Shown here: positions 1-64,000 of the stretch, piece after piece
Numbering within the stretch: position 1 is the stretch's first letter
How the letters are laid out: every line of letters begins with the position of its first letter
Source of the DNA: Pedobacter nyackensis
GTDB lineage: Bacteria; Bacteroidota; Bacteroidia; Sphingobacteriales; Sphingobacteriaceae
Assembly (NCBI RefSeq): GCF_900176505.1
Contig: NZ_FWYB01000008.1
Span: 186,001-250,000, forward strand
DNA: 64,000 nt
Direction: 5' to 3'
The notes under the pieces: generated by a model
The model's input: only the letters and a program-made list of their open reading frames with translations
Database searches by the model: none
Told to the model about the DNA's origin: nothing
Made by a program: the position numbers and the translations under genes

Positions 1-1
1 C

Positions 2-2437
2 TGGAAGGTAGAAAATCATGCAATGATCTCCATGCAGGGTGATATGACCATTGCATATAGAGTGACTTTACCGGAAATCGGCACACAATCCACAGCGGAA
101 TTTGAAGCAGGACACCAGGCTTTTGTTAAGGCTTTGCGGGTGTTAACTCCTGGTACAGTTTTTCATAAAGCAGATTGGGTGACCAAAGCAGAAGCGAGGA
201 CTATTGATGAAAAAAGCATTAAAAGCATTTTGTCCAATGCTTCGGATCAGTTCTTTAAGGGGCGACCATACTTAGCGCATGAGTGTTTTATCTTTCTGAC
301 TCAAAAACCCGCGAGTAGAAAACTCTCCTCTTCGTCCTATTCCAATATCCTGCGCAAATCCATTGCCCCGGTACAGATGCAGGATGAAAAACGGTTTGCA
401 AACTTTTTATCAGCTTGCGGACAATTTCAGCGTATCCTTTCGGATAGCAGTGGTGTACGCTTGCAGCGGCTGACTGATGATGAACTAGCTGGAACAGCAA
501 ACAAACCAGGCATCATTGAAAAATATTGCTTCTTGTTAAACCCTGGTCAGCATTCCATAATCCGAGACATTCATATCAAAGACCAGATCAGAGTCGGTGA
601 AAAGCTGGTAGAGCTATACACGCTTGCCGATGCAGTAAACTTGCCTGCATTTTGCGGTTCACGCATCAATTATGACCCCTACTCTACTGACCGCAGCACT
701 TTTAGTATTGGTTTTTCCAGTCCTTTGGGACAGCTTTTAAATTGTAACCACATCTTTAACCAATACATTTTTATAGATGATCCCCGCAAAACGCTGAAGC
801 AGTTGGAAGCCAAAAAACTACGTTTGCAATCCTTATCTGCCTATTCCCGTGAAAACGCCATTGGCCGTGATGCCTGCAATGATTTTTTAAACGAAGCAAT
901 TGCTACGCAGAAACTTCCGGTCAAAGCGCATTTCAATGTGCTGGCTTGGGCTGATGATCCGGTTGAATTTTCCGAACTGAAAAACAAGGTCAGCGCTGCC
1001 ATGTCAGCTATGGATGTGACCTGCAAACAAGAAACCGATGGCGCCCCTCAAGTATGGTTTGCCGGAATGCCTGGTAATGAAGCTGATTTCCCCATGAATG
1101 ATACTTTTGATACGTTCGCAGAACAAGCCGCCTGCTTCCTGAACATGGAAAGTGCTTGCAGATCTGATGGTGCTGGTTTACGTTTAGGGGACAGACTTCA
1201 GGGAAGACCTGTCTATATTGACCTTTTTAACGGACCGATGAAATCCGGACTAATTACCAACCGGAATTTATTTATCTGTGGTGGAAGTGGCGGAGGTAAA
1301 TCGACAGCTATGAACCATATGCTGCGCACCCTGTATGAGGATGGTACCCACTGTGTGACTATTGATATTGGTGGAAGCTATAAAGGCCTTTGCGATTTGG
1401 TAGGTGGTTATTATTTTACCTACACAGAAAAAGATCCGATCTGCTTTAATCCTTTTTATATCGGCGCAGGGGACGAACTGGATATCGAGAAAAAGGAAAG
1501 CCTGAAAACCTTGCTCATTGCTTTGTGGAAGAAAGACAGCGAGAGCTATAACCGCAGTGAATACGTAGCGATCTCCAATGCCATTACCTTATACTATGAA
1601 CATTTAACAACATATCCTGATGTGTTTCCTGGCTTCAATTCTTTCTACGATTTTCTGATGGAAGAATACCTGGTGGTGTTGAAGAACGGAGACGTAAAGG
1701 AAAAGGAATTTGATTTTTCAAACTTCCTATATGTTTTAAATCCTTATTACAAGGGCGGTGAATTTGATTATTTGCTCAATGCCACAGAAAACCTTGACCT
1801 GCTGAATGAACGCTTTATTGTTTTCGAATTGGACAACATCAAATCGCACGAGATTTTGTTCCCGGTGGTGACTATTATCATTATGGAAATGTTCATTTCC
1901 AAGATGCGCAAGCTCAAAGGCAAACGTAAGATATTGGCAATTGATGAAGCTTGGGTAGCCATTGCCAAGAGTGGCATGGCTAATTTTATCCGCTACCTCT
2001 ATAAAACAGTTCGGAAGTTCAATGGGATTGCGGCACTCATTACCCAGGAGGTTGATGATCTGATTTCCTCCCCCATCATCAAAGAAACGGTGATCAATCT
2101 TTCAGATACAAAAATACTGTTAGACATGCGCAAGTTCATGAACAAATTCGATAAAGTACAGGAAGTGCTGGGCTTATCCGAGAAAGCAAAAACGCTGTTG
2201 CTATCGCTCAACAAGGCCAATGAGGAAGGTAAAGTATACCGTGAAATGTTCATCGATCAGGGTGGTCAGCGCCTAAATGTTTACCGGAACGAGTTAAGTC
2301 TTGAAGAGTACTTGGTGTACACAACCGAAGAAACAGAAAAACTTAAAGTCCAGGAGTTTACCGCAAGGTATGGAGACATCGTCAAAGGGGTCACCGCCCT
2401 CGCAGCGGAGATCCGTACCGGAATTACCATTTTATAA
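2..2437 (+). CDS. traG: Conjugation ATPase TraG (VirB4-like), 5' end outside window
   Basis: The reading frame is open to the left edge, so the N-terminus is missing; the first internal Met is at base 23. The visible ~811 residues match the Bacteroidetes TraG family, the VirB4-type ATPase that energises type IV secretion at the inner membrane. Walker A is GGSGGGKST near residue 420 (numbered from the Met at 23) and Walker B is KILAIDEAW near 637. An N-terminal stretch typical of TraG (GDMTIAYRVTLPEI) is present at the start. It leads a tightly spaced + strand tra operon that continues to TraM. Identity is firm; only the true start is unknown. Confidence 0.93.
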   Translation, partial: WKVENHAMISMQGDMTIAYRVTLPEIGTQSTAEFEAGHQAFVKALRVLTPGTVFHKADWVTKAEARTIDEKSIKSILSNASDQFFKGRPYLAHECFIFLTQKPASRKLSSSSYSNILRKSIAPVQMQDEKRFANFLSACGQFQRILSDSSGVRLQRLTDDELAGTANKPGIIEKYCFLLNPGQHSIIRDIHIKDQIRVGEKLVELYTLADAVNLPAFCGSRINYDPYSTDRSTFSIGFSSPLGQLLNCNHIFNQYIFIDDPRKTLKQLEAKKLRLQSLSAYSRENAIGRDACNDFLNEAIATQKLPVKAHFNVLAWADDPVEFSELKNKVSAAMSAMDVTCKQETDGAPQVWFAGMPGNEADFPMNDTFDTFAEQAACFLNMESACRSDGAGLRLGDRLQGRPVYIDLFNGPMKSGLITNRNLFICGGSGGGKSTAMNHMLRTLYEDGTHCVTIDIGGSYKGLCDLVGGYYFTYTEKDPICFNPFYIGAGDELDIEKKESLKTLLIALWKKDSESYNRSEYVAISNAITLYYEHLTTYPDVFPGFNSFYDFLMEEYLVVLKNGDVKEKEFDFSNFLYVLNPYYKGGEFDYLLNATENLDLLNERFIVFELDNIKSHEILFPVVTIIIMEMFISKMRKLKGKRKILAIDEAWVAIAKSGMANFIRYLYKTVRKFNGIAALITQEVDDLISSPIIKETVINLSDTKILLDMRKFMNKFDKVQEVLGLSEKAKTLLLSLNKANEEGKVYREMFIDQGGQRLNVYRNELSLEEYLVYTTEETEKLKVQEFTARYGDIVKGVTALAAEIRTGITIL

Positions 2438-2471
2438 CCGTTTAATCTTTAAAAAACAAAAATCTAATCCA

Positions 2472-2852
2472 ATGAAATCATTCTCAAAAATCCAGTTTTT
2501 TATCATGGCTATTGCAGCCATCCTATTTAATGCCTGCAATAACGGTAACCAGCCCAGCCTAGATGGCACTTATATCAATCATGCCGAAGGCGAATTCAGT
2601 ATCGCTGATGATACCCTTGAGGTGGAACATGTGCAGCAACGGCACTACCTGATTCACCGTAAAACAGGTTTCAGAATAAAAAATGAGGCTGGCAAGCCCG
2701 GAAAATTACAACAGGAAAGCGAAGAATGGAAAGCAGAATATGATATAGGCTCGATGAGCATGACTGAAAACAAGAAAGCGAGGGTGATTTCATTTGACCC
2801 TGATAAGGGGGTATTAATGCTTGAGAACAGCAAATACCAGCGTATCAATTAA
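2472..2852 (+). CDS. Small lipoprotein of the tra operon
   Basis: About 126 residues. The frame extends upstream into traG, but the start at 2472 gives a proper lipoprotein signal peptide (MKSFSKIQFFIMAIAAILFNAC) with the lipidated Cys near residue 22, and lies 34 bases after the traG stop. The mature part is hydrophilic with no motif I recognise. Its position between TraG and the TraI-like protein is where other Bacteroidetes elements carry a small accessory gene. It is probably an envelope-anchored accessory of the mating apparatus; the exact role is unknown. Confidence 0.7.
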   Translation: MKSFSKIQFFIMAIAAILFNACNNGNQPSLDGTYINHAEGEFSIADDTLEVEHVQQRHYLIHRKTGFRIKNEAGKPGKLQQESEEWKAEYDIGSMSMTENKKARVISFDPDKGVLMLENSKYQRIN

Positions 2853-2866
2853 CAAATTTATTTACA

Positions 2867-3565
2867 ATGAGAATTAAGAAATATATGAGAACCTATATGG
2901 TTGTCCTGCCCCTTAGTGCCATGACTTTGCTGGTTGCATTGCCCACCGGGGCAAATGCACAGCTGGCCATTGCCGAAGTGATCAAAGCAGGAGTAAAAAA
3001 AGTAATCAAAGCCGTTGACCTGAAGGTACAGCGCTTGCAGAATCAAACCATCTGGCTACAGAATGCACAAAAGGTAATTGAAAATCAATTGTCCAAATTG
3101 AAGCTGACCGAGATCTCTGACTGGACAGAACGTCAGCGAAAGCTCTATGCAGGTTATTATGATGAGCTGCATAGAGTAAAGTCACTGATCTCTACTTACA
3201 AGCGGATCAAAGACCTGGCCCAGACGCAAGCTGAGATTGTGAAAGAATACAACTGGGCCAGCACTTTATTTAAAAAGGACAAACATTTCAGTGTAGATGA
3301 ACTGCTACACATGGAAGAAATCTACAGGGGCATTCTGGATGCCAGTATCCGAAACTTAGATCAGGTATTTGTGGTCATTAATTCTTTCAAAACGCAAATG
3401 ACTGACGCCAAACGGTTGGAACTGATCAGCGAAGCGGCGCAGCAAATGGATCAGAACTATGCAGATTTACGTCAATTTAATGAACAGAATGTAACCCTCA
3501 GCATCCAACGTTCCAAATCTGCACTGGAGGTTAAAAAAATAAAAGAGATCTATGAAGTCCAGTAA
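2867..3565 (+). CDS. Conjugal transfer protein, TraI-like (Bacteroidetes type), exported
   Basis: 232 residues with an N-terminal signal peptide (hydrophobic to about residue 30, ending GANAQ), followed by a long alpha-helical, coiled-coil-prone domain. The position after traG and the helical composition fit the Bacteroidetes element protein TraI, a periplasmic component unrelated to the F-plasmid relaxase. It resembles the next two genes in layout (signal peptide, VISKGYNSVKNI-like helix, LDQLVMVI-like segment), suggesting an expanded family. The last bases overlap the next gene by 14 nt, implying translational coupling. The name is by position and pattern, not by a database match. Confidence 0.65.
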   Translation: MRIKKYMRTYMVVLPLSAMTLLVALPTGANAQLAIAEVIKAGVKKVIKAVDLKVQRLQNQTIWLQNAQKVIENQLSKLKLTEISDWTERQRKLYAGYYDELHRVKSLISTYKRIKDLAQTQAEIVKEYNWASTLFKKDKHFSVDELLHMEEIYRGILDASIRNLDQVFVVINSFKTQMTDAKRLELISEAAQQMDQNYADLRQFNEQNVTLSIQRSKSALEVKKIKEIYEVQ

Positions 3566-4202
3566 GCTAAAACTCGCCTTATGTCTGTTTTTAGGAATGA
3601 TGGTCATGGCTCCCACTCTTCAGGCACAGACCTGGTCAGAATGGTTTTCTCAAAAGAAAACACAGAAAAAGTATTTATTGCAACAGATTGCAGCCTTACA
3701 GGTATACATCGGCTATGCAAAAAAAGGCTATGATATCGTAGGTTCAGGTTTGCAAACGGTAAAGGATATTTCTAACGGTGAATTTAAACTGCATAACTCA
3801 TTTATCAGTTCACTAAAGCAGGTTAGCCCAGCCATTCGTAATGATGTCCGTATTGCTGAAATCATCGCCTTGCAAATCTCTATTGTAAAAGCCTTTGGTG
3901 GGATTAAAAATACGCCTTTGTTGTCGGCTGATCAGCTGGGCTATATCACTTTAGTGTATGAAGAGGTAATTAGAGATTGTTTTACAGATCTGGAAGAGTT
4001 GCTATTGGTGATTACCTCCGGTAAACTGGAAATGAAGGATGATGAGCGCTTAGTCAGACTGAACAGTATTTATGAAAACATGCTCGATAAATCCACCTTT
4101 ACGCAATCTTTTTGTACTGAGGCTGTACAGCTGATCCGTCAGCGGGAGCTAGAGCGAAATGAGATCGATGCCATGATCCGAATGTTTCATTTTAAAGAAT
4201 AA
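3552..4202 (+). CDS. Exported helical protein of the tra operon (paralogue 1)
   Basis: 216 residues with a signal peptide cleaved near LQAQ (residue 26). The mature part is helical and shares blocks with the next gene: a KKGYDIV/KKGYEVV segment, NGEFKLHNSF versus QGNFSLHEVF, a D-L-EELLLVIT versus D-LDQLVMVIT segment, and DDERL. The two are clearly paralogues. Related proteins in Sphingobacteriaceae are often labelled TerB-like, but I see no evidence of tellurite function. The tra context suggests a periplasmic structural role in mating-pair formation. Confidence 0.65.
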   Translation: MKSSKLKLALCLFLGMMVMAPTLQAQTWSEWFSQKKTQKKYLLQQIAALQVYIGYAKKGYDIVGSGLQTVKDISNGEFKLHNSFISSLKQVSPAIRNDVRIAEIIALQISIVKAFGGIKNTPLLSADQLGYITLVYEEVIRDCFTDLEELLLVITSGKLEMKDDERLVRLNSIYENMLDKSTFTQSFCTEAVQLIRQRELERNEIDAMIRMFHFKE

Positions 4203-4206
4203 GCCC

Positions 4207-4833
4207 ATGAAGAAGATCATTTTAATATTCATGCTGATGGCGGCCTTTGCCGGAATCAGCTACGGTCAATCGCAGGAAGTACAGCAATTGCTGTTAAATG
4301 TGGAAAAACTCAGCCAGATGAAAAACATCCTTTCGGATATGAAAAAAGGCTATGAAGTAGTATCCAAAGGATATAACTCCGTGAAAAATATTGCTCAAGG
4401 CAATTTCTCTCTGCACGAAGTATTTTTAGATGCTATGATGCTGGTTAGCCCTGAAGTAAAGAAATACCGTCGGATTGCGGACATCATCACATACCAGTCG
4501 GATATTGTATCTGAGTATAAATCGGCTTTTAATCGGTTCCGTTCCGGTGGAAATTTTACCATTTCCGAGCTAGATTATTTAAGCAAGGTCTATTCCCAAT
4601 TGTTTAACCAGAGCCTTGATAACCTAGATCAACTGGTTATGGTCATTACAGCGAACAAACTGCGCATGTCTGACGATGAACGCTTGCAGGCCATTGACCG
4701 GATCTTTGCAGATACGGAAGATAAACTGATGTTTTTACGGTCATTTAATCAAAAGACAAGCATCCTAAACCTTCAGCGTGCCAGGGAAAAGGCTGACATC
4801 TCCGGGCTTCAACAATTTTATAAACCTAACTAA
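4207..4833 (+). CDS. Exported helical protein of the tra operon (paralogue 2)
   Basis: 208 residues with signal peptide MKKIILIFMLMAAFAGISYG. It shares the conserved segments of the preceding gene (KKGYEVVSKGYNSVKNI, LHEVFLDAM, LDQLVMVIT, MSDDERLQAID), so the two arose by duplication and are kept side by side. The start lies 4 bases after the upstream stop and the stop is 6 bases before traJ. The role is inferred from context as a periplasmic component of the conjugation machine. Confidence 0.65.
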   Translation: MKKIILIFMLMAAFAGISYGQSQEVQQLLLNVEKLSQMKNILSDMKKGYEVVSKGYNSVKNIAQGNFSLHEVFLDAMMLVSPEVKKYRRIADIITYQSDIVSEYKSAFNRFRSGGNFTISELDYLSKVYSQLFNQSLDNLDQLVMVITANKLRMSDDERLQAIDRIFADTEDKLMFLRSFNQKTSILNLQRAREKADISGLQQFYKPN

Positions 4834-4839
4834 ACAATC

Positions 4840-6036
4840 ATGTACAGATCAATTTTTAATACCGTATTATTTGCGGTACTGGCCACGTTGTTGCCTTTTA
4901 TTGCCTATGCGCAGAGTGGTGGCGGCCTCGCTGGCTCGATCAATGGCATGCAACCGGTACTGGATAATGTCTACAACGACATGCTTCCCTTATGTGGTAA
5001 GCTTATTGGGGTAGCCCGAGGCCTGGCAGGCTTTGGTGCCTTATGGTATATCGCTTCACGGGTATGGCGCAACATTGCCAATGCCGAGCCCGTGGACTTT
5101 TACCCTTTACTTCGCCCCTTTGCATTGGGCATGGCCATCCTACTTTTCCCCATGGTGATCGGAGTTATGAACGGCATTCTTCAACCTATAGTTAGCGCAA
5201 CTGGCGGGATGGTGAAAGACTCAAATCGAGCGATTGAGGCCTTGCTGAAACAAAAAGAAGCTGCAGTAAAAAAAAGCAAACAATGGCAAATGTATGTAGG
5301 AGACAGCGGCTATGGCGATAGCAACAAGTGGTACAAATTTACCCATCCCAAAGACCCAGAACGTGATAAAGAAGGTGTTTTTGAAGGATTGGGTAATGAT
5401 GTAAAGTTCTGGATGGACAAACAGAGCTACAATTTTCGCAATACCATTAAGCAATGGATGAGTGAGGTATTGCAGGTCTTATTTGCGGCAGCAGCCCTTT
5501 GTATCAACACCATCCGCACCTTTTATTTAATCGTGCTGGCCATATTGGGGCCATTGGTCTTTGGCTTTGCCGTGTATGATGGTTTCCAGCATACTTTAAC
5601 CGTCTGGATTGCCCGCTACGTTAACATTTTTATGTGGCTGCCTGTTGCCAACATCTTTGGCAGTATTCTCGGAAAGATACAGGAAAACATGCTAAAAATA
5701 GACATATCACAGATCGGACTAGAAGGTGATACCTTTTTCAGTGCCCAGGACACGAGCTATCTTGTGTTTTTGGTGATTGGTATAGTCGGTTATTTCACTG
5801 TACCTAATGTAGCCAATTATATTGTTCATGCTGGTGGCGGAAATGCCATGCTCCAAAAAGTCAACACGCTTGTAACGGGTGGTACTAATAAAGCTGTTGG
5901 AGCAGCTCAAGGCGCTGCAGGTATGATCGTAGACCGATTCGATAACGCAAGATCCAACCTCTCACAGGGTATGGCAGAAGCAGCAGGCAATGACTATTTC
6001 AAAGATAAAGTATCAGGTAACTCTAAAAACTCCTAA
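4840..6036 (+). CDS. traJ: Conjugative transposon protein TraJ (polytopic membrane protein)
   Basis: 398 residues, starting with a signal-like hydrophobic helix (to IAYAQ), then clustered membrane segments near residues 60-80, 90-120 and 205-330, and a C-terminal small-residue tail. The sequence VRNI/AEPVDFYPLLRPF and the FGFAVYDGFQHTLTVWIARYVNIFMWLP region are typical of Bacteroidetes TraJ, which corresponds to the VirB6-type inner-membrane channel component. It is followed after 3 bases by traK. Confidence in the family is high. Confidence 0.85.
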   Translation: MYRSIFNTVLFAVLATLLPFIAYAQSGGGLAGSINGMQPVLDNVYNDMLPLCGKLIGVARGLAGFGALWYIASRVWRNIANAEPVDFYPLLRPFALGMAILLFPMVIGVMNGILQPIVSATGGMVKDSNRAIEALLKQKEAAVKKSKQWQMYVGDSGYGDSNKWYKFTHPKDPERDKEGVFEGLGNDVKFWMDKQSYNFRNTIKQWMSEVLQVLFAAAALCINTIRTFYLIVLAILGPLVFGFAVYDGFQHTLTVWIARYVNIFMWLPVANIFGSILGKIQENMLKIDISQIGLEGDTFFSAQDTSYLVFLVIGIVGYFTVPNVANYIVHAGGGNAMLQKVNTLVTGGTNKAVGAAQGAAGMIVDRFDNARSNLSQGMAEAAGNDYFKDKVSGNSKNS

Positions 6037-6039
6037 CCT

Positions 6040-6666
6040 ATGTTTACACAACTTAAAAATATAGACAGTGCTTTTCAGCACATCAAGCGATTTAGTATCT
6101 TTTTCCTGCTTGCCAATCTCCTGACTATTTGTTTTGGTATCTATAAATTTTGCCAGGTCCTACATAACAACAGTCAACGTATATATATACTATATAATGG
6201 CAAGGTGCTGGAAGCCATCGCATCAGATAAGAAAAGTAATTTGGAAGTAGAGCTGAGGGATCATATCAAGACCTTTCACCAGTACTTTTTTACTTTAAGT
6301 CCTGACGACAAGGCTATACAAGCCCGCGTTTCCAAAGCCCTCTACCTGGCCGATGAATCCGCTAAAAAACAGCATGACAATTTAAAAGAATCGGGTTATT
6401 ACAACAACCTGATCTCAGCAAATATTTCCCAGGAGATCAATATCGACAGCATCCGGCTGAACATCAACAATTACCCCTACACTTTTACCTGTTATGCTAC
6501 AGAAAATCTCATTCGGGCAAGCAGTACCGTTACACGGAAGCTGGTTACCCAGGGTGAAGTCAGAGATTTAAAGGCACAAACTGACAACAATCCACATGGC
6601 TTTTTGATCCAAAAATGGGAAACGCTAATCAATACTGATATCAATCCTAAAGCGATGCAGCCATGA
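6040..6666 (+). CDS. traK: Conjugative transposon protein TraK (VirB8-like)
   Basis: 208 residues with one N-terminal transmembrane helix (about residues 20-40) and a periplasmic domain. The N-terminal pattern MFTQLKNIDSAFQHIKRFS is characteristic of Bacteroidetes TraK, and the size is normal for the family. TraK is thought to occupy the VirB8 position, linking the inner-membrane channel to the periplasmic core. The stop overlaps the next start by 4 nt (ATGA). Confidence 0.85.
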   Translation: MFTQLKNIDSAFQHIKRFSIFFLLANLLTICFGIYKFCQVLHNNSQRIYILYNGKVLEAIASDKKSNLEVELRDHIKTFHQYFFTLSPDDKAIQARVSKALYLADESAKKQHDNLKESGYYNNLISANISQEINIDSIRLNINNYPYTFTCYATENLIRASSTVTRKLVTQGEVRDLKAQTDNNPHGFLIQKWETLINTDINPKAMQP

Positions 6667-6887
6667 ACATATTCAGACAGACCAAAGACAAGCTAAGCAA
6701 TGGGCAAGAGCAGACAGCTGAAAAAATAGCGGATAAAATTGTGAAAGCTCAAAGAAAGGTAGCCGATTACCTGAGTAGTAAAACCGCTGGCATATCTGTT
6801 AAAACCTGGCGTTTGCTACTTATTGGTTTTTGCATCCTATTCGGTGGCTATTGTATTTACCTGCTTGCGCAGGTCTTTAACAATTAA
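6663..6887 (+). CDS. Small membrane protein at the TraL position
   Basis: 74 residues. The first 45 are charged and helical, followed by one hydrophobic segment (LLLIGFCILFGGYCIYLLAQ, about residues 50-69). It starts within the traK stop codon and precedes traM, exactly where Bacteroidetes elements carry the short TraL gene. It is too short for a firm family call; a bitopic inner-membrane accessory is likely. Confidence 0.6.
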   Translation: MNIFRQTKDKLSNGQEQTAEKIADKIVKAQRKVADYLSSKTAGISVKTWRLLLIGFCILFGGYCIYLLAQVFNN

Positions 6888-6959
6888 AACGGCGAAGCCA
6901 TTTTGAAAACCAATTCATGTTAAACACGAACAATATTTAAACCAAAAAAAGAAGAATTT

Positions 6960-8015
6960 ATGAGTAAAAGAATGGAAAAACGCAGGATTTTATTATTCCT
7001 GCCCTTACTGGCACTGCCTTTTATGGCGCTGGGCTTTAAAGTCCTTGGTGGCGGCAATGCTGAAACAACAGATACTTTAGTTTCGCCAAAAGGCATCAAT
7101 ACAGCTTTACCCGATGCCGCTTTTAAAAAAGAAGTACCTATTGATAAAATGGGTATTTACAACCAAACCAAGCGAGACTCTACCGCTTCAGCAGATAATG
7201 GTTTTGATGCGATTGTCGGGAAGTTAGGGTTTTCCGGCGCTGAAGATATCCAAACCGGGCAAATCAATGAAAAACTTGCGATCATTAACCGGGAGATCAA
7301 TACACCTTATGTAACGCCACAAGGACATACAGAACCGGTTAAAAGTTATGGTCCTGCAAATGAATCCATGTCAAAAGATGTGGCAAAGCTGGAAATGCTG
7401 ATGAAAAATATGAAAGACAGCAGTGCTGAAGATGCTGAAATGAAGCAGCTATCTACCATCCTGCAAAGCATTCAGGAAATCCAGAACCCGGAACTGGCCA
7501 GGCAAAAGTATCCCAAAGCCCCAATATCAGAAGTCGACAGCTTATTTAAAGCTATTCCAGCAGTGATTGCAGAAAATCAAAAAGCCACACAAGGATCAGT
7601 TGTTAAACTGCGTTTACTGGACACAATTGTAATTAATGGACAGTTAATCCCAAAAGACCATGAAGTGTATGGACTGGCTGAGTTTAGTAATCAAAGGCTG
7701 AATCTGGAGATCAGAAATATCCGTTTGAGCAATCAGATTATTCCAGTAAACCTCACCGTATTCGACAAAAGGGATGCCATGCGTGGCATTAATGCTCCTG
7801 AAGCGCTGTTAACCGATGCGGTAAATTCCGGTGGCTCTGATGCTATCGGAGGCATGGGTATAATGGGTTTTGATCAGAGTTTAACTACGCAAATTGCTGG
7901 TGCCGGAATAGATGCAGCTAAATCGCTCTTTACCAAAAAGCTCAGGCGCATTAGACAAAAGCTAAAAGCTGGTTATCCCCTATTGCTACGTGACAATACT
8001 AAAAAGTTAAAGTAG
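6960..8015 (+). CDS. traM: Conjugative transposon protein TraM (VirB10-like)
   Basis: 351 residues with a single N-terminal transmembrane helix (about residues 9-27) and a long low-complexity periplasmic stretch. The C-terminal domain contains VKLRLLDTIVINGQLIPKDH and the terminal KLKAGYPLLLRD typical of Bacteroidetes TraM. TraM is the VirB10-like protein spanning the periplasm. The C-terminus looks complete. TraN (VirB9-like) normally comes next in this family of elements, but here the next gene is unrelated. Confidence 0.85.
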   Translation: MSKRMEKRRILLFLPLLALPFMALGFKVLGGGNAETTDTLVSPKGINTALPDAAFKKEVPIDKMGIYNQTKRDSTASADNGFDAIVGKLGFSGAEDIQTGQINEKLAIINREINTPYVTPQGHTEPVKSYGPANESMSKDVAKLEMLMKNMKDSSAEDAEMKQLSTILQSIQEIQNPELARQKYPKAPISEVDSLFKAIPAVIAENQKATQGSVVKLRLLDTIVINGQLIPKDHEVYGLAEFSNQRLNLEIRNIRLSNQIIPVNLTVFDKRDAMRGINAPEALLTDAVNSGGSDAIGGMGIMGFDQSLTTQIAGAGIDAAKSLFTKKLRRIRQKLKAGYPLLLRDNTKKLK

Positions 8016-8102
8016 CATGAGTGGCCAAAAAATTAAGGCTAGTCTATAAATATAGCCTAGCACCCTATTAACATGATTAGATCATATTTAAACCATAAAA
8101 AC

Positions 8103-9089
8103 ATGAATAAAAACAGTTTGGAGGACTTCAGAGCAGAAGCCAAAGCATTGAAAGTACCAGCCGAAATGGTTACTAAGGCTGAAGCATTAATGGAAAAAGG
8201 TTTACCCTATATCCAAATCAAAGATCAGCTACCTTCCCGCAAAGGCTATATGGAAGCCACCCTGCATATCAAACGATCCCAGCAGTCAGATTACTACTTT
8301 TTCAATAAATACGAACTGGCCTACAGCAAAGCGAAACCTCTTGAAGAAGGAAAAAATTACATGGTGATCTCCACTTCCGAAGATGGAAAAAAGCAATTCA
8401 AAAATTTCAAAAGTCCAATTGAGGCCATAGAAAATTTTCAAAAACGTGACGGCAACGCCGAACTGGCAATTGGTAAAAGTATAAAAGATTATCTTACTGT
8501 AGGCACAATGAAAGCAGGTACCGTAGATTACGTCAGCAAAGATTTTCAAACTACCTACTATAGTGATCCTATAAAAAATACCGTTTACGTAAATAAAGGC
8601 GTCGGTTTCAATTTAAAGCAAGGAGCCAATATGCTACAAGGCGGCTCCGCCTACCGTGATGACCTGGTTAGTCGTGTAGGTAAACAATACGAAGCATGGA
8701 ATACTTATGTCTTTGACAAACCAAGGGACAATTACGGGAACTTACAAATCAAACAATATAGTGAAGGATATGGCTTTAATCTGCAAAATGAACTACAAGG
8801 GTACAAAATCAAAGAACTGGATATGCCGGAAAAACTTGCAGGTATTATCAGTGATATGAAAGATGGGGAACGTCCTATTGTAACCGTAGTAAACAACAAT
8901 GATGAGGAGTTCAAAATGGCGATCAAAGCCATGCCGCGCTACGGAAACATCAATTTCTACCACCTAAATGGTCAAGCGGAGAAACGGGAGCAATTTCAGA
9001 AAGAAAACAAGTCGGAACTGGCACAGGAAAACACTTTTTCTAGGAAACTGAAACAGCAAAAGTCAGAAAATCAAGGATTAACTATGTAA
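8103..9089 (+). CDS. Hypothetical protein of the mobile element
   Basis: About 328 residues from Met 8103; an in-frame Met at 8073 would add 10 residues with no clear gain. It is soluble and charged. It contains two related segments of the type LHIKRSQQSDYYFFNKYEL and KAGTVDYVSKDFQTTYYSDP, each with aromatic residues, reminiscent of DNA-metabolism proteins on Bacteroidetes elements (DUF3945-like), but I cannot assign a family firmly. It replaces traN in the usual order. A terminator follows 16 bases after its stop and closes the tra transcript. Confidence 0.6.
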   Translation: MNKNSLEDFRAEAKALKVPAEMVTKAEALMEKGLPYIQIKDQLPSRKGYMEATLHIKRSQQSDYYFFNKYELAYSKAKPLEEGKNYMVISTSEDGKKQFKNFKSPIEAIENFQKRDGNAELAIGKSIKDYLTVGTMKAGTVDYVSKDFQTTYYSDPIKNTVYVNKGVGFNLKQGANMLQGGSAYRDDLVSRVGKQYEAWNTYVFDKPRDNYGNLQIKQYSEGYGFNLQNELQGYKIKELDMPEKLAGIISDMKDGERPIVTVVNNNDEEFKMAIKAMPRYGNINFYHLNGQAEKREQFQKENKSELAQENTFSRKLKQQKSENQGLTM

Positions 9090-9104
9090 CAACCTGTTGT
9101 AATC

Positions 9105-9137
9105 GGCTGTCGGATATAAAAATTCGGCAGCCTTTTT
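9105..9137 (+). terminator. Rho-independent terminator of the tra operon
   Basis: Inverted arms GGCTGTCG (9105-9112) and CGGCAGCC (9125-9132), with one G-T pair, are followed directly by TTTTT. It sits just after the 9089 stop and before the convergent gene at 9151. Confidence 0.75.
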
Positions 9138-9150
9138 CATTTTACAAGCT

Positions 9151-9417
9151 TTATCTCAATTGATTGAGATACGATAAATGCTCATCAATTTCATAATCTT
9201 CATTTGGCGAGCTTTCCCCGGTGATACAGGTAAAACAGGAAAACCCTGCATCAGCGCCACCCACAACCCAAATAGGATTCCCACATCTGCATTTTGTACC
9301 AGTAACAGCATGATGTAACACATCCCTTAAACGTTCCTCCACTTCCCGCTTCTTTTCAGACGGATTATTTTTAACGTATAAATCGACATATTTTTTAATC
9401 GATATGGGTTCAAACAT
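9151..9417 (-). CDS. Hypothetical protein with a four-cysteine zinc-ribbon-like site
   Basis: 88 residues on the opposite strand to its neighbours. The centre carries CRCG followed 16 residues later by CFTC, a CxC/CxxC arrangement that could bind zinc. Otherwise it is charged and helical, with no membrane segment. It lies between the tra operon and the second cluster of element genes and could be a small regulator or accessory, but no function can be assigned. Confidence 0.6.
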   Translation of the reverse strand: MFEPISIKKYVDLYVKNNPSEKKREVEERLRDVLHHAVTGTKCRCGNPIWVVGGADAGFSCFTCITGESSPNEDYEIDEHLSYLNQLR

Positions 9418-9849
9418 GGGTTTTTATTTTTCTCAAATGTAAATATTCAGGCTGAAATCTCAAAAATCCGGCGTCGCAATTTCAATGGTTCTAATTCCTT
9501 ATTACAGGGTCGTCCGCATCTCTATACCTGCAAATTTCAAGGCTTAGTTCCACTACACAGCGCTGTCTAACAGACCTCTTTTAAGCCTTTTTACGATTGA
9601 TCAAACAATGTTTGAGGCTATTTGATGCACAAATTTCTGATCCGCAGTTTCGCCAGTCAAGGCGGCTCCGTAAACTTCGCTTGTTTTGAAAAAATAATCT
9701 TCCCTGCTCGCTTCGCTCCCGAGGTATTTTTTTTCCAAAAGCCTTGTCTGTCTTCCCTGCTAAATCAGGTGAGGGTCATATCAAAAAGCCAGGGACTGGC
9801 TCCTGCCGAAATGTAGTAAGCAGGTTGCAAATTTTAAAACCAATAGACA
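9418..9849. other. Intergenic region inside the mobile element
   Basis: About 430 bases with no convincing gene. It includes a more GC-rich patch (about 9640-9725) with short mirrored words around TTCGCC and GGCGGC. It probably holds the promoter of the gene at 9850 and part of the upstream region of the - strand gene. I see no transposon end or tRNA. Confidence 0.5.
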
Positions 9850-10371
9850 ATGGACACTAAAGAAAATGAAAACGGACAGGCTAAAATAGCAAACACCGTA
9901 AAACCAGACAGAACTCCAAAATTCGTAGCTGGCAATCCTGTTAATGCAGTATCCAAAGCAAAGGATGAAAATCCAGAGATTACCTTTCTAGACGTTGTTC
10001 AAACTAGTGCAGAGCCTACTAAAAAGGAAATCAAAGCTAATTTTGCGGAAAAGATCGCAGAACAAAAAGCGAGACTAGAACGTCACATTAAACTCGGTGA
10101 TGATCTTGCCCGCAAGACTAGACACCGTGACAATTTAAAAAATATCATTACCACCCTTGATGAGTTTGAATTGCAATTAAAAGACAATGTGGATGAAACA
10201 GATGGCAATTATTATCAAGGCTGTTTGCTGACTATTAAAGATGATAACGGTAAAACTTTTACCACTAAAAATCCTACTATAATTAAAGGAGTAGCTGAGC
10301 AGGTCAGCAGCCTTTGTACTGAAAAACTGGAAGAGGTAGAAATGGACATTGTAAACCTGATCCCTGCCTAG
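9850..10371 (+). CDS. Hypothetical protein of the mobile element
   Basis: 173 residues. The N-terminal 60 are low complexity, followed by a charged helical middle (KIAEQKARLERHIKLGDDLARKTRHR) and a small C-terminal domain (YYQGCLLTIKDDNGKTFTTKNP). There is no signal peptide or membrane segment. It leads a + strand block with the DUF932 gene, a common accessory module of Bacteroidetes elements. Function unknown. Confidence 0.6.
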   Translation: MDTKENENGQAKIANTVKPDRTPKFVAGNPVNAVSKAKDENPEITFLDVVQTSAEPTKKEIKANFAEKIAEQKARLERHIKLGDDLARKTRHRDNLKNIITTLDEFELQLKDNVDETDGNYYQGCLLTIKDDNGKTFTTKNPTIIKGVAEQVSSLCTEKLEEVEMDIVNLIPA

Positions 10372-10487
10372 CAGGTTAATGCCCTGCAAAGTTCGGGGCA
10401 TTAATTTACTTTTCAAACCCTTGTATATAAACCCGAAAGATTTTCACCACCAGTTAACCCAATTCACAAAACTTTATAATTCTAAAA

Positions 10488-10667
10488 ATGAAATACGAAA
10501 CTCTGTTCATTATGGTTCGTGTGGCAGTCCATGCCGACCATACCAGTGTCGAAAAAATCGTCAGCGAAATAGAAAGTCATTCAAAAATCAGCATGACTGA
10601 TACCGCAAACATCAACATACTGGAAACCAAAATAATATTATCAATAATCAGAAATCCTAAAAACTAA
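10488..10667 (+). CDS. Small ORF upstream of the DUF932 gene
   Basis: A 59-residue frame starting MKYETLFIMVRVAVHA and containing a KIVSEIESHSKISMTDTANI segment. It stops 3 bases before the DUF932 start, which suggests co-translation. The pattern of an N-terminal strand, a helix, then a strand around ILETKIILSII looks like a small folded protein rather than chance. It is short, so the call is tentative. Confidence 0.5.
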   Translation: MKYETLFIMVRVAVHADHTSVEKIVSEIESHSKISMTDTANINILETKIILSIIRNPKN

Positions 10668-10670
10668 ATC

Positions 10671-11744
10671 ATGGCACACAACATTCATTATAACGAGCAG
10701 ACAGGCAAACACAGTTTTTTCAGTGTGAAAGAAAAAGCATGGCACAACCTGGGTACCCTTGTACAGGACTATCCCAGCAGTGCGGAAGCCTTAAAATTTG
10801 CAGGATTGGATTACACCGTCGAAAAGAGGCCTTTGTTTACTGTAGATGAACTCAATAACCATTTATTCCATGATCCCGATGCGGACGATTATTTTGATTC
10901 GATCGAATCTGGAATTATAGTCCCGAATTACTTTGCAACGCTCCGAACAGATACGGACGAGGTTTTAGGTGTTGTGGGTAAAGATTATGAGATTGTGCAA
11001 AATGTACAGGCCTTTGATTTTTTTGACAGCATTGTCGGCAGTAAAGAGGGTATCTTATATGAAACCGCTGGTGCTTTGGGTAAAGGGGAGCGCATTTTTA
11101 TTACCGCCAAATTGCCGGATTATATTCGTGTTGGCCGTAACGACTGCATTGAAAAATATCTTTTCCTCACGACTTCGCATGATGGTTATGGCAGTATTAC
11201 CGCAGCTTTTACCCCCACAAGGATCGTTTGTAACAACACTTTAAATGCTGCTTTACGCAATAAAACCAATTGCATCCGCATCAAGCACACAGCCAATGTA
11301 CAAGATAGGTTAAAAATTGCGCACCAACTTTTAGGGATCAGTAACCAGTTAGCAAATGAACTAGAAGGGGTATTTAACCAATGGGCTAAGATCAGGGTGA
11401 CAGATAACGAGGTGAAAAGGTTAATCCAATTCGCTATGGCACCGAACAAAGAGACAGTGGAATCCTTACGCAATGGTAAATTTGAAGACCTTTCCACAGT
11501 ATATAAGAATACCGTTGAAAATGTATTTGAATATGCCATGGCTAACCCTACTCAACAGGATGAAACCACAAAAGGCACTTTGTATGGTACTTACAATAGC
11601 GTTTCTGGATATTTTCAAAATGTACGCAATTACAAAGATGAAGAAAGCAAATTTAAGTCGATCATGTATGGCACAGGTTTGCAAAGGAGTCAAAAAGCCT
11701 TTGACCTATGTACTGATTTTGCGCAAAGGATAGCCATGTCCTAA
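10671..11744 (+). CDS. DUF932 domain protein (plasmid/phage-type)
   Basis: 357 residues matching the DUF932 family (phage/plasmid-like protein). The opening KAWHNLG, the GLDYTVEKRPLF segment, the DEVLGVVGKDYEIVQN motif and FTPTRIVCNNTLNAAL are all hallmarks, and the length is normal for the family. The biochemical role is not known; family members are common on conjugative elements and phages. It sits directly after a 59-residue frame. Confidence 0.85.
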   Translation: MAHNIHYNEQTGKHSFFSVKEKAWHNLGTLVQDYPSSAEALKFAGLDYTVEKRPLFTVDELNNHLFHDPDADDYFDSIESGIIVPNYFATLRTDTDEVLGVVGKDYEIVQNVQAFDFFDSIVGSKEGILYETAGALGKGERIFITAKLPDYIRVGRNDCIEKYLFLTTSHDGYGSITAAFTPTRIVCNNTLNAALRNKTNCIRIKHTANVQDRLKIAHQLLGISNQLANELEGVFNQWAKIRVTDNEVKRLIQFAMAPNKETVESLRNGKFEDLSTVYKNTVENVFEYAMANPTQQDETTKGTLYGTYNSVSGYFQNVRNYKDEESKFKSIMYGTGLQRSQKAFDLCTDFAQRIAMS

Positions 11745-11793
11745 TTTCACTTATTTTTCACGGGGGAGCCAATCCCCCTAAACACTAAACTTT

Positions 11794-12162
11794 ATGAAAC
11801 CATTGTTAAAACTCAATACAAAGGAAAAAGCTAAACTTTTACATGCGCTTTTCCCCAATGAGATACCACAGTTTTTAAACCACTTACAAAAATTCTGCAA
11901 TCATCTTTACGCACGCAAAAATGGATATGAAAAACTTTGGAATGTCAGGTTAATGCCTTTTGAAAGATGGTGGCTAACCTCGGGATATATTCTTCAGCTT
12001 TTAGAAAGTAAACGCTCTGAACTGGAATCAAGCGGAGAAGCATTTGCCAAGCATTTGTTTTTTCTAGACTATGCCACTGTAACCATAAATCAACTGAATC
12101 AGTATGCCGAGCGAGAAAGTTACAACGATAAGTTTAAACTGGCAGTTCCCATGTTCTTCTAA
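11794..12162 (+). CDS. Hypothetical element protein, first of a tandem pair
   Basis: 122 residues. The N-terminus (MKPLLKLNTKEKAKLLHALFPNEIPQFL) aligns with the next gene (MKPIHRLSLKNKIKILHSLFPGEIPEYI), and both continue with a Trp-containing segment, a GEAFAKHLFF/GKLFAKLLFK motif and a C-terminal NDKFKLAVPM/SPKFALAVKL block. The gene is a diverged tandem duplicate. No known domain is recognised. Confidence 0.6.
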   Translation: MKPLLKLNTKEKAKLLHALFPNEIPQFLNHLQKFCNHLYARKNGYEKLWNVRLMPFERWWLTSGYILQLLESKRSELESSGEAFAKHLFFLDYATVTINQLNQYAERESYNDKFKLAVPMFF

Positions 12163-12223
12163 CACACTATTAATTTTTAAATATAAAATCTGGGCGAATG
12201 TTCGCCTGTTAAAACGAACGATT

Positions 12224-12598
12224 ATGAAACCAATACACCGTTTGAGTCTAAAAAATAAAATCAAAATCTTGCATAGTTTATTCCCTGGGGAAATCCCAGA
12301 GTACATCTGTTATCTGAAAAATCGTGCTATAGAAACTATCGATAGCAAGGAGGAAATTGCGAGTGGCTGGGGTAATAATGTCATTAAGCAAGGTTACTGG
12401 ACTTTTCTCGCTAACAGTACATTTGATCGCATTCGGAGATATGGCAATAGCTTTGAGCATTGTGGGAAACTGTTTGCCAAACTGCTGTTTAAAGACAGCG
12501 TTTCCCTTTTTACTGTACACGCTTTAATGCAATACATTGAAACAGAAGATTGCTCGCCAAAATTTGCACTGGCAGTAAAACTGCTGATAGAAATGTAA
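12224..12598 (+). CDS. Hypothetical element protein, second of a tandem pair
   Basis: 124 residues from Met 12224; the frame continues upstream, but this start matches the start of the paralogue at 11794. The shared blocks are at both ends and around the GKLFAKLLFKDSVSLFTVHAL region. It is the last gene of the element-like block. A strong hairpin begins 9 bases after its stop. Function unknown. Confidence 0.6.
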   Translation: MKPIHRLSLKNKIKILHSLFPGEIPEYICYLKNRAIETIDSKEEIASGWGNNVIKQGYWTFLANSTFDRIRRYGNSFEHCGKLFAKLLFKDSVSLFTVHALMQYIETEDCSPKFALAVKLLIEM

Positions 12599-12606
12599 TA
12601 AAACGA

Positions 12607-12649
12607 GTTTACCAATAAGTGCGGCGAAGAACCGCACCCATTGGTAAAC
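12607..12649 (+). terminator. Long hairpin after the last element gene
   Basis: Arms GTTTACCAAT (12607-12616) and ATTGGTAAAC (12640-12649) enclose a second stem GTGCGG/CCGCAC (12619-12624, 12632-12637) with a 7-base loop. There is no T run behind it, so it may be a terminator-like or processing structure, or an element-end structure. Confidence 0.5.
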
Positions 12650-12654
12650 ATATT

Positions 12655-12715
12655 GCCCGCCATTTGCCATACCTGTGGCATCGGCTAAAATCGCGGGCGG
12701 CCCTACGGGCATTAA
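12655..12715. other. Structured GC-rich non-coding tract
   Basis: Nested inverted repeats: GCCCGC (12655-12660) with GCGGGC (12693-12698) encloses TGCCA/TGGCA (12665-12669, 12676-12680). Next comes a GCCC-TAC-GGGC palindrome. The composition is far more GC-rich than the flanks. It marks the border between element genes and the nos operon. The rest of 12716-12877 shows no gene. Confidence 0.4.
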
Positions 12716-12877
12716 GCGTTTTTTAGGATATTGAAGAAAAGAAATACCATTGAAACTTCATTCAATTTGTACTCCTTACGAAAACATCAAGCCAGATCTG
12801 GTATCGATACAAAAATTGAAGCAAATGCCGAAACATGCACCTAAGAGTTTAATATTTTAATCATATACACACCACTG

Positions 12878-14152
12878 TCATTTAAACCTACTAAAGTATG
12901 CACGATCTAAAACTTCTCTATGATCTGGGTGTGCGATTTCAATCAGTGCTTTTGCTCTTTGCTTCAGAGATCTGCCAAACAAGTTTACCATTCCGTATTC
13001 AGTTACTACCCAATGAACATGACCTCGGGTAGTAACCACACCAGCGCCTTCCTTAAGAAATGGAACAATCCTGCTGATACCTTTTTGGGTTTGAGAAGGT
13101 AAGGCTATAATGGGCTTTCCATCTTCTGATAATGAGGCCCCACGCATAAAATCCATCTGACCACCAATACCAGAATATTGGTATGTTCCGATCGAATCAG
13201 CACATACCTGACCCGTCAGGTCCAATTCTATAGCACTGTTGATTGCAGTTACCTTTGGATTTTGCCGGATTATGCTTGTATCATTCACATAGCTAATATC
13301 CATTACACGAACCGATGGGTTGTCGTCAACAAAATCGTAAAGCTCTCTGGTACCAGTTAAAAATGAGGTTACAGATCTTCCTATATTCAATTTCTTTTCA
13401 CTGTTATTGATCACGCCTTTATGGATCAGGTCTATAACCCCATCAGAAAACATCTCGGTATGAAGACCAAGGTTTTTATGACCGCTCAGATTTTTAAGGA
13501 CCTGATCAGGAATACTTCCTATGCCCAATTGTAAGGTAGCGCCATCTTCGACAAGGGATGCCACATTATATCCAATTTTCCCTACAACATCATTAACGTC
13601 TGAAGAATAATCTACTACAGGCAGTTCAGCATTATGATAAACCAGGGCATTAAGCCTGTCTACATGAATAAAACTTTCACCATGCGTTCTGGGCATTCGG
13701 CTATTTACCTGGGCAATCACAACCTTCGCCGTATCGACTGCAGCTCTGGCTATATCTACCGAAGTGCCTAATGAACAATATCCATGAATATCAGGTGGAG
13801 ATACCTGCACAAGTGCGACATCAATCGGCAAGATATTTTTTCGAAATAGCTGAGGAATCTGACTCAAAAATATCGGCACATAGTCTCCACGTTCACTATT
13901 TACCACTGCGCGGGTTGCGGCAGAAACAAATAATGAATTGAAAAAGAAAGACCGCCTATGTTCGGGCTGATGAAAAGTAACATCCCCCAAAGAGGTAATG
14001 CTAACCAGCTCAACATTCTCAAGCTCAGCCGACCTTTGTTGCATCGCCTTAACCAAGCACACCGGAGTTGCAGCTCCACCGTGAATGAAAACCCTATTTC
14101 CTGATTTTATAATTTTAACTGCCTCGGCAGCTTGAATAATTTTTGATTCCAT
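12878..14152 (-). CDS. Acetyl-CoA hydrolase / CoA-transferase family protein
   Basis: 424 residues, full length for the acetyl-CoA hydrolase/transferase (4-hydroxybutyrate CoA-transferase-like) family. The N-terminal domain has SGNRVFIHGGAATP and the C-terminal domain has NSAIELDLTGQV, which includes the glutamate expected to form the CoA thioester; GIGSIPDQVL and GGQMDFMRGA are also family blocks. It moves CoA between acyl groups in the cytoplasm. It begins only 25 bases after nosY on the same strand, so it appears to be the last gene of the nos operon. The exact acyl substrate cannot be told. Confidence 0.85.
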   Translation of the reverse strand: MESKIIQAAEAVKIIKSGNRVFIHGGAATPVCLVKAMQQRSAELENVELVSITSLGDVTFHQPEHRRSFFFNSLFVSAATRAVVNSERGDYVPIFLSQIPQLFRKNILPIDVALVQVSPPDIHGYCSLGTSVDIARAAVDTAKVVIAQVNSRMPRTHGESFIHVDRLNALVYHNAELPVVDYSSDVNDVVGKIGYNVASLVEDGATLQLGIGSIPDQVLKNLSGHKNLGLHTEMFSDGVIDLIHKGVINNSEKKLNIGRSVTSFLTGTRELYDFVDDNPSVRVMDISYVNDTSIIRQNPKVTAINSAIELDLTGQVCADSIGTYQYSGIGGQMDFMRGASLSEDGKPIIALPSQTQKGISRIVPFLKEGAGVVTTRGHVHWVVTEYGMVNLFGRSLKQRAKALIEIAHPDHREVLDRAYFSRFK

Positions 14153-14177
14153 ATTACATATAAGTTAATATCTTTTT

Positions 14178-14945
14178 CTATAAATCTTTCTTACTAAACT
14201 TCTTTAGTGATATAAATAGTGGAATTGCAATCCAGATAAATAATCCAAAAAAAGAAAGCACCACTCCAACCTGGTTCCCAAAAAACTCCCTGAATATTGC
14301 CCCTGTATAGCCCATTAATGCAGAAATATCCATTTGCAACAAGATTTGAACGCGGCCTAAATCAATCGGGTTAAGAAAACTAAAAAACACCATAGCTCTT
14401 TCCAACGGGTAGTCCTGAAACTGAAATAAAAAGAATAAGACCAGCGCATCAAAGATCAAAGAAAAATAGAGCCACAACAGTATGGATAGCCCTATCCCTT
14501 TTGCTTTGTCACGGGTAATACCCGCAGCTAACATCGCTATACTCACAAAAATAACCGTTAAAAATAGTCCGGTTAAAATCATTGTGATACCCGTTGCGTC
14601 GGCATGATACAACAGGATGGGTATGCCCGCTCCAATAAAAAAAGCGAGCGACAATGATGCAGCCAATCCACCAAATAAACTTAGCCAAATGGACTTTCTT
14701 TTAACAGGCTGACTAACCAGTAATTCTATAAACTCCGAGCTATTGTAAATATAAATTGTCGAGAAAATAATACTGATTAAAGGGACCAATATGAGGATAA
14801 TGTTTAAAAGACTAAGCAAGCCCTTTGCAGCATTACTTTCAAGGTTAAAGACACTTAAGGAAATCAACAATAACAGAAAGGTATAGATTAAAACTATCTT
14901 GTTCTGAATGATATCTACAATTACGTATTTTAATATTTTTTTCAT
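14178..14945 (-). CDS. nosY: NosY, ABC permease for NosZ maturation
   Basis: 255 residues with about six hydrophobic segments and a short basic C-terminus. It starts 3 bases after nosF. In known nos systems NosY pairs with the ATPase NosF and the periplasmic NosD to assemble the CuZ centre of nitrous oxide reductase. The QPVKRKSIW loop near residues 80-90 is typical of this permease type. Assignment rests on gene order plus topology. Confidence 0.88.
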   Translation of the reverse strand: MKKILKYVIVDIIQNKIVLIYTFLLLLISLSVFNLESNAAKGLLSLLNIILILVPLISIIFSTIYIYNSSEFIELLVSQPVKRKSIWLSLFGGLAASLSLAFFIGAGIPILLYHADATGITMILTGLFLTVIFVSIAMLAAGITRDKAKGIGLSILLWLYFSLIFDALVLFFLFQFQDYPLERAMVFFSFLNPIDLGRVQILLQMDISALMGYTGAIFREFFGNQVGVVLSFFGLFIWIAIPLFISLKKFSKKDL

Positions 14946-14948
14946 GCT

Positions 14949-15653
14949 TTAAGCGACCATAATTTTAGCAATTGCTTTTGACAGCTTTTCTTCCCCGGTA
15001 TCCGCCTTTAATTCTGAAAGCTTTTTATAAAACATCAGCCTTCCGTCCTGCATGTAAAACACCTCGGTAATCAGATCGTCCAATTCACTTAAAACATGTG
15101 AGGTGATTAAAATTAATTTTCCTTTTTCCTTCTCAAGAAGGATCTTATCTTTCAATTTTTCAGAAGATACGGGATCCAGGCCCGCAGTAGGTTCATCCAA
15201 GATTAAAACATCAGGATTGAATAGAAATGCCAGACAAGCGCTAACCTTTTGTCGGGTACCACCAGAAAGCGTATGCATTTTTTTATTCATTAATGCACCC
15301 AGGTCAAAGCTTTGTATAAGATCCTCATCTAAATGCACCTTACTGTCTTTTCTGATATCCTTCATCATTTCGATAACGTTTGCAATGGTCATATTTTCTG
15401 GGTAACGACCGATCTGTGGCATGTACCCAACCTGACTTCGATATAACCACTCACGATTTATAGTCCGGCCATTGAATTCAATAGATCCCTTGTCTGGCAC
15501 GACCATTCCTAAAATGGATTTGATTAGCGTGGTTTTTCCGCAGCCATTTGGACCAAGTAAGGCTATACACTCCCCCTTATTAAAAGAAACAGAGATGTCA
15601 TTTAAAGCCTTTAATTTACCAAAGGTTTTCGTAATATTTTTTGTTACTATCAT
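14949..15653 (-). CDS. nosF: NosF, ABC ATPase
   Basis: 234 residues with Walker A GPNGCGKTT near residue 35, the signature LSGGTRQKV near 128 and Walker B LILDEPTAGLDP near 146. It overlaps nosD by 4 nt and precedes nosY by 3 bases. It supplies ATP-driven energy to the NosDFY complex that delivers a sulfur species for CuZ assembly in NosZ. Confidence 0.92.
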   Translation of the reverse strand: MIVTKNITKTFGKLKALNDISVSFNKGECIALLGPNGCGKTTLIKSILGMVVPDKGSIEFNGRTINREWLYRSQVGYMPQIGRYPENMTIANVIEMMKDIRKDSKVHLDEDLIQSFDLGALMNKKMHTLSGGTRQKVSACLAFLFNPDVLILDEPTAGLDPVSSEKLKDKILLEKEKGKLILITSHVLSELDDLITEVFYMQDGRLMFYKKLSELKADTGEEKLSKAIAKIMVA

Positions 15654-16888
15654 AAGGATATAGGTCTCATTACCGGTTTGTTATCTCTTAAATTTTCAGG
15701 AGTTACACCCGGCAGGATTTTTTCTGTTTTATCCAATAAGGAAACAATTAGACTTCTAAAAAGCATTAGAGCGGCCGGATTGCTATCTATAATCATAGAA
15801 TACATACTTACGGGATGAAAAGGCACATCACCAATATTATCCTTAAAAAGATCGTATCCTTCGTATTTGTCCCAGTAATTTCCGGTAAACGTATTTAATA
15901 CCAGGGATCCGTTTGTCCCAATATCGAACGTATTCCCAATAAAATTATTCCTATTGAAATCATTCTTGTCACAACTAGCCTGAATTTTAACCGCCCAACC
16001 ATTGTTATTAAAGATGTTCTTGTAGAGCTTAATTCTGCTGCAGCCCTCCATATGTAAAGCAACTGTGTTTTTAGTAAAATGATTACCGGAGATATCACTA
16101 TCAGTAATGTCCTTCAATAAAATTCCGTAGGCTGCATCTCCCCAATTGTTTAAAAAATGGTTATTGTACATATGAATGTTGTTACTATACATTACAGCGA
16201 CCCCTGCTTCGTTGCGTTCAAAGATATTGCCCACATAAGTGTTGCGGTTAGAAAACATGAAATGAATGCCATAGCGTACATTCTGGGCACTTACATTTCT
16301 CCAGATCAGGGAGTTTTTTACAAACTCAAAATACAACCCATCACGGTGTCCTTTTATTTTATTACCAATGATAATCAAGCTATCAGAGCGCCAGCAATGG
16401 ATACCATTTCCACTTTGAACTTCATCTTTCCCATAAGCCGTTATCGAATTATCTTCTATAGTGCAGCGTTTACTGTTCTGAACGTAAATACCAAAATTTG
16501 TATCCTCTAAAATATTATTTAATGCCGATACCTTGTAACTGTCGTAAATCATTATTGCGCCCAGGTCCTTGATCTCCGAGCGTCCGGTATGCTGTAATTT
16601 AAACCCTTCTACGGTTGCATTCTTTGCTTTTATTGAAATGATCGCATATTTATTTTCACCATCAAGCACCGGATAATTGATACCTTTTAAAGTGATCGAT
16701 TTTTGAATGATGATATTTTTCTCTTTATATAAGCCCGGATCAACAAGAATCGTATCTCCATTTTGAGAAAGATCTACCGCCCTTTGTATAAATGCTACAC
16801 TTCTCGTTTTACCAACCTTGATAACCTTGGCATCAGCAGAGAAAACTGCAAAGTAGCTGATCAGTATGAGATATAAGACTTTTTTCAT
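15650..16888 (-). CDS. nosD: NosD, periplasmic right-handed beta-helix maturation protein
   Basis: 412 residues with a Sec signal peptide ending near FSADA, then the repeating NNTF/NSLIW/GNHF ladder of a parallel beta-helix (CASH-type), as in NosD. The length is normal for the family. It overlaps nosL and nosF by 4 nt each, showing tight coupling. NosD works in the periplasm with NosFY in assembling the copper-sulfur site of NosZ. Confidence 0.92.
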   Translation of the reverse strand: MKKVLYLILISYFAVFSADAKVIKVGKTRSVAFIQRAVDLSQNGDTILVDPGLYKEKNIIIQKSITLKGINYPVLDGENKYAIISIKAKNATVEGFKLQHTGRSEIKDLGAIMIYDSYKVSALNNILEDTNFGIYVQNSKRCTIEDNSITAYGKDEVQSGNGIHCWRSDSLIIIGNKIKGHRDGLYFEFVKNSLIWRNVSAQNVRYGIHFMFSNRNTYVGNIFERNEAGVAVMYSNNIHMYNNHFLNNWGDAAYGILLKDITDSDISGNHFTKNTVALHMEGCSRIKLYKNIFNNNGWAVKIQASCDKNDFNRNNFIGNTFDIGTNGSLVLNTFTGNYWDKYEGYDLFKDNIGDVPFHPVSMYSMIIDSNPAALMLFRSLIVSLLDKTEKILPGVTPENLRDNKPVMRPISL

Positions 16889-17916
16889 TTAAGCGTTGGC
16901 ATCAGTGAATTCAATTGTACCACTCTCCCTTCTATAGATTGCGTAGTTGCTTTTAATTGCTCTTCTGTAAGAAAAGCAGCAATATTACTTCCCATGGGCG
17001 ATCTAAGTGCTTCACTTTTAAACAAAAAGGCTTTCTGCAGATCAATGAAACCATGAGGATTCTCATAATCCACCAGATACATACCCTGAATATCCACATT
17101 TTTAACTGTTGCTTCTTTGCTAAATTCCATCAGGCAATGGAGATCATCAAACTTATAGATCTTTCCCTTTTTGCTAATCAATTCCGCTCCAAAGCGCTTA
17201 TCCATGACCCCCATTTTACAAAAAAAGCAGGCATCCTTACCGATTTTAATAGGTTTAGGCTCAACACTACATGAAGCCATCAATAAAACCAGCGAAAGAA
17301 ATAAGGGCGCTGTTTTCCATTTCATAACAACTGTGTTTTTTTGATGTCTATATTGAAGTATTATTGCCGTTAGCAAACCTATTCCTACACCAATAAATAT
17401 CCAGCCACCAATGTCAGGAATTGAGTAAGCGCCAAAATTCAACAGTTGTTTATAACCAATAAGCGGAGGCTGATAACTCATCCCGGGAACATTTATGGCC
17501 GCATTCGGATCCAGATCGTGTCCATACTGGTACTCCCATCGCCAAAAATCAGCCATTGCCACAATTCCAAAAATTACAAAAAGGGTAAATAGAACTGATA
17601 ACCACTTAGCAGTTCGAAGAAAGATGGCCACTGCCAGCGAAAACACAGCAAAGAAAGTAATGATATATGGCAATACGGTAAATTCCAAAAAGTCCTCGGT
17701 ATGCAGCGTTTTCATCCCGATATAATGATTAAGTCCATTGATGATGTCAACATTTCCAGCTAATTTATGCGGATACATTTTAAGCACAAGTCCCTCAGGA
17801 TATTGTGGTGCAGCTAACTCAATTTGCCATAGTGGAACAAAAAGAACCACAATTAAAGCAAGTCCGCATAACAATACTATTTTTCTATTTATGTCAGTTA
17901 ACGCTCTAGATTTCAT
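16885..17916 (-). CDS. nosL: NosL copper chaperone domain fused to an N-terminal membrane domain
   Basis: The frame opens at 17946, but that Met lies inside a terminator hairpin. Met 17916 gives MKSRALTDINRKIV, a normal cytoplasmic leader, and a 343-residue protein. Residues about 1-195 form a membrane domain with some four hydrophobic segments. They are followed by MKWKTAPLFLSLVLLMASC, which looks exactly like a lipoprotein signal with lipobox MASC. The C-terminal NosL domain then has CFFCKMGVMDKRFGAEL (copper-binding Cys/Met), FDDLHCLMEF and YLVDYENPHGFIDL. NosL carries Cu(I) to NosZ. An internal start at 17325 could make a free NosL lipoprotein. Confidence 0.85.
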   Translation of the reverse strand: MKSRALTDINRKIVLLCGLALIVVLFVPLWQIELAAPQYPEGLVLKMYPHKLAGNVDIINGLNHYIGMKTLHTEDFLEFTVLPYIITFFAVFSLAVAIFLRTAKWLSVLFTLFVIFGIVAMADFWRWEYQYGHDLDPNAAINVPGMSYQPPLIGYKQLLNFGAYSIPDIGGWIFIGVGIGLLTAIILQYRHQKNTVVMKWKTAPLFLSLVLLMASCSVEPKPIKIGKDACFFCKMGVMDKRFGAELISKKGKIYKFDDLHCLMEFSKEATVKNVDIQGMYLVDYENPHGFIDLQKAFLFKSEALRSPMGSNIAAFLTEEQLKATTQSIEGRVVQLNSLMPTLK

Positions 17917-17931
17917 AATTATAGGATCAGA

Positions 17932-17973
17932 TAAAAAATAGCCCAACCATGCATGAAGCAGCAGCTGGGCTAT
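17932..17973 (-). terminator. Terminator-like hairpin between nosZ and nosLDFY
   Basis: On the - strand ATAGCCCA (17973-17966) pairs with TGGGCTAT (17945-17938), and the second arm runs into a T tract. It lies 7 bases after the nosZ stop and before nosL, so it could act as a partial terminator or an mRNA 3' stabiliser, raising NosZ over NosLDFY. Confidence 0.65.
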
Positions 17974-17979
17974 TCAAAA

Positions 17980-19974
17980 CTATTTTTTAAGCATTTCCTC
18001 TGCTGCTTCAGAGTTTTTACCAAGGCTAAAAGAAATCGGTACTTTCGATCCTTTTACGGAAACCCGAACATAACCTTGCATTTCCTGGTGTAAAGCACTA
18101 CAGAAATCGGTACAATAGATTGGGAATATTCCAGCTTTCTCAGGAACCCATTTTAGCGTGGTAGTTTCTCCAGGCATAATCAGCAATTCTGCATTCTTAT
18201 TCCCTTTTACACCGAAACCATGAGGTACATCCCAATCCTGTTCAAGGTTAGTTACATGAAAGTAAACTTCATCCCCAACTTTTACCCCTTCGATATTGTC
18301 CGGCGAAAAATGTGAACGCATAGCAGTCATGTAAACATGTACTTTGTTTCCCTCTCTAACCACTTTCGAATTTTTCTCTCCCATGGTAACATAAGGATGT
18401 TTGTTCTCATCCAATCTGAAAATCTTCTGAGAATTTTTAGCAATTAATTCTGCAGGAACCATTTGAGCATAATGCGGCTCACCTATAGTTGGGTAATCCA
18501 GCAACAATTTCATCTTGTCCCCACTAATATCAAAAAGCTGTGCACTTTGAGACAGTTCTGGCCCAGTAGGCAGGAACCTGTCCTTTGTGATCTTGTTATA
18601 AGCGATCAGATATTTCCCATAAGGCTTTTTGGTATCACCACCCGGAATACTCAGGTGTCCTGGCGAATAATAAGTTGGCTGTCTATCTAAAACTTTTAGA
18701 TCTTTAATATTCCATTTTACTATTTCGGAAGAGATAAAGAAAGTAGTATAAGCATTTCCTTTACCATCAAACTCCGTATGCAAAGGTCCAAGTCCTGGTT
18801 TCTTAACTTCCCCATATAATGCAGCTTCATATTTTAGCACAGGAATCCCACCGTAATCACCATCATATGTTTTATTTGCAATAGCATTCTGGATCTTACT
18901 AAAAGAAAACACCGGAATAAGTGCCGCCAATTTACCACTACCTACTATATATTCACCAGATGGATCCACATCACAGCCATGCGGAGATTTCGGACATGGA
19001 ATCATATAAACCAGATCAGGAAAATCTTTAACATCAATAAGGGTAGTTTCGGTCTCCATTTTTGATGTTGCACTATGTGTAACTTCACTAAAGGTATTGT
19101 GTGCATAATTGGCTTTAACTTTTTTTCCTTTACCTTGTTTAACATACTCCGCTGCTTTTTTCCAATTTACCGCAAGAATGTAATCTTTATCTCGTTTAGA
19201 GGCATTTACTTCTAACAAGGTGTGCGCTTGTTCTGAGTTATAACAGCTAAAAAAGAACCATCCACTACTTGGACCTTTTCCACTATGGCTCAAATCGAAA
19301 TTCATACCTGGCAACACCATCTGAAAAGCAACTTTCATTTCACCTTCTTTAGGAGCAACGCTTACGAAGCTTAAAGTACCCTTAAAATTCTTTTTGTATG
19401 AATCGATTGGCACATCTCCATCTTCATTATCCATAGGCACGCTAAAACGTGTTCCAGCAACTACGTATTCCGTATTTTCGGTAATAAAAGGTGAAGAGTG
19501 ATTTCCGGCACTGTTCGGAATTTCAATGATCTCAGTAGTACGGAAGGTTTTTAAGTCAATCCTTGCAATACGCGGCGTATTGTTTTCATTTGCAAATAAC
19601 CACCGTCCATCTATCTCTCCATTAGTCTGAGAAAGCGCAAGATGGTGTTGATCTCCCCAGGGGATTTCTCCATGAGAGGTATTTAGCATGGGTTTAGTTT
19701 CTTCGCTAAATCCCCAGCCCTTTTCCGGGTCAACGGAAAAAACCGGGATCACCCTTAACAAGCGACCAGAAGGAATCCCATAAACACTAACCTGACCGCT
19801 AAATCCGCCAGAAACGAAGTTGTAAAGTTCATCGTATTTCCCTGGTGCAACATACACCCTTCCGGCTGCATCACCACCAGTGGCGTCACCTGCATTTTTT
19901 GGTTTACAACCGGAAAGATTCATCAGCATTAACAATGCTGCACATGAACACAAAATGTATAAGTTTCTTTTCAT
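17980..19974 (-). CDS. nosZ: Nitrous oxide reductase NosZ, clade II (Sec-exported, lipoprotein-like)
   Basis: 664 residues. The signal peptide has no twin-arginine motif and ends in a lipobox LSGC (Cys 23), as expected for clade II NosZ. The CuZ propeller includes the DxHH motif (Asp 108, His 110-111). The C-terminal cupredoxin CuA domain carries CTDFCSALHQEM (Cys 621, Cys 625, His 629, Met 632). The enzyme reduces N2O to N2 in the periplasm. The gene follows cytochrome c by 12 bases and sits under a Crp/Fnr-type box at 20522-20539. All key ligands that I checked are intact. Confidence 0.96.
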   Translation of the reverse strand: MKRNLYILCSCAALLMLMNLSGCKPKNAGDATGGDAAGRVYVAPGKYDELYNFVSGGFSGQVSVYGIPSGRLLRVIPVFSVDPEKGWGFSEETKPMLNTSHGEIPWGDQHHLALSQTNGEIDGRWLFANENNTPRIARIDLKTFRTTEIIEIPNSAGNHSSPFITENTEYVVAGTRFSVPMDNEDGDVPIDSYKKNFKGTLSFVSVAPKEGEMKVAFQMVLPGMNFDLSHSGKGPSSGWFFFSCYNSEQAHTLLEVNASKRDKDYILAVNWKKAAEYVKQGKGKKVKANYAHNTFSEVTHSATSKMETETTLIDVKDFPDLVYMIPCPKSPHGCDVDPSGEYIVGSGKLAALIPVFSFSKIQNAIANKTYDGDYGGIPVLKYEAALYGEVKKPGLGPLHTEFDGKGNAYTTFFISSEIVKWNIKDLKVLDRQPTYYSPGHLSIPGGDTKKPYGKYLIAYNKITKDRFLPTGPELSQSAQLFDISGDKMKLLLDYPTIGEPHYAQMVPAELIAKNSQKIFRLDENKHPYVTMGEKNSKVVREGNKVHVYMTAMRSHFSPDNIEGVKVGDEVYFHVTNLEQDWDVPHGFGVKGNKNAELLIMPGETTTLKWVPEKAGIFPIYCTDFCSALHQEMQGYVRVSVKGSKVPISFSLGKNSEAAEEMLKK

Positions 19975-19986
19975 ATCAATTTTTTA

Positions 19987-20466
19987 TTATTTTACACCAT
20001 CATTTTTCCTTAGGAATTCCAGGATATCTCTTGTATCACCATCACTTAGATTTTGATTCGGCATACGCACCATGCAAATTTCAAGCATGGCCTGTACCTT
20101 AGGGTCTTTGTCGATCATTGCATCTGTATTGGTCATGAAATTCATGATCCACTCCGGCGTATGGCGTTTAGTGACACCCGCCCATCCTGGCCCAACCAAT
20201 TTCTCGTCGGTAAGTTTGTGGCAGGAAATGCATTTTAGATCCGCAACCTTTTCACCTCTGGCGGCCATTTCCGCATCTAGTTTATCACTAATTTTTACTT
20301 CTGTAAACTTACCCTCACCCCTCTTCGGATCATAAGCTTCCGTACCAGGAGTTTTTGTCTCGTCTGCAGCAGATTGTTCAGTCGAACCGTTGGAATCAGA
20401 ATTGCCTCCACCTGCGCATCCCGCAGAAAATAAGGCTATTGAAAACATCAAAAACAGCTTTTTCAT
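19987..20466 (-). CDS. Monoheme cytochrome c lipoprotein of the nos operon
   Basis: 159 residues. The lipoprotein signal has lipobox SAGC (Cys 17), then a low-complexity Ser/Thr/Glu linker, then a cytochrome c domain with CISCH near residue 80 and the likely axial Met in VRMPNQNL. It is first in the nos operon, and the family in this position is taken to deliver electrons to NosZ. The start codon is about 58 bases downstream of the Crp/Fnr-type box. Confidence 0.88.
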   Translation of the reverse strand: MKKLFLMFSIALFSAGCAGGGNSDSNGSTEQSAADETKTPGTEAYDPKRGEGKFTEVKISDKLDAEMAARGEKVADLKCISCHKLTDEKLVGPGWAGVTKRHTPEWIMNFMTNTDAMIDKDPKVQAMLEICMVRMPNQNLSDGDTRDILEFLRKNDGVK

Positions 20467-20493
20467 AACATTTTATTGATTTATTTTATAGTG

Positions 20494-20566
20494 TAATGTT
20501 ACGGAATACCCCATCCTCAAAATATGATTTCAATCATATTTACCTTAGATTGTTATCATATTTTTA
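20494..20566. promoter_or_regulatory. Divergent nos promoter with a Crp/Fnr-type box
   Basis: The inverted repeat ATATGATT-TC-AATCATAT at 20522-20539 contains TGA-N6-TCA. Toward nosZ a weak -7-like element TAACATTA lies at 20501-20494, its centre 33 bp from the box centre. Toward the + strand gene TATTTTTA (20559-20566) lies 32 bp away. The one box may therefore serve both directions at the class II (-41.5) position. Confidence 0.65.
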
Positions 20567-20625
20567 ATGGCATTTATTGCCTTATTTCAAGAAATTTTAA
20601 AACAGCAGATTTGCTGTCCCACATT

Positions 20626-21858
20626 ATGGTAACTATTCAATTCAATAGCAGTAGGTGGATCAGAATTGCACTGATCAATTTCTTTATCGTAGCCCTTGCA
20701 GGTGTCATTTTAAGGTACAAGATCAACTTCCCATTACCTTTAATTAATCAAAAAAACTTATTGCACGGTCATTCCCATTTTGCTTTTGTTGGCTGGGTAA
20801 CGCTCGCTTTAATGGCTTTGATGGTAAATCATCTACATAGATCGGGTCTTGTAACCAATTATAGGAAATACCATTGGTTACTGATCGCCAATACGGCAAC
20901 GGCATACGGCATGTTGTTTGCCTTTATCTTACAGGGCTATGCTTTATTTTCAATTACTTTTTCCACCTTATCGATTTTCGTATCCTATTTTTTCATCTAT
21001 TATTACTGGAAGGATCTCAACAAAATTAAACAGGAAGAACATATATCAATCTGGTTTAAAACGGCCTTAATTTTATTGGCGGTTTCGTCCATCGGAGCAT
21101 TTGGACTTGCTTACCTAATGGCCAGCCGCACCGTAGTTCAGGAGCTTTATTTTGCAGCCATCTTTTTTTATCTGCATTTTCAATACAACGGTTGGTTCAT
21201 TTTCTCCTGTTTTGGGCTATTATTTTCGTTTTTAAAAGAAAAGAACAAACTACACTTCATAAAAATCAGCAAATGTCTATTCCTGACCCTGGCCATAACT
21301 GTTATACCAAACTATCTACTGTCTATATTCGGTCTTAAAATTCCAGCTTACTTATTTTGGATTGGAACAATTTCCGCTACCATTCAACTTGCTGCGCTTT
21401 TCTATAGCTACAAACTTTTACAAGCAATCAGCACTAGTGCGGACATTGCTATCAAAAAAATGACAACTCTTTTATGGAGTCTGGCCTACATTTCATTTGC
21501 ACTCAAAATCACTTTACAGGCTTTATCCGTCATTCCTTATTTTGGTAATTTTGCCTTTGGTCTCAGGCCCGTAATCATTGGCTATCTCCATCTGTGCTTT
21601 CTCGGTGTGATTTCATTTTTCATTCTTGGCTATCTTCATGAGCTATTAATCAGAAAGGGCATTAAATTAAACAAATCAGGATTGCTGATTTTTATATTCG
21701 GGGTAATCTTACAGGAGGTGGTCTTAATGATCCAGGCATTAGATGCGATGATGAGTCAAACCTCAACCAACACCCATATCGTTTTATTCATCGCTGCAAT
21801 TGCTATGGCAAGCGGTCTGGCCATGTTGATTAAAACTAAGCGGTTGAAAATTATTTAA
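20626..21858 (+). CDS. Polytopic membrane protein resembling heme-copper oxidase/NOR subunit I
   Basis: About 410 residues from Met 20626. The frame opens at 20524, but the predicted transcript starts near 20572, so the later Met is preferred. It has about 12 hydrophobic segments. A helix LLHGHSHFAFVGW resembles the HGH helix of nitric oxide reductases (compare LHGHTALFG in the NorB at 26936), but the full catalytic histidine set is not evident. It is divergent from nosZ and shares its Crp/Fnr box, so it is probably part of the same NO/N2O response. It may be heme-binding and NnrS-like; the function is not proven. Confidence 0.7.
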   Translation: MVTIQFNSSRWIRIALINFFIVALAGVILRYKINFPLPLINQKNLLHGHSHFAFVGWVTLALMALMVNHLHRSGLVTNYRKYHWLLIANTATAYGMLFAFILQGYALFSITFSTLSIFVSYFFIYYYWKDLNKIKQEEHISIWFKTALILLAVSSIGAFGLAYLMASRTVVQELYFAAIFFYLHFQYNGWFIFSCFGLLFSFLKEKNKLHFIKISKCLFLTLAITVIPNYLLSIFGLKIPAYLFWIGTISATIQLAALFYSYKLLQAISTSADIAIKKMTTLLWSLAYISFALKITLQALSVIPYFGNFAFGLRPVIIGYLHLCFLGVISFFILGYLHELLIRKGIKLNKSGLLIFIFGVILQEVVLMIQALDAMMSQTSTNTHIVLFIAAIAMASGLAMLIKTKRLKII

Positions 21859-21864
21859 CCATAA

Positions 21865-21891
21865 AAGCCAAGCATTTGGGGTGCTTGGCTT
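21865..21891. terminator. Bidirectional terminator between convergent genes
   Basis: AAGCCAAGCA (21865-21874) and TGCTTGGCTT (21882-21891) form a perfect 10-bp stem with a 7-base loop between the + gene ending at 21858 and the - gene ending at 21918. Confidence 0.75.
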
Positions 21892-21917
21892 ATTCAAAAC
21901 AATCAGGATATTCAATA

Positions 21918-22880
21918 TCAACCTGCTGCTACCTGCAAGGCCTTTTCGACTGCAATAGCTTTAGGAAACAGCACATTATTTTCTAGGTGTACATGTCTGT
22001 GTAAATCATTCTCATATTCATCAAGCTTTTTGTAGAGTATGGTGTAGGAGTTACAGGCATCTGGTGGTAAAGTGAAATTATTGGTGATTTCGCGTATGGT
22101 CTGCAATGCTTCACCGGCCTGCTCATGCTCAGATTCCATCATCTGAATGGGATTGGATACTTTTCCAAAAGCGCTAGTGGGCACTGAACCTCCCTGGTGC
22201 TGAACCGCCACTAATTCCTTGATAAAGGGGAATAAGATTCTCTCCTCTTTGCTCATGTGTAACATTAAATCTGCCCCCACCTGACAAAAGATCTGGGCAA
22301 TCCTGAGGGTTTCGGGATGCTGACCACCGTGTACTTTCGCTACTTTATTTGCGAGTTCCATAATAAATGGGGTATTCTCTTTTACGTATTGATGATGTGT
22401 ATTGATAATGAAATCTGTCAAAAATCCAATGTCCCATCTTAAGTAATCATTTTCAGTTGTTGACGTCTCACCGGTAAGCAATGCTAAGGCTCCTTGCACT
22501 TCCAACGCATCAATTCCCTTTTTTTCGCAAACCTCCGAAACAGTCTTTTTCCCACCACAGCAAAAATCTATACCGAAGCGCTTAAACACCTGGGCTTTTC
22601 TATAGTCTTTAGTTACAATTTCACCTATAGTTTCTTCATTAGCCTGAGCTTCCTTTTTTGCAATTTTCACTTTCCAAATTTCAGGGCCATTTTCCAAATA
22701 ATCCCAGGAAAATGTTTGTCCTCGCTCTGCCAGAAACTGATAATACAAGGGCTTGGGGTCATGATCATTTTCAATTACAAAGGCCTGTCCGGGGTTTAGA
22801 CCGTCATACATTTCAAAAATTTTTGGATGTTTTAAGCGTGGCTCCAAAGCCGTCACATTTAATGTGTTCATCGTTTCCAT
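21918..22880 (-). CDS. ric: RIC/ScdA-type di-iron iron-sulfur cluster repair protein with N-terminal DUF2249
   Basis: 320 residues: DUF2249 at about 8-75 (LKHPKIFEMYDGLNPGQAF, NDHDPKPLYYQF), ScdA_N at about 83-140 with GIDFCCGG (Cys 107-108), and a hemerythrin-like domain from 148 on. The di-iron ligands are all visible: NTHHQY, VHGGQHPE, HMSKEERILFP, ESEHEQAG and HRHVHLENNVLFP. RIC proteins repair iron-sulfur centres damaged by NO or peroxide. It has its own promoter with a Crp/Fnr-type box. A diverged, ligand-less copy lies at 26178. Confidence 0.93.
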   Translation of the reverse strand: METMNTLNVTALEPRLKHPKIFEMYDGLNPGQAFVIENDHDPKPLYYQFLAERGQTFSWDYLENGPEIWKVKIAKKEAQANEETIGEIVTKDYRKAQVFKRFGIDFCCGGKKTVSEVCEKKGIDALEVQGALALLTGETSTTENDYLRWDIGFLTDFIINTHHQYVKENTPFIMELANKVAKVHGGQHPETLRIAQIFCQVGADLMLHMSKEERILFPFIKELVAVQHQGGSVPTSAFGKVSNPIQMMESEHEQAGEALQTIREITNNFTLPPDACNSYTILYKKLDEYENDLHRHVHLENNVLFPKAIAVEKALQVAAG

Positions 22881-22914
22881 AATATTAATTTTAGGTGACT
22901 CTATTATATGAATA

Positions 22915-22957
22915 CAAATTTACCAGCTACGATGCGAGCTGTTTATGATCTCAATCA
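22915..22957 (-). promoter_or_regulatory. RIC promoter: Crp/Fnr box plus -7 element
   Basis: TGAT-CTCA-ATCA lies at 22946-22957, and a perfect Bacteroidota -7 element TAAATTTG on the - strand at 22922-22915. The centre-to-centre distance is 33 bp, the class II activator geometry also seen at the azurin promoter. Confidence 0.72.
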
Positions 22958-22980
22958 CATTGAAATGATATATAAATATA

Positions 22981-23280
22981 TCAAAGGCCCCGAAGCTTTC
23001 TTAATCCCGCTTCTGGTATAGTCCTGTAGTTCCATGCTGGCTCCCAAACCAAAGATACCTCTGCCTGATAATCTGGAAAAGTACGTATGATGCTATTTTT
23101 AACAGCCGATAAAATACTCTCACTCATAGGACAATTTCTGGAGGACAAGGTCATTTCGATCAGGATACACTTATTTATATCATCTACCTTGACATGATAT
23201 ACCATGCCCAGATCAACAATATTAACGTGTAGTTCGGGATCGATAACGGTTTTTAAAGCATCTACAACCGTAACTTTCAT
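22981..23280 (-). CDS. DUF59/MIP18-family iron-sulfur assembly protein
   Basis: About 99 residues from Met 23280, which begins right at the domain (MKVTVVDALKTVIDPELHVNIVDLGMVY); Met 23316 is a possible alternative that overlaps the upstream gene. The DPE and NIVDLGMVY signatures and the SSRNCPMSESI segment with its Cys are typical of MIP18/PaaD/SufT-like proteins used in iron-sulfur cluster assembly. It is the last gene of the nor operon, consistent with cluster repair under NO stress. Confidence 0.82.
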   Translation of the reverse strand: MKVTVVDALKTVIDPELHVNIVDLGMVYHVKVDDINKCILIEMTLSSRNCPMSESILSAVKNSIIRTFPDYQAEVSLVWEPAWNYRTIPEAGLRKLRGL

Positions 23281-23302
23281 GGCAAATAAAAATTCAGGAA
23301 TA

Positions 23303-24595
23303 TCAAATGTGATCATAATCTTCTGTCTTTGTTTGATGTAAAAGAAGGACAATAAGGTGTGCAAAATAACTTAATGCAGTTACCGCCAAACTGCCTGCGG
23401 CAATGCTTTTAAGCGTAAAAGAACTAAAAAGGAAACCAGAAATAAATGCCAGCAGGAAAAGTAAAAAAGCAAAAGATTGTGCATAAAGTAAGCCTTTGTT
23501 GATCAGATCTGATGGAAGGGGTGTTTTAACCTTTCCCGTAAGCTGTTCATAATGCTTTACCCATACGATATATGGCAGGGTTTTAAAAGTCTGACCTAAT
23601 ATCAGCAGACTGATCCAGCCCATAAAGATCAGGCTTCCATACAGTGTGGACAGGTTTACCGCAAACGCATCATTTTTTAAATGATAATACAATATAAACG
23701 GCAAAATCAATATCCCTGCAGCAAGAAAAACAAACGAAAACAAACTCTTTACCATGGGCAAATCAACATCCTTGCGAATGCGGGACTGAAAACATCTGAA
23801 AATATAAAATAGGTAAAAGCAGACTCCGGTAACGCCCAATAACCAAACAAAATAGGTATAACCATTAATCCCATGAAGGTAGCCGTCCAGTAAAAACAAT
23901 AACAATGCTGCATTAATGCAATAATAGGCGAATAAGAGTAAATGTTTTTTTTCATATTCAGAGATTAGGAACATAGGTAGCAATTTAGCACTGACACCGA
24001 TAATAAGCATTAGAAACCAGCCTGCAATTCCCATATGGGCATGTAATCTCAGAAAATGTAAATGGTCTTTTTGCAGGAATGAATATTGGAAATTAAAAAC
24101 CATCAACAGACCAAGCAGTGCCGTTAAAGTAAGCCATAAACAGGCTGTAATTATAAATTCCTGGAAAATGGATTCCTGTTTTTTATACTTAACCGTAAAA
24201 AAAACATTCAGATTAAACAATATAATTGCAGTAAACACCAGCACTCCGGCAATTTGCATATACATCCCTGGATCGAAAATCCAGAAACAATAAACGAGCA
24301 GTACAATTCCAGGTACAAAGAAAGTAATACTAGCCCAGGCCAGTTTGATACTATATAATTTCGTTTCCAGGATAACGGGAAGTAGCTGATACAAAGCGCC
24401 AAAAATAATCATACTACCCCATCCTAAAGCAGCCGTATGGGTCATAGCCAGGATTTTAGGCTGAAAGTAATGTCCGGACAAGGCTTCAAGGGAAAACAAG
24501 AGCATTCCGGCCAGTACCAAAAAAAACAGACCTGCAATTAAATAATGGGTTGATACAATTTTATAAAGCGGGTTATTGTGGCCAATAGTGCTCAT
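23303..24595 (-). CDS. Polytopic heme-copper-oxidase-like membrane protein
   Basis: 430 residues with about 12 transmembrane segments. Histidine-rich helices THTAALGWGSMIIFGALYQLLP and HFLRLHAHMGIAGWFLML resemble the heme-ligating helices of heme-copper oxidase subunit I and NnrS-like proteins, but the CuB and catalytic set is incomplete. It overlaps the DUF1858/DUF2249 gene by 4 nt, so both are translated together in the nor operon. A heme-binding role in NO handling is likely but inferred. Confidence 0.7.
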   Translation of the reverse strand: MSTIGHNNPLYKIVSTHYLIAGLFFLVLAGMLLFSLEALSGHYFQPKILAMTHTAALGWGSMIIFGALYQLLPVILETKLYSIKLAWASITFFVPGIVLLVYCFWIFDPGMYMQIAGVLVFTAIILFNLNVFFTVKYKKQESIFQEFIITACLWLTLTALLGLLMVFNFQYSFLQKDHLHFLRLHAHMGIAGWFLMLIIGVSAKLLPMFLISEYEKKHLLLFAYYCINAALLLFLLDGYLHGINGYTYFVWLLGVTGVCFYLFYIFRCFQSRIRKDVDLPMVKSLFSFVFLAAGILILPFILYYHLKNDAFAVNLSTLYGSLIFMGWISLLILGQTFKTLPYIVWVKHYEQLTGKVKTPLPSDLINKGLLYAQSFAFLLFLLAFISGFLFSSFTLKSIAAGSLAVTALSYFAHLIVLLLHQTKTEDYDHI

Positions 24596-25407
24596 GATCT
24601 ATAAATTAGCATGTCCAGTTCATCAGCTGATTTACGGTTAAGCAGGGACAGCAGCCCCCTTCTATTGAGTTCGGAAAGCAGGTATATAGGTACCTTTTTA
24701 TGGTAAATGTATAGCAACTCATCGGCATTCATCTTTTCAAGTTGTGCCAGAATCTGAATCATCGGCTGGGGCATTTCCAGCTCGCGAACGTCGATATATT
24801 TAATCTTGTGTGCAGGAAACCGGCTTAATACCTTATCAAATAGTCCTTGCTGAGCTTCGTCATGAACTTCGGCAGGTAATGCCGTTAATGAAATTTTATG
24901 CGCTGTCTTTTCAAACCAGGTAATGATTAATTTTTCACCCACAACTTCAGTGAAATGTAAAAAACCTTTTTCGGCCAGTAAATTTATTAATGGTACTGGC
25001 TCAAAGGAATTGATGATCTTGATACGTTCTCCGGGCCCAATTCGTTTAGCTAGGTTAAGAATTTCTTTGAGTGGGTCCTGATCTTTGGAAAGCAGTGGAC
25101 GAACATCCAGTTCATAGACATTTGTCTGCAGCTCAAAATCGATGGTATTTACCTTTTCAATTACCGGCTCTTTCATCGTTTCATCAATAACAAAACCAAT
25201 GGCTTTCATGCTGCTAAAGAAATCACCGGGACTACAACCGGCAATTTTACATGCCTCTGCAATAGTTACACGACGGGCCAGTAAATTACGCAAGACAGGA
25301 TTGCGCAGCTTTGAGAAATTGCGATTTATTTTTATAAGACTGTCAATTACCTTTTCCCGGTCCACATCCAATAATGCTTTTATCCGGGTGTTTAAATTGA
25401 TATTCAT
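24592..25407 (-). CDS. DUF1858 + DUF2249 domain protein
   Basis: 271 residues from Met 25407; the longer frame to 25485 would run into the upstream gene. The N-terminal DUF1858-like helical part (TIAEACKIAGCSPGDFFSSM) contains a single Cys. It is followed by two DUF2249-type modules, one with YELDVRPLLSKDQDPLKEI...FEPVPLINLL and one with IKYIDVRELEMPQPMIQIL. DUF2249 also occurs at the N-terminus of the RIC protein here. Such proteins accompany NO and denitrification genes in Bacteroidota; the biochemical role is not known. Confidence 0.75.
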   Translation of the reverse strand: MNINLNTRIKALLDVDREKVIDSLIKINRNFSKLRNPVLRNLLARRVTIAEACKIAGCSPGDFFSSMKAIGFVIDETMKEPVIEKVNTIDFELQTNVYELDVRPLLSKDQDPLKEILNLAKRIGPGERIKIINSFEPVPLINLLAEKGFLHFTEVVGEKLIITWFEKTAHKISLTALPAEVHDEAQQGLFDKVLSRFPAHKIKYIDVRELEMPQPMIQILAQLEKMNADELLYIYHKKVPIYLLSELNRRGLLSLLNRKSADELDMLIYRS

Positions 25408-25448
25408 CAGTATAAGTTTATTTTTTATGATGGTTGCTTTTGCTGTGT

Positions 25449-26129
25449 TTACCTGAAAACGACTTTCATATTGTGCTTGGGGCAAGCAATGCCTTTCAAT
25501 TGATTAACAGAGTAACCTAAATTGCCAATTGTAGGAACACCATTAAGAAAATTCTGGATATAATAAGTACCTGTATATTTCATCAAGTTCAGGTACCGGA
25601 CCATCTCTCCAAAATCTTTCTCCTTGATCAAATCGGAATGAACAGTGGTCCGCACTTCAAATTTTTGCTCCGATGCGATTAAAAAACTTAAAGTGCGTTC
25701 AAAATTCTCAAATAAATCTGAACCTGTTATCATTTCAAATTTATTGCGCATAGCCTTAAAGTCCAAAGCAATATAATCCACCAAGCCCAAAGTAACCAGA
25801 TGTTCTATCATCACTGGCCGTGATCCGTTGGTATCGAGTTTTATAAAGAAGCCCATCGCCTTTATCTCTTTTATCAGCCAAATTATTTTACTATGCATGG
25901 TACATTCACCTCCACTCAGCACCACTGCCTCCAGGATCCCTTTCCTCGAATTCAGGAATTCCAGTACTTTTTCAAAGTTGATCGATCCCTTACCCAAAAC
26001 AATATGCGGATTGTAACAGTACAGACAACGCATGTTGCAACCTGCAAGCCAAACGACACATGCCACCTTATCTGGATAATCCATTAAGGTGAAGGGCGTG
26101 ATGTTATATATTGGAGCTGGATCCCTCAT
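25449..26129 (-). CDS. NrdG-like radical SAM activating protein
   Basis: 226 residues with the radical SAM cluster motif CNMRCLYC (Cys 31, 35, 38), LSGGECTMH and a DTNGSRP segment. This pattern matches anaerobic ribonucleotide reductase activating proteins (NrdG2 type), which generate the glycyl radical on NrdD. No NrdD is present in the window, and the gene is embedded in the nor operon. It may serve a distant NrdD or activate another target. Confidence 0.8.
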   Translation of the reverse strand: MRDPAPIYNITPFTLMDYPDKVACVVWLAGCNMRCLYCYNPHIVLGKGSINFEKVLEFLNSRKGILEAVVLSGGECTMHSKIIWLIKEIKAMGFFIKLDTNGSRPVMIEHLVTLGLVDYIALDFKAMRNKFEMITGSDLFENFERTLSFLIASEQKFEVRTTVHSDLIKEKDFGEMVRYLNLMKYTGTYYIQNFLNGVPTIGNLGYSVNQLKGIACPKHNMKVVFR

Positions 26130-26177
26130 CCCAGTAAAATTTTAAACACACATTCTTCCATTTTTCAGATCTTTAAT

Positions 26178-26906
26178 TTATTGATAATCCATTACCTGTT
26201 TATTTCTCAGAGCCATAACTCTGGTATATAAAATATTCTGCAAGCAAATGATTTTATATAAATCATTTTGGAGTTCAGTCAGCAAATCTTGTGATATTTT
26301 ATAGCAGCCACATGCATTCAATGGAGGAACATAGCTATTGATCAAGCCAACCACTGATAAAAAATTCTGTTTGTGAATCGAGAGATCATCTGTCATCCTT
26401 TTTATAGAATAGCCCACCGTTTCGAAAGCAGAGCCGGTAAAAAAAATATGATCTTCTTCTGTACGGATCATTTGTTTAATCGAGGAAAACAAGATCGGAG
26501 CCTGTCTTTGCAACGATAAAATCAATCGCTTCGCACAAGTATTAAAACTTGTGCGAAGATCTATAATACGCTGGTTATGGCCTTCATGAATTTCTGACAA
26601 CCTATCTAAAAATTGTTTAATGAGTGGCAGATTGTCCTTAAGGTGACTGTAACGAATGGAGATTAAATCACTTAACAACCTCAGGGGCCAGGAGCTGTAA
26701 TTACTCGAAGGAGTTCTGGTACTTGTTAAAATAGCATTGAGGTCACCCATCAAATGCAATAGGTTAATTTCATTGTCCTTGCAAACTACTGCTATTGTTT
26801 TATCGCGCTCGGTTAATAAATCTATCTCATACCCAAGGAACAGCGCTGCAGTCCTAAAGTCCATGGCAATCATATCTCCGATTGTAACTTTATAATTTAT
26901 AATCAT
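26178..26906 (-). CDS. Degenerate RIC paralogue lacking all iron ligands
   Basis: 242 residues. It aligns along its whole length with the RIC at 21918: VTIGDMIAMDFRTAALFLGYEIDL versus ETIGEIVTKDYRKAQVFKRFGIDF, LKDNLPLI versus VKENTPFI, VPPLNACGCY versus LPPDACNSY. Nearly every metal ligand is replaced: GIDFCCGG becomes EIDLLTER, NTHHQY becomes SIRYSH, HMSKEERILF becomes SLQRQAPILF, ESEHEQ becomes TDDLSI, and HRHVHLENNVLF becomes YKIICLQNILYT. The frame is intact, and the gene lies between norB and nrdG, so it is probably expressed as a non-enzymatic protein such as a partner or sensor. Confidence 0.8.
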   Translation of the reverse strand: MIINYKVTIGDMIAMDFRTAALFLGYEIDLLTERDKTIAVVCKDNEINLLHLMGDLNAILTSTRTPSSNYSSWPLRLLSDLISIRYSHLKDNLPLIKQFLDRLSEIHEGHNQRIIDLRTSFNTCAKRLILSLQRQAPILFSSIKQMIRTEEDHIFFTGSAFETVGYSIKRMTDDLSIHKQNFLSVVGLINSYVPPLNACGCYKISQDLLTELQNDLYKIICLQNILYTRVMALRNKQVMDYQ

Positions 26907-26935
26907 GATATTTAATTAAATCCAGCATGCTTATG

Positions 26936-29170
26936 CTATCTTTTTTTTCTAAATGATATTTCAAAAACAAAATAACATAAGCCCAAAATTCCAAACCCAA
27001 ATATTGTATCACCGATTGCTCTGAGCCATTTTAGTGTAACCATTGCCGGTTGTTGCATAAGTTCGCTGGACCGAGCATACCACATTCCGTGTTCTATGCT
27101 GGCTATAGCTTGCCAGATACCTACCGGCAAAAGGCTTAAAAGTGCCATAGCTAACAATCCAATATTGGTAGCCCAGAAGATAAACTTCATCAATGTCTCG
27201 TTCCAGAGTTCATGTCTGTAAAGGCTTCTCAAAACAAAGAGCATCAATCCGATCCCAAGCATTCCATACACGCCGAACAAAGCTGTATGTCCATGCAATG
27301 GCGTTGTATTTAATCCCTGAACATAATACAATGCTATTGGAGGGTTAATGATAAAACCAAATACACCTGCTCCCAGGAAATTCCAGAAAGCGACTGCGAT
27401 CATATAATAAATTGGCCATTTATAATCCCTGATCCATTCTGTGGATTTTGAGAGTCTGTAATTGTGATAGGCTTCATAACCAATTAGCACAAGTGGAACG
27501 ATCTCCAATGCACTAAAAGTCGCACCAAATGCCATTACGCCAACCGGAGTTCCAGAAAAGTATAAATGGTGGCAGGTACCTAATATTCCACCTGACATAA
27601 AGATAATGGTCGAAAAGATTACGTTTAAGGTCGCCGTTTTAGTCTTAAGTAAGCCCAAACGCACAAAAAGAAATGCAATCACAACCGTAGCAAATACTTC
27701 AAAGAAGCCTTCCACCCATAAGTGAACTACCCACCATCGCCAGTATTCAGCGATAGCCAGGTTGGTTTGCCTTCCCCACATTAACCCCGCAGCATAAAAT
27801 AAGGCTATTGCTGTGCAGGAGATCAGAAACATAATGATCAGATTCTTCTCCTCTGTTTTTTTTCTTAGTACGGGAAGCAAAGGTCTAACCATCAATGTCA
27901 ACCATAAAAACAGACCAATCAACAAAAACACCTGCCAAAACCTACCCAGATCTACATACTCATAGCCCTGATGACCAAACCAAAAGTTATGAATCAAGTT
28001 GAGCTTTTGCATGACGCCCATCCATTGTCCCGCCATTGAGCCCAATACAATAATTAACAAGGCAACGAATAGAAAATTTACGCCAAAAACCTGGAATTTA
28101 GGATCTTTACCGGATACTGCCGGAGCAATATATAAACCGGTAGCAAGCCATGCGGTTGCGATCCAGAAAATAGCCAGCTGAGTATGCCAGGTTCTTGTTA
28201 CCGCATAAGGAAGCCACTCATCCAATGGTATTCCATAAAAACCGTTTCCTTCCACGCCATAGTGGGCAGTAATAACCCCCATAATTACTTGTAGCACGAT
28301 GAGTAAGCTGACCACCAGGAAGTATTTTTTGATTCTGAACATAGAGGGAGTCATGCCCTGTTTCAATAGCGGATCAGCTACCGGTGTTTCCAGATGTTCG
28401 CCTTCACCTGACTTCACATGGTAAAAAATCAATGCACCGATACAGAAAATGAGCAGGATGATACTAACCCCTGACCAAATTAATAAATTCGACGTGGCTA
28501 CATTTCCTACAAGTTCATCTGAGGGCCAGTTGTGGGTATAAGATATTTTGGAACCTGGCCTTTCTGTTACTGTTGCCCAAGTTGCCCAAAAGAAAAAAGC
28601 ACTCATTTTACGCATCTTTTCTGGATCCTTAATCGACATTTTAGGAATAGCATAGTCATGACGTAGTTGATCAAACTTAGGATCGTCCATAAACAATCCC
28701 TTATAGTATTCGCTTAAATATGCGATAGCAGCTATCCGGTCTTTGGACACGGTTATGGTATTGGATGCTGCGTTAAAGGTGTTTTTTCGCAGATCCTGCT
28801 GAAGTCTGATTTTTAATCCCGCCTTTTGTTCTTCAGTTAGCGCCTCAAATTTACTATTGAAATCTTTCTTCGCATAGCTATTCAAAATAAACACTGCCTC
28901 CCTATGTAGCCAATCTGCTGTCCAATCTGGTGCTACATAGGCACCATGACCCCAGATAGAGCCGACTTCCTGCCCGCCCATACTTTGCCAGATGTTCTGA
29001 CCATCTTTTATTTCTGCCTCGGTAAAAATCGTTTTTTGATCAACGGAAATAATTTCTGACGGAACAGGCGGAGCCTGTTGATAAATTTCATAACCGAAAT
29101 AGCCCAAAATGGCAAATGAAATTCCCATTACCAGTGCAAATCCGATCCAAAGTTTTCGTTCTCTATTCAT
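26936..29170 (-). CDS. norB: Quinol-dependent nitric oxide reductase (qNOR, single subunit)
   Basis: 744 residues, the length of qNOR with its N-terminal cytochrome-c-like extension that lacks a heme motif. Key helices are WWVVHLWVEGFFEVF (His and Glu of the FeB site), CHHLYFSGTP and PLHGHTALFG (heme ligands). It reduces NO to N2O at the cytoplasmic membrane using quinol. It follows azurin by 27 bases and precedes the pseudo-RIC gene by 29, forming the nor operon. The product N2O is the substrate of the neighbouring NosZ. Confidence 0.95.
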   Translation of the reverse strand: MNRERKLWIGFALVMGISFAILGYFGYEIYQQAPPVPSEIISVDQKTIFTEAEIKDGQNIWQSMGGQEVGSIWGHGAYVAPDWTADWLHREAVFILNSYAKKDFNSKFEALTEEQKAGLKIRLQQDLRKNTFNAASNTITVSKDRIAAIAYLSEYYKGLFMDDPKFDQLRHDYAIPKMSIKDPEKMRKMSAFFFWATWATVTERPGSKISYTHNWPSDELVGNVATSNLLIWSGVSIILLIFCIGALIFYHVKSGEGEHLETPVADPLLKQGMTPSMFRIKKYFLVVSLLIVLQVIMGVITAHYGVEGNGFYGIPLDEWLPYAVTRTWHTQLAIFWIATAWLATGLYIAPAVSGKDPKFQVFGVNFLFVALLIIVLGSMAGQWMGVMQKLNLIHNFWFGHQGYEYVDLGRFWQVFLLIGLFLWLTLMVRPLLPVLRKKTEEKNLIIMFLISCTAIALFYAAGLMWGRQTNLAIAEYWRWWVVHLWVEGFFEVFATVVIAFLFVRLGLLKTKTATLNVIFSTIIFMSGGILGTCHHLYFSGTPVGVMAFGATFSALEIVPLVLIGYEAYHNYRLSKSTEWIRDYKWPIYYMIAVAFWNFLGAGVFGFIINPPIALYYVQGLNTTPLHGHTALFGVYGMLGIGLMLFVLRSLYRHELWNETLMKFIFWATNIGLLAMALLSLLPVGIWQAIASIEHGMWYARSSELMQQPAMVTLKWLRAIGDTIFGFGILGLCYFVFEISFRKKR

Positions 29171-29197
29171 TTAAATTCACTTAAATTAGACCTTCTG

Positions 29198-29728
29198 TTA
29201 TTCCGCAATCAGTTTACCTTTCATCATAGAGACATGGCCAGGAAAAGAGCAGATAAAGTCATAGGTGCCTTTTTCAATAACTGTAAAAGTGATGGTGTCC
29301 GATTCTCCGCCACCAAGAAGTTTGGTATGTGCAATAATACTGGCACTTTCTGATTTAGGAATGTAATCATTGTCCTTAGCCCCCAGTGCCTTTTGTGCGA
29401 AAGTATTTACATCGGTACCTGGCTTCAGCAAAACGAAATTATGGCCCATGGCATTTTTTTCAAGTTTACCGGTATGTTTGAGCGTCAAGGTAATCGTCTG
29501 TCCAGCGGCAACTTTAAATTCGGTTTGATTGTACTGCATCTGATCATTTCCTTCCAGGGCTAGCACATTGCTCAGTTTAGACTCATCCGGCTTTACAGGT
29601 TCAGCTTCCAGGGTTGATGTTTCGGCAGATTGTGTTGTTGTAGATTCTTTTTCCGCATTTCCTCCGCATGAAGAAAACGTAATCATAAAAGCGATGGCTA
29701 ATCCTGAGATATTTAGTAATTGTTTCAT
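29198..29728 (-). CDS. Azurin-like cupredoxin lipoprotein
   Basis: 176 residues. The lipoprotein signal ends in FSSC (Cys 21), then a Thr/Glu-rich linker and a cupredoxin domain with type 1 copper ligands GHNFV (His), FICSFPGH (Cys, His) and MMKG (Met). NAMGHNFVLLKPGTDVNTFAQ is characteristic of azurin. It is a periplasm-facing electron carrier and the first gene of the nor operon, with a perfect Crp/Fnr-type promoter. It could feed NosZ or another periplasmic acceptor. Confidence 0.9.
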   Translation of the reverse strand: MKQLLNISGLAIAFMITFSSCGGNAEKESTTTQSAETSTLEAEPVKPDESKLSNVLALEGNDQMQYNQTEFKVAAGQTITLTLKHTGKLEKNAMGHNFVLLKPGTDVNTFAQKALGAKDNDYIPKSESASIIAHTKLLGGGESDTITFTVIEKGTYDFICSFPGHVSMMKGKLIAE

Positions 29729-29743
29729 TTTTTGTTATTTTTA

Positions 29744-29771
29744 ATGATAATTAATAGTTCTAAATTATCAT
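29744..29771. repeat. Inverted repeat in the azurin leader
   Basis: ATGATAATT (29744-29752) and AATTATCAT (29763-29771) form 9-bp arms around a 10-base spacer, 16 bases ahead of the azurin start and at the predicted transcript start. It could be an mRNA leader hairpin or a second operator. Confidence 0.5.
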
Positions 29772-29815
29772 CAAAGTTATAGCCATAGGAGTCCAATCTT
29801 TATGAGTGAGATCAT
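29772..29815 (-). promoter_or_regulatory. Azurin/nor operon promoter with Crp/Fnr box
   Basis: ATGA-GTGAGA-TCAT lies at 29802-29815, and a perfect -7 element TAACTTTG on the - strand at 29779-29772. Their centres are 33 bp apart, putting the box near -41.5 to -42.5 from a start near 29766. Confidence 0.75.
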
Positions 29816-29854
29816 AAAAAGGAGAAAGAATAACCATGATATTTGAGGAGATGT

Positions 29855-30451
29855 TTATCTGAAAACTTTGCGATTGCGGATGATCAGCTCAGCCTTCTTT
29901 TCAAGCGATTTAATAGACCGAATGACCGTTTCTACCCTTAAACCAGTGAGATCCGCAATTTGCTGTCGGGTAATCTCCACCTTATACTTCTGGTCTGCAG
30001 GCACTTTATCGATTTTCGTTTTAAAATAATCAATCAGACTTAACACCCGGTGTTCAGGTTCCTGTGAAGAAATTTCTGAAGCCATAATCGACTTATAATA
30101 AAGTCTTCTGGCAAGGTTGGTGGTCATGTTGAGGTGAATCTCTGGATTAGCCATTAACAATTCCATAAATTTATCCTTTGGTAAAAGAAAAACTTTCGAA
30201 CATACAATTGCTACTGCGCTGGCAGGATAAGCGTCTTTAAGAAAAAGCGGAGGTTCGCCAAAACTATCCCCCTCACTAAAAAGCCCCTGAACAAATTCTT
30301 TTCCCTCATCATTGAAATTATTCATCTTTACAGCCCCATTAAGGATTTGAAAGTAATACCTAGGCATATCCCCCTTATTAAATAAAACTTCCCCCTTGTC
30401 AAAACTGGCGAGCTTAGATCCGAACTGAATCAATAAATTTTCATCAATCAT
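29855..30451 (-). CDS. Crp/Fnr-family transcription regulator
   Basis: 198 residues with an N-terminal cyclic-nucleotide-type beta-barrel and a C-terminal winged helix. The recognition helix GLRVETVIRSIKSL keeps the Glu and Arg spacing of FNR (VETxxR), which reads TGA half-sites. It has no cysteine cluster, so it would not bind a 4Fe-4S cluster as FNR does; it may sense NO through another cofactor or partner. It lies 22 bases after the copper receptor gene and just upstream of the azurin promoter, and is the best candidate for binding the TGA-N6-TCA boxes here. Confidence 0.85.
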   Translation of the reverse strand: MIDENLLIQFGSKLASFDKGEVLFNKGDMPRYYFQILNGAVKMNNFNDEGKEFVQGLFSEGDSFGEPPLFLKDAYPASAVAIVCSKVFLLPKDKFMELLMANPEIHLNMTTNLARRLYYKSIMASEISSQEPEHRVLSLIDYFKTKIDKVPADQKYKVEITRQQIADLTGLRVETVIRSIKSLEKKAELIIRNRKVFR

Positions 30452-30473
30452 AATTCTGAAGGATAGTATTTAA

Positions 30474-32495
30474 TTAAAATTTGAAAGTCAACAAACCATA
30501 AATATTCCGCCCGGGTCTTAAGATTGCCCCCCAATCCAGGTGGTCAGCATAAGCCTTGTTCAATAGATTTTCGATACCTGCAGAAAAATCTAATTTATGC
30601 TTTTTTATGACAAAACCATAACCAGACCTGATATGGAACAAGGTATATCCAGGGCTTACACTTTCACCAAAATCGATATTGATTTGATTTTGCTTCGAAC
30701 AAATTTCGTTCTCTACCTGAAAAGACAAAGTTCGATGCTGGAAACGAACACTAGTCATAATTTTTAAAGGAGACATCAGTGGTAGCGGGGTCTTTTCATT
30801 ATCTTCTCCACGTAACCATTTCCAGGTGTTGTTGAAAGTCAAATGCCTATTTAGCAATTGGTAACTAAAACTGCTTTCAGCGCCGAAAAGTCTGGCCGAA
30901 GGAATATTTTCATAAGAGCGGACACCAGTAGCCCCGATAGTCATCACACTTAGACTTTGTTGGGTTTTTCCCATAATATAATGCGCTACCCAACTGCTAA
31001 AAGCACTCAACTTCCAGGAGAAGTCTTTTTTAGCAAACAGCAAATTAAACTCGCCATTCCAAGCCTGTTCATTTTTCAATAAGGGATTACCCACATAATC
31101 GTGGTTGTCCATCTGGTTAAAAAGATAAAAACCAAACCTTTCAGAAGTTGTCGGAGATCTTTCATTAAAGCCGGCACTTAAATATGCCGTAAGAACTGAA
31201 CTCAAAAAACGAGTATAACTAATATTCACATTTTTCAAGATCTGTTTAACCGGCCGATGCACATCATAGCCCAAAACCGAAAACTGATCCTGCCCCATTT
31301 CATCGGTCACTTTCGCATTGACAGCCTCGATTCTTAATTTCAGACCAAGTCGACTCATGCTCGATAGATACATTTCATCCTCCACAAAAAGCCCAGCTAC
31401 CTTCTGATGGTTTTTCGGCCAGGTAAGCATGAACATTGGCGCCGCATCCTTAGGATACATCGTCATATCCGCATAGACGGAATTGTAATAAAAGTCCGTT
31501 TTTACCTTAAAGTTATGTATCCCCATCTTCCGGAGTCGAAACTGAAGAAAAGCGCCAAACGTATGGCTTTGTCCAGGCATATCCATATGCATGGCAGTGG
31601 CAGGTCTTTTTGTATCATCCATAGCATGGCGGACAGCATTTGCGTAAATTTTAGCCTCTATCTCCTGCATAAATTGGGCAGAATTATTCCGCTCATAGGT
31701 AACAGAAGCAATTCTGGCTTTCGCATAACCCACATCCATAGCCAATGCCGGGAATCCTATATTCCAGCCATCATCCAATATAAAATCTGCCTTTATCGTG
31801 CTATTTTTGTTGAACTGATATTTTCCGGAAACACTGGTATTCATTTTACCGTACTGAGAAAAATCTACTTTTTTATTTTCACCGTCCGTATAATCTCCTC
31901 CCTTTCGATACACGCCACTAAAACGAATGGCCCATTTTTTCTCACTATAGTTCATCACTACTGCGTTTTGTACAGCAGTGGCCGCCGAATAGTATCCGGA
32001 AGCAAGGCTCCCTGTAAATCTACTATTGGAATCGATCAAGGCATCAGCCAATTTTAAATTTAGCGTCCCACCAATAGTCGCGCCCGTTCCAATACCATCT
32101 CCACCGTATTTAATATCAATACTTTTTAAATTTACAGGTTCAGTATAAATCGTTGCCGGATCCATCTTATCCGTACAGGCACCAAAAATTCTCATCCCAT
32201 CAATAACAACATTAATCTGCCCAGCAGAAAACCCCCTTAAAACAGGCTCCATACCAATCGGTCCGCGCCTGATCAAATTTACGCCTTCCACCCTGGCCAA
32301 AATATCCTCCGTACTGGCAAGTAGCGAAGATTGATAAAAAGTGGTTCCAGGTTGTTTACTTTTCCTGATGGTGTGTATCTGAACCTCTTTTAATGACAGT
32401 TCCTTGATCACACTGTCCTGCTGATGCTGCGCTATAGCCGCCGATGTTGAGACCACCAAAATAATAGTCGCAACAAACTGAAAAAAATTGTACAT
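30474..32495 (-). CDS. TonB-dependent copper receptor (OprC/NosA-like)
   Basis: About 673 residues from Met 32495, which gives a clean signal peptide (MYNFFQFVATIILVVSTSAAIAQ); the frame extends to 32516. The plug domain includes VEGVNLIRRGPIGMEPVLRGF, and the C-terminus ends in a barrel strand with terminal Phe. The OprC copper site pattern is present: CTDKM (Cys 107, Met 111) and RHAM (His 290, Met 292), with nearly the same spacing as in OprC. It should import copper across the outer membrane, needed for NosZ, azurin and oxidase. It sits between a lipoprotein gene and a Crp/Fnr regulator. Confidence 0.82.
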   Translation of the reverse strand: MYNFFQFVATIILVVSTSAAIAQHQQDSVIKELSLKEVQIHTIRKSKQPGTTFYQSSLLASTEDILARVEGVNLIRRGPIGMEPVLRGFSAGQINVVIDGMRIFGACTDKMDPATIYTEPVNLKSIDIKYGGDGIGTGATIGGTLNLKLADALIDSNSRFTGSLASGYYSAATAVQNAVVMNYSEKKWAIRFSGVYRKGGDYTDGENKKVDFSQYGKMNTSVSGKYQFNKNSTIKADFILDDGWNIGFPALAMDVGYAKARIASVTYERNNSAQFMQEIEAKIYANAVRHAMDDTKRPATAMHMDMPGQSHTFGAFLQFRLRKMGIHNFKVKTDFYYNSVYADMTMYPKDAAPMFMLTWPKNHQKVAGLFVEDEMYLSSMSRLGLKLRIEAVNAKVTDEMGQDQFSVLGYDVHRPVKQILKNVNISYTRFLSSVLTAYLSAGFNERSPTTSERFGFYLFNQMDNHDYVGNPLLKNEQAWNGEFNLLFAKKDFSWKLSAFSSWVAHYIMGKTQQSLSVMTIGATGVRSYENIPSARLFGAESSFSYQLLNRHLTFNNTWKWLRGEDNEKTPLPLMSPLKIMTSVRFQHRTLSFQVENEICSKQNQINIDFGESVSPGYTLFHIRSGYGFVIKKHKLDFSAGIENLLNKAYADHLDWGAILRPGRNIYGLLTFKF

Positions 32496-32499
32496 GACC

Positions 32500-33318
32500 T
32501 TAAAAGCTAAGGTCAAAAAATATAGTATTTTTCTGTTCAGCGTTAACCAGGTCCAAATTGATTCTCCAGTCGCCTGTCATGGTAAAATTGACCTTTCCTT
32601 TATAATACCCATTTTTTGTATGAACAGGATTGATATTGTTGGGAGAACCATGTCCCATAGCAGGCATTTCAGGCCTCATGACCAAGAGAAAATTATCAAC
32701 GGAAAGAAAACTCATCTTATCTTGCTGACGATAAATGATCACTTCCAAATCATTAATTCCAATTTTTGGAGGGTTCGGAAAATAGTACGAAACTACCAGT
32801 TTCTCGCCCTGGGTAGTCGTCAGCATTTTTACCCGCTCAGGCGAAGAAGCCCCCACCGCCACTGCCAATTTAGCCGTGCCGATCTTATTTTGTCCATCTC
32901 TTTTAATGGTTACATCAAAAGACCATTTACTTTGGTCAGTATTACCCGGCATGGTAAAAACTACTGCAAAAGGAAACAAAGTGTTTTCGACCTCACTGCT
33001 TTCCGGTTGCAGGCAAGGGGTTGAGTGAGACATATACATCCCATTCATTTCCATATCCATAACAGGCAGGATTTTAACCAAAGCTTTAGTGATTGGCTGA
33101 TTAGAAACAGAATCATAAAGTGTCACAAACAATTGGTTATGTCCTGTGGTAAGGTCTTTTTCTGCCCATAACTCCACTTTTGTTGATATCCCCAAAGCAT
33201 AAACTTCTGAGATTTTTTGGAGTCCCGCTTTGGGATCAGTCACAGTTTGGTTGATTACATCCTTTTTACAGGCAGTTAAGATTGAGCATAATAAGAAGAA
33301 TATATATAGTTTTTTCAT
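32500..33318 (-). CDS. Lipoprotein with FixH/YtkA-like domains
   Basis: 272 residues with lipobox LTAC (Cys 17). The mature part is beta-rich, with Met/His-rich segments MDMEMNGMYMSHSTP and MRPEMPAMGHGSP that could bind copper, and a GYYKGKVNFTMTGDWRINLDL segment typical of FixH/YtkA-like proteins. It ends 4 bases before the copper receptor start, so both are co-transcribed. It is probably a surface or periplasmic copper-handling partner. Confidence 0.75.
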   Translation of the reverse strand: MKKLYIFFLLCSILTACKKDVINQTVTDPKAGLQKISEVYALGISTKVELWAEKDLTTGHNQLFVTLYDSVSNQPITKALVKILPVMDMEMNGMYMSHSTPCLQPESSEVENTLFPFAVVFTMPGNTDQSKWSFDVTIKRDGQNKIGTAKLAVAVGASSPERVKMLTTTQGEKLVVSYYFPNPPKIGINDLEVIIYRQQDKMSFLSVDNFLLVMRPEMPAMGHGSPNNINPVHTKNGYYKGKVNFTMTGDWRINLDLVNAEQKNTIFFDLSF

Positions 33319-33475
33319 GATGATTTAAGATAAAAAAGCACAAAGCAAAGCTTCGCAATTACGAAAAAGGGAATTTTAGGGCGTGTTTTTTCATTTCTCA
33401 TTAAAGAAACAAATGACCACAGTAAGAAAACTAGACAGCAATTAGTCCAGCAACAAGATATGCTCGTGAAATCGC

Positions 33476-33868
33476 TCAGGCAGAGTAAACCGAAGGAGGA
33501 TGAAATATATTGACATAAATAATATGCGTATAATTCCTGATCAGTGGTATATTCCTTTCCACGATTGCAAACGATCCGATGGCGCCATACTCATCAACAA
33601 CCATAAGGAACAAAGGTATCTCCAATTGCTTCTCTATTCCGGAAGCTTGCCGCTCTTTTTTTTCGGCCTCAGCCAACCTTTTTTTTAAGAAGCACTTTCC
33701 TTCACAATGTAGTTCAGGTCTATTTCTATTTTCACAAAGCGATTTAACGATATATTCTTTATCGAGTTGATAACTGGCCATTAATCCCAATTGGATCAGG
33801 CATTGGGCACCTAAAAGTAAAATTAACACGACACTTACTACTTGTTTCATCCTGTTATCGCTCTCCAT
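33476..33868 (-). CDS. Small membrane protein with a Cys-rich motif
   Basis: 130 residues (Met 33850 is a likely alternative start). One N-terminal transmembrane helix is followed by a conserved-looking LCENRNRPELHCEGKCFLKK segment with three Cys and a His, then a hydrophilic tail. Proteins like this accompany copper-uptake genes in Bacteroidota. Its promoter region holds Crp/Fnr-type boxes, and it is the first gene upstream of the lipoprotein/receptor pair, 157 bases away. Function unknown, probably metal-linked. Confidence 0.65.
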   Translation of the reverse strand: MESDNRMKQVVSVVLILLLGAQCLIQLGLMASYQLDKEYIVKSLCENRNRPELHCEGKCFLKKRLAEAEKKERQASGIEKQLEIPLFLMVVDEYGAIGSFAIVERNIPLIRNYTHIIYVNIFHPPSVYSA

Positions 33869-33909
33869 ATTCTAAGGGTAAAAGTAATGACTAAATAGAT
33901 CTGGCGTAA

Positions 33910-33943
33910 TGATTAGCATCGTTTAAAAATCTGATATTAATCA
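33910..33943 (-). promoter_or_regulatory. Tandem Crp/Fnr-type boxes upstream of the copper genes
   Basis: A full match TGAT-ATTA-ATCA lies at 33932-33943, and a near match TGAT-TAGC-ATCG at 33910-33921; their centres are 22 bp apart. No perfect TAnnTTTG is seen at 33 bp from the first box, only TACGCCAG at 33908-33901. Confidence 0.55.
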
Positions 33944-34075
33944 CTTTCACGCATTGACCCTTCCATACTTGCAGTGGAATCGATATTAACACAGATGAAG
34001 ATCCTGAAAAGCAGATAGAAACGATAAAAAAATAGTTTACACTGCCTAACGCAATGTAAAAAAACAACTAAAATT

Positions 34076-34531
34076 TTAAGGCAGTAGCAAGATAACTGAA
34101 TGCAGCATCAAAGGTCTTAAGGTCGTGCTGCCCAAATCCGATCCGAATTCCCAGGATAGGCTCGTATGGTTTAAAATAAATATTTTCAGATGTGATATAC
34201 AATCCCAACTTACTAAGCTCAGTAAGGCAGAATCCACATAGACTGGCTTATCAAATGGTATCCATACACCGAGGCCTCCGCTAGGAATATCGAACTTGCC
34301 AAAACTTAGTAAACATCGGTCAAAGCAGACCTTTAGGCCATAAACTTTTTGTTTATAATAGAGCCTGGTTTGCTCCATATCTATTACGTAAGTGTCTGAA
34401 GTTAACATTTTAGCTGCATTGTACATTTTTACGTCCTCTGAAACGATCTGACTTTCATCTAGACTGTTATATTTCTCAATCATAGGTAAAGTATAATCTG
34501 GAATCTCTGTGCCAAGTATTATAAAATTCAT
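34076..34531 (-). pseudogene. C-terminal remnant of a MocR/PdxR-type regulator, frameshifted
   Basis: The frame reads TRLYYKQK, then FGKFDIPSGGLGVWIPFDKP, typical of the aminotransferase half of MocR regulators, then goes off into nonsense-like sequence. In another frame the same strand reads KLGLYITSENIYFKPYEP and ILGIRIGFGQHDLKTFDAAF to a stop at about 34076, the expected C-terminus. So there is a frameshift near 34220, and the N-terminal DNA-binding half is absent. It is a dead gene. Confidence 0.7.
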
Positions 34532-35168
34532 TAGAAGTATTTTAATTAGAAATCGAATTTAACAATTCATATTTATTGCTTTGCAGATATTTCGATTCTC
34601 TTATTAAATTTTTCAGAATTTGTTAGGCATTCAGATTGCATACAAATCCAACACAAACCATAGATTCACAAGAAAATACAGTATTTTCAATCGAAATATT
34701 ATAAACTTAAAATAGTTTTTTAGTCTCTTTAATGCGAGGCGTTAATGTGCGGGGGCTGCCAGCCTTGGTTTTCCTCCGCCATTTGCCATTTAGTAAAAAT
34801 TCTATTGCGCAGTACTGATAAATCATGCTAAACTAAAAACTAAATACCCCATTAAAACGCTCTTATGATTTAACTAAATATTTCACCTGCTCCATTTGAA
34901 TATTAATCATCTACATTATGCAATAACTCTGAAAATCTTCCCGAAATCAAAGTTAAACACATTTCTAAAATTGAAATAGACGACATCCTGGTGAACCTAG
35001 GCTCGGTTCTAGAAATCGAAGAATTCGAAAAATGTTATTCTATTATAATTTGCAGACTTGATGAAAAACAAGTCATAAAATTTAACAAAGAAATCTACAT
35101 GGTCACAATATAAATCCAAGATCCCTTAACGACTGTACTATTCCTTTTTTAACTCAAATCCTGCAAGA
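34532..35168. other. AT-rich intergenic region with decayed sequence
   Basis: No intact gene. A GC-richer island lies at about 34735-34790 with a GGCT-GCC-AGCC palindrome. A + strand open frame at 34907-35113 reads plausibly as protein (SKIEIDDILVNLGS, FEKCYSIIICRLDEKQ) but has no good start codon near its beginning; it may be a remnant of an older gene. Confidence 0.45.
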
Positions 35169-35861
35169 TCAATGGTCATTATTAACAATTTCCTGTAGTT
35201 TCAAATGATCTGCTATGAAAATCTTCCTCCCTGTTAAGGTCAATATACTCTGTTTAGCGAACTCATTCAAAACCTTAAACAAGGTTTCATAAGTTGTACC
35301 TGCAAATGAAGAAATGTCCTGTCGGCTGATTTCTACATCAATAAAGCCTTGCTCATCAATTCCAAACTGCTGGTGAAGGGAAATAAATGCCTGCGCTATA
35401 CGCGCTTTAACAGACATATGGGCTAAATCACGCATGCTTCTATGGGAATCATCAAGTTCATTTGCCAAAAATCGGATCAGCTGATAGGCTAGTTCAGTAT
35501 TTACCTTTAAGGTAGCTTCGAAAAAAGCAATCTCCAGATAGCAAACTACAGACGGCTCCAGCGCTGTTGCCGATACCGGATACAGGAGTCTTTTACCTAA
35601 ACCCATGTGACCGATAATGTCTGCGGATCTTGCAAAACGAATAATCAGCTCCTTATCCTTATCCCAACTTTTATGAACTTTAAAACTGCCTTTGTGCACA
35701 AAATAAATTCCATTAACGGCATCCCCTTCTTTAAATATCAACTCTCCCTTTTTCACCTCAAAATTCCTTTTCTGCACCGCCAAAGCCGGGAGCCATTCAG
35801 GTAAACAAAGTTTACATAAAAAACACGTTTTAAGATCACAAGCATTACCGCATTCTTTCAT
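35169..35861 (-). CDS. Crp/Fnr-family regulator with FNR-like cysteines
   Basis: 230 residues. The N-terminus has Cys at 4, 8, 13, 16 and 19 (CDLKTCFLCKLC) and the centre has Cys 107, resembling the three N-terminal plus one central ligands that hold the 4Fe-4S cluster in FNR. The barrel has KEGDAVNGIYFVHKGSFKV. The recognition helix AGTTYETLFKVLNEF keeps the Glu but replaces the Ser/Arg positions of FNR, so its DNA site may differ from TGA-N6-TCA. It is a likely oxygen or NO sensor and is divergent from the ClC gene. Confidence 0.82.
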   Translation of the reverse strand: MKECGNACDLKTCFLCKLCLPEWLPALAVQKRNFEVKKGELIFKEGDAVNGIYFVHKGSFKVHKSWDKDKELIIRFARSADIIGHMGLGKRLLYPVSATALEPSVVCYLEIAFFEATLKVNTELAYQLIRFLANELDDSHRSMRDLAHMSVKARIAQAFISLHQQFGIDEQGFIDVEISRQDISSFAGTTYETLFKVLNEFAKQSILTLTGRKIFIADHLKLQEIVNNDH

Positions 35862-36034
35862 TCTTCAAATATGCAACTTTTACAACAAAACCTTAAATCA
35901 CTAGATTACAACAAACAGATTCAACATCAACATACATTGTTAAAACAATATTATTTAATAATAAAACAATAAAAAATAATATAATAATATATCATTAACA
36001 ATATTAATCACTTCAGAATACGAATTGAAAACTC

Positions 36035-36042
36035 TACCTTTG
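36035..36042 (+). promoter_or_regulatory. -7 promoter element of the ClC gene
   Basis: TACCTTTG matches the Bacteroidota TAnnTTTG consensus and lies 41 bases before the start at 36083. The region upstream (about 35930-36010) is extremely AT-rich, with small inverted repeats such as ATTGTT-AA-AACAAT (35936-35949). Confidence 0.55.
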
Positions 36043-36082
36043 CGGCGGTTCGCTTAAAACGATTATTTAATAAACCAAAACG

Positions 36083-37825
36083 ATGAAAAAAAACATACAT
36101 AAAAATGGAATTTCTATCGCTCCATCTTTACCATATCTTGTACAAAAAGATAATATCTTACCTAGAGCTCGCTTCCTAAAAATACGTTTGTTGCAAATAT
36201 CTCTTTTATCCATTGGCGTTGCCATTCTCATTAGCTTAATTGCTAAAGTTCTGGTATTGCTAATCAACCTGGTTACCAATATTTCTTTCTATGGTTCCTT
36301 TGATTTAGCTTTTCACAGTCCGGCTGAAAATAATTTGGGATTATTCGTCATTATTCTTCCAGCAATTGGAGGCATTTTAGTAGGATTAATGGCATTATTT
36401 GGCTCTAAAGCAATCAGGGGTCATGGTATACCTGAAGCGATGGAACAAATACTGACCAATCACAGCAAGATTAAACCAGCTATTGCTTTTTTGAAACCCA
36501 TTTCATCGGCAATTGCAATTGGATCAGGCGGGCCATTTGGAGCCGAAGGCCCAATTATTGCAACCGGCGGGGCACTTGGTTCAACTATTGGTCAGTTTTT
36601 TAAAATCACCTCTAATGAGCGCAAAATTATCTTGGCAGCGGGTGCTACAGCAGGCATGTCAGCCATATTCGGCACCCCTATTGCAGCCATTTTCCTCGCT
36701 ATTGAATTGCTACTTTTTGAGTTCTCCCCTAAAGCAATTTTGCCTGTTGCATTGGCGTGTATAACCGGGGCTGCAGGCCACCAGTTTCTTTTCGAATCAG
36801 GTCCGGTTTTCCCAATGCATGATTTAGAAAGTCCAACAAATTTTGCATTGGCCATTTATAGCGTCATTGGTATAATTATTGGCTTTATCTCTTTAGGGCT
36901 TACTAAAATAGTTTATTGGATTGAAGATACTTTTGAGAAACTTCCTATTCATTGGGTGTGGTGGCCAGCAATAGGCGGACTCACTGTCGGGTTAATCGGA
37001 TACTTTTTCCCAAATACTCTGGGGGTTGGTTATAACAACATTATCAATATACTTTCTGGAAAAATTCCACTTGCACTGATGCTGAATTTATGCTTTTTTA
37101 AATTCCTTTCCTGGGCAATAGCCCTTGGAAGTGGCACCTCAGGTGGAACGCTGGCCCCACTTTTAACGATTGGCGGTGCTGGAGGAGCTATTTTAGGGGC
37201 TTTGATACTGATGTTTTTTCCAGGCACGGGAATTAGTATCCCTATGGCTGCTCTTGTTGGCATGTCATCTATGTTTGCTGGTGCTTCCAGGGCCTATTTA
37301 ACCAGTATTATTTTTGCTTTGGAGTCAACAATGCAGTCACAGGCCTTACTTCCATTGTTGGGAGCTTGTACCGCCTCATACCTGATTTCCTTTTTCTTTA
37401 TGGAAAACACCATCATGACCGAGAAAATTGCCAGACGAGGCATATATACCCCAGATGCATATGAACCTGATATACTGAGAAGAATCGTTATTGCACAGGT
37501 GCTTGGAAAAGGCAAAAAGATTGCACAGCAAACACCTACTATTGAAGAATTGCTACAAAGAAATGTCCCTATACTAAGCTCCAATGATCCACTTTCTAAA
37601 GCAGTAGAATTGATGGCCATCAATGGTGAAGAGGTTTTGCCTGTAATGTCCAATAAAAATTCAAAGGAAGTTATTGGTATGCTCAGCTATAATGATATAC
37701 TCCATGCCTATGAGTTATATCATAAAGAAAATCAAGAGGCAGGAATTAACCTTTCGCTTAAAAGACAACGAATAAAAATAATGATCAAAAGTCGTAAACT
37801 AATGAAAAAACAGGGCACTATATGA
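36083..37825 (+). CDS. ClC-family chloride channel/antiporter with C-terminal CBS region
   Basis: 580 residues. The selectivity motifs GSGGPFGAEGPI (gating Glu near residue 155) and GSGTSGGTLAPLL are present, with about 10-12 membrane helices up to residue 430. At least one CBS motif follows (PILSSNDPLSKAVELMAINGEEVLPVM, then VIGMLSYNDIL). It moves chloride or a similar anion across the inner membrane. It is not obviously linked to the respiration genes and has its own promoter. Confidence 0.9.
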   Translation: MKKNIHKNGISIAPSLPYLVQKDNILPRARFLKIRLLQISLLSIGVAILISLIAKVLVLLINLVTNISFYGSFDLAFHSPAENNLGLFVIILPAIGGILVGLMALFGSKAIRGHGIPEAMEQILTNHSKIKPAIAFLKPISSAIAIGSGGPFGAEGPIIATGGALGSTIGQFFKITSNERKIILAAGATAGMSAIFGTPIAAIFLAIELLLFEFSPKAILPVALACITGAAGHQFLFESGPVFPMHDLESPTNFALAIYSVIGIIIGFISLGLTKIVYWIEDTFEKLPIHWVWWPAIGGLTVGLIGYFFPNTLGVGYNNIINILSGKIPLALMLNLCFFKFLSWAIALGSGTSGGTLAPLLTIGGAGGAILGALILMFFPGTGISIPMAALVGMSSMFAGASRAYLTSIIFALESTMQSQALLPLLGACTASYLISFFFMENTIMTEKIARRGIYTPDAYEPDILRRIVIAQVLGKGKKIAQQTPTIEELLQRNVPILSSNDPLSKAVELMAINGEEVLPVMSNKNSKEVIGMLSYNDILHAYELYHKENQEAGINLSLKRQRIKIMIKSRKLMKKQGTI

Positions 37826-38148
37826 TGTTCTTTTATCTCTTATAGGTAATTATTTTTATGTGATTATTTAATAACATGTAAGATAATCACTCCACAAGGA
37901 TTAGAAAAGACACAAGAAATTGCACCTTTTCTGTTTAAAATGACATCAAAGTTAAAAATCTCTAAAATTTAAAAGGACGGCACGCTAATAAGCCTCGGTT
38001 TGGTAATTACGGTATTGACGGAGTCTTACAATTCAGCATGTTAGTAGGGAGTTAATATAGCGGGGATAGTTTATTGCGTTTATCTGTCCGCTCCTTCTAA
38101 GAAACCACAGTTTTATAAACTGCTCGAAACTGAGTCAATAAAAACCTA
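37826..38148. other. Convergent intergenic region
   Basis: About 320 bases between the ClC gene and the cupin gene. There is no gene and no clear T-tract hairpin. A small CAGTTT-TAT-AAACTG palindrome lies near 38109-38123. Confidence 0.45.
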
Positions 38149-38463
38149 CTATTTAACTGAATCCTGAGACTGAATCAACAGGCAGATACTATCCTCTAAT
38201 GCTTCTACACTATGAACAATAGTTTTTGGTATTTCCAACTCATCGAACTTTTCAAGCACAATTGAACGTTCTGATTCAATGTAATTTACTTTACCTTCAA
38301 TAACGACCAGCTTAGCTTTTAAAGAGGTTTGATGAGCCTTTAAAATCATATCCTTTTTAAAGCCAAGTACGATCAATTTAAACTGATCCCCTTTTTCTAA
38401 TACTTTAATTACTGGCCCTGTTTGCGCTTGTGCCAACTGCGCTAAAACTTCTTTTATAATCAT
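38149..38463 (-). CDS. Small cupin-like protein
   Basis: 104 residues with a single predicted beta-barrel. It lacks the usual metal-binding His cluster in full (AHQTSLKAKLVVIEGKVNYIES, then PKTIVHSVEALEDS). It ends the 46.6-38.1 kb gene block, 44 bases after the glycosylase gene. Cupins of this size often bind small ligands or metals; the role is unknown. Confidence 0.7.
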   Translation of the reverse strand: MIIKEVLAQLAQAQTGPVIKVLEKGDQFKLIVLGFKKDMILKAHQTSLKAKLVVIEGKVNYIESERSIVLEKFDELEIPKTIVHSVEALEDSICLLIQSQDSVK

Positions 38464-38507
38464 GTTATATGTTCGTGTACGTTCTTTTGAAAGTTACTGT
38501 TCAAGTT

Positions 38508-39077
38508 TTAAAGCACCATTTTAATTTGATCTTTTAATGTCGTCAACACTTCTGATTGAAACCATTTATTTTTTGCCTGCCAAATATTATTTCTCGGCGA
38601 TGGATGTGGTAAAGGCAAATATTGAGGCAAATACACTTCATAATTCTTCACCGTTTCTGTCAGCGTATTTTTACGTCTCTCTTTTAAATAATAATGCTGC
38701 GCATATTGACCAATTAATAAAATCAGCCTTTTTCCCTGCATATAATCCAACAATTTATCATGCCATAAGGGAGCACATTCTTTTCTTGGCGGAAGATCAC
38801 CAGATTTTCCCTTTCCAGGAAAACAAAATCCCATGGGCATTAATGCAAAAATATCCTCATTATAAAAGGTTTCTTTATCAACACCTAACCAGTTTCTTAG
38901 ATTATCCCCACTGTTATCATTCCAAGGAATGCCCGTTTGATGAACAATTCTCCCCGGCGCTTGCCCGATAATAACAATTTTACTTTTCGAACTTGCCGAA
39001 ACAATCGGATTAGCCCCTAATTCCAGATAACTTTCACATACTTTACAATTTCTGATATCTTCTAAAAGTTTGTCCAT
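38508..39077 (-). CDS. Uracil-DNA glycosylase family protein
   Basis: 189 residues with motif A GQAPGRIVHQTGIPWNDNSG and motif B LPLPHPSPRNNIW, as in bacterial uracil-DNA glycosylases of the SMUG/family-4-like fold; NLRNWLGV also fits. It would remove uracil from DNA. It starts 8 bases after the ferredoxin gene, inside the hemoglobin cluster. This fits repair of cytosine deamination caused by NO-derived nitrosating agents. Confidence 0.85.
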   Translation of the reverse strand: MDKLLEDIRNCKVCESYLELGANPIVSASSKSKIVIIGQAPGRIVHQTGIPWNDNSGDNLRNWLGVDKETFYNEDIFALMPMGFCFPGKGKSGDLPPRKECAPLWHDKLLDYMQGKRLILLIGQYAQHYYLKERRKNTLTETVKNYEVYLPQYLPLPHPSPRNNIWQAKNKWFQSEVLTTLKDQIKMVL

Positions 39078-39085
39078 GACCTTTT

Positions 39086-39409
39086 TTATACTATCTTAAC
39101 AATCATCCCATTGCATTGCTCATCGATCAATATCTGACAGGCTAAGCGTAGGTTAGGGTTACTTATTCCATGCTTACTAAGTGTATTGCTTTCATTTCTG
39201 TTGAAATTAGTTAACATACTACTTTGAATAACTTCTACCAGACAAGTACCACATTTTCCCATTCCCAGACATCCCCCAAATTCTTCCGGACTTATCCGAT
39301 CAAAGATCAACATCATTAAACTACGGTATTCATTGGGAAAGGTTTGTATTTCATAACTTTCTTCATCCCATATTACAGTAAGTACAATATTATTTCCAAA
39401 ATTCATCAT
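39086..39409 (-). CDS. 2Fe-2S ferredoxin (adrenodoxin-type)
   Basis: About 107 residues from Met 39409; the frame extends further but overlaps the hemerythrin gene. The cluster motif is GGCLGMGKCGTC (C-x5-C-x2-C), with the fourth Cys in LRLACQI, the adrenodoxin spacing. It is probably a cytoplasmic electron donor. It could reduce the neighbouring hemoglobins, but that is inference from position. Confidence 0.82.
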   Translation of the reverse strand: MMNFGNNIVLTVIWDEESYEIQTFPNEYRSLMMLIFDRISPEEFGGCLGMGKCGTCLVEVIQSSMLTNFNRNESNTLSKHGISNPNLRLACQILIDEQCNGMIVKIV

Positions 39410-39872
39410 GGTAATCATCTTTGAACTCATCATGCCGACTTTCCAGAAAATGGCCAATACTACTTAAAGTCGATTCAGATAATGTCTTTTCCAAATGCGG
39501 AAAAACTACTCTCTCTTCAAAACGGATATGATCATTAAGAAAGGTGATCAGTTTTTCGTATACCGCATAATCTCCCTGACTGGCTAGATTCACCTGATCT
39601 ATTAGGTTAACAATCTGTCGATGATCATTTTTTGCCTGCACACAAGGTTCCTCTACATCGAACCTGTTAAATAACAAAACTTCTTCATCCAAGAAATGAT
39701 CTTTCAGGTGTTGGTCCCAGAAAAAATTTAAATAATTTTTCATCCTTATGGTAGCTACATTATTAGCTATCCCTTGTTTAATCTTCCAGGAAAACAATAA
39801 ACCAAAATGGTGATCCCTGGAAAAAAGCTTCATATCTTCGCTACGTTTTATTGGTTGATTTTTCATAAACAT
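39390..39872 (-). CDS. Hemerythrin HHE-domain protein
   Basis: 160 residues with ligand-like segments SRDHHFGLLFSW, QHLKDHFLDEEVLLF, NDHRQIVNLI and NDHIRFEERVVFPHLEK, matching the di-iron HHE fold. It overlaps the ferredoxin gene by 20 nt. Hemerythrin-like proteins bind O2 or NO or repair iron centres. The position in the hemoglobin cluster supports an O2/NO role. Confidence 0.88.
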   Translation of the reverse strand: MFMKNQPIKRSEDMKLFSRDHHFGLLFSWKIKQGIANNVATIRMKNYLNFFWDQHLKDHFLDEEVLLFNRFDVEEPCVQAKNDHRQIVNLIDQVNLASQGDYAVYEKLITFLNDHIRFEERVVFPHLEKTLSESTLSSIGHFLESRHDEFKDDYHDEFWK

Positions 39873-39914
39873 GTTCCTCTATAACATTTAAATATGGCCC
39901 TCAGTCTGCTTACT

Positions 39915-40316
39915 TTAGGAACCCTGTTTGTTGACTTCAACATCAGAAATTCCTTTAACTGCTTTCATAATTTTTGCGATGCTTGAGGCCCGTTTTTTTG
40001 CATTTTCAGCAATTACACCCACAAACAATTCATCAACTGTTTCATTGAACAATTGAATCCATCGATCAAAATGCTCCTTTGAGAGCTCCAGTGGCAGATG
40101 TTTAGGCAAAGGGTCACTATTATATTTCCTTGTATATAAGAGCAAGGTTGACCAAAAATCAACCATAATTTTCAGGTGGTTATCCCAATTATTCTTAATA
40201 ACAGGCCCAAAGACAGCATCTAAAAGATGATCATTTCTTACCTTCGTATAAAAGCTGTTTACGAGCAATTCCACATCAGTTTCATCTGCTATATCCTTTC
40301 TATTTTCTTCCATCAT
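39915..40316 (-). CDS. Group III truncated hemoglobin (copy 2)
   Basis: 133 residues from Met 40316, 7 bases after the upstream copy. The globin pattern VELLVNSFYTKVRNDHLLDAVFGPVI, a WSTLLL helix and KEHFDRWIQLFNETVDELF with the proximal His are typical of group III truncated hemoglobins. It is a diverged tandem duplicate of the 40324 gene. It probably binds O2/NO in the cytoplasm. Confidence 0.88.
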   Translation of the reverse strand: MMEENRKDIADETDVELLVNSFYTKVRNDHLLDAVFGPVIKNNWDNHLKIMVDFWSTLLLYTRKYNSDPLPKHLPLELSKEHFDRWIQLFNETVDELFVGVIAENAKKRASSIAKIMKAVKGISDVEVNKQGS

Positions 40317-40323
40317 ATCCGTT

Positions 40324-40710
40324 TTATACAATGACCTTACCTGCACCGCCATTCATATTTTCTAGCCTTTCTAAAAACATCTCTGCCATCACTTGAGCTC
40401 TCCTTTTGGTTTCATTAGCCATACTCCCCTCATATTGATCATCAATGGTTTTATTGAATAGCAGTAACCAACGATCAAAATGCTCTTTTTTAAGAGATAA
40501 AGGTGCATGCCTGGCAAATGGATTGCCCCTGAAGCCCGGAATGCCAAACAGTGCTGCATTCCAAAATTTATACATCTTTTCCAGGTGGGGCTTCCAATCG
40601 ATAATTACGGCATCAAATACAGGGCCGATCAAATCATCTGATTGCACCTTGCGGTAAAATGAATCCACAAACCATACGATATCTTCAAAATTGTTAATGT
40701 CGGTTTTCAT
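40324..40710 (-). CDS. Group III truncated hemoglobin (copy 1)
   Basis: 128 residues from Met 40710, whose ATG overlaps the upstream stop (ATGA); the longer frame is rejected on this basis. DIVWFVDSFYRKVQSDDLIGPVFDAVI, WNAALFGIPGFRGNPFARHAPL and KEHFDRWLLLFNKTID mark a group III truncated hemoglobin. It keeps the FRGNP loop of the family, while copy 2 has TRKYNSDP there, suggesting different ligand behaviour. Confidence 0.9.
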   Translation of the reverse strand: MKTDINNFEDIVWFVDSFYRKVQSDDLIGPVFDAVIIDWKPHLEKMYKFWNAALFGIPGFRGNPFARHAPLSLKKEHFDRWLLLFNKTIDDQYEGSMANETKRRAQVMAEMFLERLENMNGGAGKVIV

Positions 40711-41120
40711 ACAAATAGTTTTATTGCATTGGAGGTGACCAAATAATAAATGGCCCATCCAACAAAAAGGATTAATAAAATAAATATCCAGAATGGAATA
40801 CTTTGTGGCGTTTCACTTCCAACAATTAAAAAATTCCTTTGATTGCCTTTTCCATAAGCATTGATCATGATGGGGACAATACCATCAACAACCGCATTTT
40901 CCTGGATTCCTTCAATGGCAATGGCCGGTCCGTTTCTAACTTCAAACGGAATCAACCTAATCCCTTCCTTACCAGTAGGATCCTTACTGACAATTCTAAG
41001 TACATGTTTGCCATCGACCAATTTTGAGGTATCCAGCTCAAAGTTGACAGGAGAAATTAGCTCCGCTATCGGTTTAATCTCTTCGTCAATAAAAATAAAT
41101 ACTTTGCTTTTCTCTTCCAT
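40707..41120 (-). CDS. Tail-anchored protein with Ig-like domain
   Basis: 137 residues: a soluble beta-rich part (residues 1-105, with LVDGKHVLRIVSKDPTGKEG) followed by a C-terminal transmembrane helix (IPFWIFILLILFVGWAIYYLV). It is translationally coupled to the hemoglobin gene and lies 1 base after the next small membrane gene. It may be an accessory subunit of the neighbouring oxidase; no known family is recognised. Confidence 0.65.
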   Translation of the reverse strand: MEEKSKVFIFIDEEIKPIAELISPVNFELDTSKLVDGKHVLRIVSKDPTGKEGIRLIPFEVRNGPAIAIEGIQENAVVDGIVPIMINAYGKGNQRNFLIVGSETPQSIPFWIFILLILFVGWAIYYLVTSNAIKLFV

Positions 41121-41121
41121 A

Positions 41122-41382
41122 TCAGTCCAGATTTAAGATTGAAAATTTGATGTGCGATGCAGATTTCTCTCCAGGTCTTAATAACCATTTTACAGAGAAA
41201 AAAAGACAAAACATAACAATGATTGCCGTAACACTGATAATCACATAATCCCAATTACTATCCGGACCTGCTCCATGGGTAATTCCCTTCAATAATTTAG
41301 GTTGCTGTTTTTCACAAGCAGGACAAGCCATAGCTGTTATAGACAAAAACAAAACGATGCTGGTTAAAAATGCTTTTTTCAT
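41122..41382 (-). CDS. Small membrane protein with CPAC motif, oxidase-associated
   Basis: 86 residues from Met 41382 (MKKAFLTSIVLFLSITAMACPACEKQ). A signal or first helix ends at ACPAC, followed by KLLKGITHGAGPDSNWDYVII, a transmembrane helix and a short tail. The CPAC pair could bind metal or heme or form a redox disulfide. Its position next to the cbb3-like subunits suggests an assembly or accessory role. Confidence 0.65.
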   Translation of the reverse strand: MKKAFLTSIVLFLSITAMACPACEKQQPKLLKGITHGAGPDSNWDYVIISVTAIIVMFCLFFSVKWLLRPGEKSASHIKFSILNLD

Positions 41383-41407
41383 GATCTCAAATTTTGATAA
41401 CAACTCT

Positions 41408-41719
41408 TTATACATATTTTTTCAAGCGCTGCACAACTTTCCATGCATGCTCATCTGCATATACACCATAAGCATTGACTAATACTCCCCCTACCGACAG
41501 GACTTTGGAAGATATTGCAAAAATGACCATCTCATCACCGGGATCTGTTTCTCCCTCAAAACGGTACACCTCATCAATCTGAAACTCATCAGGAGACAAT
41601 GACAGCCCGGTTTTACTACAAATTAAACAGTCTTCATCCGTCGCAATGTTAAAATCTTTCGTATAGCCCAGATCAAATAGGTCATTTATAGCTTCACTTA
41701 CCGTTTCATAACTTTTCAT
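41408..41719 (-). CDS. Conserved Bacteroidota hypothetical protein
   Basis: 103 residues, soluble, with DEDCLICSKTGLSLSPDEFQID, VYRFEGETDPGDEMVIFAI and GVLVNAYGVYADEHAWK. Proteins with this pattern are common in Bacteroidota and are sometimes labelled phosphoribosylpyrophosphate synthetase, but at this size they cannot be that enzyme. Its start overlaps the CcoO-like stop. Role unknown. Confidence 0.7.
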   Translation of the reverse strand: MKSYETVSEAINDLFDLGYTKDFNIATDEDCLICSKTGLSLSPDEFQIDEVYRFEGETDPGDEMVIFAISSKVLSVGGVLVNAYGVYADEHAWKVVQRLKKYV

Positions 41720-42732
41720 TATTTACTGGCTTTAACTTTTACAACTTCCATTAATTCCTTTACCTGTTCAGTAGTTACCTTTTTAGCGTTGTTTCCCCAA
41801 CTTGTTTTTTCATGATTCATAATCGCCGCAATCTCTTCCGGTTTTAACTTGCTATTGGTCCCAACCGCAGGCATTGCCCCATAGCCTTCATTTTCCCTTG
41901 CACTATAACCATTCATGATGATGTCGACCATAAGTTCCGGATTGTCATCCAATACAATCTTACTTCCTTTAAGTGCCGGAAAGGCACCTTTCAAGCCCTC
42001 TCCATTCCCCTGATGACAACTCTGACAATTATTGGTATATAACATGGCACCATTGAGTTCTTTGGGTTCGCCTTTCTTCGCAGAACCAAGATCTCCCGGT
42101 TTTTTGTATAGGAAATCAGGCTCAGGTGTACCGTCAGGTAATTTGGTCTGTTTTAGCGCTTTTAAATAAGCCACCAGTTGTAAAGCTTCAGCACCGGCAA
42201 TTATTTTCCCTTTACGCCCATTTCTAAATTCATCAGGAACATTCACCACCACATCACCTTCTTCCAACTTATTTTTAACTTCAAACAAAAAAGGATAAGC
42301 AGGCATGATAGATTCCTTTACGACAATACGCGGATTGTATAAATGGACAAGATGCCAGTCTATACTGGGTTGACGTAGACCAATATTGGTCAAATCAGGC
42401 CCTGTTCTTTCCGTACCCATAAGTGTAGCCGTATTACGCCAGGTATCTGTCCTGTGAATATCCGCATAATCAGCAGCAATACTTGGCCTAGATCCCCAAA
42501 CCTTGTCCATGTCTACATTGCGGACCTGTTGGGTATGACAGGCCACACAGCCATTTGCAATAAATACAGCCTTACCCAAAATAGCCTGCTCGTCCAAAGG
42601 AATCGCATTAGGCAAGGGGGCATTGTTCTGTTCGTTATTAAAGGCTGGAATGATACAGACAAATAATGTAAGCACAGCAAATAATAAAAATGCCGCAGTA
42701 AAAAGTTGTTTATGATTGTTAAAGAAATCCAT
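41719..42732 (-). CDS. CcoO-like subunit fused to a C-terminal cytochrome c (diheme)
   Basis: 337 residues. One N-terminal membrane helix; the first heme CVACH (Cys 62-His 66) is in a CcoO-type domain with ERTGPDLTNIG, LYNPRIVVKESIMPAYPFLF. A second cytochrome c domain carries CQSCH (Cys 236-His 240). A classical cbb3 oxidase has monoheme CcoO plus diheme CcoP; here a single chain with two hemes appears to replace both. It follows the catalytic subunit by 11 bases. It is the electron input unit of the oxidase. Confidence 0.87.
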   Translation of the reverse strand: MDFFNNHKQLFTAAFLLFAVLTLFVCIIPAFNNEQNNAPLPNAIPLDEQAILGKAVFIANGCVACHTQQVRNVDMDKVWGSRPSIAADYADIHRTDTWRNTATLMGTERTGPDLTNIGLRQPSIDWHLVHLYNPRIVVKESIMPAYPFLFEVKNKLEEGDVVVNVPDEFRNGRKGKIIAGAEALQLVAYLKALKQTKLPDGTPEPDFLYKKPGDLGSAKKGEPKELNGAMLYTNNCQSCHQGNGEGLKGAFPALKGSKIVLDDNPELMVDIIMNGYSARENEGYGAMPAVGTNSKLKPEEIAAIMNHEKTSWGNNAKKVTTEQVKELMEVVKVKASK

Positions 42733-42743
42733 ATCTATTGATT

Positions 42744-44807
42744 TTAAAGCTTAATTTCTGCCGAAGCATTGGATAGATTCAATTTTTCGATGGCAACCTC
42801 TGTAACATCAATGGTTTTATTACCTTTTAACATTTTATAAAAGTTGTAAGCAAAAAACAAATGCGACAACCACATCAAACTTCCACCTATTGCACGCCAT
42901 AACCAGTATGGCGCCATAAATACCACACTATCTATAAATGGCTTACCATCCATCCACATCAACCCTTTCAGGGTACTTCCATACATCAGCGGAATGGTAT
43001 AAAACATTAAGCCAATCAGCGCCAACCAAAAATGTGCACCAACAGTAATCTGCGGTGCTTCTTTTCCGGTTAATCTAGGGACAAGTGCATAAATACCTGC
43101 CCAAAGAAAGAAACAGATAATCCCGTACATGGTTAAATGGGAGTGTGCTACAGTAAAATCGGTAAAGTGCCACACCAGATTTGTGGTACGAAATGCCTCA
43201 GCAGTACCTTGTAAAGATCCTGTAAAGTAGAAGATGATTCCTACAATAAAAAATGGCAAAGTATAGCTGGAAAGCACTTTATGCCAGGCTCCTTTAAAGG
43301 TCATGATAAAATTCGTAGTACCTGCAGCAACTGGGATAACCATTCCCATACTTCCTAAAATAGCTACCGTCTGCAACCACCACGGTATAGAACTAAATAC
43401 AAAGTGATGCGTGCCAATCAGGGTATAAAACAGAATCTGTGTCCAAAATGCCAGGATACCCAAACTATAGGAATATATAGGTTTATTTAACTGTTGAGGA
43501 AGAAAATAATAAACAATCCCCAAGGTAAAAAGCATAAACCACATCCCAACACCCTGGTGCATATAATACCCCTGTATAATGGTTTCTCCCAGTCCGTCTT
43601 GCCACCAGGGCACATAAGCCACAACAGAAATCACAATGGCAAATATCACAGATGCTACAATGTACCAGTTGGAGATATAAATTTCCTTAGTCTTTCTTCT
43701 GGCCACAGTTTGCAAAAAATTGATTAGGGTTAAAATGAGTCCAATACCGAAAAGCAACATTACCGGCCAGATATACTCTCTGTATTCACCCCCACCATTA
43801 TTAATTCCGGCCATCAAACATAGACTGCCTACAACCACAGCAGCATTAATTAACCACAGGCTATACCAGCCCATTTTAATACTGGCAAGTGGAGCATTTC
43901 CGACTCTGGGAACCACATACAAACCCAATCCAATCATACCAAGGGATGCCCATCCCCAAAAAACTGCATTGGTATGAACCGGACGCAAGCGGCCAAAACT
44001 CAGCCAGCTCAGCTGGTCTGCATCAGGAGCAACAAACTTTATCCCAAGGTACTCTCCTACTGTAGTCCCAAATAAGAGCCAAAATGTTGCAGCTCCCAAA
44101 TACCATAAAATCAGTTTCGACAAAGCAGGATCGACTCCCGGTCTTTTTAAGGCTCTTTTCTTTAAAGCAACAACAGGTAATCCAGGATCGCTTTGAATTT
44201 GATGTAGTAATCCTTTTTCATCTTCTGCAGGTATTGTACCGGATAACTCCTTATTTGTTAAGGCATAATCCAGCGCATCCTTTCGTTTACTCAGTGCCTT
44301 TTGTAGTGCCACCTGATCTGCCTGATCCAATAACCTTACCAATTCATCAGCTTCCTGTACTTTTTGTTTATCCTGATACTGCCGAAACAGGTTATTAACT
44401 TTAACCATCATCAGCCATATTCCCGCCAGTATAGGAATTAAGATCAAAATCAAGGTAATGATCACCCCTCCTTCAGTCCAAATAGAACCACTAGTGTTTG
44501 TTGTTTGAGAAAATCCCTGCTGACTGCTAAAGATCAAAAAAATAATGGTACCTAAACTCAACAGTCGTGATTTGGTAAGTTTAACACCCGCAATCCTTTT
44601 TTTCTTAAGATGGTTCTGGAGGGCCTCAATCTGACTGCTGCTAAAAGTATTAAGGTGTTGCTGCAGTTGAGACTCCGGTCCTCTGTAACTTCTATTTTTC
44701 AAAAGATCTTTTGCCTGTTTAACCCTGTTATATATAAAAACTGAAACCAAAAAAGCGGTCAGCAGAACAAGAAAGCAAGCCCATAGCAATACTGAAGTAA
44801 AACTCAT
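42744..44807 (-). CDS. cbb3-type oxidase catalytic subunit with 230-residue N-terminal extension
   Basis: 687 residues. The CcoN core begins near residue 230: FGRLRPVHTNAV (His 278), CuB His 417 and His 467-468, hemes His 555/557 (VAHSH). The crosslinked Tyr of cbb3 oxidases is conserved at 461 (LFYTLIGTHH), 44 residues after the CuB His, so oxygen reduction rather than NO reduction is predicted. The extra 230 residues hold up to three hydrophobic helices and a helical soluble part; residues 78-101 look like an internal signal peptide. It is followed directly by the CcoO-like fusion. Confidence 0.9.
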   Translation of the reverse strand: MSFTSVLLWACFLVLLTAFLVSVFIYNRVKQAKDLLKNRSYRGPESQLQQHLNTFSSSQIEALQNHLKKKRIAGVKLTKSRLLSLGTIIFLIFSSQQGFSQTTNTSGSIWTEGGVIITLILILIPILAGIWLMMVKVNNLFRQYQDKQKVQEADELVRLLDQADQVALQKALSKRKDALDYALTNKELSGTIPAEDEKGLLHQIQSDPGLPVVALKKRALKRPGVDPALSKLILWYLGAATFWLLFGTTVGEYLGIKFVAPDADQLSWLSFGRLRPVHTNAVFWGWASLGMIGLGLYVVPRVGNAPLASIKMGWYSLWLINAAVVVGSLCLMAGINNGGGEYREYIWPVMLLFGIGLILTLINFLQTVARRKTKEIYISNWYIVASVIFAIVISVVAYVPWWQDGLGETIIQGYYMHQGVGMWFMLFTLGIVYYFLPQQLNKPIYSYSLGILAFWTQILFYTLIGTHHFVFSSIPWWLQTVAILGSMGMVIPVAAGTTNFIMTFKGAWHKVLSSYTLPFFIVGIIFYFTGSLQGTAEAFRTTNLVWHFTDFTVAHSHLTMYGIICFFLWAGIYALVPRLTGKEAPQITVGAHFWLALIGLMFYTIPLMYGSTLKGLMWMDGKPFIDSVVFMAPYWLWRAIGGSLMWLSHLFFAYNFYKMLKGNKTIDVTEVAIEKLNLSNASAEIKL

Positions 44808-44881
44808 AATTTATTATTTTTTATCATTTTCACCCACAGGGAAAGTCAACACTGGTGATTCCTAATTTTTTAACCCGTAAC

Positions 44882-46093
44882 TTAATTCAGTTGAAGCAAA
44901 GCCGGACCGAATTCTTCAAATAGAATCGACTCCTTTTCTATTCCTTTTGCAATAAGGTCATTGAATTGCTTTTGAATAAAAGCTGACGGTCCGCATACAT
45001 AATATCTTGTTCCCGGAAACTGAGGTAGGGCGGCTATTTTATTGATATCCAAAAACCCTTCCATCACGCCTTCCTGCTTATCTGATTCAGTTGGAAGGTC
45101 ATAAAAAACATGTTGGTTTACATTCTCATTAGCTTTTATTATCTCATCTAACTCTGTTTTAAACGCATGTACATTACGGTTTCTGCATCCATGCAACCAG
45201 GTAATGGGATGGCTATAGTCTTTGTCTACCAGATTCTGTAACATACTCATCATCGGCGTTAGACCAACTCCGCCGCTAATCAATACTACAGGCGCATCTA
45301 AGTCTGCAGGTAACGTAAAGTTACCAGCCGGAGCGGTAAGGTCTACTTTATTACCTTCCTGAATAAAATCATGGAGGTAGTTACTGATCTTACCATCGGT
45401 ATCTAATTGTGCGCCTTTTTCTTTTTTTACGGAGATACGATAATACTCATGAGTTGGCGTACTTGATACACTGTACTGGCGTGATTGATATAAACTCAGT
45501 TCTGGCAAAAATACCCGGATACTGATATATTGACCGGGTATATGCGGCATCACCTTACCTCCATCAGCTGGATGCAGGTAAAAAGAAGTAATCTCTGCAG
45601 ACTCCTCGATTTTCTTTCCAACAAAAAATGGCCTCCAACCTGTCCAGCCATCCTGCTGTGCGGCTTTATGTTGATACAATTTTGTCTCATGTCCTGACAT
45701 CAATGCTGCAAGCTGCTGATAAGCTGCTGTCCAGGCGTCTAAAATATCAGCAGTTGCTGCTGCTCCCAGAACTTCCTGTATCGAAGCAATTAAATGACGA
45801 CCGACAATTTGATAATGTTCAGGTCTGATATCCAGACTCACATGTTTATGGCCAATCCTATCCACCACAGGCATCAGTACGCCTGGATTGGCAATGTTCT
45901 CTGCATACGCAAGCACAGCCATAGCCAAAGCTGTTTGCTGTTTTCCACTCTCCTGGTTTCCCATGTTAAACATGTTTTTAAGTTCTGGATTGTGGGTAAA
46001 CATTCTGTTGTAGAAATGTTTAGTCAATAACACACCGTTTTCTCTTAGTATAGGTACTGTCGCGCTGATTAATTGTTTTTGTTCAAGATTCAT
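44882..46093 (-). CDS. hmp: Flavohemoglobin, nitric oxide dioxygenase
   Basis: 403 residues, full length: globin domain (1-140) with GHKHVSLDI (proximal His), FAD domain with QYSVSS and an NAD domain with GGVGLTPMMSML. It oxidises NO to nitrate with O2 and NAD(P)H. It lies 58 bases downstream of the Rrf2 regulator gene on the same strand and 74 bases upstream of the oxidase gene. Regulation by the Rrf2 protein is likely. Confidence 0.95.
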   Translation of the reverse strand: MNLEQKQLISATVPILRENGVLLTKHFYNRMFTHNPELKNMFNMGNQESGKQQTALAMAVLAYAENIANPGVLMPVVDRIGHKHVSLDIRPEHYQIVGRHLIASIQEVLGAAATADILDAWTAAYQQLAALMSGHETKLYQHKAAQQDGWTGWRPFFVGKKIEESAEITSFYLHPADGGKVMPHIPGQYISIRVFLPELSLYQSRQYSVSSTPTHEYYRISVKKEKGAQLDTDGKISNYLHDFIQEGNKVDLTAPAGNFTLPADLDAPVVLISGGVGLTPMMSMLQNLVDKDYSHPITWLHGCRNRNVHAFKTELDEIIKANENVNQHVFYDLPTESDKQEGVMEGFLDINKIAALPQFPGTRYYVCGPSAFIQKQFNDLIAKGIEKESILFEEFGPALLQLN

Positions 46094-46151
46094 AATAAAT
46101 ATATTAATACCTTTTTATCTCTTAATTTTTCAATTTTTTTTTTAATTCCTC

Positions 46152-46589
46152 TTATTTCCTCAATTTGGTAATACCCAGATTCGGACTTTCATTAAAATGG
46201 CCAATGGTCGTCTGCTCCAACAGATCTTTCAATTGGTTACGAATAGCTTTAAATTCATGATGCAATGGGCAAGGATTAGTTTCTGAGCAATGAGCTAGCC
46301 CCAAACCGCATCCAATAAAAATGCTTTTCCCATCCACCGCTTCTACCACCTCTGATAAGGGACGTTTAAGCCCCACCTCATCCATATAAAACCCACCATT
46401 AGGTCCTTTAGCCGATTGTACTATACCTCTTCTACTTAAATCCTGTAAAATTTTGGCTAGAAAATGTTCTGGAGAATCTATTCCTTTAGCAATTTCTTTT
46501 ATCCCTACCCTATTGCCATCGGCTGTCCGGTGCGCGATAAAAAAAACTGAGCGTATTGCATATTCACATGTTTTTGAAAAGACTCCCAT
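46152..46589 (-). CDS. Rrf2-family regulator (NsrR-like)
   Basis: 145 residues with an N-terminal winged helix (SKTCEYAIRSVFFIAHR, IDSPEHFLAKILQDLSRRGIVQSAKGPNGGF) and a cluster motif with Cys 94, 101 and 107 (CGLGLAHCSETNPC), the NsrR/IscR type. In NsrR the iron-sulfur cluster reacts with NO and repression is released. It is directly upstream of hmp, a classic NsrR target. It starts only a few bases after its predicted transcript start. Confidence 0.86.
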   Translation of the reverse strand: MGVFSKTCEYAIRSVFFIAHRTADGNRVGIKEIAKGIDSPEHFLAKILQDLSRRGIVQSAKGPNGGFYMDEVGLKRPLSEVVEAVDGKSIFIGCGLGLAHCSETNPCPLHHEFKAIRNQLKDLLEQTTIGHFNESPNLGITKLRK

Positions 46590-46597
46590 AAGCAGGA

Positions 46598-46647
46598 CAA
46601 AGCTACATAGTATATTTAAAAAATAAAAGAGTTTTTCGTCTTTTATT
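46598..46647 (-). promoter_or_regulatory. Rrf2 gene promoter with 26-bp palindrome
   Basis: A perfect -7 element TAGCTTTG (46605-46598, - strand) has a perfect palindrome AATAAAAGA-N8-TCTTTTATT (46622-46647) centred 33 bp upstream. It could be an autoregulatory Rrf2 operator overlapping the -33 zone, or an activator site. The remaining 46648-46910 holds no gene. Confidence 0.6.
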
Positions 46648-46910
46648 AAAAAAACTTATTATTCGACCTCATTTTTCATTTAGAAATGAAGTGAAAAGGC
46701 GTTAAATAATTAAGATTTAGAATACCGGAAACCTCACGATTTATAGTTTTTAAAAGCTGACAATCGCAATTTCGTAAACAGATAGAAGGTATTACTAACT
46801 GCATGCAAAACCTGATTGAACGGTAGAATTTTAGATATTAGGATGAGTCAAAATTGATCAATCTTTGCTAAAAGTGTATATTTCGAGGAAAGTTGGAATG
46901 AAATGAGGTG

Positions 46911-47467
46911 TCAGCTTATTTCCGAATTCAGCGGACAGTAATGCCGAAACATGCAGTTATTGGTATAAAAGTCCGCAATTTCTTGATTATATAATTTCCA
47001 AGTCTCAAAGTCAGAAAAACTCCCAAGTCCATTTTCAACAGGAAACACTCCATTCATTTTTTTCTCAAAGTCGTCCGCCAGTAATGTCTCTGAAATTAAA
47101 GATAACTCCCAACTACCTGGAACTTCGTCTTTAAAGTTTAGTTCGGCATATGCAACTCGACCAGAAAAATCTTCATCAAGCCCAATGTAAAGGTAAACTG
47201 GATAGTCACCAGGCATAACTGTCCAAGATTGAGGAAGTCCTAATTCTCTATACATTGGGTCTGTGCAAACGACTTGTCCACTTGGTAATTTGGTAATTTG
47301 ATATTGCCAGCAAAAAATCTATCGTAAGATTTATTTGCTTTTAGGTCTTCAAAATCTAAGTAGTCAAACTCAGTTACTTCATTGAAAATTATCTGTTTGA
47401 CTTTTTTATTTGTCGTGTCCTGTTCGGTCTGAGAAGTCTTACCAAATAGCTTGTCAAATAGTCCCAT
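46911..47467 (-). pseudogene. DUF4241-like gene split by an 8-bp tandem duplication
   Basis: Two frames abut: an N-terminal piece from 47467 (MGLFDKLFGK) and a C-terminal piece to 46911 (LGLPQSWTVMPGDYPVYLYI, GRVAYAELNF). At 47284-47299 the unit GGTAATTT is present twice in tandem. Removing one copy restores KLPSGQVVCTDPMYRELGLP, joining the pieces into one ~183-residue protein. PSGQVVCTDP and YPVYLYIG resemble DUF4241 proteins. The gene is inactive as read here, but the change is a simple slippage product and could revert. Confidence 0.72.
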
Positions 47468-47693
47468 AATTATTTTTTAAAGTCGTCTTGTTTGATAGTT
47501 GCTTCCCTATTCACATTTATTAAAACACCTGTAAATTCTACAAGCGCAAATGGTTTACTCTTTAGATAAACGGAATAAGAGCAAGCGAAGTTAATAAAAC
47601 GAATAAGACTTGTTATACAAAAATTGATCAATTCTTATCCTTATAAATCTCTCGAATTATCCTTAAAATATCTGATAAGTGTTGCAATGGGCT

Positions 47694-47709
47694 CCCTTCT
47701 TCCCCGCCA
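47694..47709 (+). other. tRNA 3'-end-like fragment (possible attachment-site scar)
   Basis: CCCTTCTTCCCCGCCA reads like the 3' acceptor strand of a tRNA (serine-type ending CCGCCA), and a terminator follows 16 bases later. The rest of a tRNA, including a T-loop, is not present upstream. This is what an integrase leaves after using a tRNA 3' end as its attachment core. Confidence 0.45.
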
Positions 47710-47725
47710 AGGTATCAAAGCCTAC

Positions 47726-47759
47726 AAAAATCCTGGAATCGTAAGATTTCGGGATTTTT
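47726..47759 (+). terminator. Rho-independent terminator after the tRNA-like fragment
   Basis: AAAAATCCTGGAATC and GATTTCGGGATTTTT pair around a GTAA loop with one true mismatch, ending in a T-rich tail. It has the form of a terminator behind a tRNA gene. Confidence 0.65.
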
Positions 47760-47869
47760 TGTTTTTGAACAACACCAAAGAGGCATTATTTTACTACCCC
47801 TCAGAAATCATCTTGGCTCGATTTTTACCGTTTTACCTTATTTTATTCGGCTAAATTCAATTAAACGGA

Positions 47870-47922
47870 GTTTTCCACCAAATTTCAGATCACCGAGGTT
47901 TCCCACTAATTATCTGATTACG
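47870..47922. repeat. Two degenerate direct repeats, possibly an insertion-sequence end remnant
   Basis: GTTTTCCACCAAATTTCAGA (from 47870) and GTTTCCCACTAATTATCTGA (from 47898) align with several differences. Such repeated units resemble terminal transposase-binding repeats of IS21-type elements. No transposase gene is nearby. Confidence 0.3.
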
Positions 47923-48016
47923 TTTGCTGAAATAGCCAAGGAAAAATAAGTGAAGAAACAGGCTCCAAAAGATTTATCGATCCCCTAATTAAGATTTATT
48001 GAATATCTGACCAAAC

Positions 48017-48522
48017 ATGAACGAGAACAACGATAACATGCTAATCCCCGACGAAATTATTATGAACCAGATCTATTACATACATGGACACAAGGTAATA
48101 TTGGATACCGATTTAGCTGCGCTTTATGAAGTAGAAACCAAGCAGCTTAAAAGACAGGTTAAACGAAATAAGGATCGCTTCCCCGAAGATTTTATGTTTG
48201 AACTGACCGCTGAAGAATATCAATTTTCAAGGAGCCAAAATGGCACCTTGAAACAAGGAAGTAATATCAAATACGCTCCTATGGTCTTTACTGAGCAGGG
48301 GGTTCCATGCTTTCAAGTGTATTGAACAGCAAGAGGGCAATAAAAGTGAATATCCAAATCATACGGATATTTACTCGCATACGTCAAATACTGACAGACA
48401 ATACAGATATAAGACTGGAAATCGAAAAAATAAAGAACAAGCTAGATAATCAGGATAAAAATATGGAAATCATATTCCGCAGCTTATCCAATAAATACCC
48501 ATTTGCCCCCTATTGCTCATAG
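48017..48522 (+). pseudogene. ORF6N-domain protein, frameshifted
   Basis: The first frame (48017-48325) starts MNENNDNMLIPDEIIMNQIY and has the ORF6N pattern (HKVILDTDLAALYEVETKQLKRQVKRN). At the point expected to read FTEQGVAMLSSVLNSKRAI the frame breaks: GTTCCATG is present where GTTGCCATG would be in frame, a one-base loss. The downstream frame continues as LSSVLNSKRAIKVNIQIIRIF and EIEKIKNKLDNQDKNMEI. The last residues are also divergent. ORF6N proteins are phage and mobile-element regulators. Confidence 0.75.
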
Positions 48523-48931
48523 TCCCTTTTGGTAGTTGCTTTTTCGGAGCATGTAAAATTGATGTGTCTACTTCTTTTACAAATTTTGTTAATGCACCAA
48601 GTTTGTTTTCAGAAAACGCCAGTATCGTGTAATCCCAACAGGAATAGTAAGATAACATCCACTTAAATTCTGCATCAATTTTACTATTAGCTAAATAGTC
48701 ATTTAGAATTGAATAGGAGTCAAAAATTATTGAACCATCAAGGTCTTCAACACCTGTAAAACAGCTTGGCTCAAGCAAAGAATACCAATTTAAAAATATC
48801 AATCGCTTTAAAATTTCAAGTTTTGCTTCTTCATTATCCGTCTGAAACAATAAATCAAGGTAGCTTTTATGGATTTCTCTATACTTTTCAAAAGCACCAC
48901 TCTCAGCAAGCTGTTCAGTCTTACTCTCCAT
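48470..48931 (-). CDS. Hypothetical protein
   Basis: About 153 residues from Met 48931 (MESKTEQLAESGAFEKYREI), soluble and helical, with a RLIFLNWYSLLEPSCFTG segment and a C-terminal RGQMGIYWISCGI. Its 3' end overlaps the end of the ORF6N remnant on the other strand, so a junction may have altered its C-terminus. I do not recognise the family. Confidence 0.55.
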   Translation of the reverse strand: MESKTEQLAESGAFEKYREIHKSYLDLLFQTDNEEAKLEILKRLIFLNWYSLLEPSCFTGVEDLDGSIIFDSYSILNDYLANSKIDAEFKWMLSYYSCWDYTILAFSENKLGALTKFVKEVDTSILHAPKKQLPKGTMSNRGQMGIYWISCGI

Positions 48932-48946
48932 TGTCCCATCAAGCAA

Positions 48947-49489
48947 CCAGAAGACATGCTGTAAAGAACTGATAACAAGTCACTTACATCTTAAAATATA
49001 AGACACCTTTTAGAAGTCTTGCCATGACTTTCCAAGCTTAGAGGTACATACCAGGTACTTTGTTGGTCCTTACACTAATGAGCTACCAATAACCTACCTA
49101 GCGGGTACCTACAATCTACCTATTTGCCTAAAAGGCCTCTTCAATGGTGAATTGGCTAGTTTGGAGATCCCAGATGCCAATAATCTTTAGCACTTTCCAA
49201 AAAGCCCTTTAATAGAGGTAATAAAACCTTTACTATTTATACTGATAGATGAATATCGGTTTTTTAAATTGATGGTCTGCACATGCGACAGATTACTGTA
49301 ACTGAGTACAATTATCAAGGTAATATACCCTGAACATTGCCATGGCATATTTGTTTGTCATGTTTTGTCTTCACTTGTTGCGCGAATTCTCGCTTGGTTT
49401 CATTTGTTTTTACCTAAAAAAGCGGGTATTCAAAAAAGTAATTTTTTGAATACCCGCTGCTACAATTTATTATTCTTAATAAAATTGGG
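48947..49489. other. Intergenic region with no gene
   Basis: About 540 bases. Part of it (49060-49130) is rich in repeated ACCTACC-like words with no open frame of note. The right end carries the terminator of the glycan-use operon (49421-49458). The rest shows nothing identifiable. Confidence 0.5.
49421..49458 (-). terminator. Strong terminator of the sus-like operon
   Basis: A perfect 17-bp stem, AGCGGGTATTCAAAAAA (49421-49437) against TTTTTTGAATACCCGCT (49442-49458), has a GTAA loop and is followed on the - strand by TTTTT. It lies 31 bases after the 49490 stop. Confidence 0.85.
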
Positions 49490-50473
49490 CTATTTTAATT
49501 TGATTGTTTCTTCTACTCTGCGTGGCGCAGAAATATTATAGGAGTAAAACAAATGAAAAGATTTCGTTGCAGGATCGTAATAATTTGGTCCCCAATGCTG
49601 ATCAATATCAGGTGTCGCTCCAGCAGGAGTAATGGTTACCGTTAAATCTGCATTGACTTTTAACTGCATAAGATAACCGGACGATCCCAGGTCACCCAAA
49701 TTACATTGGACTATTTCATCCGTTATCCTGGCAAGTACTTTAGCTTCATTAACATTGCGATCACCGTTGGTCGGATGATGAAACACACCCGTAGCCTGAT
49801 AATTCCCTGCATACGCATTAAATGTTTGAATTGCAGTAGGACTGTAAAACATATCAATACCATTACTAGGTACAAATGCAGACTTCAATTCAATTTGTTT
49901 CCCCCTATTGTCTGCAATGGTATAAGTACCAACAGATGATGGTACTTTAACAGTTGATATATTTCCTAAAGCATTAGTGTATTTTACTTCAGTTTCCACG
50001 TTAAAAGTTTCCGGAGTAGAAAAATTCAATTCTAATCCTGCCAGCGTATTACCAATAGTTACGCCTCTGGTTAACAGCTCCGATTCGTAAGTAGTACCAT
50101 AAGCCTTACCACTTTTTAATACCTCTAAAGAGGAATTTCCCATTTTATCAACGGAAACAATTTCGAAATTATATGACTGCTCCTTTAATCCGGGAATAAT
50201 GGTTTTCATAATCCCTTGCCCAGCGGTAGGCAATACGATTACAGAATCAGCCCTATCATTCCAGTAAATTATATACTTCGTAATATTTGGATCCAGACTT
50301 TGTTGAAACTGCACTTCAATTCTATTTCTTCCAGAGTGGAGTTCTATCGCGCTCGGCTTTCCAGGGTAATATCTTTCTCCATCGGCCAGGTATGGTTTGT
50401 AAGTATTATCCATTTTAGTACATGAGGTAATTATCCCGATGCACACCATAAAAAAATATATTTTATTTTTCAT
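49490..50473 (-). CDS. DUF4998-type surface lipoprotein
   Basis: 327 residues with lipobox ITSC (Cys 18), then a DUF4998-like fibronectin-type part (YYPGKPSAIELHSGRNRIEVQF, KYIIYWNDRADSV, SYNFEIVSVDKMGNSS) and a C-terminal beta-rich domain with FYSYNIS. Such proteins follow SusC/SusD pairs and probably help bind glycans on the cell surface. It is the last gene of the operon. Confidence 0.8.
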   Translation of the reverse strand: MKNKIYFFMVCIGIITSCTKMDNTYKPYLADGERYYPGKPSAIELHSGRNRIEVQFQQSLDPNITKYIIYWNDRADSVIVLPTAGQGIMKTIIPGLKEQSYNFEIVSVDKMGNSSLEVLKSGKAYGTTYESELLTRGVTIGNTLAGLELNFSTPETFNVETEVKYTNALGNISTVKVPSSVGTYTIADNRGKQIELKSAFVPSNGIDMFYSPTAIQTFNAYAGNYQATGVFHHPTNGDRNVNEAKVLARITDEIVQCNLGDLGSSGYLMQLKVNADLTVTITPAGATPDIDQHWGPNYYDPATKSFHLFYSYNISAPRRVEETIKLK

Positions 50474-50593
50474 GAGTCTATAATTTGATTTTTAATGGCT
50501 ATGAAGCTATCATGGGCAATATTCAATGCTATTCCTGAAAATCTGCTCATGATGCTTTCACAATCATTTTTTTGTTGAAACAATTATTTAAGA

Positions 50594-51790
50594 TTATTGA
50601 GGATCACCCCAGAACTTTAAGCATGCAACCTCCATTGCAAGACTCTGTGAATAATTTGACACCAGTACAAATCTCCAATATCTGATAGGTTGGGCCGGTA
50701 ATGGTAATACAAATTCAAATCCTTCATACTTGGCAGCGTCATCTTCAGCATTTCTTTTGCCATATGGTAGTCCTGAAGGTTTTTTCAGTTCATAAAGACC
50801 TCCCAATTGCGTCCAGGTAGCATCTAAAGTTCCATCTGGATTCGGATTGTTACTGCCATATAGTTTAAATGTTTTTGGTGTACCATTTGCAAACTCTGCA
50901 ATACCATTTACTCTAAACCAAAGCTTAAACCGACTCATTTTGATTGTTTTACCTAAGTCATACGTTATTCTTGACGGGAATTTTGTATCAGGAAGTGTAA
51001 TTCCATAAAGGCACCAGTCAGAAGCACCAGTATTAGACAATGGAACACTCAGAGATGAGCCACAACATCCCGTCATATCACCAGGTAAATATAACCCTGC
51101 TATTTTTGCTCTGTCAAGTTCAACCTCTCTCAAAGGAGACAGTTTTGCGTATACCGTATCCGACTTATTTCCCCATCTATCCCTAATATAAGTACCAAAA
51201 GTTCTTTCTTTTGTTGGAAGCCCTCTAACTGAAAAATTACCTTTACTTTCTTTTGTGTATTTTGTATCCAGATACTCAAAACTATCAAGCGAGTCAATAA
51301 TAACTACAACACCCAAATCACTTTCAGTAGGGTTTTCATAGCTAACATTTACTCCTCCAAAATCGGCAAGTAGCTTCAGTGATTTACCAACAGTAATGTA
51401 GCTCGGCGTAAGTGGATTAACGGTAATCTCAATAGGGTCTGATTTTATTTCACTTCTGCTTATTGAATGTAAGATTACCTTATAAGGACCTGCTTTAGCA
51501 AAACCACCTACCATAAGGGTATCAGAATAGTACGAAGATTTTGCTTGTCGGCTAACTTTATCATTTACAGAATAATCTGCTTGTACATAAAGTATAGAGG
51601 GGTCGGCATGAACGTCATAAGTAATAATAGCCCCACCTTCAACATTAGTTATTTTTATATTGGTTACCGGAGAAGGTTTTGTTTTGTTGTCAAACAGTGG
51701 TTCACGATCTAACCCTTCATGCTTACATGAAAAAATAAAACCGGTAACAAATAAGAATATTAAAAAAATATTAAGCTTTTTCATAATCAT
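50594..51790 (-). CDS. DUF4959/DUF5000-type surface lipoprotein
   Basis: 398 residues (start 51790 or the Met two codons later) with lipobox IFSC. The order is DUF4959 (PSPVTNIKITNVEGGAIITY), a DUF5126-like middle (TFGTYIRDRWGNKSDTV) and a C-terminal DUF5000 domain of the discoidin-like fold (RITYDLGKTIKMSRFKLWFR, YWRFVLVSNY). This architecture is typical of SusE/SusF-position glycan-binding lipoproteins. It lies 13 bases after the SusD gene. Confidence 0.85.
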   Translation of the reverse strand: MIMKKLNIFLIFLFVTGFIFSCKHEGLDREPLFDNKTKPSPVTNIKITNVEGGAIITYDVHADPSILYVQADYSVNDKVSRQAKSSYYSDTLMVGGFAKAGPYKVILHSISRSEIKSDPIEITVNPLTPSYITVGKSLKLLADFGGVNVSYENPTESDLGVVVIIDSLDSFEYLDTKYTKESKGNFSVRGLPTKERTFGTYIRDRWGNKSDTVYAKLSPLREVELDRAKIAGLYLPGDMTGCCGSSLSVPLSNTGASDWCLYGITLPDTKFPSRITYDLGKTIKMSRFKLWFRVNGIAEFANGTPKTFKLYGSNNPNPDGTLDATWTQLGGLYELKKPSGLPYGKRNAEDDAAKYEGFEFVLPLPAQPIRYWRFVLVSNYSQSLAMEVACLKFWGDPQ

Positions 51791-51803
51791 TTGATATTAT
51801 ATT

Positions 51804-53702
51804 TTACCATTTAGGGTTTTGAACAAGGTTAGGATTTACTGACAAGTCAATTTCCATTATTGGAAATAGAAAGTCTCTATAGCTATAATTAGGGGTAAAA
51901 ATGGTTTTAAGTCTATAAAAATTCTCTGTAGTTGTTTGAAACACATCCCAGCCTTTTATAGGTCTGTTCATCACATCCAATTTTTTCCATCTCCTTACAT
52001 TCCAATAGTTTTCTCCTTCAAACATCAATTCTATCATCGTTTCCTGATGAACAATTGACCTAAAACCTTCTTTTGTCGTCGGTTTTGAAGGGTTTTTCGC
52101 ATAATTTGCCCAGGATTCAACTACTCCTTTTAAACCCGCTCTTAAACGAACCAAATCTATCCACTTATAAGCCTCAGCTGAAGGCCCCTCTGCTTCATTC
52201 AATGATTCCGCATATAAAAGATATAAACTAGCCAAACGGATGGCAGGCCATACATAAGAAACAATGTTGTAATTACCGCTACTACCGCTATTCTTGTAGT
52301 TAATCAATTTTTTTGGCCAATAACCTGTACAAGAAAATCGGCTATTACTCCCTGTAGAATTACCTTGACCCCAAATCGTACTTACATACAATAAATTGGT
52401 CTCATTAGTACGACCAAAACCAAATAACGAAGATCTATCAAATACCAGGTCGGCATAAAAACGATATTCCCTATCCATATTAAAACTCGAAGTAACATAA
52501 TTCGGATTTAACAAACTACTTTCAGATTGAGGAATTGTTTTCAATTTGGTAAACCGACCTGCAAAATCCCAGTTCTTATCTTCCTCAATAGGCACTCCAT
52601 TTCGGGTATAGAACATTTCGGCCGCATTTATAGATGCCGCAAGCAGCGCACCTGACGTTTGCTGCACATCATTTCTTGGCGTACACATATTTTGAAGAGT
52701 TCCGGTGGCCCCCTTAGAATTGGAAAACCCCCAAATTGTTTCATTGTTCCACTCCTCTGTTATCGTAGATCTAACATTCATACAATAGGTAGTGGCATCA
52801 CTTATAGTACTCATGTTAAAAGGCTTCTCAAAATAATGGATTGCATTTGCCGCCTCATGACAAACATCAATTGCAGCTTTACAAGCATCAGCAGCTTTTT
52901 TCCATTTCTTATTGTCAACAGTAGAATTGAATAAAGCTTGTCCATCTTTATTTTTGAAATTAACATAATCAGGATTTCCATTAAATAACGGGCTTGCGGC
53001 TAATACCAGTGTTTGGGCTTTTATGGTCAATGCAATAGGCTTAGTAACTCTTCCAAGCTCCTTAGCCTGATTAGAAATTTCAATAGGCAAATCTGGAATA
53101 GCTTCGTCCAAGGTTTGTACCACATAATTCACTACAGAATCCACAGGTTCACGTTTTACCCTTACCTCTTCTACAGAAGCAGATATTGGCAGATTTTTGC
53201 GGATTACAGGAATAGGCCCGTACATTTTTAATAAACTCAAATGATAATAGGCTTTCAGAAACTTCACTTCTGCAATCCATTTGTTTCTTTCGGAAGTTTG
53301 CATATCAGGAACCTTGACAATATTTTCCAGAAAAATATTACAATGGCGTATCGCTGTATAATAAGACTTAGCTCCATTTGCACCATCCCAGGCATTGCCA
53401 ATTGGTGCTACTGCATTTTGGCCTCCATAAGCCAGATTAATGACATTTTGATAACCATCCATTGGAGATATTCCTGGATTAGGGGTAACCAATTCACCTG
53501 AGCCCATGAATGTTGGATTTGTGATATCACCAAGTCTTGGCAGGAAAGAATAACAGGTAAACAAATACTTTTCCGCCTGATTACGTAGTGTAAAAGCATT
53601 GTCAATGGTGGCTATATTATCTGGAACGACATTCAGATATTTTTTACACGAAGAGAAAGCAATCACCATCAATCCGAGTATTATAATTTTATAAAATTTC
53701 AT
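51804..53702 (-). CDS. SusD/RagB family glycan-binding lipoprotein
   Basis: 632 residues from Met 53702, which gives the lipoprotein signal MKFYKIIILGLMVIAFSSC; the longer frame has no signal. It shows the SusD pattern: KKYLNVVPDN, FLKAYYHLSLLKMYGPIPVI, a TPR-rich helical body, RLASLYLLYAESLNEA and the C-terminal NVRRWKKLDVMNRPIKGWD with FLFPI. It caps the SusC channel and captures oligosaccharides at the cell surface. Confidence 0.93.
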   Translation of the reverse strand: MKFYKIIILGLMVIAFSSCKKYLNVVPDNIATIDNAFTLRNQAEKYLFTCYSFLPRLGDITNPTFMGSGELVTPNPGISPMDGYQNVINLAYGGQNAVAPIGNAWDGANGAKSYYTAIRHCNIFLENIVKVPDMQTSERNKWIAEVKFLKAYYHLSLLKMYGPIPVIRKNLPISASVEEVRVKREPVDSVVNYVVQTLDEAIPDLPIEISNQAKELGRVTKPIALTIKAQTLVLAASPLFNGNPDYVNFKNKDGQALFNSTVDNKKWKKAADACKAAIDVCHEAANAIHYFEKPFNMSTISDATTYCMNVRSTITEEWNNETIWGFSNSKGATGTLQNMCTPRNDVQQTSGALLAASINAAEMFYTRNGVPIEEDKNWDFAGRFTKLKTIPQSESSLLNPNYVTSSFNMDREYRFYADLVFDRSSLFGFGRTNETNLLYVSTIWGQGNSTGSNSRFSCTGYWPKKLINYKNSGSSGNYNIVSYVWPAIRLASLYLLYAESLNEAEGPSAEAYKWIDLVRLRAGLKGVVESWANYAKNPSKPTTKEGFRSIVHQETMIELMFEGENYWNVRRWKKLDVMNRPIKGWDVFQTTTENFYRLKTIFTPNYSYRDFLFPIMEIDLSVNPNLVQNPKW

Positions 53703-53739
53703 ACAATTACAGTTTAATTTTAAGGGATTGGACATTGTT

Positions 53740-56700
53740 TTAATTAATTGAGATTAACATCCCAAAATTCATCACTCTTTGAACAGGATAACCTAGACCA
53801 TTGCCTCCCATTTCAACGTCCCATAATTTAAAATTGCTCCACAGTAGTAAGTTTGTCCCATTTAAATAGAACCTCACATTCGATAAATGGGCTTTTTTTG
53901 TGATGCGACTTGGCATGGTGTAGCCAAGTTCAAGTGATTTTAAGCGAAGAAATGCGCCATTTTGCATTAACCAGGTACTTGTTTGGGTGTTGTTAACATT
54001 AACAGTTGTACTCAGTCTAGGCCAAAGGGCATAAATATTTCTATTTTCTTCACTCCAGTGATTATCAGCATAAGCCTTTAACAATGCACCCTGATCATTC
54101 ACAAATGGTGAGGTGGCTACACCATCAATCCAAAAAGACTCACGACCTAAACCCTGAAAGAAACAAGATAAATCAAATCGCTTGTAGCCAGCAGAAAGGC
54201 CAAAACCATATACAATCTCAGGAGATGTTGGAAATCCTATCGGCACTTGATCCAATGTACTAATTTGTCCATCCTTATTTACATCCCTATATTTAATATC
54301 ACCTGCACCATAAGTTCCAAAATTTTGTTTTGGAGAATAAGCCACGTCATTATTATCAATAAACAGACGTTCAGCAATATATCCCCAATTCTGGGTTAAA
54401 GAATAACCAACATGCGACTTATTTTTCTCGGCATACTGTGGTTCTTCATATACCTCAAATTTACTGGTAGCATAGGTAAAATTGGCCATTCCTTTGATCC
54501 ATATATCTGAACCAATATTTTGGGAATAATCTAAAGCAACATCAGCACCATGCGATGATGCTTCACCAACATTAGCCCTTACATTTGCAGACAAGCCCAT
54601 TGTACTAGGAATAGAAGCCCTGGTCATCAAAATGTTCGTTCTTCTTTCGTTATATATATCGACCTGAATACCTAATTTATTGAAAAGGTTAGATTCAATT
54701 CCGAAATTGAATTTTTTAGCGGTCTCCCAGGTAATGTCATTATTTGCATATCTGGTAATATTAACTCCTGTAAGTCTATTATCCGTTAATGTTCCAAAAA
54801 CAGCACCATTTGCACCACTATTCATATCAACATTGGACAAATAAAAGAATCTATCCGTTGGACTACCTATTTGATCATTTCCTACCAGACCATAAGTCGC
54901 CCTTAATTTCAATGTTGGCATCACTTTCTTAAATGGTGTCCAGAAATTTTCGTTTGATATCGTGTAAGCTACACCTGCAGAGGGGAAGAATCCAAAACGA
55001 CGAGATTCATGAAAGCGTTCCGATCCATTGTAACCAAAGTTAAATTCAGTTGCATAACGATCATTATAGACATAGGTGAACCTACCCGACAACCCCATAT
55101 TTCTGAAAGGAAGAGAACTTTGCAAATCTCCGGCTCCTCCTGTTAAACTACTTTTAGCGATACCGATTAACATACCACTGATGCTGTGCACCTGACTAAA
55201 GGTACGTTTATAATTTATAGCTGCTTCACTATAAAAACTAGTGGAAACATTTTTATCACCCTCATCATATCCTAAATATTCGGTACCGACAGGAATTGAG
55301 ATATCTGGTGATGCAACTTCATTAAGCCCTCTAAGTGTATAAGTTTTATTTACCCTATCATAATTACCAAGCGAGTAATAATATGGACTATAAAGTCTGC
55401 TTACATCAAAGAAAGCATAGCGCTGAGTATTAACCATAGCTCTGGCTGTTAGTCCTTCAGTTAGAAATGAGAAATCCTGCGACAATTGAAGCTGAGCTGA
55501 CATTGTTGACCGAGAGTAGTCTTTATAACCTTTTTGTAAACTGGCATAAGGGTTATTATACTCTCCATCCCCGTAGTTACCAAACATAATGTGTTTTACA
55601 AATTTGGTATCTTCAGTAGCTGCATATCTAGCCGGAAATCGTACAGGATTAGCGTTAACGATTTCATTGTATATTGCAGTTCCACTATTTATAGGGCCTC
55701 TATAGTCGTCAAATGTACCTGATATACGTGTAATTAACTCTGTAGTTTTGGTTAAATTAATATTCACATTACTTCTTAATGAATATGTTTTTAAGTTGGC
55801 ATTACTATTAAAGTTATTCATGGGATCAACTTTCATGATACCATTATCTTGAGATAATGCACCTGCAACAAAATACCTCGCTACTTTTCCACCGCCACTA
55901 ACATTTAGGTTATATCTTTGGTTCATGGTATAATCCTTCAACAACATCTTTTGCCAGTCGGTAGTCGGAAAAGCCACCGGATCTGTACCTCTTATGGTAT
56001 TGTCTATTTTACCTTGCTGATAAAGATATCCTCCCAATGGATTTCTGGTATAACTGGCTTCATTTGCTAAAGTCATATAAGTAATGGGATCCGCAAACTC
56101 CACATCCCTTGTGGATTGCGATAAGGAGTTTTCTGCTCTTACAGATAAATTCACTTTACCTTCCTTACCTTCCTTAGTTGTAATTAAAATAACTCCATTT
56201 GCACCTTTAGCTCCATACAGAGCCGTAGAAGTAGCATCTTTCATAATGGAAAAACTAGCAATATCATCTACCTGAAGTCGCGCTAAATCTGTAGAAGTTG
56301 ACTCTATACCGTCAACTAAAATCAAAGGCGAAACTTTGTAACCAAAAGTAGTAACTCCCCTAATAAAAAAATCTGCATTATCAGCACCCGGCTCACCGCT
56401 CCTTTGATAGGCGATTACACCTGCCAATTTTCCTGCAAGAGCGGCCGTTAAATTACTTGAAGGTATTTTTAAATCCGCAGGCTTTATAGAGGTAACTGCC
56501 CCTACTACTTCTGTTTTCTTTTGCTTTCCAAAAGCTACAATCACCACATCATCAAGTTTCGCTTCCAAAGCTTGCATGGTCACGTTGATAATCGTCCGGC
56601 CGTTGATTTCTACTTCAATTGATTTCATTCCCACAGATGAAAAAACAAGTGTTTTGGTTCCATCCGGAACAGTGAGTACATATTTTCCATTACCATCGGT

Positions 56701-57180
56701 AACTGCGCCAATACCTGATCCTTTAGCGGCTCCTTTGACAGTTACACTAACACCCGGCAAGGAGATTCCGGTTGAGTCTTTTACAACACCGGTGATTTTA
56801 ATATCCACTATAGCTTGCTTCTCCTTTTTTCGGATCACCACAGTCTTCTCTGTAATAGAATAATTCATTGGCTGATTCATAAAGCAAAGACTGAGTACTT
56901 TTTCTATGGAGCCATTCTGAACATCGATGTCAATTGGCTTTGCCTGCCTGATTAATTTAGTATCACCAATAAATGAATAATTTGTTTGGTCTATTACCTT
57001 TTTGATGATAGTTTCCAAAGAAGCATTTTTTTCATGTAATGATATTACCTGCGCTTTTGTCGCAGCACTTATTTGCAGAAAACAAGCTGTAATTATGATG
57101 ATGATTAGTCTCATTATGCGTAATAATTGCACAGTATTGAAAGTCCATAACTTAGCTCTGAACCGATCGTAAATTTTCAT
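53740..57180 (-). CDS. SusC/RagA family TonB-dependent transporter with STN domain
   Basis: 1146 residues: leader helix (about 20-43), STN/secretin-type domain (about 48-115, for signalling to FecR), carboxypeptidase-like domain (about 127-212, GVVKDSTGISLPGVSVTVKG), plug with FIRGVTTF and GANGVILITTKEGK, and a 22-strand-type barrel to the C-terminus. It imports oligosaccharides across the outer membrane. The STN domain matches the FecR gene upstream, giving a substrate-induced loop. Confidence 0.93.
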   Translation of the reverse strand: MKIYDRFRAKLWTFNTVQLLRIMRLIIIIITACFLQISAATKAQVISLHEKNASLETIIKKVIDQTNYSFIGDTKLIRQAKPIDIDVQNGSIEKVLSLCFMNQPMNYSITEKTVVIRKKEKQAIVDIKITGVVKDSTGISLPGVSVTVKGAAKGSGIGAVTDGNGKYVLTVPDGTKTLVFSSVGMKSIEVEINGRTIINVTMQALEAKLDDVVIVAFGKQKKTEVVGAVTSIKPADLKIPSSNLTAALAGKLAGVIAYQRSGEPGADNADFFIRGVTTFGYKVSPLILVDGIESTSTDLARLQVDDIASFSIMKDATSTALYGAKGANGVILITTKEGKEGKVNLSVRAENSLSQSTRDVEFADPITYMTLANEASYTRNPLGGYLYQQGKIDNTIRGTDPVAFPTTDWQKMLLKDYTMNQRYNLNVSGGGKVARYFVAGALSQDNGIMKVDPMNNFNSNANLKTYSLRSNVNINLTKTTELITRISGTFDDYRGPINSGTAIYNEIVNANPVRFPARYAATEDTKFVKHIMFGNYGDGEYNNPYASLQKGYKDYSRSTMSAQLQLSQDFSFLTEGLTARAMVNTQRYAFFDVSRLYSPYYYSLGNYDRVNKTYTLRGLNEVASPDISIPVGTEYLGYDEGDKNVSTSFYSEAAINYKRTFSQVHSISGMLIGIAKSSLTGGAGDLQSSLPFRNMGLSGRFTYVYNDRYATEFNFGYNGSERFHESRRFGFFPSAGVAYTISNENFWTPFKKVMPTLKLRATYGLVGNDQIGSPTDRFFYLSNVDMNSGANGAVFGTLTDNRLTGVNITRYANNDITWETAKKFNFGIESNLFNKLGIQVDIYNERRTNILMTRASIPSTMGLSANVRANVGEASSHGADVALDYSQNIGSDIWIKGMANFTYATSKFEVYEEPQYAEKNKSHVGYSLTQNWGYIAERLFIDNNDVAYSPKQNFGTYGAGDIKYRDVNKDGQISTLDQVPIGFPTSPEIVYGFGLSAGYKRFDLSCFFQGLGRESFWIDGVATSPFVNDQGALLKAYADNHWSEENRNIYALWPRLSTTVNVNNTQTSTWLMQNGAFLRLKSLELGYTMPSRITKKAHLSNVRFYLNGTNLLLWSNFKLWDVEMGGNGLGYPVQRVMNFGMLISIN

Positions 57181-57252
57181 ACATTTGTTTGTTTGGGTTT
57201 AAACTGGTTTGGTTGTGTAGTAACAATTTTAAATGGGTAGACCTAAATATTG

Positions 57253-57279
57253 GTCAGGGATGTTCGAAGCATCTCTGAC
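57253..57279. terminator. Hairpin between fecR and susC
   Basis: GTCAGGGATG (57253-57262) and CATCTCTGAC (57270-57279) pair with one G-T, followed on the + strand by TTTTTT. On the - strand, the gene direction, there is no T run, so it is more likely an mRNA structure between fecR and susC than a terminator for them. Confidence 0.45.
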
Positions 57280-57310
57280 TTTTTTAAGATCACCGTATTC
57301 CAAGGTAGTT

Positions 57311-58504
57311 TTATGGCATAACGACAATCCTCCTTCCTGAAATTTTAAAGTGAACATTTCCGCTTAATTCTAAGATTTTTAATAGCGACGATATTTTTTT
57401 TGATCTTTCTATCTGCCCCAAAAATGACTGTTCCTCGAGCTTACCTTCATAAACTACCTCAACGTCATACCATCTCGAAACCTTGGTCATAATACTTTCT
57501 AATTTCTCATCATTAAATAAGAAATAGCCATTCTTCCAGGCAATGGCTTCTTTCATATTCCCCATGGCAACAAGCGTTTGTCCGGTTTTTTTATTGGTCT
57601 CTGCCTGCTCGCCAGGACTTAGCATCCAGAATTTTGCTGGAACAGAAGGTGCGGATATTTTAACCGAGCCTTCCAGTAAAGTTGTTATGTCAAAATTTTC
57701 ATCAGCATAACTATTCACATTAAAATGTGTACCCTTTACTTCAATTTCCTGATGACGTGTATGTACTTTAAAAGGAACATTCTTGTTTTTAGCCACTTCA
57801 AAATAAGCCTCTCCAATAAGTTCAACTTTACGTTCCTTTGTGCCGAACTTTAGAGGAAAACGTAATTCCGACATCGCATTTAACCAAACACTTGTTCCAT
57901 CTGGCAGTTTTAAATTGTAGGTACCTCCACGGGGAACAATTAGTGTATTGTACAATACTTCCTCTTTATCAGGTGCTTCATCATTCGAGTAAGCTAATCC
58001 TCCCTGATTACCCGAAAGATGGGTCCCATCCCTTTCCTCCAATGTTACCTTTCCACTATCTAACCTTACTTTTTTCCCATTTGACAAAACTAATACGGCA
58101 ACATTACCACCCGGTAATACATCATTTAGGTGTTTATTGATGGCAAGGGGTATAATCATCTTATTATCCGTTTTGCCAAAGAACCATAATGCTACTGAGC
58201 TTACCATTATCGCAAGCACTGCAACGTATTTTAGTATACTGTAATTTCTGCTATTCCCTGACTTACGATCATAGCGTTGACGCACCTTATCCCATGCTGC
58301 ATCAATACCCAAACTATCCATGTAATCAAGTCTTTCCTGTACAGGTGCCGTGTGTTTGTAGTATTCCAAAATTTCACGTTTATGCTCATCTTTTTCAATT
58401 ATCCGCATAAGATGAGCTTCTTCTTCTTTAGAAAGCTCATTACATAAATATTCTGAAATTAGTTCTGCAAATTCGAAAGGCTCGTTTTTCATAAATGGTT
58501 TCAT
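57311..58504 (-). CDS. FecR-family anti-sigma factor
   Basis: 397 residues: N-terminal cytoplasmic helical region, one transmembrane helix (about 90-108), then the FecR domain (IVPRGGTYNLKLPDGTSVWLN, VELIGEAYFEVAKNKNVPFKV) and a C-terminal DUF4974 domain (FNDEKLESIMTKVSRWYDVEV). It holds the neighbouring sigma factor until the SusC STN domain signals substrate. It is 130 bases upstream of susC. Confidence 0.93.
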   Translation of the reverse strand: MKPFMKNEPFEFAELISEYLCNELSKEEEAHLMRIIEKDEHKREILEYYKHTAPVQERLDYMDSLGIDAAWDKVRQRYDRKSGNSRNYSILKYVAVLAIMVSSVALWFFGKTDNKMIIPLAINKHLNDVLPGGNVAVLVLSNGKKVRLDSGKVTLEERDGTHLSGNQGGLAYSNDEAPDKEEVLYNTLIVPRGGTYNLKLPDGTSVWLNAMSELRFPLKFGTKERKVELIGEAYFEVAKNKNVPFKVHTRHQEIEVKGTHFNVNSYADENFDITTLLEGSVKISAPSVPAKFWMLSPGEQAETNKKTGQTLVAMGNMKEAIAWKNGYFLFNDEKLESIMTKVSRWYDVEVVYEGKLEEQSFLGQIERSKKISSLLKILELSGNVHFKISGRRIVVMP

Positions 58505-58564
58505 CTCTCTATATCTATTGAGAAACCTGAAACTGAAAAATGGGTGATTTTATTTTAAAATAAT

Positions 58565-59125
58565 TTATTTGTGCATTAAAAAGGCAATGAACAAGAGGTA
58601 AACGGTATCACCAAGCATTACTCTCATTAGGCTAAGTGCCTTCTGTTTTTGATATTTAACCGCATCTATACTTATATTTAATTGCTCAGCAATTTTACGA
58701 TTTTGTAATCCTTCCAGATACCCATATCTCAATACCATAGCACAGTCGACAGGTAGCATATTAATTGCCTGATGTATTTTGGCAATAATCTCGGCATGTA
58801 TAATCCCATCCAATAGTTTAGGATCATCAAGCGTTTCAAAGGGGATTTTTTTGCAGTATGTATCTATAACTTTATGATGACGGAGCTTATTTAAGCACGC
58901 GTGCTTAACTGATGAATACAGGAATGATTTTACAGCATTAGGATGCGAAGAAATGTTTTCCTTTTGTTCCAGAAATACCACAAATGCATCCTGAACAACA
59001 TCTTCTGCTACTTCCTGATCCTTTATTATGTAGCAAGCAAAATCGCACAACCTGGGATAAAATTTCTTAAAAAGAACTTCTGGAAACATTTCAATATGCT
59101 CTTCACTATGTCTCTTAACCATCAT
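58565..59125 (-). CDS. ECF RNA polymerase sigma factor
   Basis: 186 residues: region 2 (DFACYIIKDQEVAEDVVQDAFVVFL) and region 4 (LEGLQNRKIAEQLNISIDAVKYQKQKAL). It pairs with the FecR gene 60 bases downstream, forming the trans-envelope switch of the SusC/SusD operon. The stop is closely followed by the anti-sigma gene, typical of this group. Confidence 0.92.
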   Translation of the reverse strand: MMVKRHSEEHIEMFPEVLFKKFYPRLCDFACYIIKDQEVAEDVVQDAFVVFLEQKENISSHPNAVKSFLYSSVKHACLNKLRHHKVIDTYCKKIPFETLDDPKLLDGIIHAEIIAKIHQAINMLPVDCAMVLRYGYLEGLQNRKIAEQLNISIDAVKYQKQKALSLMRVMLGDTVYLLFIAFLMHK

Positions 59126-59214
59126 TTCAATTTATTTGGTTGTTAATGCTTACAAACCAATGGGATGGCTATTCTAAAAGAAATATTTAGAACAACACTA
59201 CCATTTAGTCTGTT

Positions 59215-59222
59215 CAAAGTTA
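59215..59222 (-). promoter_or_regulatory. -7 element upstream of the sigma/FecR genes
   Basis: TAACTTTG on the - strand matches TAnnTTTG, 90 bases ahead of the sigma start. The region 59126-59382 otherwise holds no gene. Confidence 0.5.
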
Positions 59223-59382
59223 AAACTAAATATTTTAAAGACTAGGAAAGTTATGTTATTTTGCTCAATATCGATGTTTTTTTTGCTTAGTTATTTTAAA
59301 CAGGTCGTCCTCCCTGCTGATAATAGTTCATTTTCATTCATCTTCTTTATACTTACCCGACACCTCTACGATACCTTTTCCT

Positions 59383-59616
59383 CTAACGCTCACCACCCCG
59401 GGCATTTAACCCAAGCAGCTTAGAGGCGGTAAGGTTTTGTGAGGCCTGGACCCCGCCTACAAAATTCATGACTGTAGGAAAACTACGAAGTGTATTTACC
59501 TCCATCCATTGACCAGACAAATTGTCGAGTGAAGGAACAACAGAGGTACTTTGCCCAAATACCATTACACTTGATAACAACAATAACAAAACTGCTTTTA
59601 TTCTTTTCATAATCAC
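59383..59616 (-). CDS. Short exported protein, possibly truncated or frameshifted
   Basis: 77 residues with a signal peptide (MKRIKAVLLLLLSSVMVFG from Met 59610) and a short mature part (LSGQWMEVNTLRSFPTVMNF, ASQNLTASKLLGLNARGGER). In the next frame the same strand continues as PGVVSVRGKGIVEVSGKYKE to a stop, which also looks coded, so a one-base shift near 59400 (run CCCGGGG) may have cut the gene. It follows the GH120 gene by 59 bases. Function unknown. Confidence 0.45.
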   Translation of the reverse strand: MIMKRIKAVLLLLLSSVMVFGQSTSVVPSLDNLSGQWMEVNTLRSFPTVMNFVGGVQASQNLTASKLLGLNARGGER

Positions 59617-59675
59617 TACTTAATATTTAGAACCTAACGCCTTTTTAGCTGTAATCAAACAAAATAGGAAATAAA

Positions 59676-61634
59676 CTACCAAATTTTTATTCTTTGTTTT
59701 CCACTCTGTTTAATTTCAAAAGGTCCAGGTGATGGATTAGCTGTGTTGCGTTTGTTACCTAAATAATCTGTGTCAATTTTCATGAATGACCCATCTGTGT
59801 TTTCAAAAGGAAGATTAGAAATAATGACAGGTCTTAATGATTGAGTTGTAACCAATTTCCGGGGTTGTTCCAGCAACCAGGCTTTGTCCAGATTAATTTC
59901 TAAGTAAACGTGGCCATTTTCTTTAATCAGTTTTGCATCAGCATCAAAACCTTGCTTGTCTAATTCATCCTTAGACTGCTTGTCCTTATATTTTGCTTTA
60001 AATTGTTCACTAAGGCTTGCCCAGTTATAATAGCTTGGAGCTGCACCTTGGTTAGTACCCTTAGTATATAGATTCCCAGTCATATTTACTGGAAGCAAAG
60101 CCTTGTCATAAGACGTCGAATTACCCCTCATTACAAAGAGGTTATTAACAAACTGAACATCACCACCCTGGTTATCATGCAACCCTTCCATGAAAGTAGA
60201 ATGTGGTTTGAGATAAGGTGTTAATCGGGCATCATAGCCCACAACATTAAACGCACCGCCAAATACATTGTGCACAAGCGCAACACCTTTAGTGTTCATT
60301 AACATACTAACTTTTGATAGCAATAAATTGTTAGCTACCAATGTTGGACCATGATTTACTTCCAGGAAAATATCCAGATCATTTTCATACATGAGGTTGT
60401 TTTTCACCTGTGTACCTTGTGCCATCCAGTCCAACCAAACGCCTTTATCAGTTCTGTAAATCTGATTGTTTTTGATTTGCACATCTACCGCCCCATGAAA
60501 TTTTATACCCGCCATTTCAGCACCGCTAAACAAGCGTCTGGTGTGAATATCATGAATAACATTCCCTTCAATTATGCTAAAGGCACAGCCCATACTGCCA
60601 ACAATACCGGTTTGTTCGCAAAAAGAAATGGTATTATTCCTCACAATATGTCCACCAATAGTTCCTTTATTCCAACCAAAAGCCAAAGCTCTTTTTATAG
60701 TACCTACATAGCCCTCTGCCGACTCGGTCTTATTGTTATCATGTTCATCTCCATATTTCCCCAATGCAACCCCAGAGCATTTAGAATAACGAATGGTATT
60801 ATTTTCGATAATCCATCCTTTACTCCAATGCGTCCCAATTAGGCCATGCTGTTCCGCAGTAGGCGGTGCCCAATTAGTAGCAGCCTGCTCCAGAGTAAAA
60901 CCAGTAACTGTAATAAAATTTATGAATGGCTTGTCAGGATAAAACACAGTTGGACGAACATTGATTTCTACCAGATCACTATTTGGATCAGTATTTTTAA
61001 ACTGTGCCCAGATTGTTGTACTGTCTGCATCAACCGTAGCACACCAAAGCGGTTTTTTTAAATCAGCATCTTTATCAATCACTTGTTCTTTTTTGGCAGC
61101 TTCCATCAACCAATCACCATTCAGGTAAACGGCACCACGAAGATATTTTCTGCCTTGTGGTGTAGGATAAAACCAATCACCATGAATTAGTTCTTTATAC
61201 GGGTTAAAATTTCCAAAGAAACTATTAGGCAATTTTAGCACCCAGGTATCATGCATTTGCTTTCGCCAGCCCTTCGCTATTTCAGATCCTTTTACAATGA
61301 CTTCCCCATCTTTAGCGGCCAGATAAGTAATCCTTTCTGTATCCGAGTCACCACCACGGGGTGGCACAATCGACTCCCGGTAAATACCGGCATGTACGAT
61401 AATTACATCCCCTGGCATGGCTATGTTAGCTGCTGCTGTAATAGTTTTAAATGGTTTGTTTACCGAGCCATCCCCCACCTCATTACTATTCGCCGATACA
61501 TGGTATTCCTTTGTAGGCCTTTTATTTTTACCCGATGATTTTGTTTGAGCAATAGTATAGAAATTACTTAATACAAGTAATCCCATCAATAGCGTGCTCA
61601 TTTTTATCTGGTTTATATTTGTGGGCATTTCCAT
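59676..61634 (-). CDS. GH120-type beta-xylosidase (right-handed beta-helix)
   Basis: 652 residues with a signal peptide ending near FYTIAQ. GDGSVNKPFKTITAAANIAM, GDVIIVHAGIYRE, LPNSFFGNFNPYKE, WAPPTAEQHGLIG and HWSKGWIIENN are close to the GH120 beta-xylosidases as I know them. The expected catalytic pair is Asp 402 (WLDWMAQG) and Glu 425 (IFLEVNHGP), 23 residues apart as in the characterised family member. It releases xylose from xylo-oligosaccharides. It begins at the base next to the stop codon of the dioxygenase gene, showing translational coupling. Confidence 0.85.
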   Translation of the reverse strand: MEMPTNINQIKMSTLLMGLLVLSNFYTIAQTKSSGKNKRPTKEYHVSANSNEVGDGSVNKPFKTITAAANIAMPGDVIIVHAGIYRESIVPPRGGDSDTERITYLAAKDGEVIVKGSEIAKGWRKQMHDTWVLKLPNSFFGNFNPYKELIHGDWFYPTPQGRKYLRGAVYLNGDWLMEAAKKEQVIDKDADLKKPLWCATVDADSTTIWAQFKNTDPNSDLVEINVRPTVFYPDKPFINFITVTGFTLEQAATNWAPPTAEQHGLIGTHWSKGWIIENNTIRYSKCSGVALGKYGDEHDNNKTESAEGYVGTIKRALAFGWNKGTIGGHIVRNNTISFCEQTGIVGSMGCAFSIIEGNVIHDIHTRRLFSGAEMAGIKFHGAVDVQIKNNQIYRTDKGVWLDWMAQGTQVKNNLMYENDLDIFLEVNHGPTLVANNLLLSKVSMLMNTKGVALVHNVFGGAFNVVGYDARLTPYLKPHSTFMEGLHDNQGGDVQFVNNLFVMRGNSTSYDKALLPVNMTGNLYTKGTNQGAAPSYYNWASLSEQFKAKYKDKQSKDELDKQGFDADAKLIKENGHVYLEINLDKAWLLEQPRKLVTTQSLRPVIISNLPFENTDGSFMKIDTDYLGNKRNTANPSPGPFEIKQSGKQRIKIW

Positions 61635-62519
61635 TTATTTACTTTCTGTTTTTATTTTTAATACTTCTGGTCTTAAATAAGGTTTATTTAAATCTACGAT
61701 GGGTTTGTATGCATAAGGATCTTCACCTGCAACAAGTACAATATCCCGTAAATCTTCGGTAGTAGGTAGCTTCCCATCCTGATCCCATGGCAGCATACTT
61801 TCTGCGCTCATGTAATGGTTAACCAATGCTGTCCGGAAATTATTAGTTGTTTTATTACGCTGCGAACTGTGCAACAAGTAGCCGTTGAAGAAAACAACAC
61901 CACCGCTTTTTACTGGTACAGAAATAATTTCTTCTTTACTGTAACTGCTGACATCTATGGTATCTACGTCCGCATATTCCTCACTGATGCTCGTTACGCG
62001 TGGCATAATATAGCCCGGTTTATGACTACCCGGAACAATCCACAAACACCCGTTTTCGACGGAAGCGTTATCAATAGCAATCCATACACCTACCAGCGAT
62101 TTATCTCTGGTAGGAATGTAAAACTCATCCTGATGCCATGCTTGTCCGGCTTTTCCCGGCCCCTTTACAAACAACATGCTTTGCATGCATTTTATATTGG
62201 GGCTAACAGTTTTACTCAATACCTCTACAATATTCTTTTGCGAAAGAAAATCTTTAATAACAGGCGAAATTTTATGTGGAAAATGTATAGCTACATATTT
62301 TTTTAAAACATCTTCATCTGTTTCATTTCCCAATACGGGCAACATGCCCTCTACCATACCATACTCACCACAAAAAATCTTAGTGGTATCTTTTTTTAAG
62401 GCAAGAATTTCTTCAGCAGAAATTAGTTCGGGGGCAATCAGGTAACCATAATCATGGTAAAACTTCACATTCTCAGGAGTTACCTTTTTGTCTACGATGA
62501 ATTGATTTGGGTTATTCAT
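61635..62519 (-). CDS. Phytanoyl-CoA dioxygenase family protein
   Basis: About 294 residues from Met 62519 (MNNPNQFIVDKKVTPE). The Fe(II)/2-oxoglutarate ligands are visible: HQD in WHQDEFYIPT, the distal His in GYLLHSSQRN, and Arg in FRTALVNHYM. GCLWIVPGSHKPGYI is typical of the PhyH family. The substrate is unknown; the placement between a sugar porter and a beta-xylosidase points to a carbohydrate-linked compound. Confidence 0.88.
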   Translation of the reverse strand: MNNPNQFIVDKKVTPENVKFYHDYGYLIAPELISAEEILALKKDTTKIFCGEYGMVEGMLPVLGNETDEDVLKKYVAIHFPHKISPVIKDFLSQKNIVEVLSKTVSPNIKCMQSMLFVKGPGKAGQAWHQDEFYIPTRDKSLVGVWIAIDNASVENGCLWIVPGSHKPGYIMPRVTSISEEYADVDTIDVSSYSKEEIISVPVKSGGVVFFNGYLLHSSQRNKTTNNFRTALVNHYMSAESMLPWDQDGKLPTTEDLRDIVLVAGEDPYAYKPIVDLNKPYLRPEVLKIKTESK

Positions 62520-62549
62520 ACGTTTTAATTTTATCAATAAACAATTAAA

Positions 62550-63896
62550 TTATTTGGTCAATAGCTTCTCCAATGCCTCTAATGTCTGACCTTTTGTTTC
62601 AGGCACTTTCCATTTGATATAGAAAAAATAGATCCCGCACAAGGCCGCGAATATCATAAGCGTTGCTGCCACGCCCAGTTTTTCATTTAACACGGGGAAG
62701 GAAAAACTTGCTGCAAAATCGGCTACCCATAAGATTAAGGTGCTTAATGATAAAGCAAGCGCTCTAATTCGGTTCGGAAAAATTTCGGAAAGCAACACCC
62801 AGGTTACAGCACCAAGACTAGCCGAAAAACCAGCAATGTATAACATCAGGAAAATTAGCACCAGGTAATGATCAAAATAACTGAAATGAAAACAAGCTGC
62901 AACACCAATGAGCGATAAGCCCATTACCGCGCAACCAGCTAGCAAGAGCATTCTACGGCCTGCCTTATCAACCAGCCAAATGGCTACCAGCGTAAACAAA
63001 AACATCATTACCCCAATACCAATGGTTTGCAGCAATGCATTTTCATTACTAACGCCAGTATATTTAATAATTTCGGGTGCATAATATACAATAGCATTGA
63101 TACCTGTTATTTGCTGAAAAACAGCAATCACAATTCCAATCCACAACACTGAACGATATGATGGCAGCCATAACGTTGAAAGTTTTTCCTTCGTTTCGTG
63201 CTGAAAACTTTCTTCAATAGCTACGATTTCTATACGACAGTACTCAATACCACCTACCTTTTCCAGAATTTTTTGCGCTTCCTGACTACGTGCTTTTTTT
63301 ACCAGCCATCTCGGAGATTCAGGGACAAAAAATAACAACAGAAAAAACAAAGCTGAGGGAAATGCCTGCGAAGCAAACATCCAGCGCCAGTTATTTTCTC
63401 CTATACCTGACAAGAGATAATTAGACAGATAAGCCATCAAAATACCGCTTACAATGGCCAGTTGATACAAAGAAACCATGCGGCCCCGTAACGAAGCAGG
63501 AACCGTTTCGGCTATATACATGGGGCCTACCATTGCCGCTGTACCTACTGCCAGCCCACTCAATATCCTGAATCCAACAAATACCTCCAATGACTTTGCA
63601 AGTCCAGTCCCTATACCCGTTGCAGCAAATAAAAATGCACAAATCATCAGGGTGATTCTACGTCCCCATATATCGCTTAATTTACCTGCCATTAAAGCTC
63701 CAAGGGCACACCCGATTAAAATTGAACTTACTGCCCAGCCTAATGAAAATTCATTCAGTTCAAAATAGGGCTGTATATAGGAAATGGTTCCTGAAATAAT
63801 AGCGGTATCAAAGCCAAATAATAAGCCGCCCAATGCGGAAATCATACTGACTAATACAATATAAGTTTGATTTAAATTAACTCCAGACTGCTTCAT
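62550..63896 (-). CDS. Sugar porter of the MFS family (xylose-type)
   Basis: 448 residues with 12 membrane helices and sugar-porter signatures GGLLFGFDTAIISG, GRRITLMI, PESPRWLVKK, QQITGINAIVYYAPEI and PETKGQTLE. It matches the GLUT/XylE-type proton symporters. It is the first gene of the - strand cluster with the dioxygenase and GH120 genes and fits xylose uptake from the periplasm. The substrate is inferred from the neighbours. Confidence 0.9.
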   Translation of the reverse strand: MKQSGVNLNQTYIVLVSMISALGGLLFGFDTAIISGTISYIQPYFELNEFSLGWAVSSILIGCALGALMAGKLSDIWGRRITLMICAFLFAATGIGTGLAKSLEVFVGFRILSGLAVGTAAMVGPMYIAETVPASLRGRMVSLYQLAIVSGILMAYLSNYLLSGIGENNWRWMFASQAFPSALFFLLLFFVPESPRWLVKKARSQEAQKILEKVGGIEYCRIEIVAIEESFQHETKEKLSTLWLPSYRSVLWIGIVIAVFQQITGINAIVYYAPEIIKYTGVSNENALLQTIGIGVMMFLFTLVAIWLVDKAGRRMLLLAGCAVMGLSLIGVAACFHFSYFDHYLVLIFLMLYIAGFSASLGAVTWVLLSEIFPNRIRALALSLSTLILWVADFAASFSFPVLNEKLGVAATLMIFAALCGIYFFYIKWKVPETKGQTLEALEKLLTK

Positions 63897-63941
63897 AAAA
63901 CTATTCCATTAGTATTACAGCGCTTTCTTAATTCATGTTCC

Positions 63942-63958
63942 TGTCCCCACCTGGGACA
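63942..63958. repeat. Small palindrome upstream of the sugar porter
   Basis: TGTCCC (63942-63947) and GGGACA (63953-63958) flank a 5-base spacer, 46 bases ahead of the porter start. It may be a regulator site. No TAnnTTTG element is visible nearby. Confidence 0.35.
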
Positions 63959-64000
63959 AAAAAAATGTAGGTTCATATTATATTTGGTTATATTATATTA

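Follow-up and report, generated by a model that had tools for sequence, protein, structure and literature searches.

What keeps a gene for a RIC homologue in place when the residues that would hold its iron are gone? The question is raised by an open reading frame in a denitrification cluster of Pedobacter nyackensis, within the window analyzed here (a stretch of 64,000 nucleotides from one contig), in which an intact RIC is encoded in the same run of genes. A sequence-only reading of this DNA had described the frame as a full-length RIC homologue without metal ligands, whose fold selection had kept. The function of RIC itself is disputed in the literature consulted (iron donor vs. nitrite reductase), and a RIC with its metal site lost, kept beside the working enzyme, amounts to a natural control that separates RIC chemistry from protein contacts. 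The frame, hereafter pseudo-RIC, and its neighbors are listed in Table 1.

Table 1. Positions in the window of the pseudo-RIC gene, its parts and the surrounding genes.
Feature	Positions	Strand	Details
Pseudo-RIC ORF	26178..26906	(-)	242 aa, ATG at 26906, stop at 26178
ScdA_N-like N-terminal part of pseudo-RIC	26721..26906	(-)	Residues 1-62; Cys pair replaced by L31, T32
Segment hand-mapped to the ScdA homodimer interface (S77, Q80, Y81)	26661..26690	(-)	Residues 73-82
R127 codon	26526..26528	(-)	Place of YtfE E125, iron-exit channel
Intact RIC	21918..22880	(-)	N-terminal DUF2249; last of the gene run
FeS_assembly_P (PaaD/SufT-like)	22981..23316	(-)	Start set at an internal ATG of the listed ORF
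430-aa protein	23303..24595	(-)	No Pfam match; weak match to an NCBIfam cbb3 oxidase model
DrpB-like protein	24592..25422	(-)	DUF1858 and two DUF2249; ATG at 25422 (listed ORF from 25485)
NrdG2-type radical SAM protein	25449..26129	(-)	Adjoins pseudo-RIC in this genome only
NorB	26936..29170	(-)	Fused cytochrome c-like domain, quinol type
Plastocyanin/azurin-like copper protein	29198..29728	(-)	
Crp/Fnr-family regulator	29855..30451	(-)	

BLASTP aligned the intact RIC with pseudo-RIC over 229 aa (26% identity, 52% positives, E 9e-33), and the RIC model TIGR03652 scored it at 76.6 bits (E 2e-21) along model positions 1-215 of 216, all three pseudo-RICs described below (76.6, 52.5, and 57.0 bits) staying under the model's cut-off of 204.7 bits. 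Pfam returned only a sub-threshold ScdA_N match for the window copy (E 0.0056) and no match to the Hemerythrin domain, and the sole solved structures related to it by sequence search were ScdA (E 6e-7 and 9e-6) and YtfE (E 2e-5 to 4e-5). In the alignment, it consists of an ScdA_N-like domain and a four-helix bundle, the hemerythrin-like make-up by which RIC homology was judged, and it lacks both the di-iron ligands and the CC pair.

Ligand positions were obtained by aligning the window RIC to YtfE and transferring them to pseudo-RIC through the alignment. In the YtfE crystal structure, the di-iron center is held by six residues, H84, H129, E133, H160, H204, and E208 (PMC9268430). The window pseudo-RIC has Y86, S131, Q135, L175, I219, and Q223 in their places, respectively, and L31 and T32 in those of C30 and C31, so that all six ligands and both ScdA_N cysteines are gone. 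H105 of YtfE is retained as H107; it lies outside the six structure ligands, yet is named among the conserved residues in section 2 of PMC9268430. An intact ligand set was found in 74 of the 92 RIC-domain rows collected (73 of 91 without the duplicate, as the window RIC was counted twice), hence the loss in pseudo-RIC is no chance effect; the other 18 rows comprised four truncated sequences, the three pseudo-RICs, and 11 partial or divergent forms. When Asp, Glu, His, and Cys were compared in the three pseudo-RICs, no conserved replacement metal site emerged, only D16, D29, C42, D80, and D207 being common to all of them. The CC motif is itself not universal among RICs, the protein of N. gonorrhoeae having no ScdA_N domain (PMC9268430, section 6).

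The description given by the sequence-only reading is thereby borne out for the full-length homologue and sharpened on one point, since the di-iron His/Glu residues, said to be replaced nearly all, are replaced in all six positions of the YtfE structure. Its end-to-end alignment with the intact RIC stands for ScdA_N and the bundle and fails for the DUF2249 N-terminus of the neighboring RIC, which has no counterpart in pseudo-RIC. The open frame that it placed inside a compact operon is indeed ATG-started and sits within a compact run of genes on one strand.

AlphaFold2 modeled pseudo-RIC with a pLDDT of 87.2 from 42 rows, and a repeat with the three pseudo-RIC rows alone, meant to remove the reliance on RIC rows, gave the same long helices (pLDDT 81.5). 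Both models had YtfE and then ScdA as their best Foldseek matches, and the YtfE/ScdA fold is thus predicted to be retained. By Z, de novo four-helix bundles outscored the RICs as matches to the model (17.6 vs. 15.4). A match to the bundle therefore has no specificity by itself, and the RIC assignment is carried by sequence.

A single-protein search of genome contigs with the window pseudo-RIC gave no relative, and a two-row alignment search gave one, Pedobacter nutrimenti DSM 27372 (NZ_QKLU01000008.1). In a set of 99 relatives, 28 of which gave a match, P. nutrimenti (G028) likewise held the only clear orthologue, which is about 50% identical to the window copy, occupies the equal operon position, aligns without gaps and is ligand-less as well (A-T, I, S, R, F, I, and Q at the CC pair, H84, H129, E133, H160, H204, and E208). 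The genus search (145 genomes, 16 with any match, with ligands read in all 21 matches) added a third, divergent pseudo-RIC in G139, which has V-T, R, G, E, N, H, and E at the same places; both cysteines and three of the six ligands are lost, and E133, H204, and E208 are retained. Pseudo-RIC was found in 3 of the 145 genus genomes, all of them Pedobacter. The loci examined in the wider sets (399 family, 400 order, and 395 class genomes) held no further copy; ligands were read there in 27 non-pseudo-RIC loci, 20 low-scoring family matches, and 31 loci, and more partial forms may exist, chiefly among mid-scoring matches. The relative, genus, family, order, and class sets overlap. This patchy presence fits one gain followed by several losses, or transfer.

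The window and P. nutrimenti genes have 242 codons each, align without a gap and encode proteins of 49% identity, with dN 0.361, dS 1.558, and dN/dS 0.232 by NG86 (0.332 by YN00). Ten other gene pairs from the same two genomes gave NG86 values of 0.03 to 0.22, two further pairs having no usable value. The pseudo-RIC value is thus the highest of the pairs compared, narrowly so (0.232 vs. 0.218 for a lipoprotein gene), and its identity is the lowest of 13 gene pairs, the other twelve ranging from 58 to 93%. As estimated from these pairs, purifying selection on pseudo-RIC is clear, and weaker than on the other genes, although barely so by NG86. Sequences simulated under neutrality to depths of 0.3 to 1.2 substitutions per site accumulated on average 7.3 to 13.1 stops, and none of 1200 runs (4 depths x 300) remained stop-free. 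A pseudogene should have a broken frame and no purifying selection, whereas the frame of pseudo-RIC is open in three genomes.

Domain by domain, ScdA_N was more similar than the bundle in pseudo-RIC, both between the window and P. nutrimenti (60% vs. 46% identity) and against the G139 copy (34% vs. 22%), whereas RIC gave 67% vs. 74% and 72% vs. 70% in the same comparisons. The better conservation of ScdA_N reaches only marginal significance (Fisher p 0.058 and 0.062; interaction z 2.03).

On selection, too, the sequence-only reading fared well. Its claim that the fold was kept without the metal site agrees with a dN/dS of 0.23, the predicted fold and the ligand-less P. nutrimenti orthologue, and the neutral decay it had set against itself left no sign in either dN/dS (0.23) or the simulations, which were never stop-free. 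Restored ligands in relatives, also named there as contrary evidence, were encountered in part: no orthologue has them all, although three (E133, H204, and E208) persist in the G139 copy. The ligand-less form which it proposed to seek in relatives' operons exists in P. nutrimenti, fully ligand-less and under purifying selection, and a pseudo-RIC occurs in G139, while the near relatives G012 and G118 hold the operon without the gene.

Common to the three pseudo-RICs, and found in none of the 89 other rows, is a one-residue deletion ahead of the H84 place; the helix carrying H84 has 20 residues in them vs. 21 in 89 of 92 rows, and the H84 register is shifted directly after residues 73-82. They also share WP at residues 73-74, where 28 of the 74 intact rows have P. 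They form one group in the 87-row tree (support 89/89) and in the 43-row tree (94/85), on long branches (3.9 and 6.9 for G139) for which the tree program warns that joins may be false. The apparent kinship of G139 with the other two rests on this long-branch grouping, the shared deletion and R127. Forcing the pseudo-RICs together with the DUF2249-fused RICs cost 15.6 log units (AU p 0.018), so that pseudo-RIC seems to descend from stand-alone RICs and not from the adjacent RIC. The p value of 0.018 is on the favorable side, as the "fused" and "alone" groups were defined with the first tree already in view; they were set by frame length and the 87-row tree, and L019 (248-aa frame) and L015 (cut at the contig start) were put in "fused" by their place in the tree. 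With these long-branch and post-hoc caveats, descent from the neighboring RIC is disfavored.

Ligands were also found to be partly lost, in open frames, in RICs of genus group g53 (L091, L100, L101, L110, L097, and L102), where C30 is replaced by S or I, H129 by N, D, or K, and in two members also H160 by G; the frames of L091 and L097 are shorter (245 and 281 aa). Like the pseudo-RICs, these proteins come from the same bacterial family, lack some ligands and have open frames, but they keep C31, H84, E133, H204, and E208, show no helix deletion and constitute a single clade (100/99) within the long DUF2249-fused RICs, away from the pseudo-RICs. Since these partial losses sit elsewhere in the tree, the comparison suggests that RIC metal sites have been lost on more than one occasion in this family. 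Five very divergent RIC homologues (L092, L093, L094, L095, and L028) lack H84 and one or both N-terminal cysteines and retain H129, E133, H160, and E208.

In the window, norB is followed on the same strand by pseudo-RIC, nrdG2, the DrpB-like gene, the gene for the 430-aa protein, the PaaD/SufT-like gene, and RIC; a Sec-dependent type nosZ lies beyond. NorB was called a quinol-type NO reductase because of the solved structures related to it and the cytochrome c-like domain fused to it. Pseudo-RIC starts 29 bp after norB (37 bp in P. nutrimenti) and ends 48 bp before the nrdG2-type gene, which adjoins it in this genome only (one of three). The DrpB-like gene adjoins pseudo-RIC in P. nutrimenti and G139 and is one gene off in the window. 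All three genomes encode an intact RIC 2.5-3.3 kb downstream, so that the work of RIC is already covered. The G139 run reads Crp, pseudo-RIC, DrpB-like, 430-aa protein, PaaD-like, and RIC, with the Crp/Fnr gene directly upstream of pseudo-RIC, and no NorB match was obtained at E 1e-10 in this genome (one contig, 99% complete). The company common to pseudo-RIC loci is hence the DrpB-like, 430-aa, and PaaD-like proteins together with RIC. Neighbors were read in 30 loci with DrpB-like genes; the run is norB-nrdG2-drpB in G012 and norB-drpB in G118, both without pseudo-RIC, which is also missing from the operon of G027.

The nos/RIC/DrpB cluster occurs twice in the window genome, and the genes preserved whole in the other copy (L060, contig C21, 108000-126000) have 91-100% protein identity to those of the first. 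A deletion there fuses the first norB codons to mid-nrdG2 sequence; neither norB nor the site of pseudo-RIC remains, and nrdG2 is broken. In three other loci (L120, L121, and L123), a small hemerythrin-type-like frame (158, 106, and 179 aa from stop to stop) was seen by eye upstream of the DrpB-like gene.

Because the iron-holding residues are lost and yet the gene is under selection, pseudo-RIC probably acts by binding other proteins and not by chemistry. Our tentative preference, a reading that we regard as possible rather than probable, is that it is a metal-free RIC paralogue retained for a non-catalytic role, that of a partner subunit, within the NO/denitrification cluster. Several observations point this way: all ligands are lost in two orthologues 50% apart that evolve at dN/dS 0.232 (dS 1.56), the three copies have no conserved replacement site, an intact RIC and a DrpB-like gene are in the same run in every case, and the fold is predicted from pseudo-RIC rows alone. 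Against it, the gene is known from few genomes and is missing from the otherwise similar operons of G012, G118, and G027, so that its role would be dispensable; its identity is the lowest and its NG86 dN/dS, narrowly, the highest of the 13 pairs, the better conservation of ScdA_N is marginal, and the G139 copy is very divergent.

The part of the protein that such a partner might use is indicated by the dimers of its relatives. ScdA of S. aureus pairs with itself through helix 5, the core of the contact being S77 and Q80 (PMC12412097), and is the one RIC with a known homodimer interface in the literature consulted; dimers of YtfE need C31 (PMC9268430, section 6), the place of which is taken by Thr in all three pseudo-RICs. 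No other 10-residue window of the pseudo-RICs is as RIC-like as residues 73-82 (sharing 0.549 vs. a mean of 0.251), and the deletion lies directly behind them. After division by RIC's own conservation they rank only 18th of 217 windows, so their preservation may be structural, and neither core residue is kept (L/W/L at the S77 place, D at that of Q80). In our reading, the contact face may have been retained and the metal face abandoned.

Pseudo-RIC would then heterodimerize with RIC through the helix face of the ScdA homodimer (residues 73-82), setting one empty bundle next to a loaded one, and the empty bundle would tune iron release by RIC, its NO/nitrite chemistry, or client access. Its ScdA_N domain, having no Cys pair, would form no Cys31-linked dimer and would serve as a docking surface instead, possibly for the DrpB-like protein. 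A dedicated regulatory subunit for NO handling, heterodimerizing with RIC, docking on the DrpB-like protein and built by the one-residue deletion at the edge of the dimer interface together with a refilled iron site, is a version of the partner-subunit reading that we consider doubtful.

Pseudo-RIC could instead serve the DrpB-like protein as an adaptor or sensor subunit, affecting the expression or maturation of denitrification enzymes and not RIC, which seems somewhat unlikely. The DrpB-like gene is next or next but one to pseudo-RIC in all three loci, and several weak similarities hint that ScdA_N and DUF1858 are related: residues 1-67 of the model align with 2k5e (Z 10.5), which we take to be a DUF1858 protein, the RIC/pseudo-RIC profile matches 2k53 weakly (E 0.001), the ScdA_N profile matches the DrpB-like N-terminus at a probability of only 38%, and the sole Pfam match of the G139 copy is DUF1858 (E 0.057). 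A DrpB-like match was, however, present in 59 of the 80 RIC-bearing genomes searched (out of 119 in the collection), and 56 of these 59 have no known pseudo-RIC, so the DrpB-like protein does not require it. Thermus DrpA/DrpB do affect nitrate reductase expression (PMC6282519), but that work concerns Thermus.

Slow erosion of an accessory gene under weak selection, now being lost from the lineage, would account for the low identity (49% vs. 58-93%, the lowest of 13 pairs), the narrowly highest NG86 dN/dS, and the absence of the gene from the G012, G118, and G027 operons as well as from the second cluster copy of the window genome. We consider it unlikely, given a frame open in three genomes without a gap at dS 1.56 and dN/dS 0.23, neutral simulations that were never stop-free, and a fold predictable from three sequences; moreover, the other operons may never have carried pseudo-RIC.

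A ligand sensor, in which the emptied bundle with R127 would bind a small anion or an NO-derived molecule and signal by conformation, is less likely still. It draws on the YtfE E125 place, which is Arg in all three pseudo-RICs and E/D in 70 of the 74 intact rows (69 of 73 once the duplicate window RIC is removed), and on the Crp/Fnr gene upstream; in YtfE, E125 controls the iron channel (PMC8117158). Several ligand places, however, are filled by unlike residues (L/A/V, Y/I/R, Q/R/E, and L/F/N), which argues against one conserved pocket, and Pfam and NCBIfam-type profile searches found no output domain in the pseudo-RICs. As a separate observation at this site, a perfect 12-bp stem with a 6-nt loop lies within the frame at 26529-26558, adjoining the R127 codon (RNA fold z -3.4); it is the sole such site in the genome at <=3 mismatches.

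A role as scaffold for NorB, which the sequence-only reading had also proposed, or as its assembly factor would fit a gene that begins 29 bp (window) or 37 bp (P. nutrimenti) after norB. It is very improbable, since G139 has pseudo-RIC but no NorB match at E 1e-10, NorB therefore being no obligate partner, and since norB occupies the site in G012 and G118 with no pseudo-RIC beside it.

For annotation, matches to the RIC model in nor operons should have their ligands checked before they are named iron-repair proteins. For the RIC family, pseudo-RIC draws attention to two parts that may be important without iron, the dimer helix and ScdA_N.

Among known systems, pseudo-RIC is closest to RIC/YtfE/ScdA (TIGR03652), with which it shares ScdA_N, the four-helix bundle and the best Foldseek matches, and from which it differs by the lost ligands and Cys pair, the one-residue deletion, and Arg in place of E125. 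Its DrpB-like neighbor has the DUF1858-DUF2249-DUF2249 make-up of Thermus thermophilus DrpB, a protein of nitrate respiration (PMC6282519), and DUF2249 proteins recur in denitrification, in Thermus as DrpA/DrpB (PMC6282519) and in haloarchaea (PMC11218638); the words ScdA and YtfE are absent from the main text of the DrpA/DrpB paper (PMC6282519). No earlier report of a bacterial metal-free RIC was found in the open-access literature, as far as this was covered. In a eukaryote, section 2 of PMC9268430 describes Trichomonas vaginalis RIC2 as a RIC paralogue without a di-iron center; in the sequence of pseudo-RIC, no such site is seen. RIC2 as described there has a signal peptide, a leucine zipper, and DNA binding (PMC9268430), whereas pseudo-RIC is bacterial, belongs to a denitrification cluster and shows no consistent basic character. 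Nucleic-acid binding in the manner of RIC2 was rejected for pseudo-RIC on this charge (pI 7.8, 5.2, and 5.8). A RIC paralogue without a di-iron center thus has a precedent in T. vaginalis RIC2, and pseudo-RIC would be a bacterial variant of this kind of protein.
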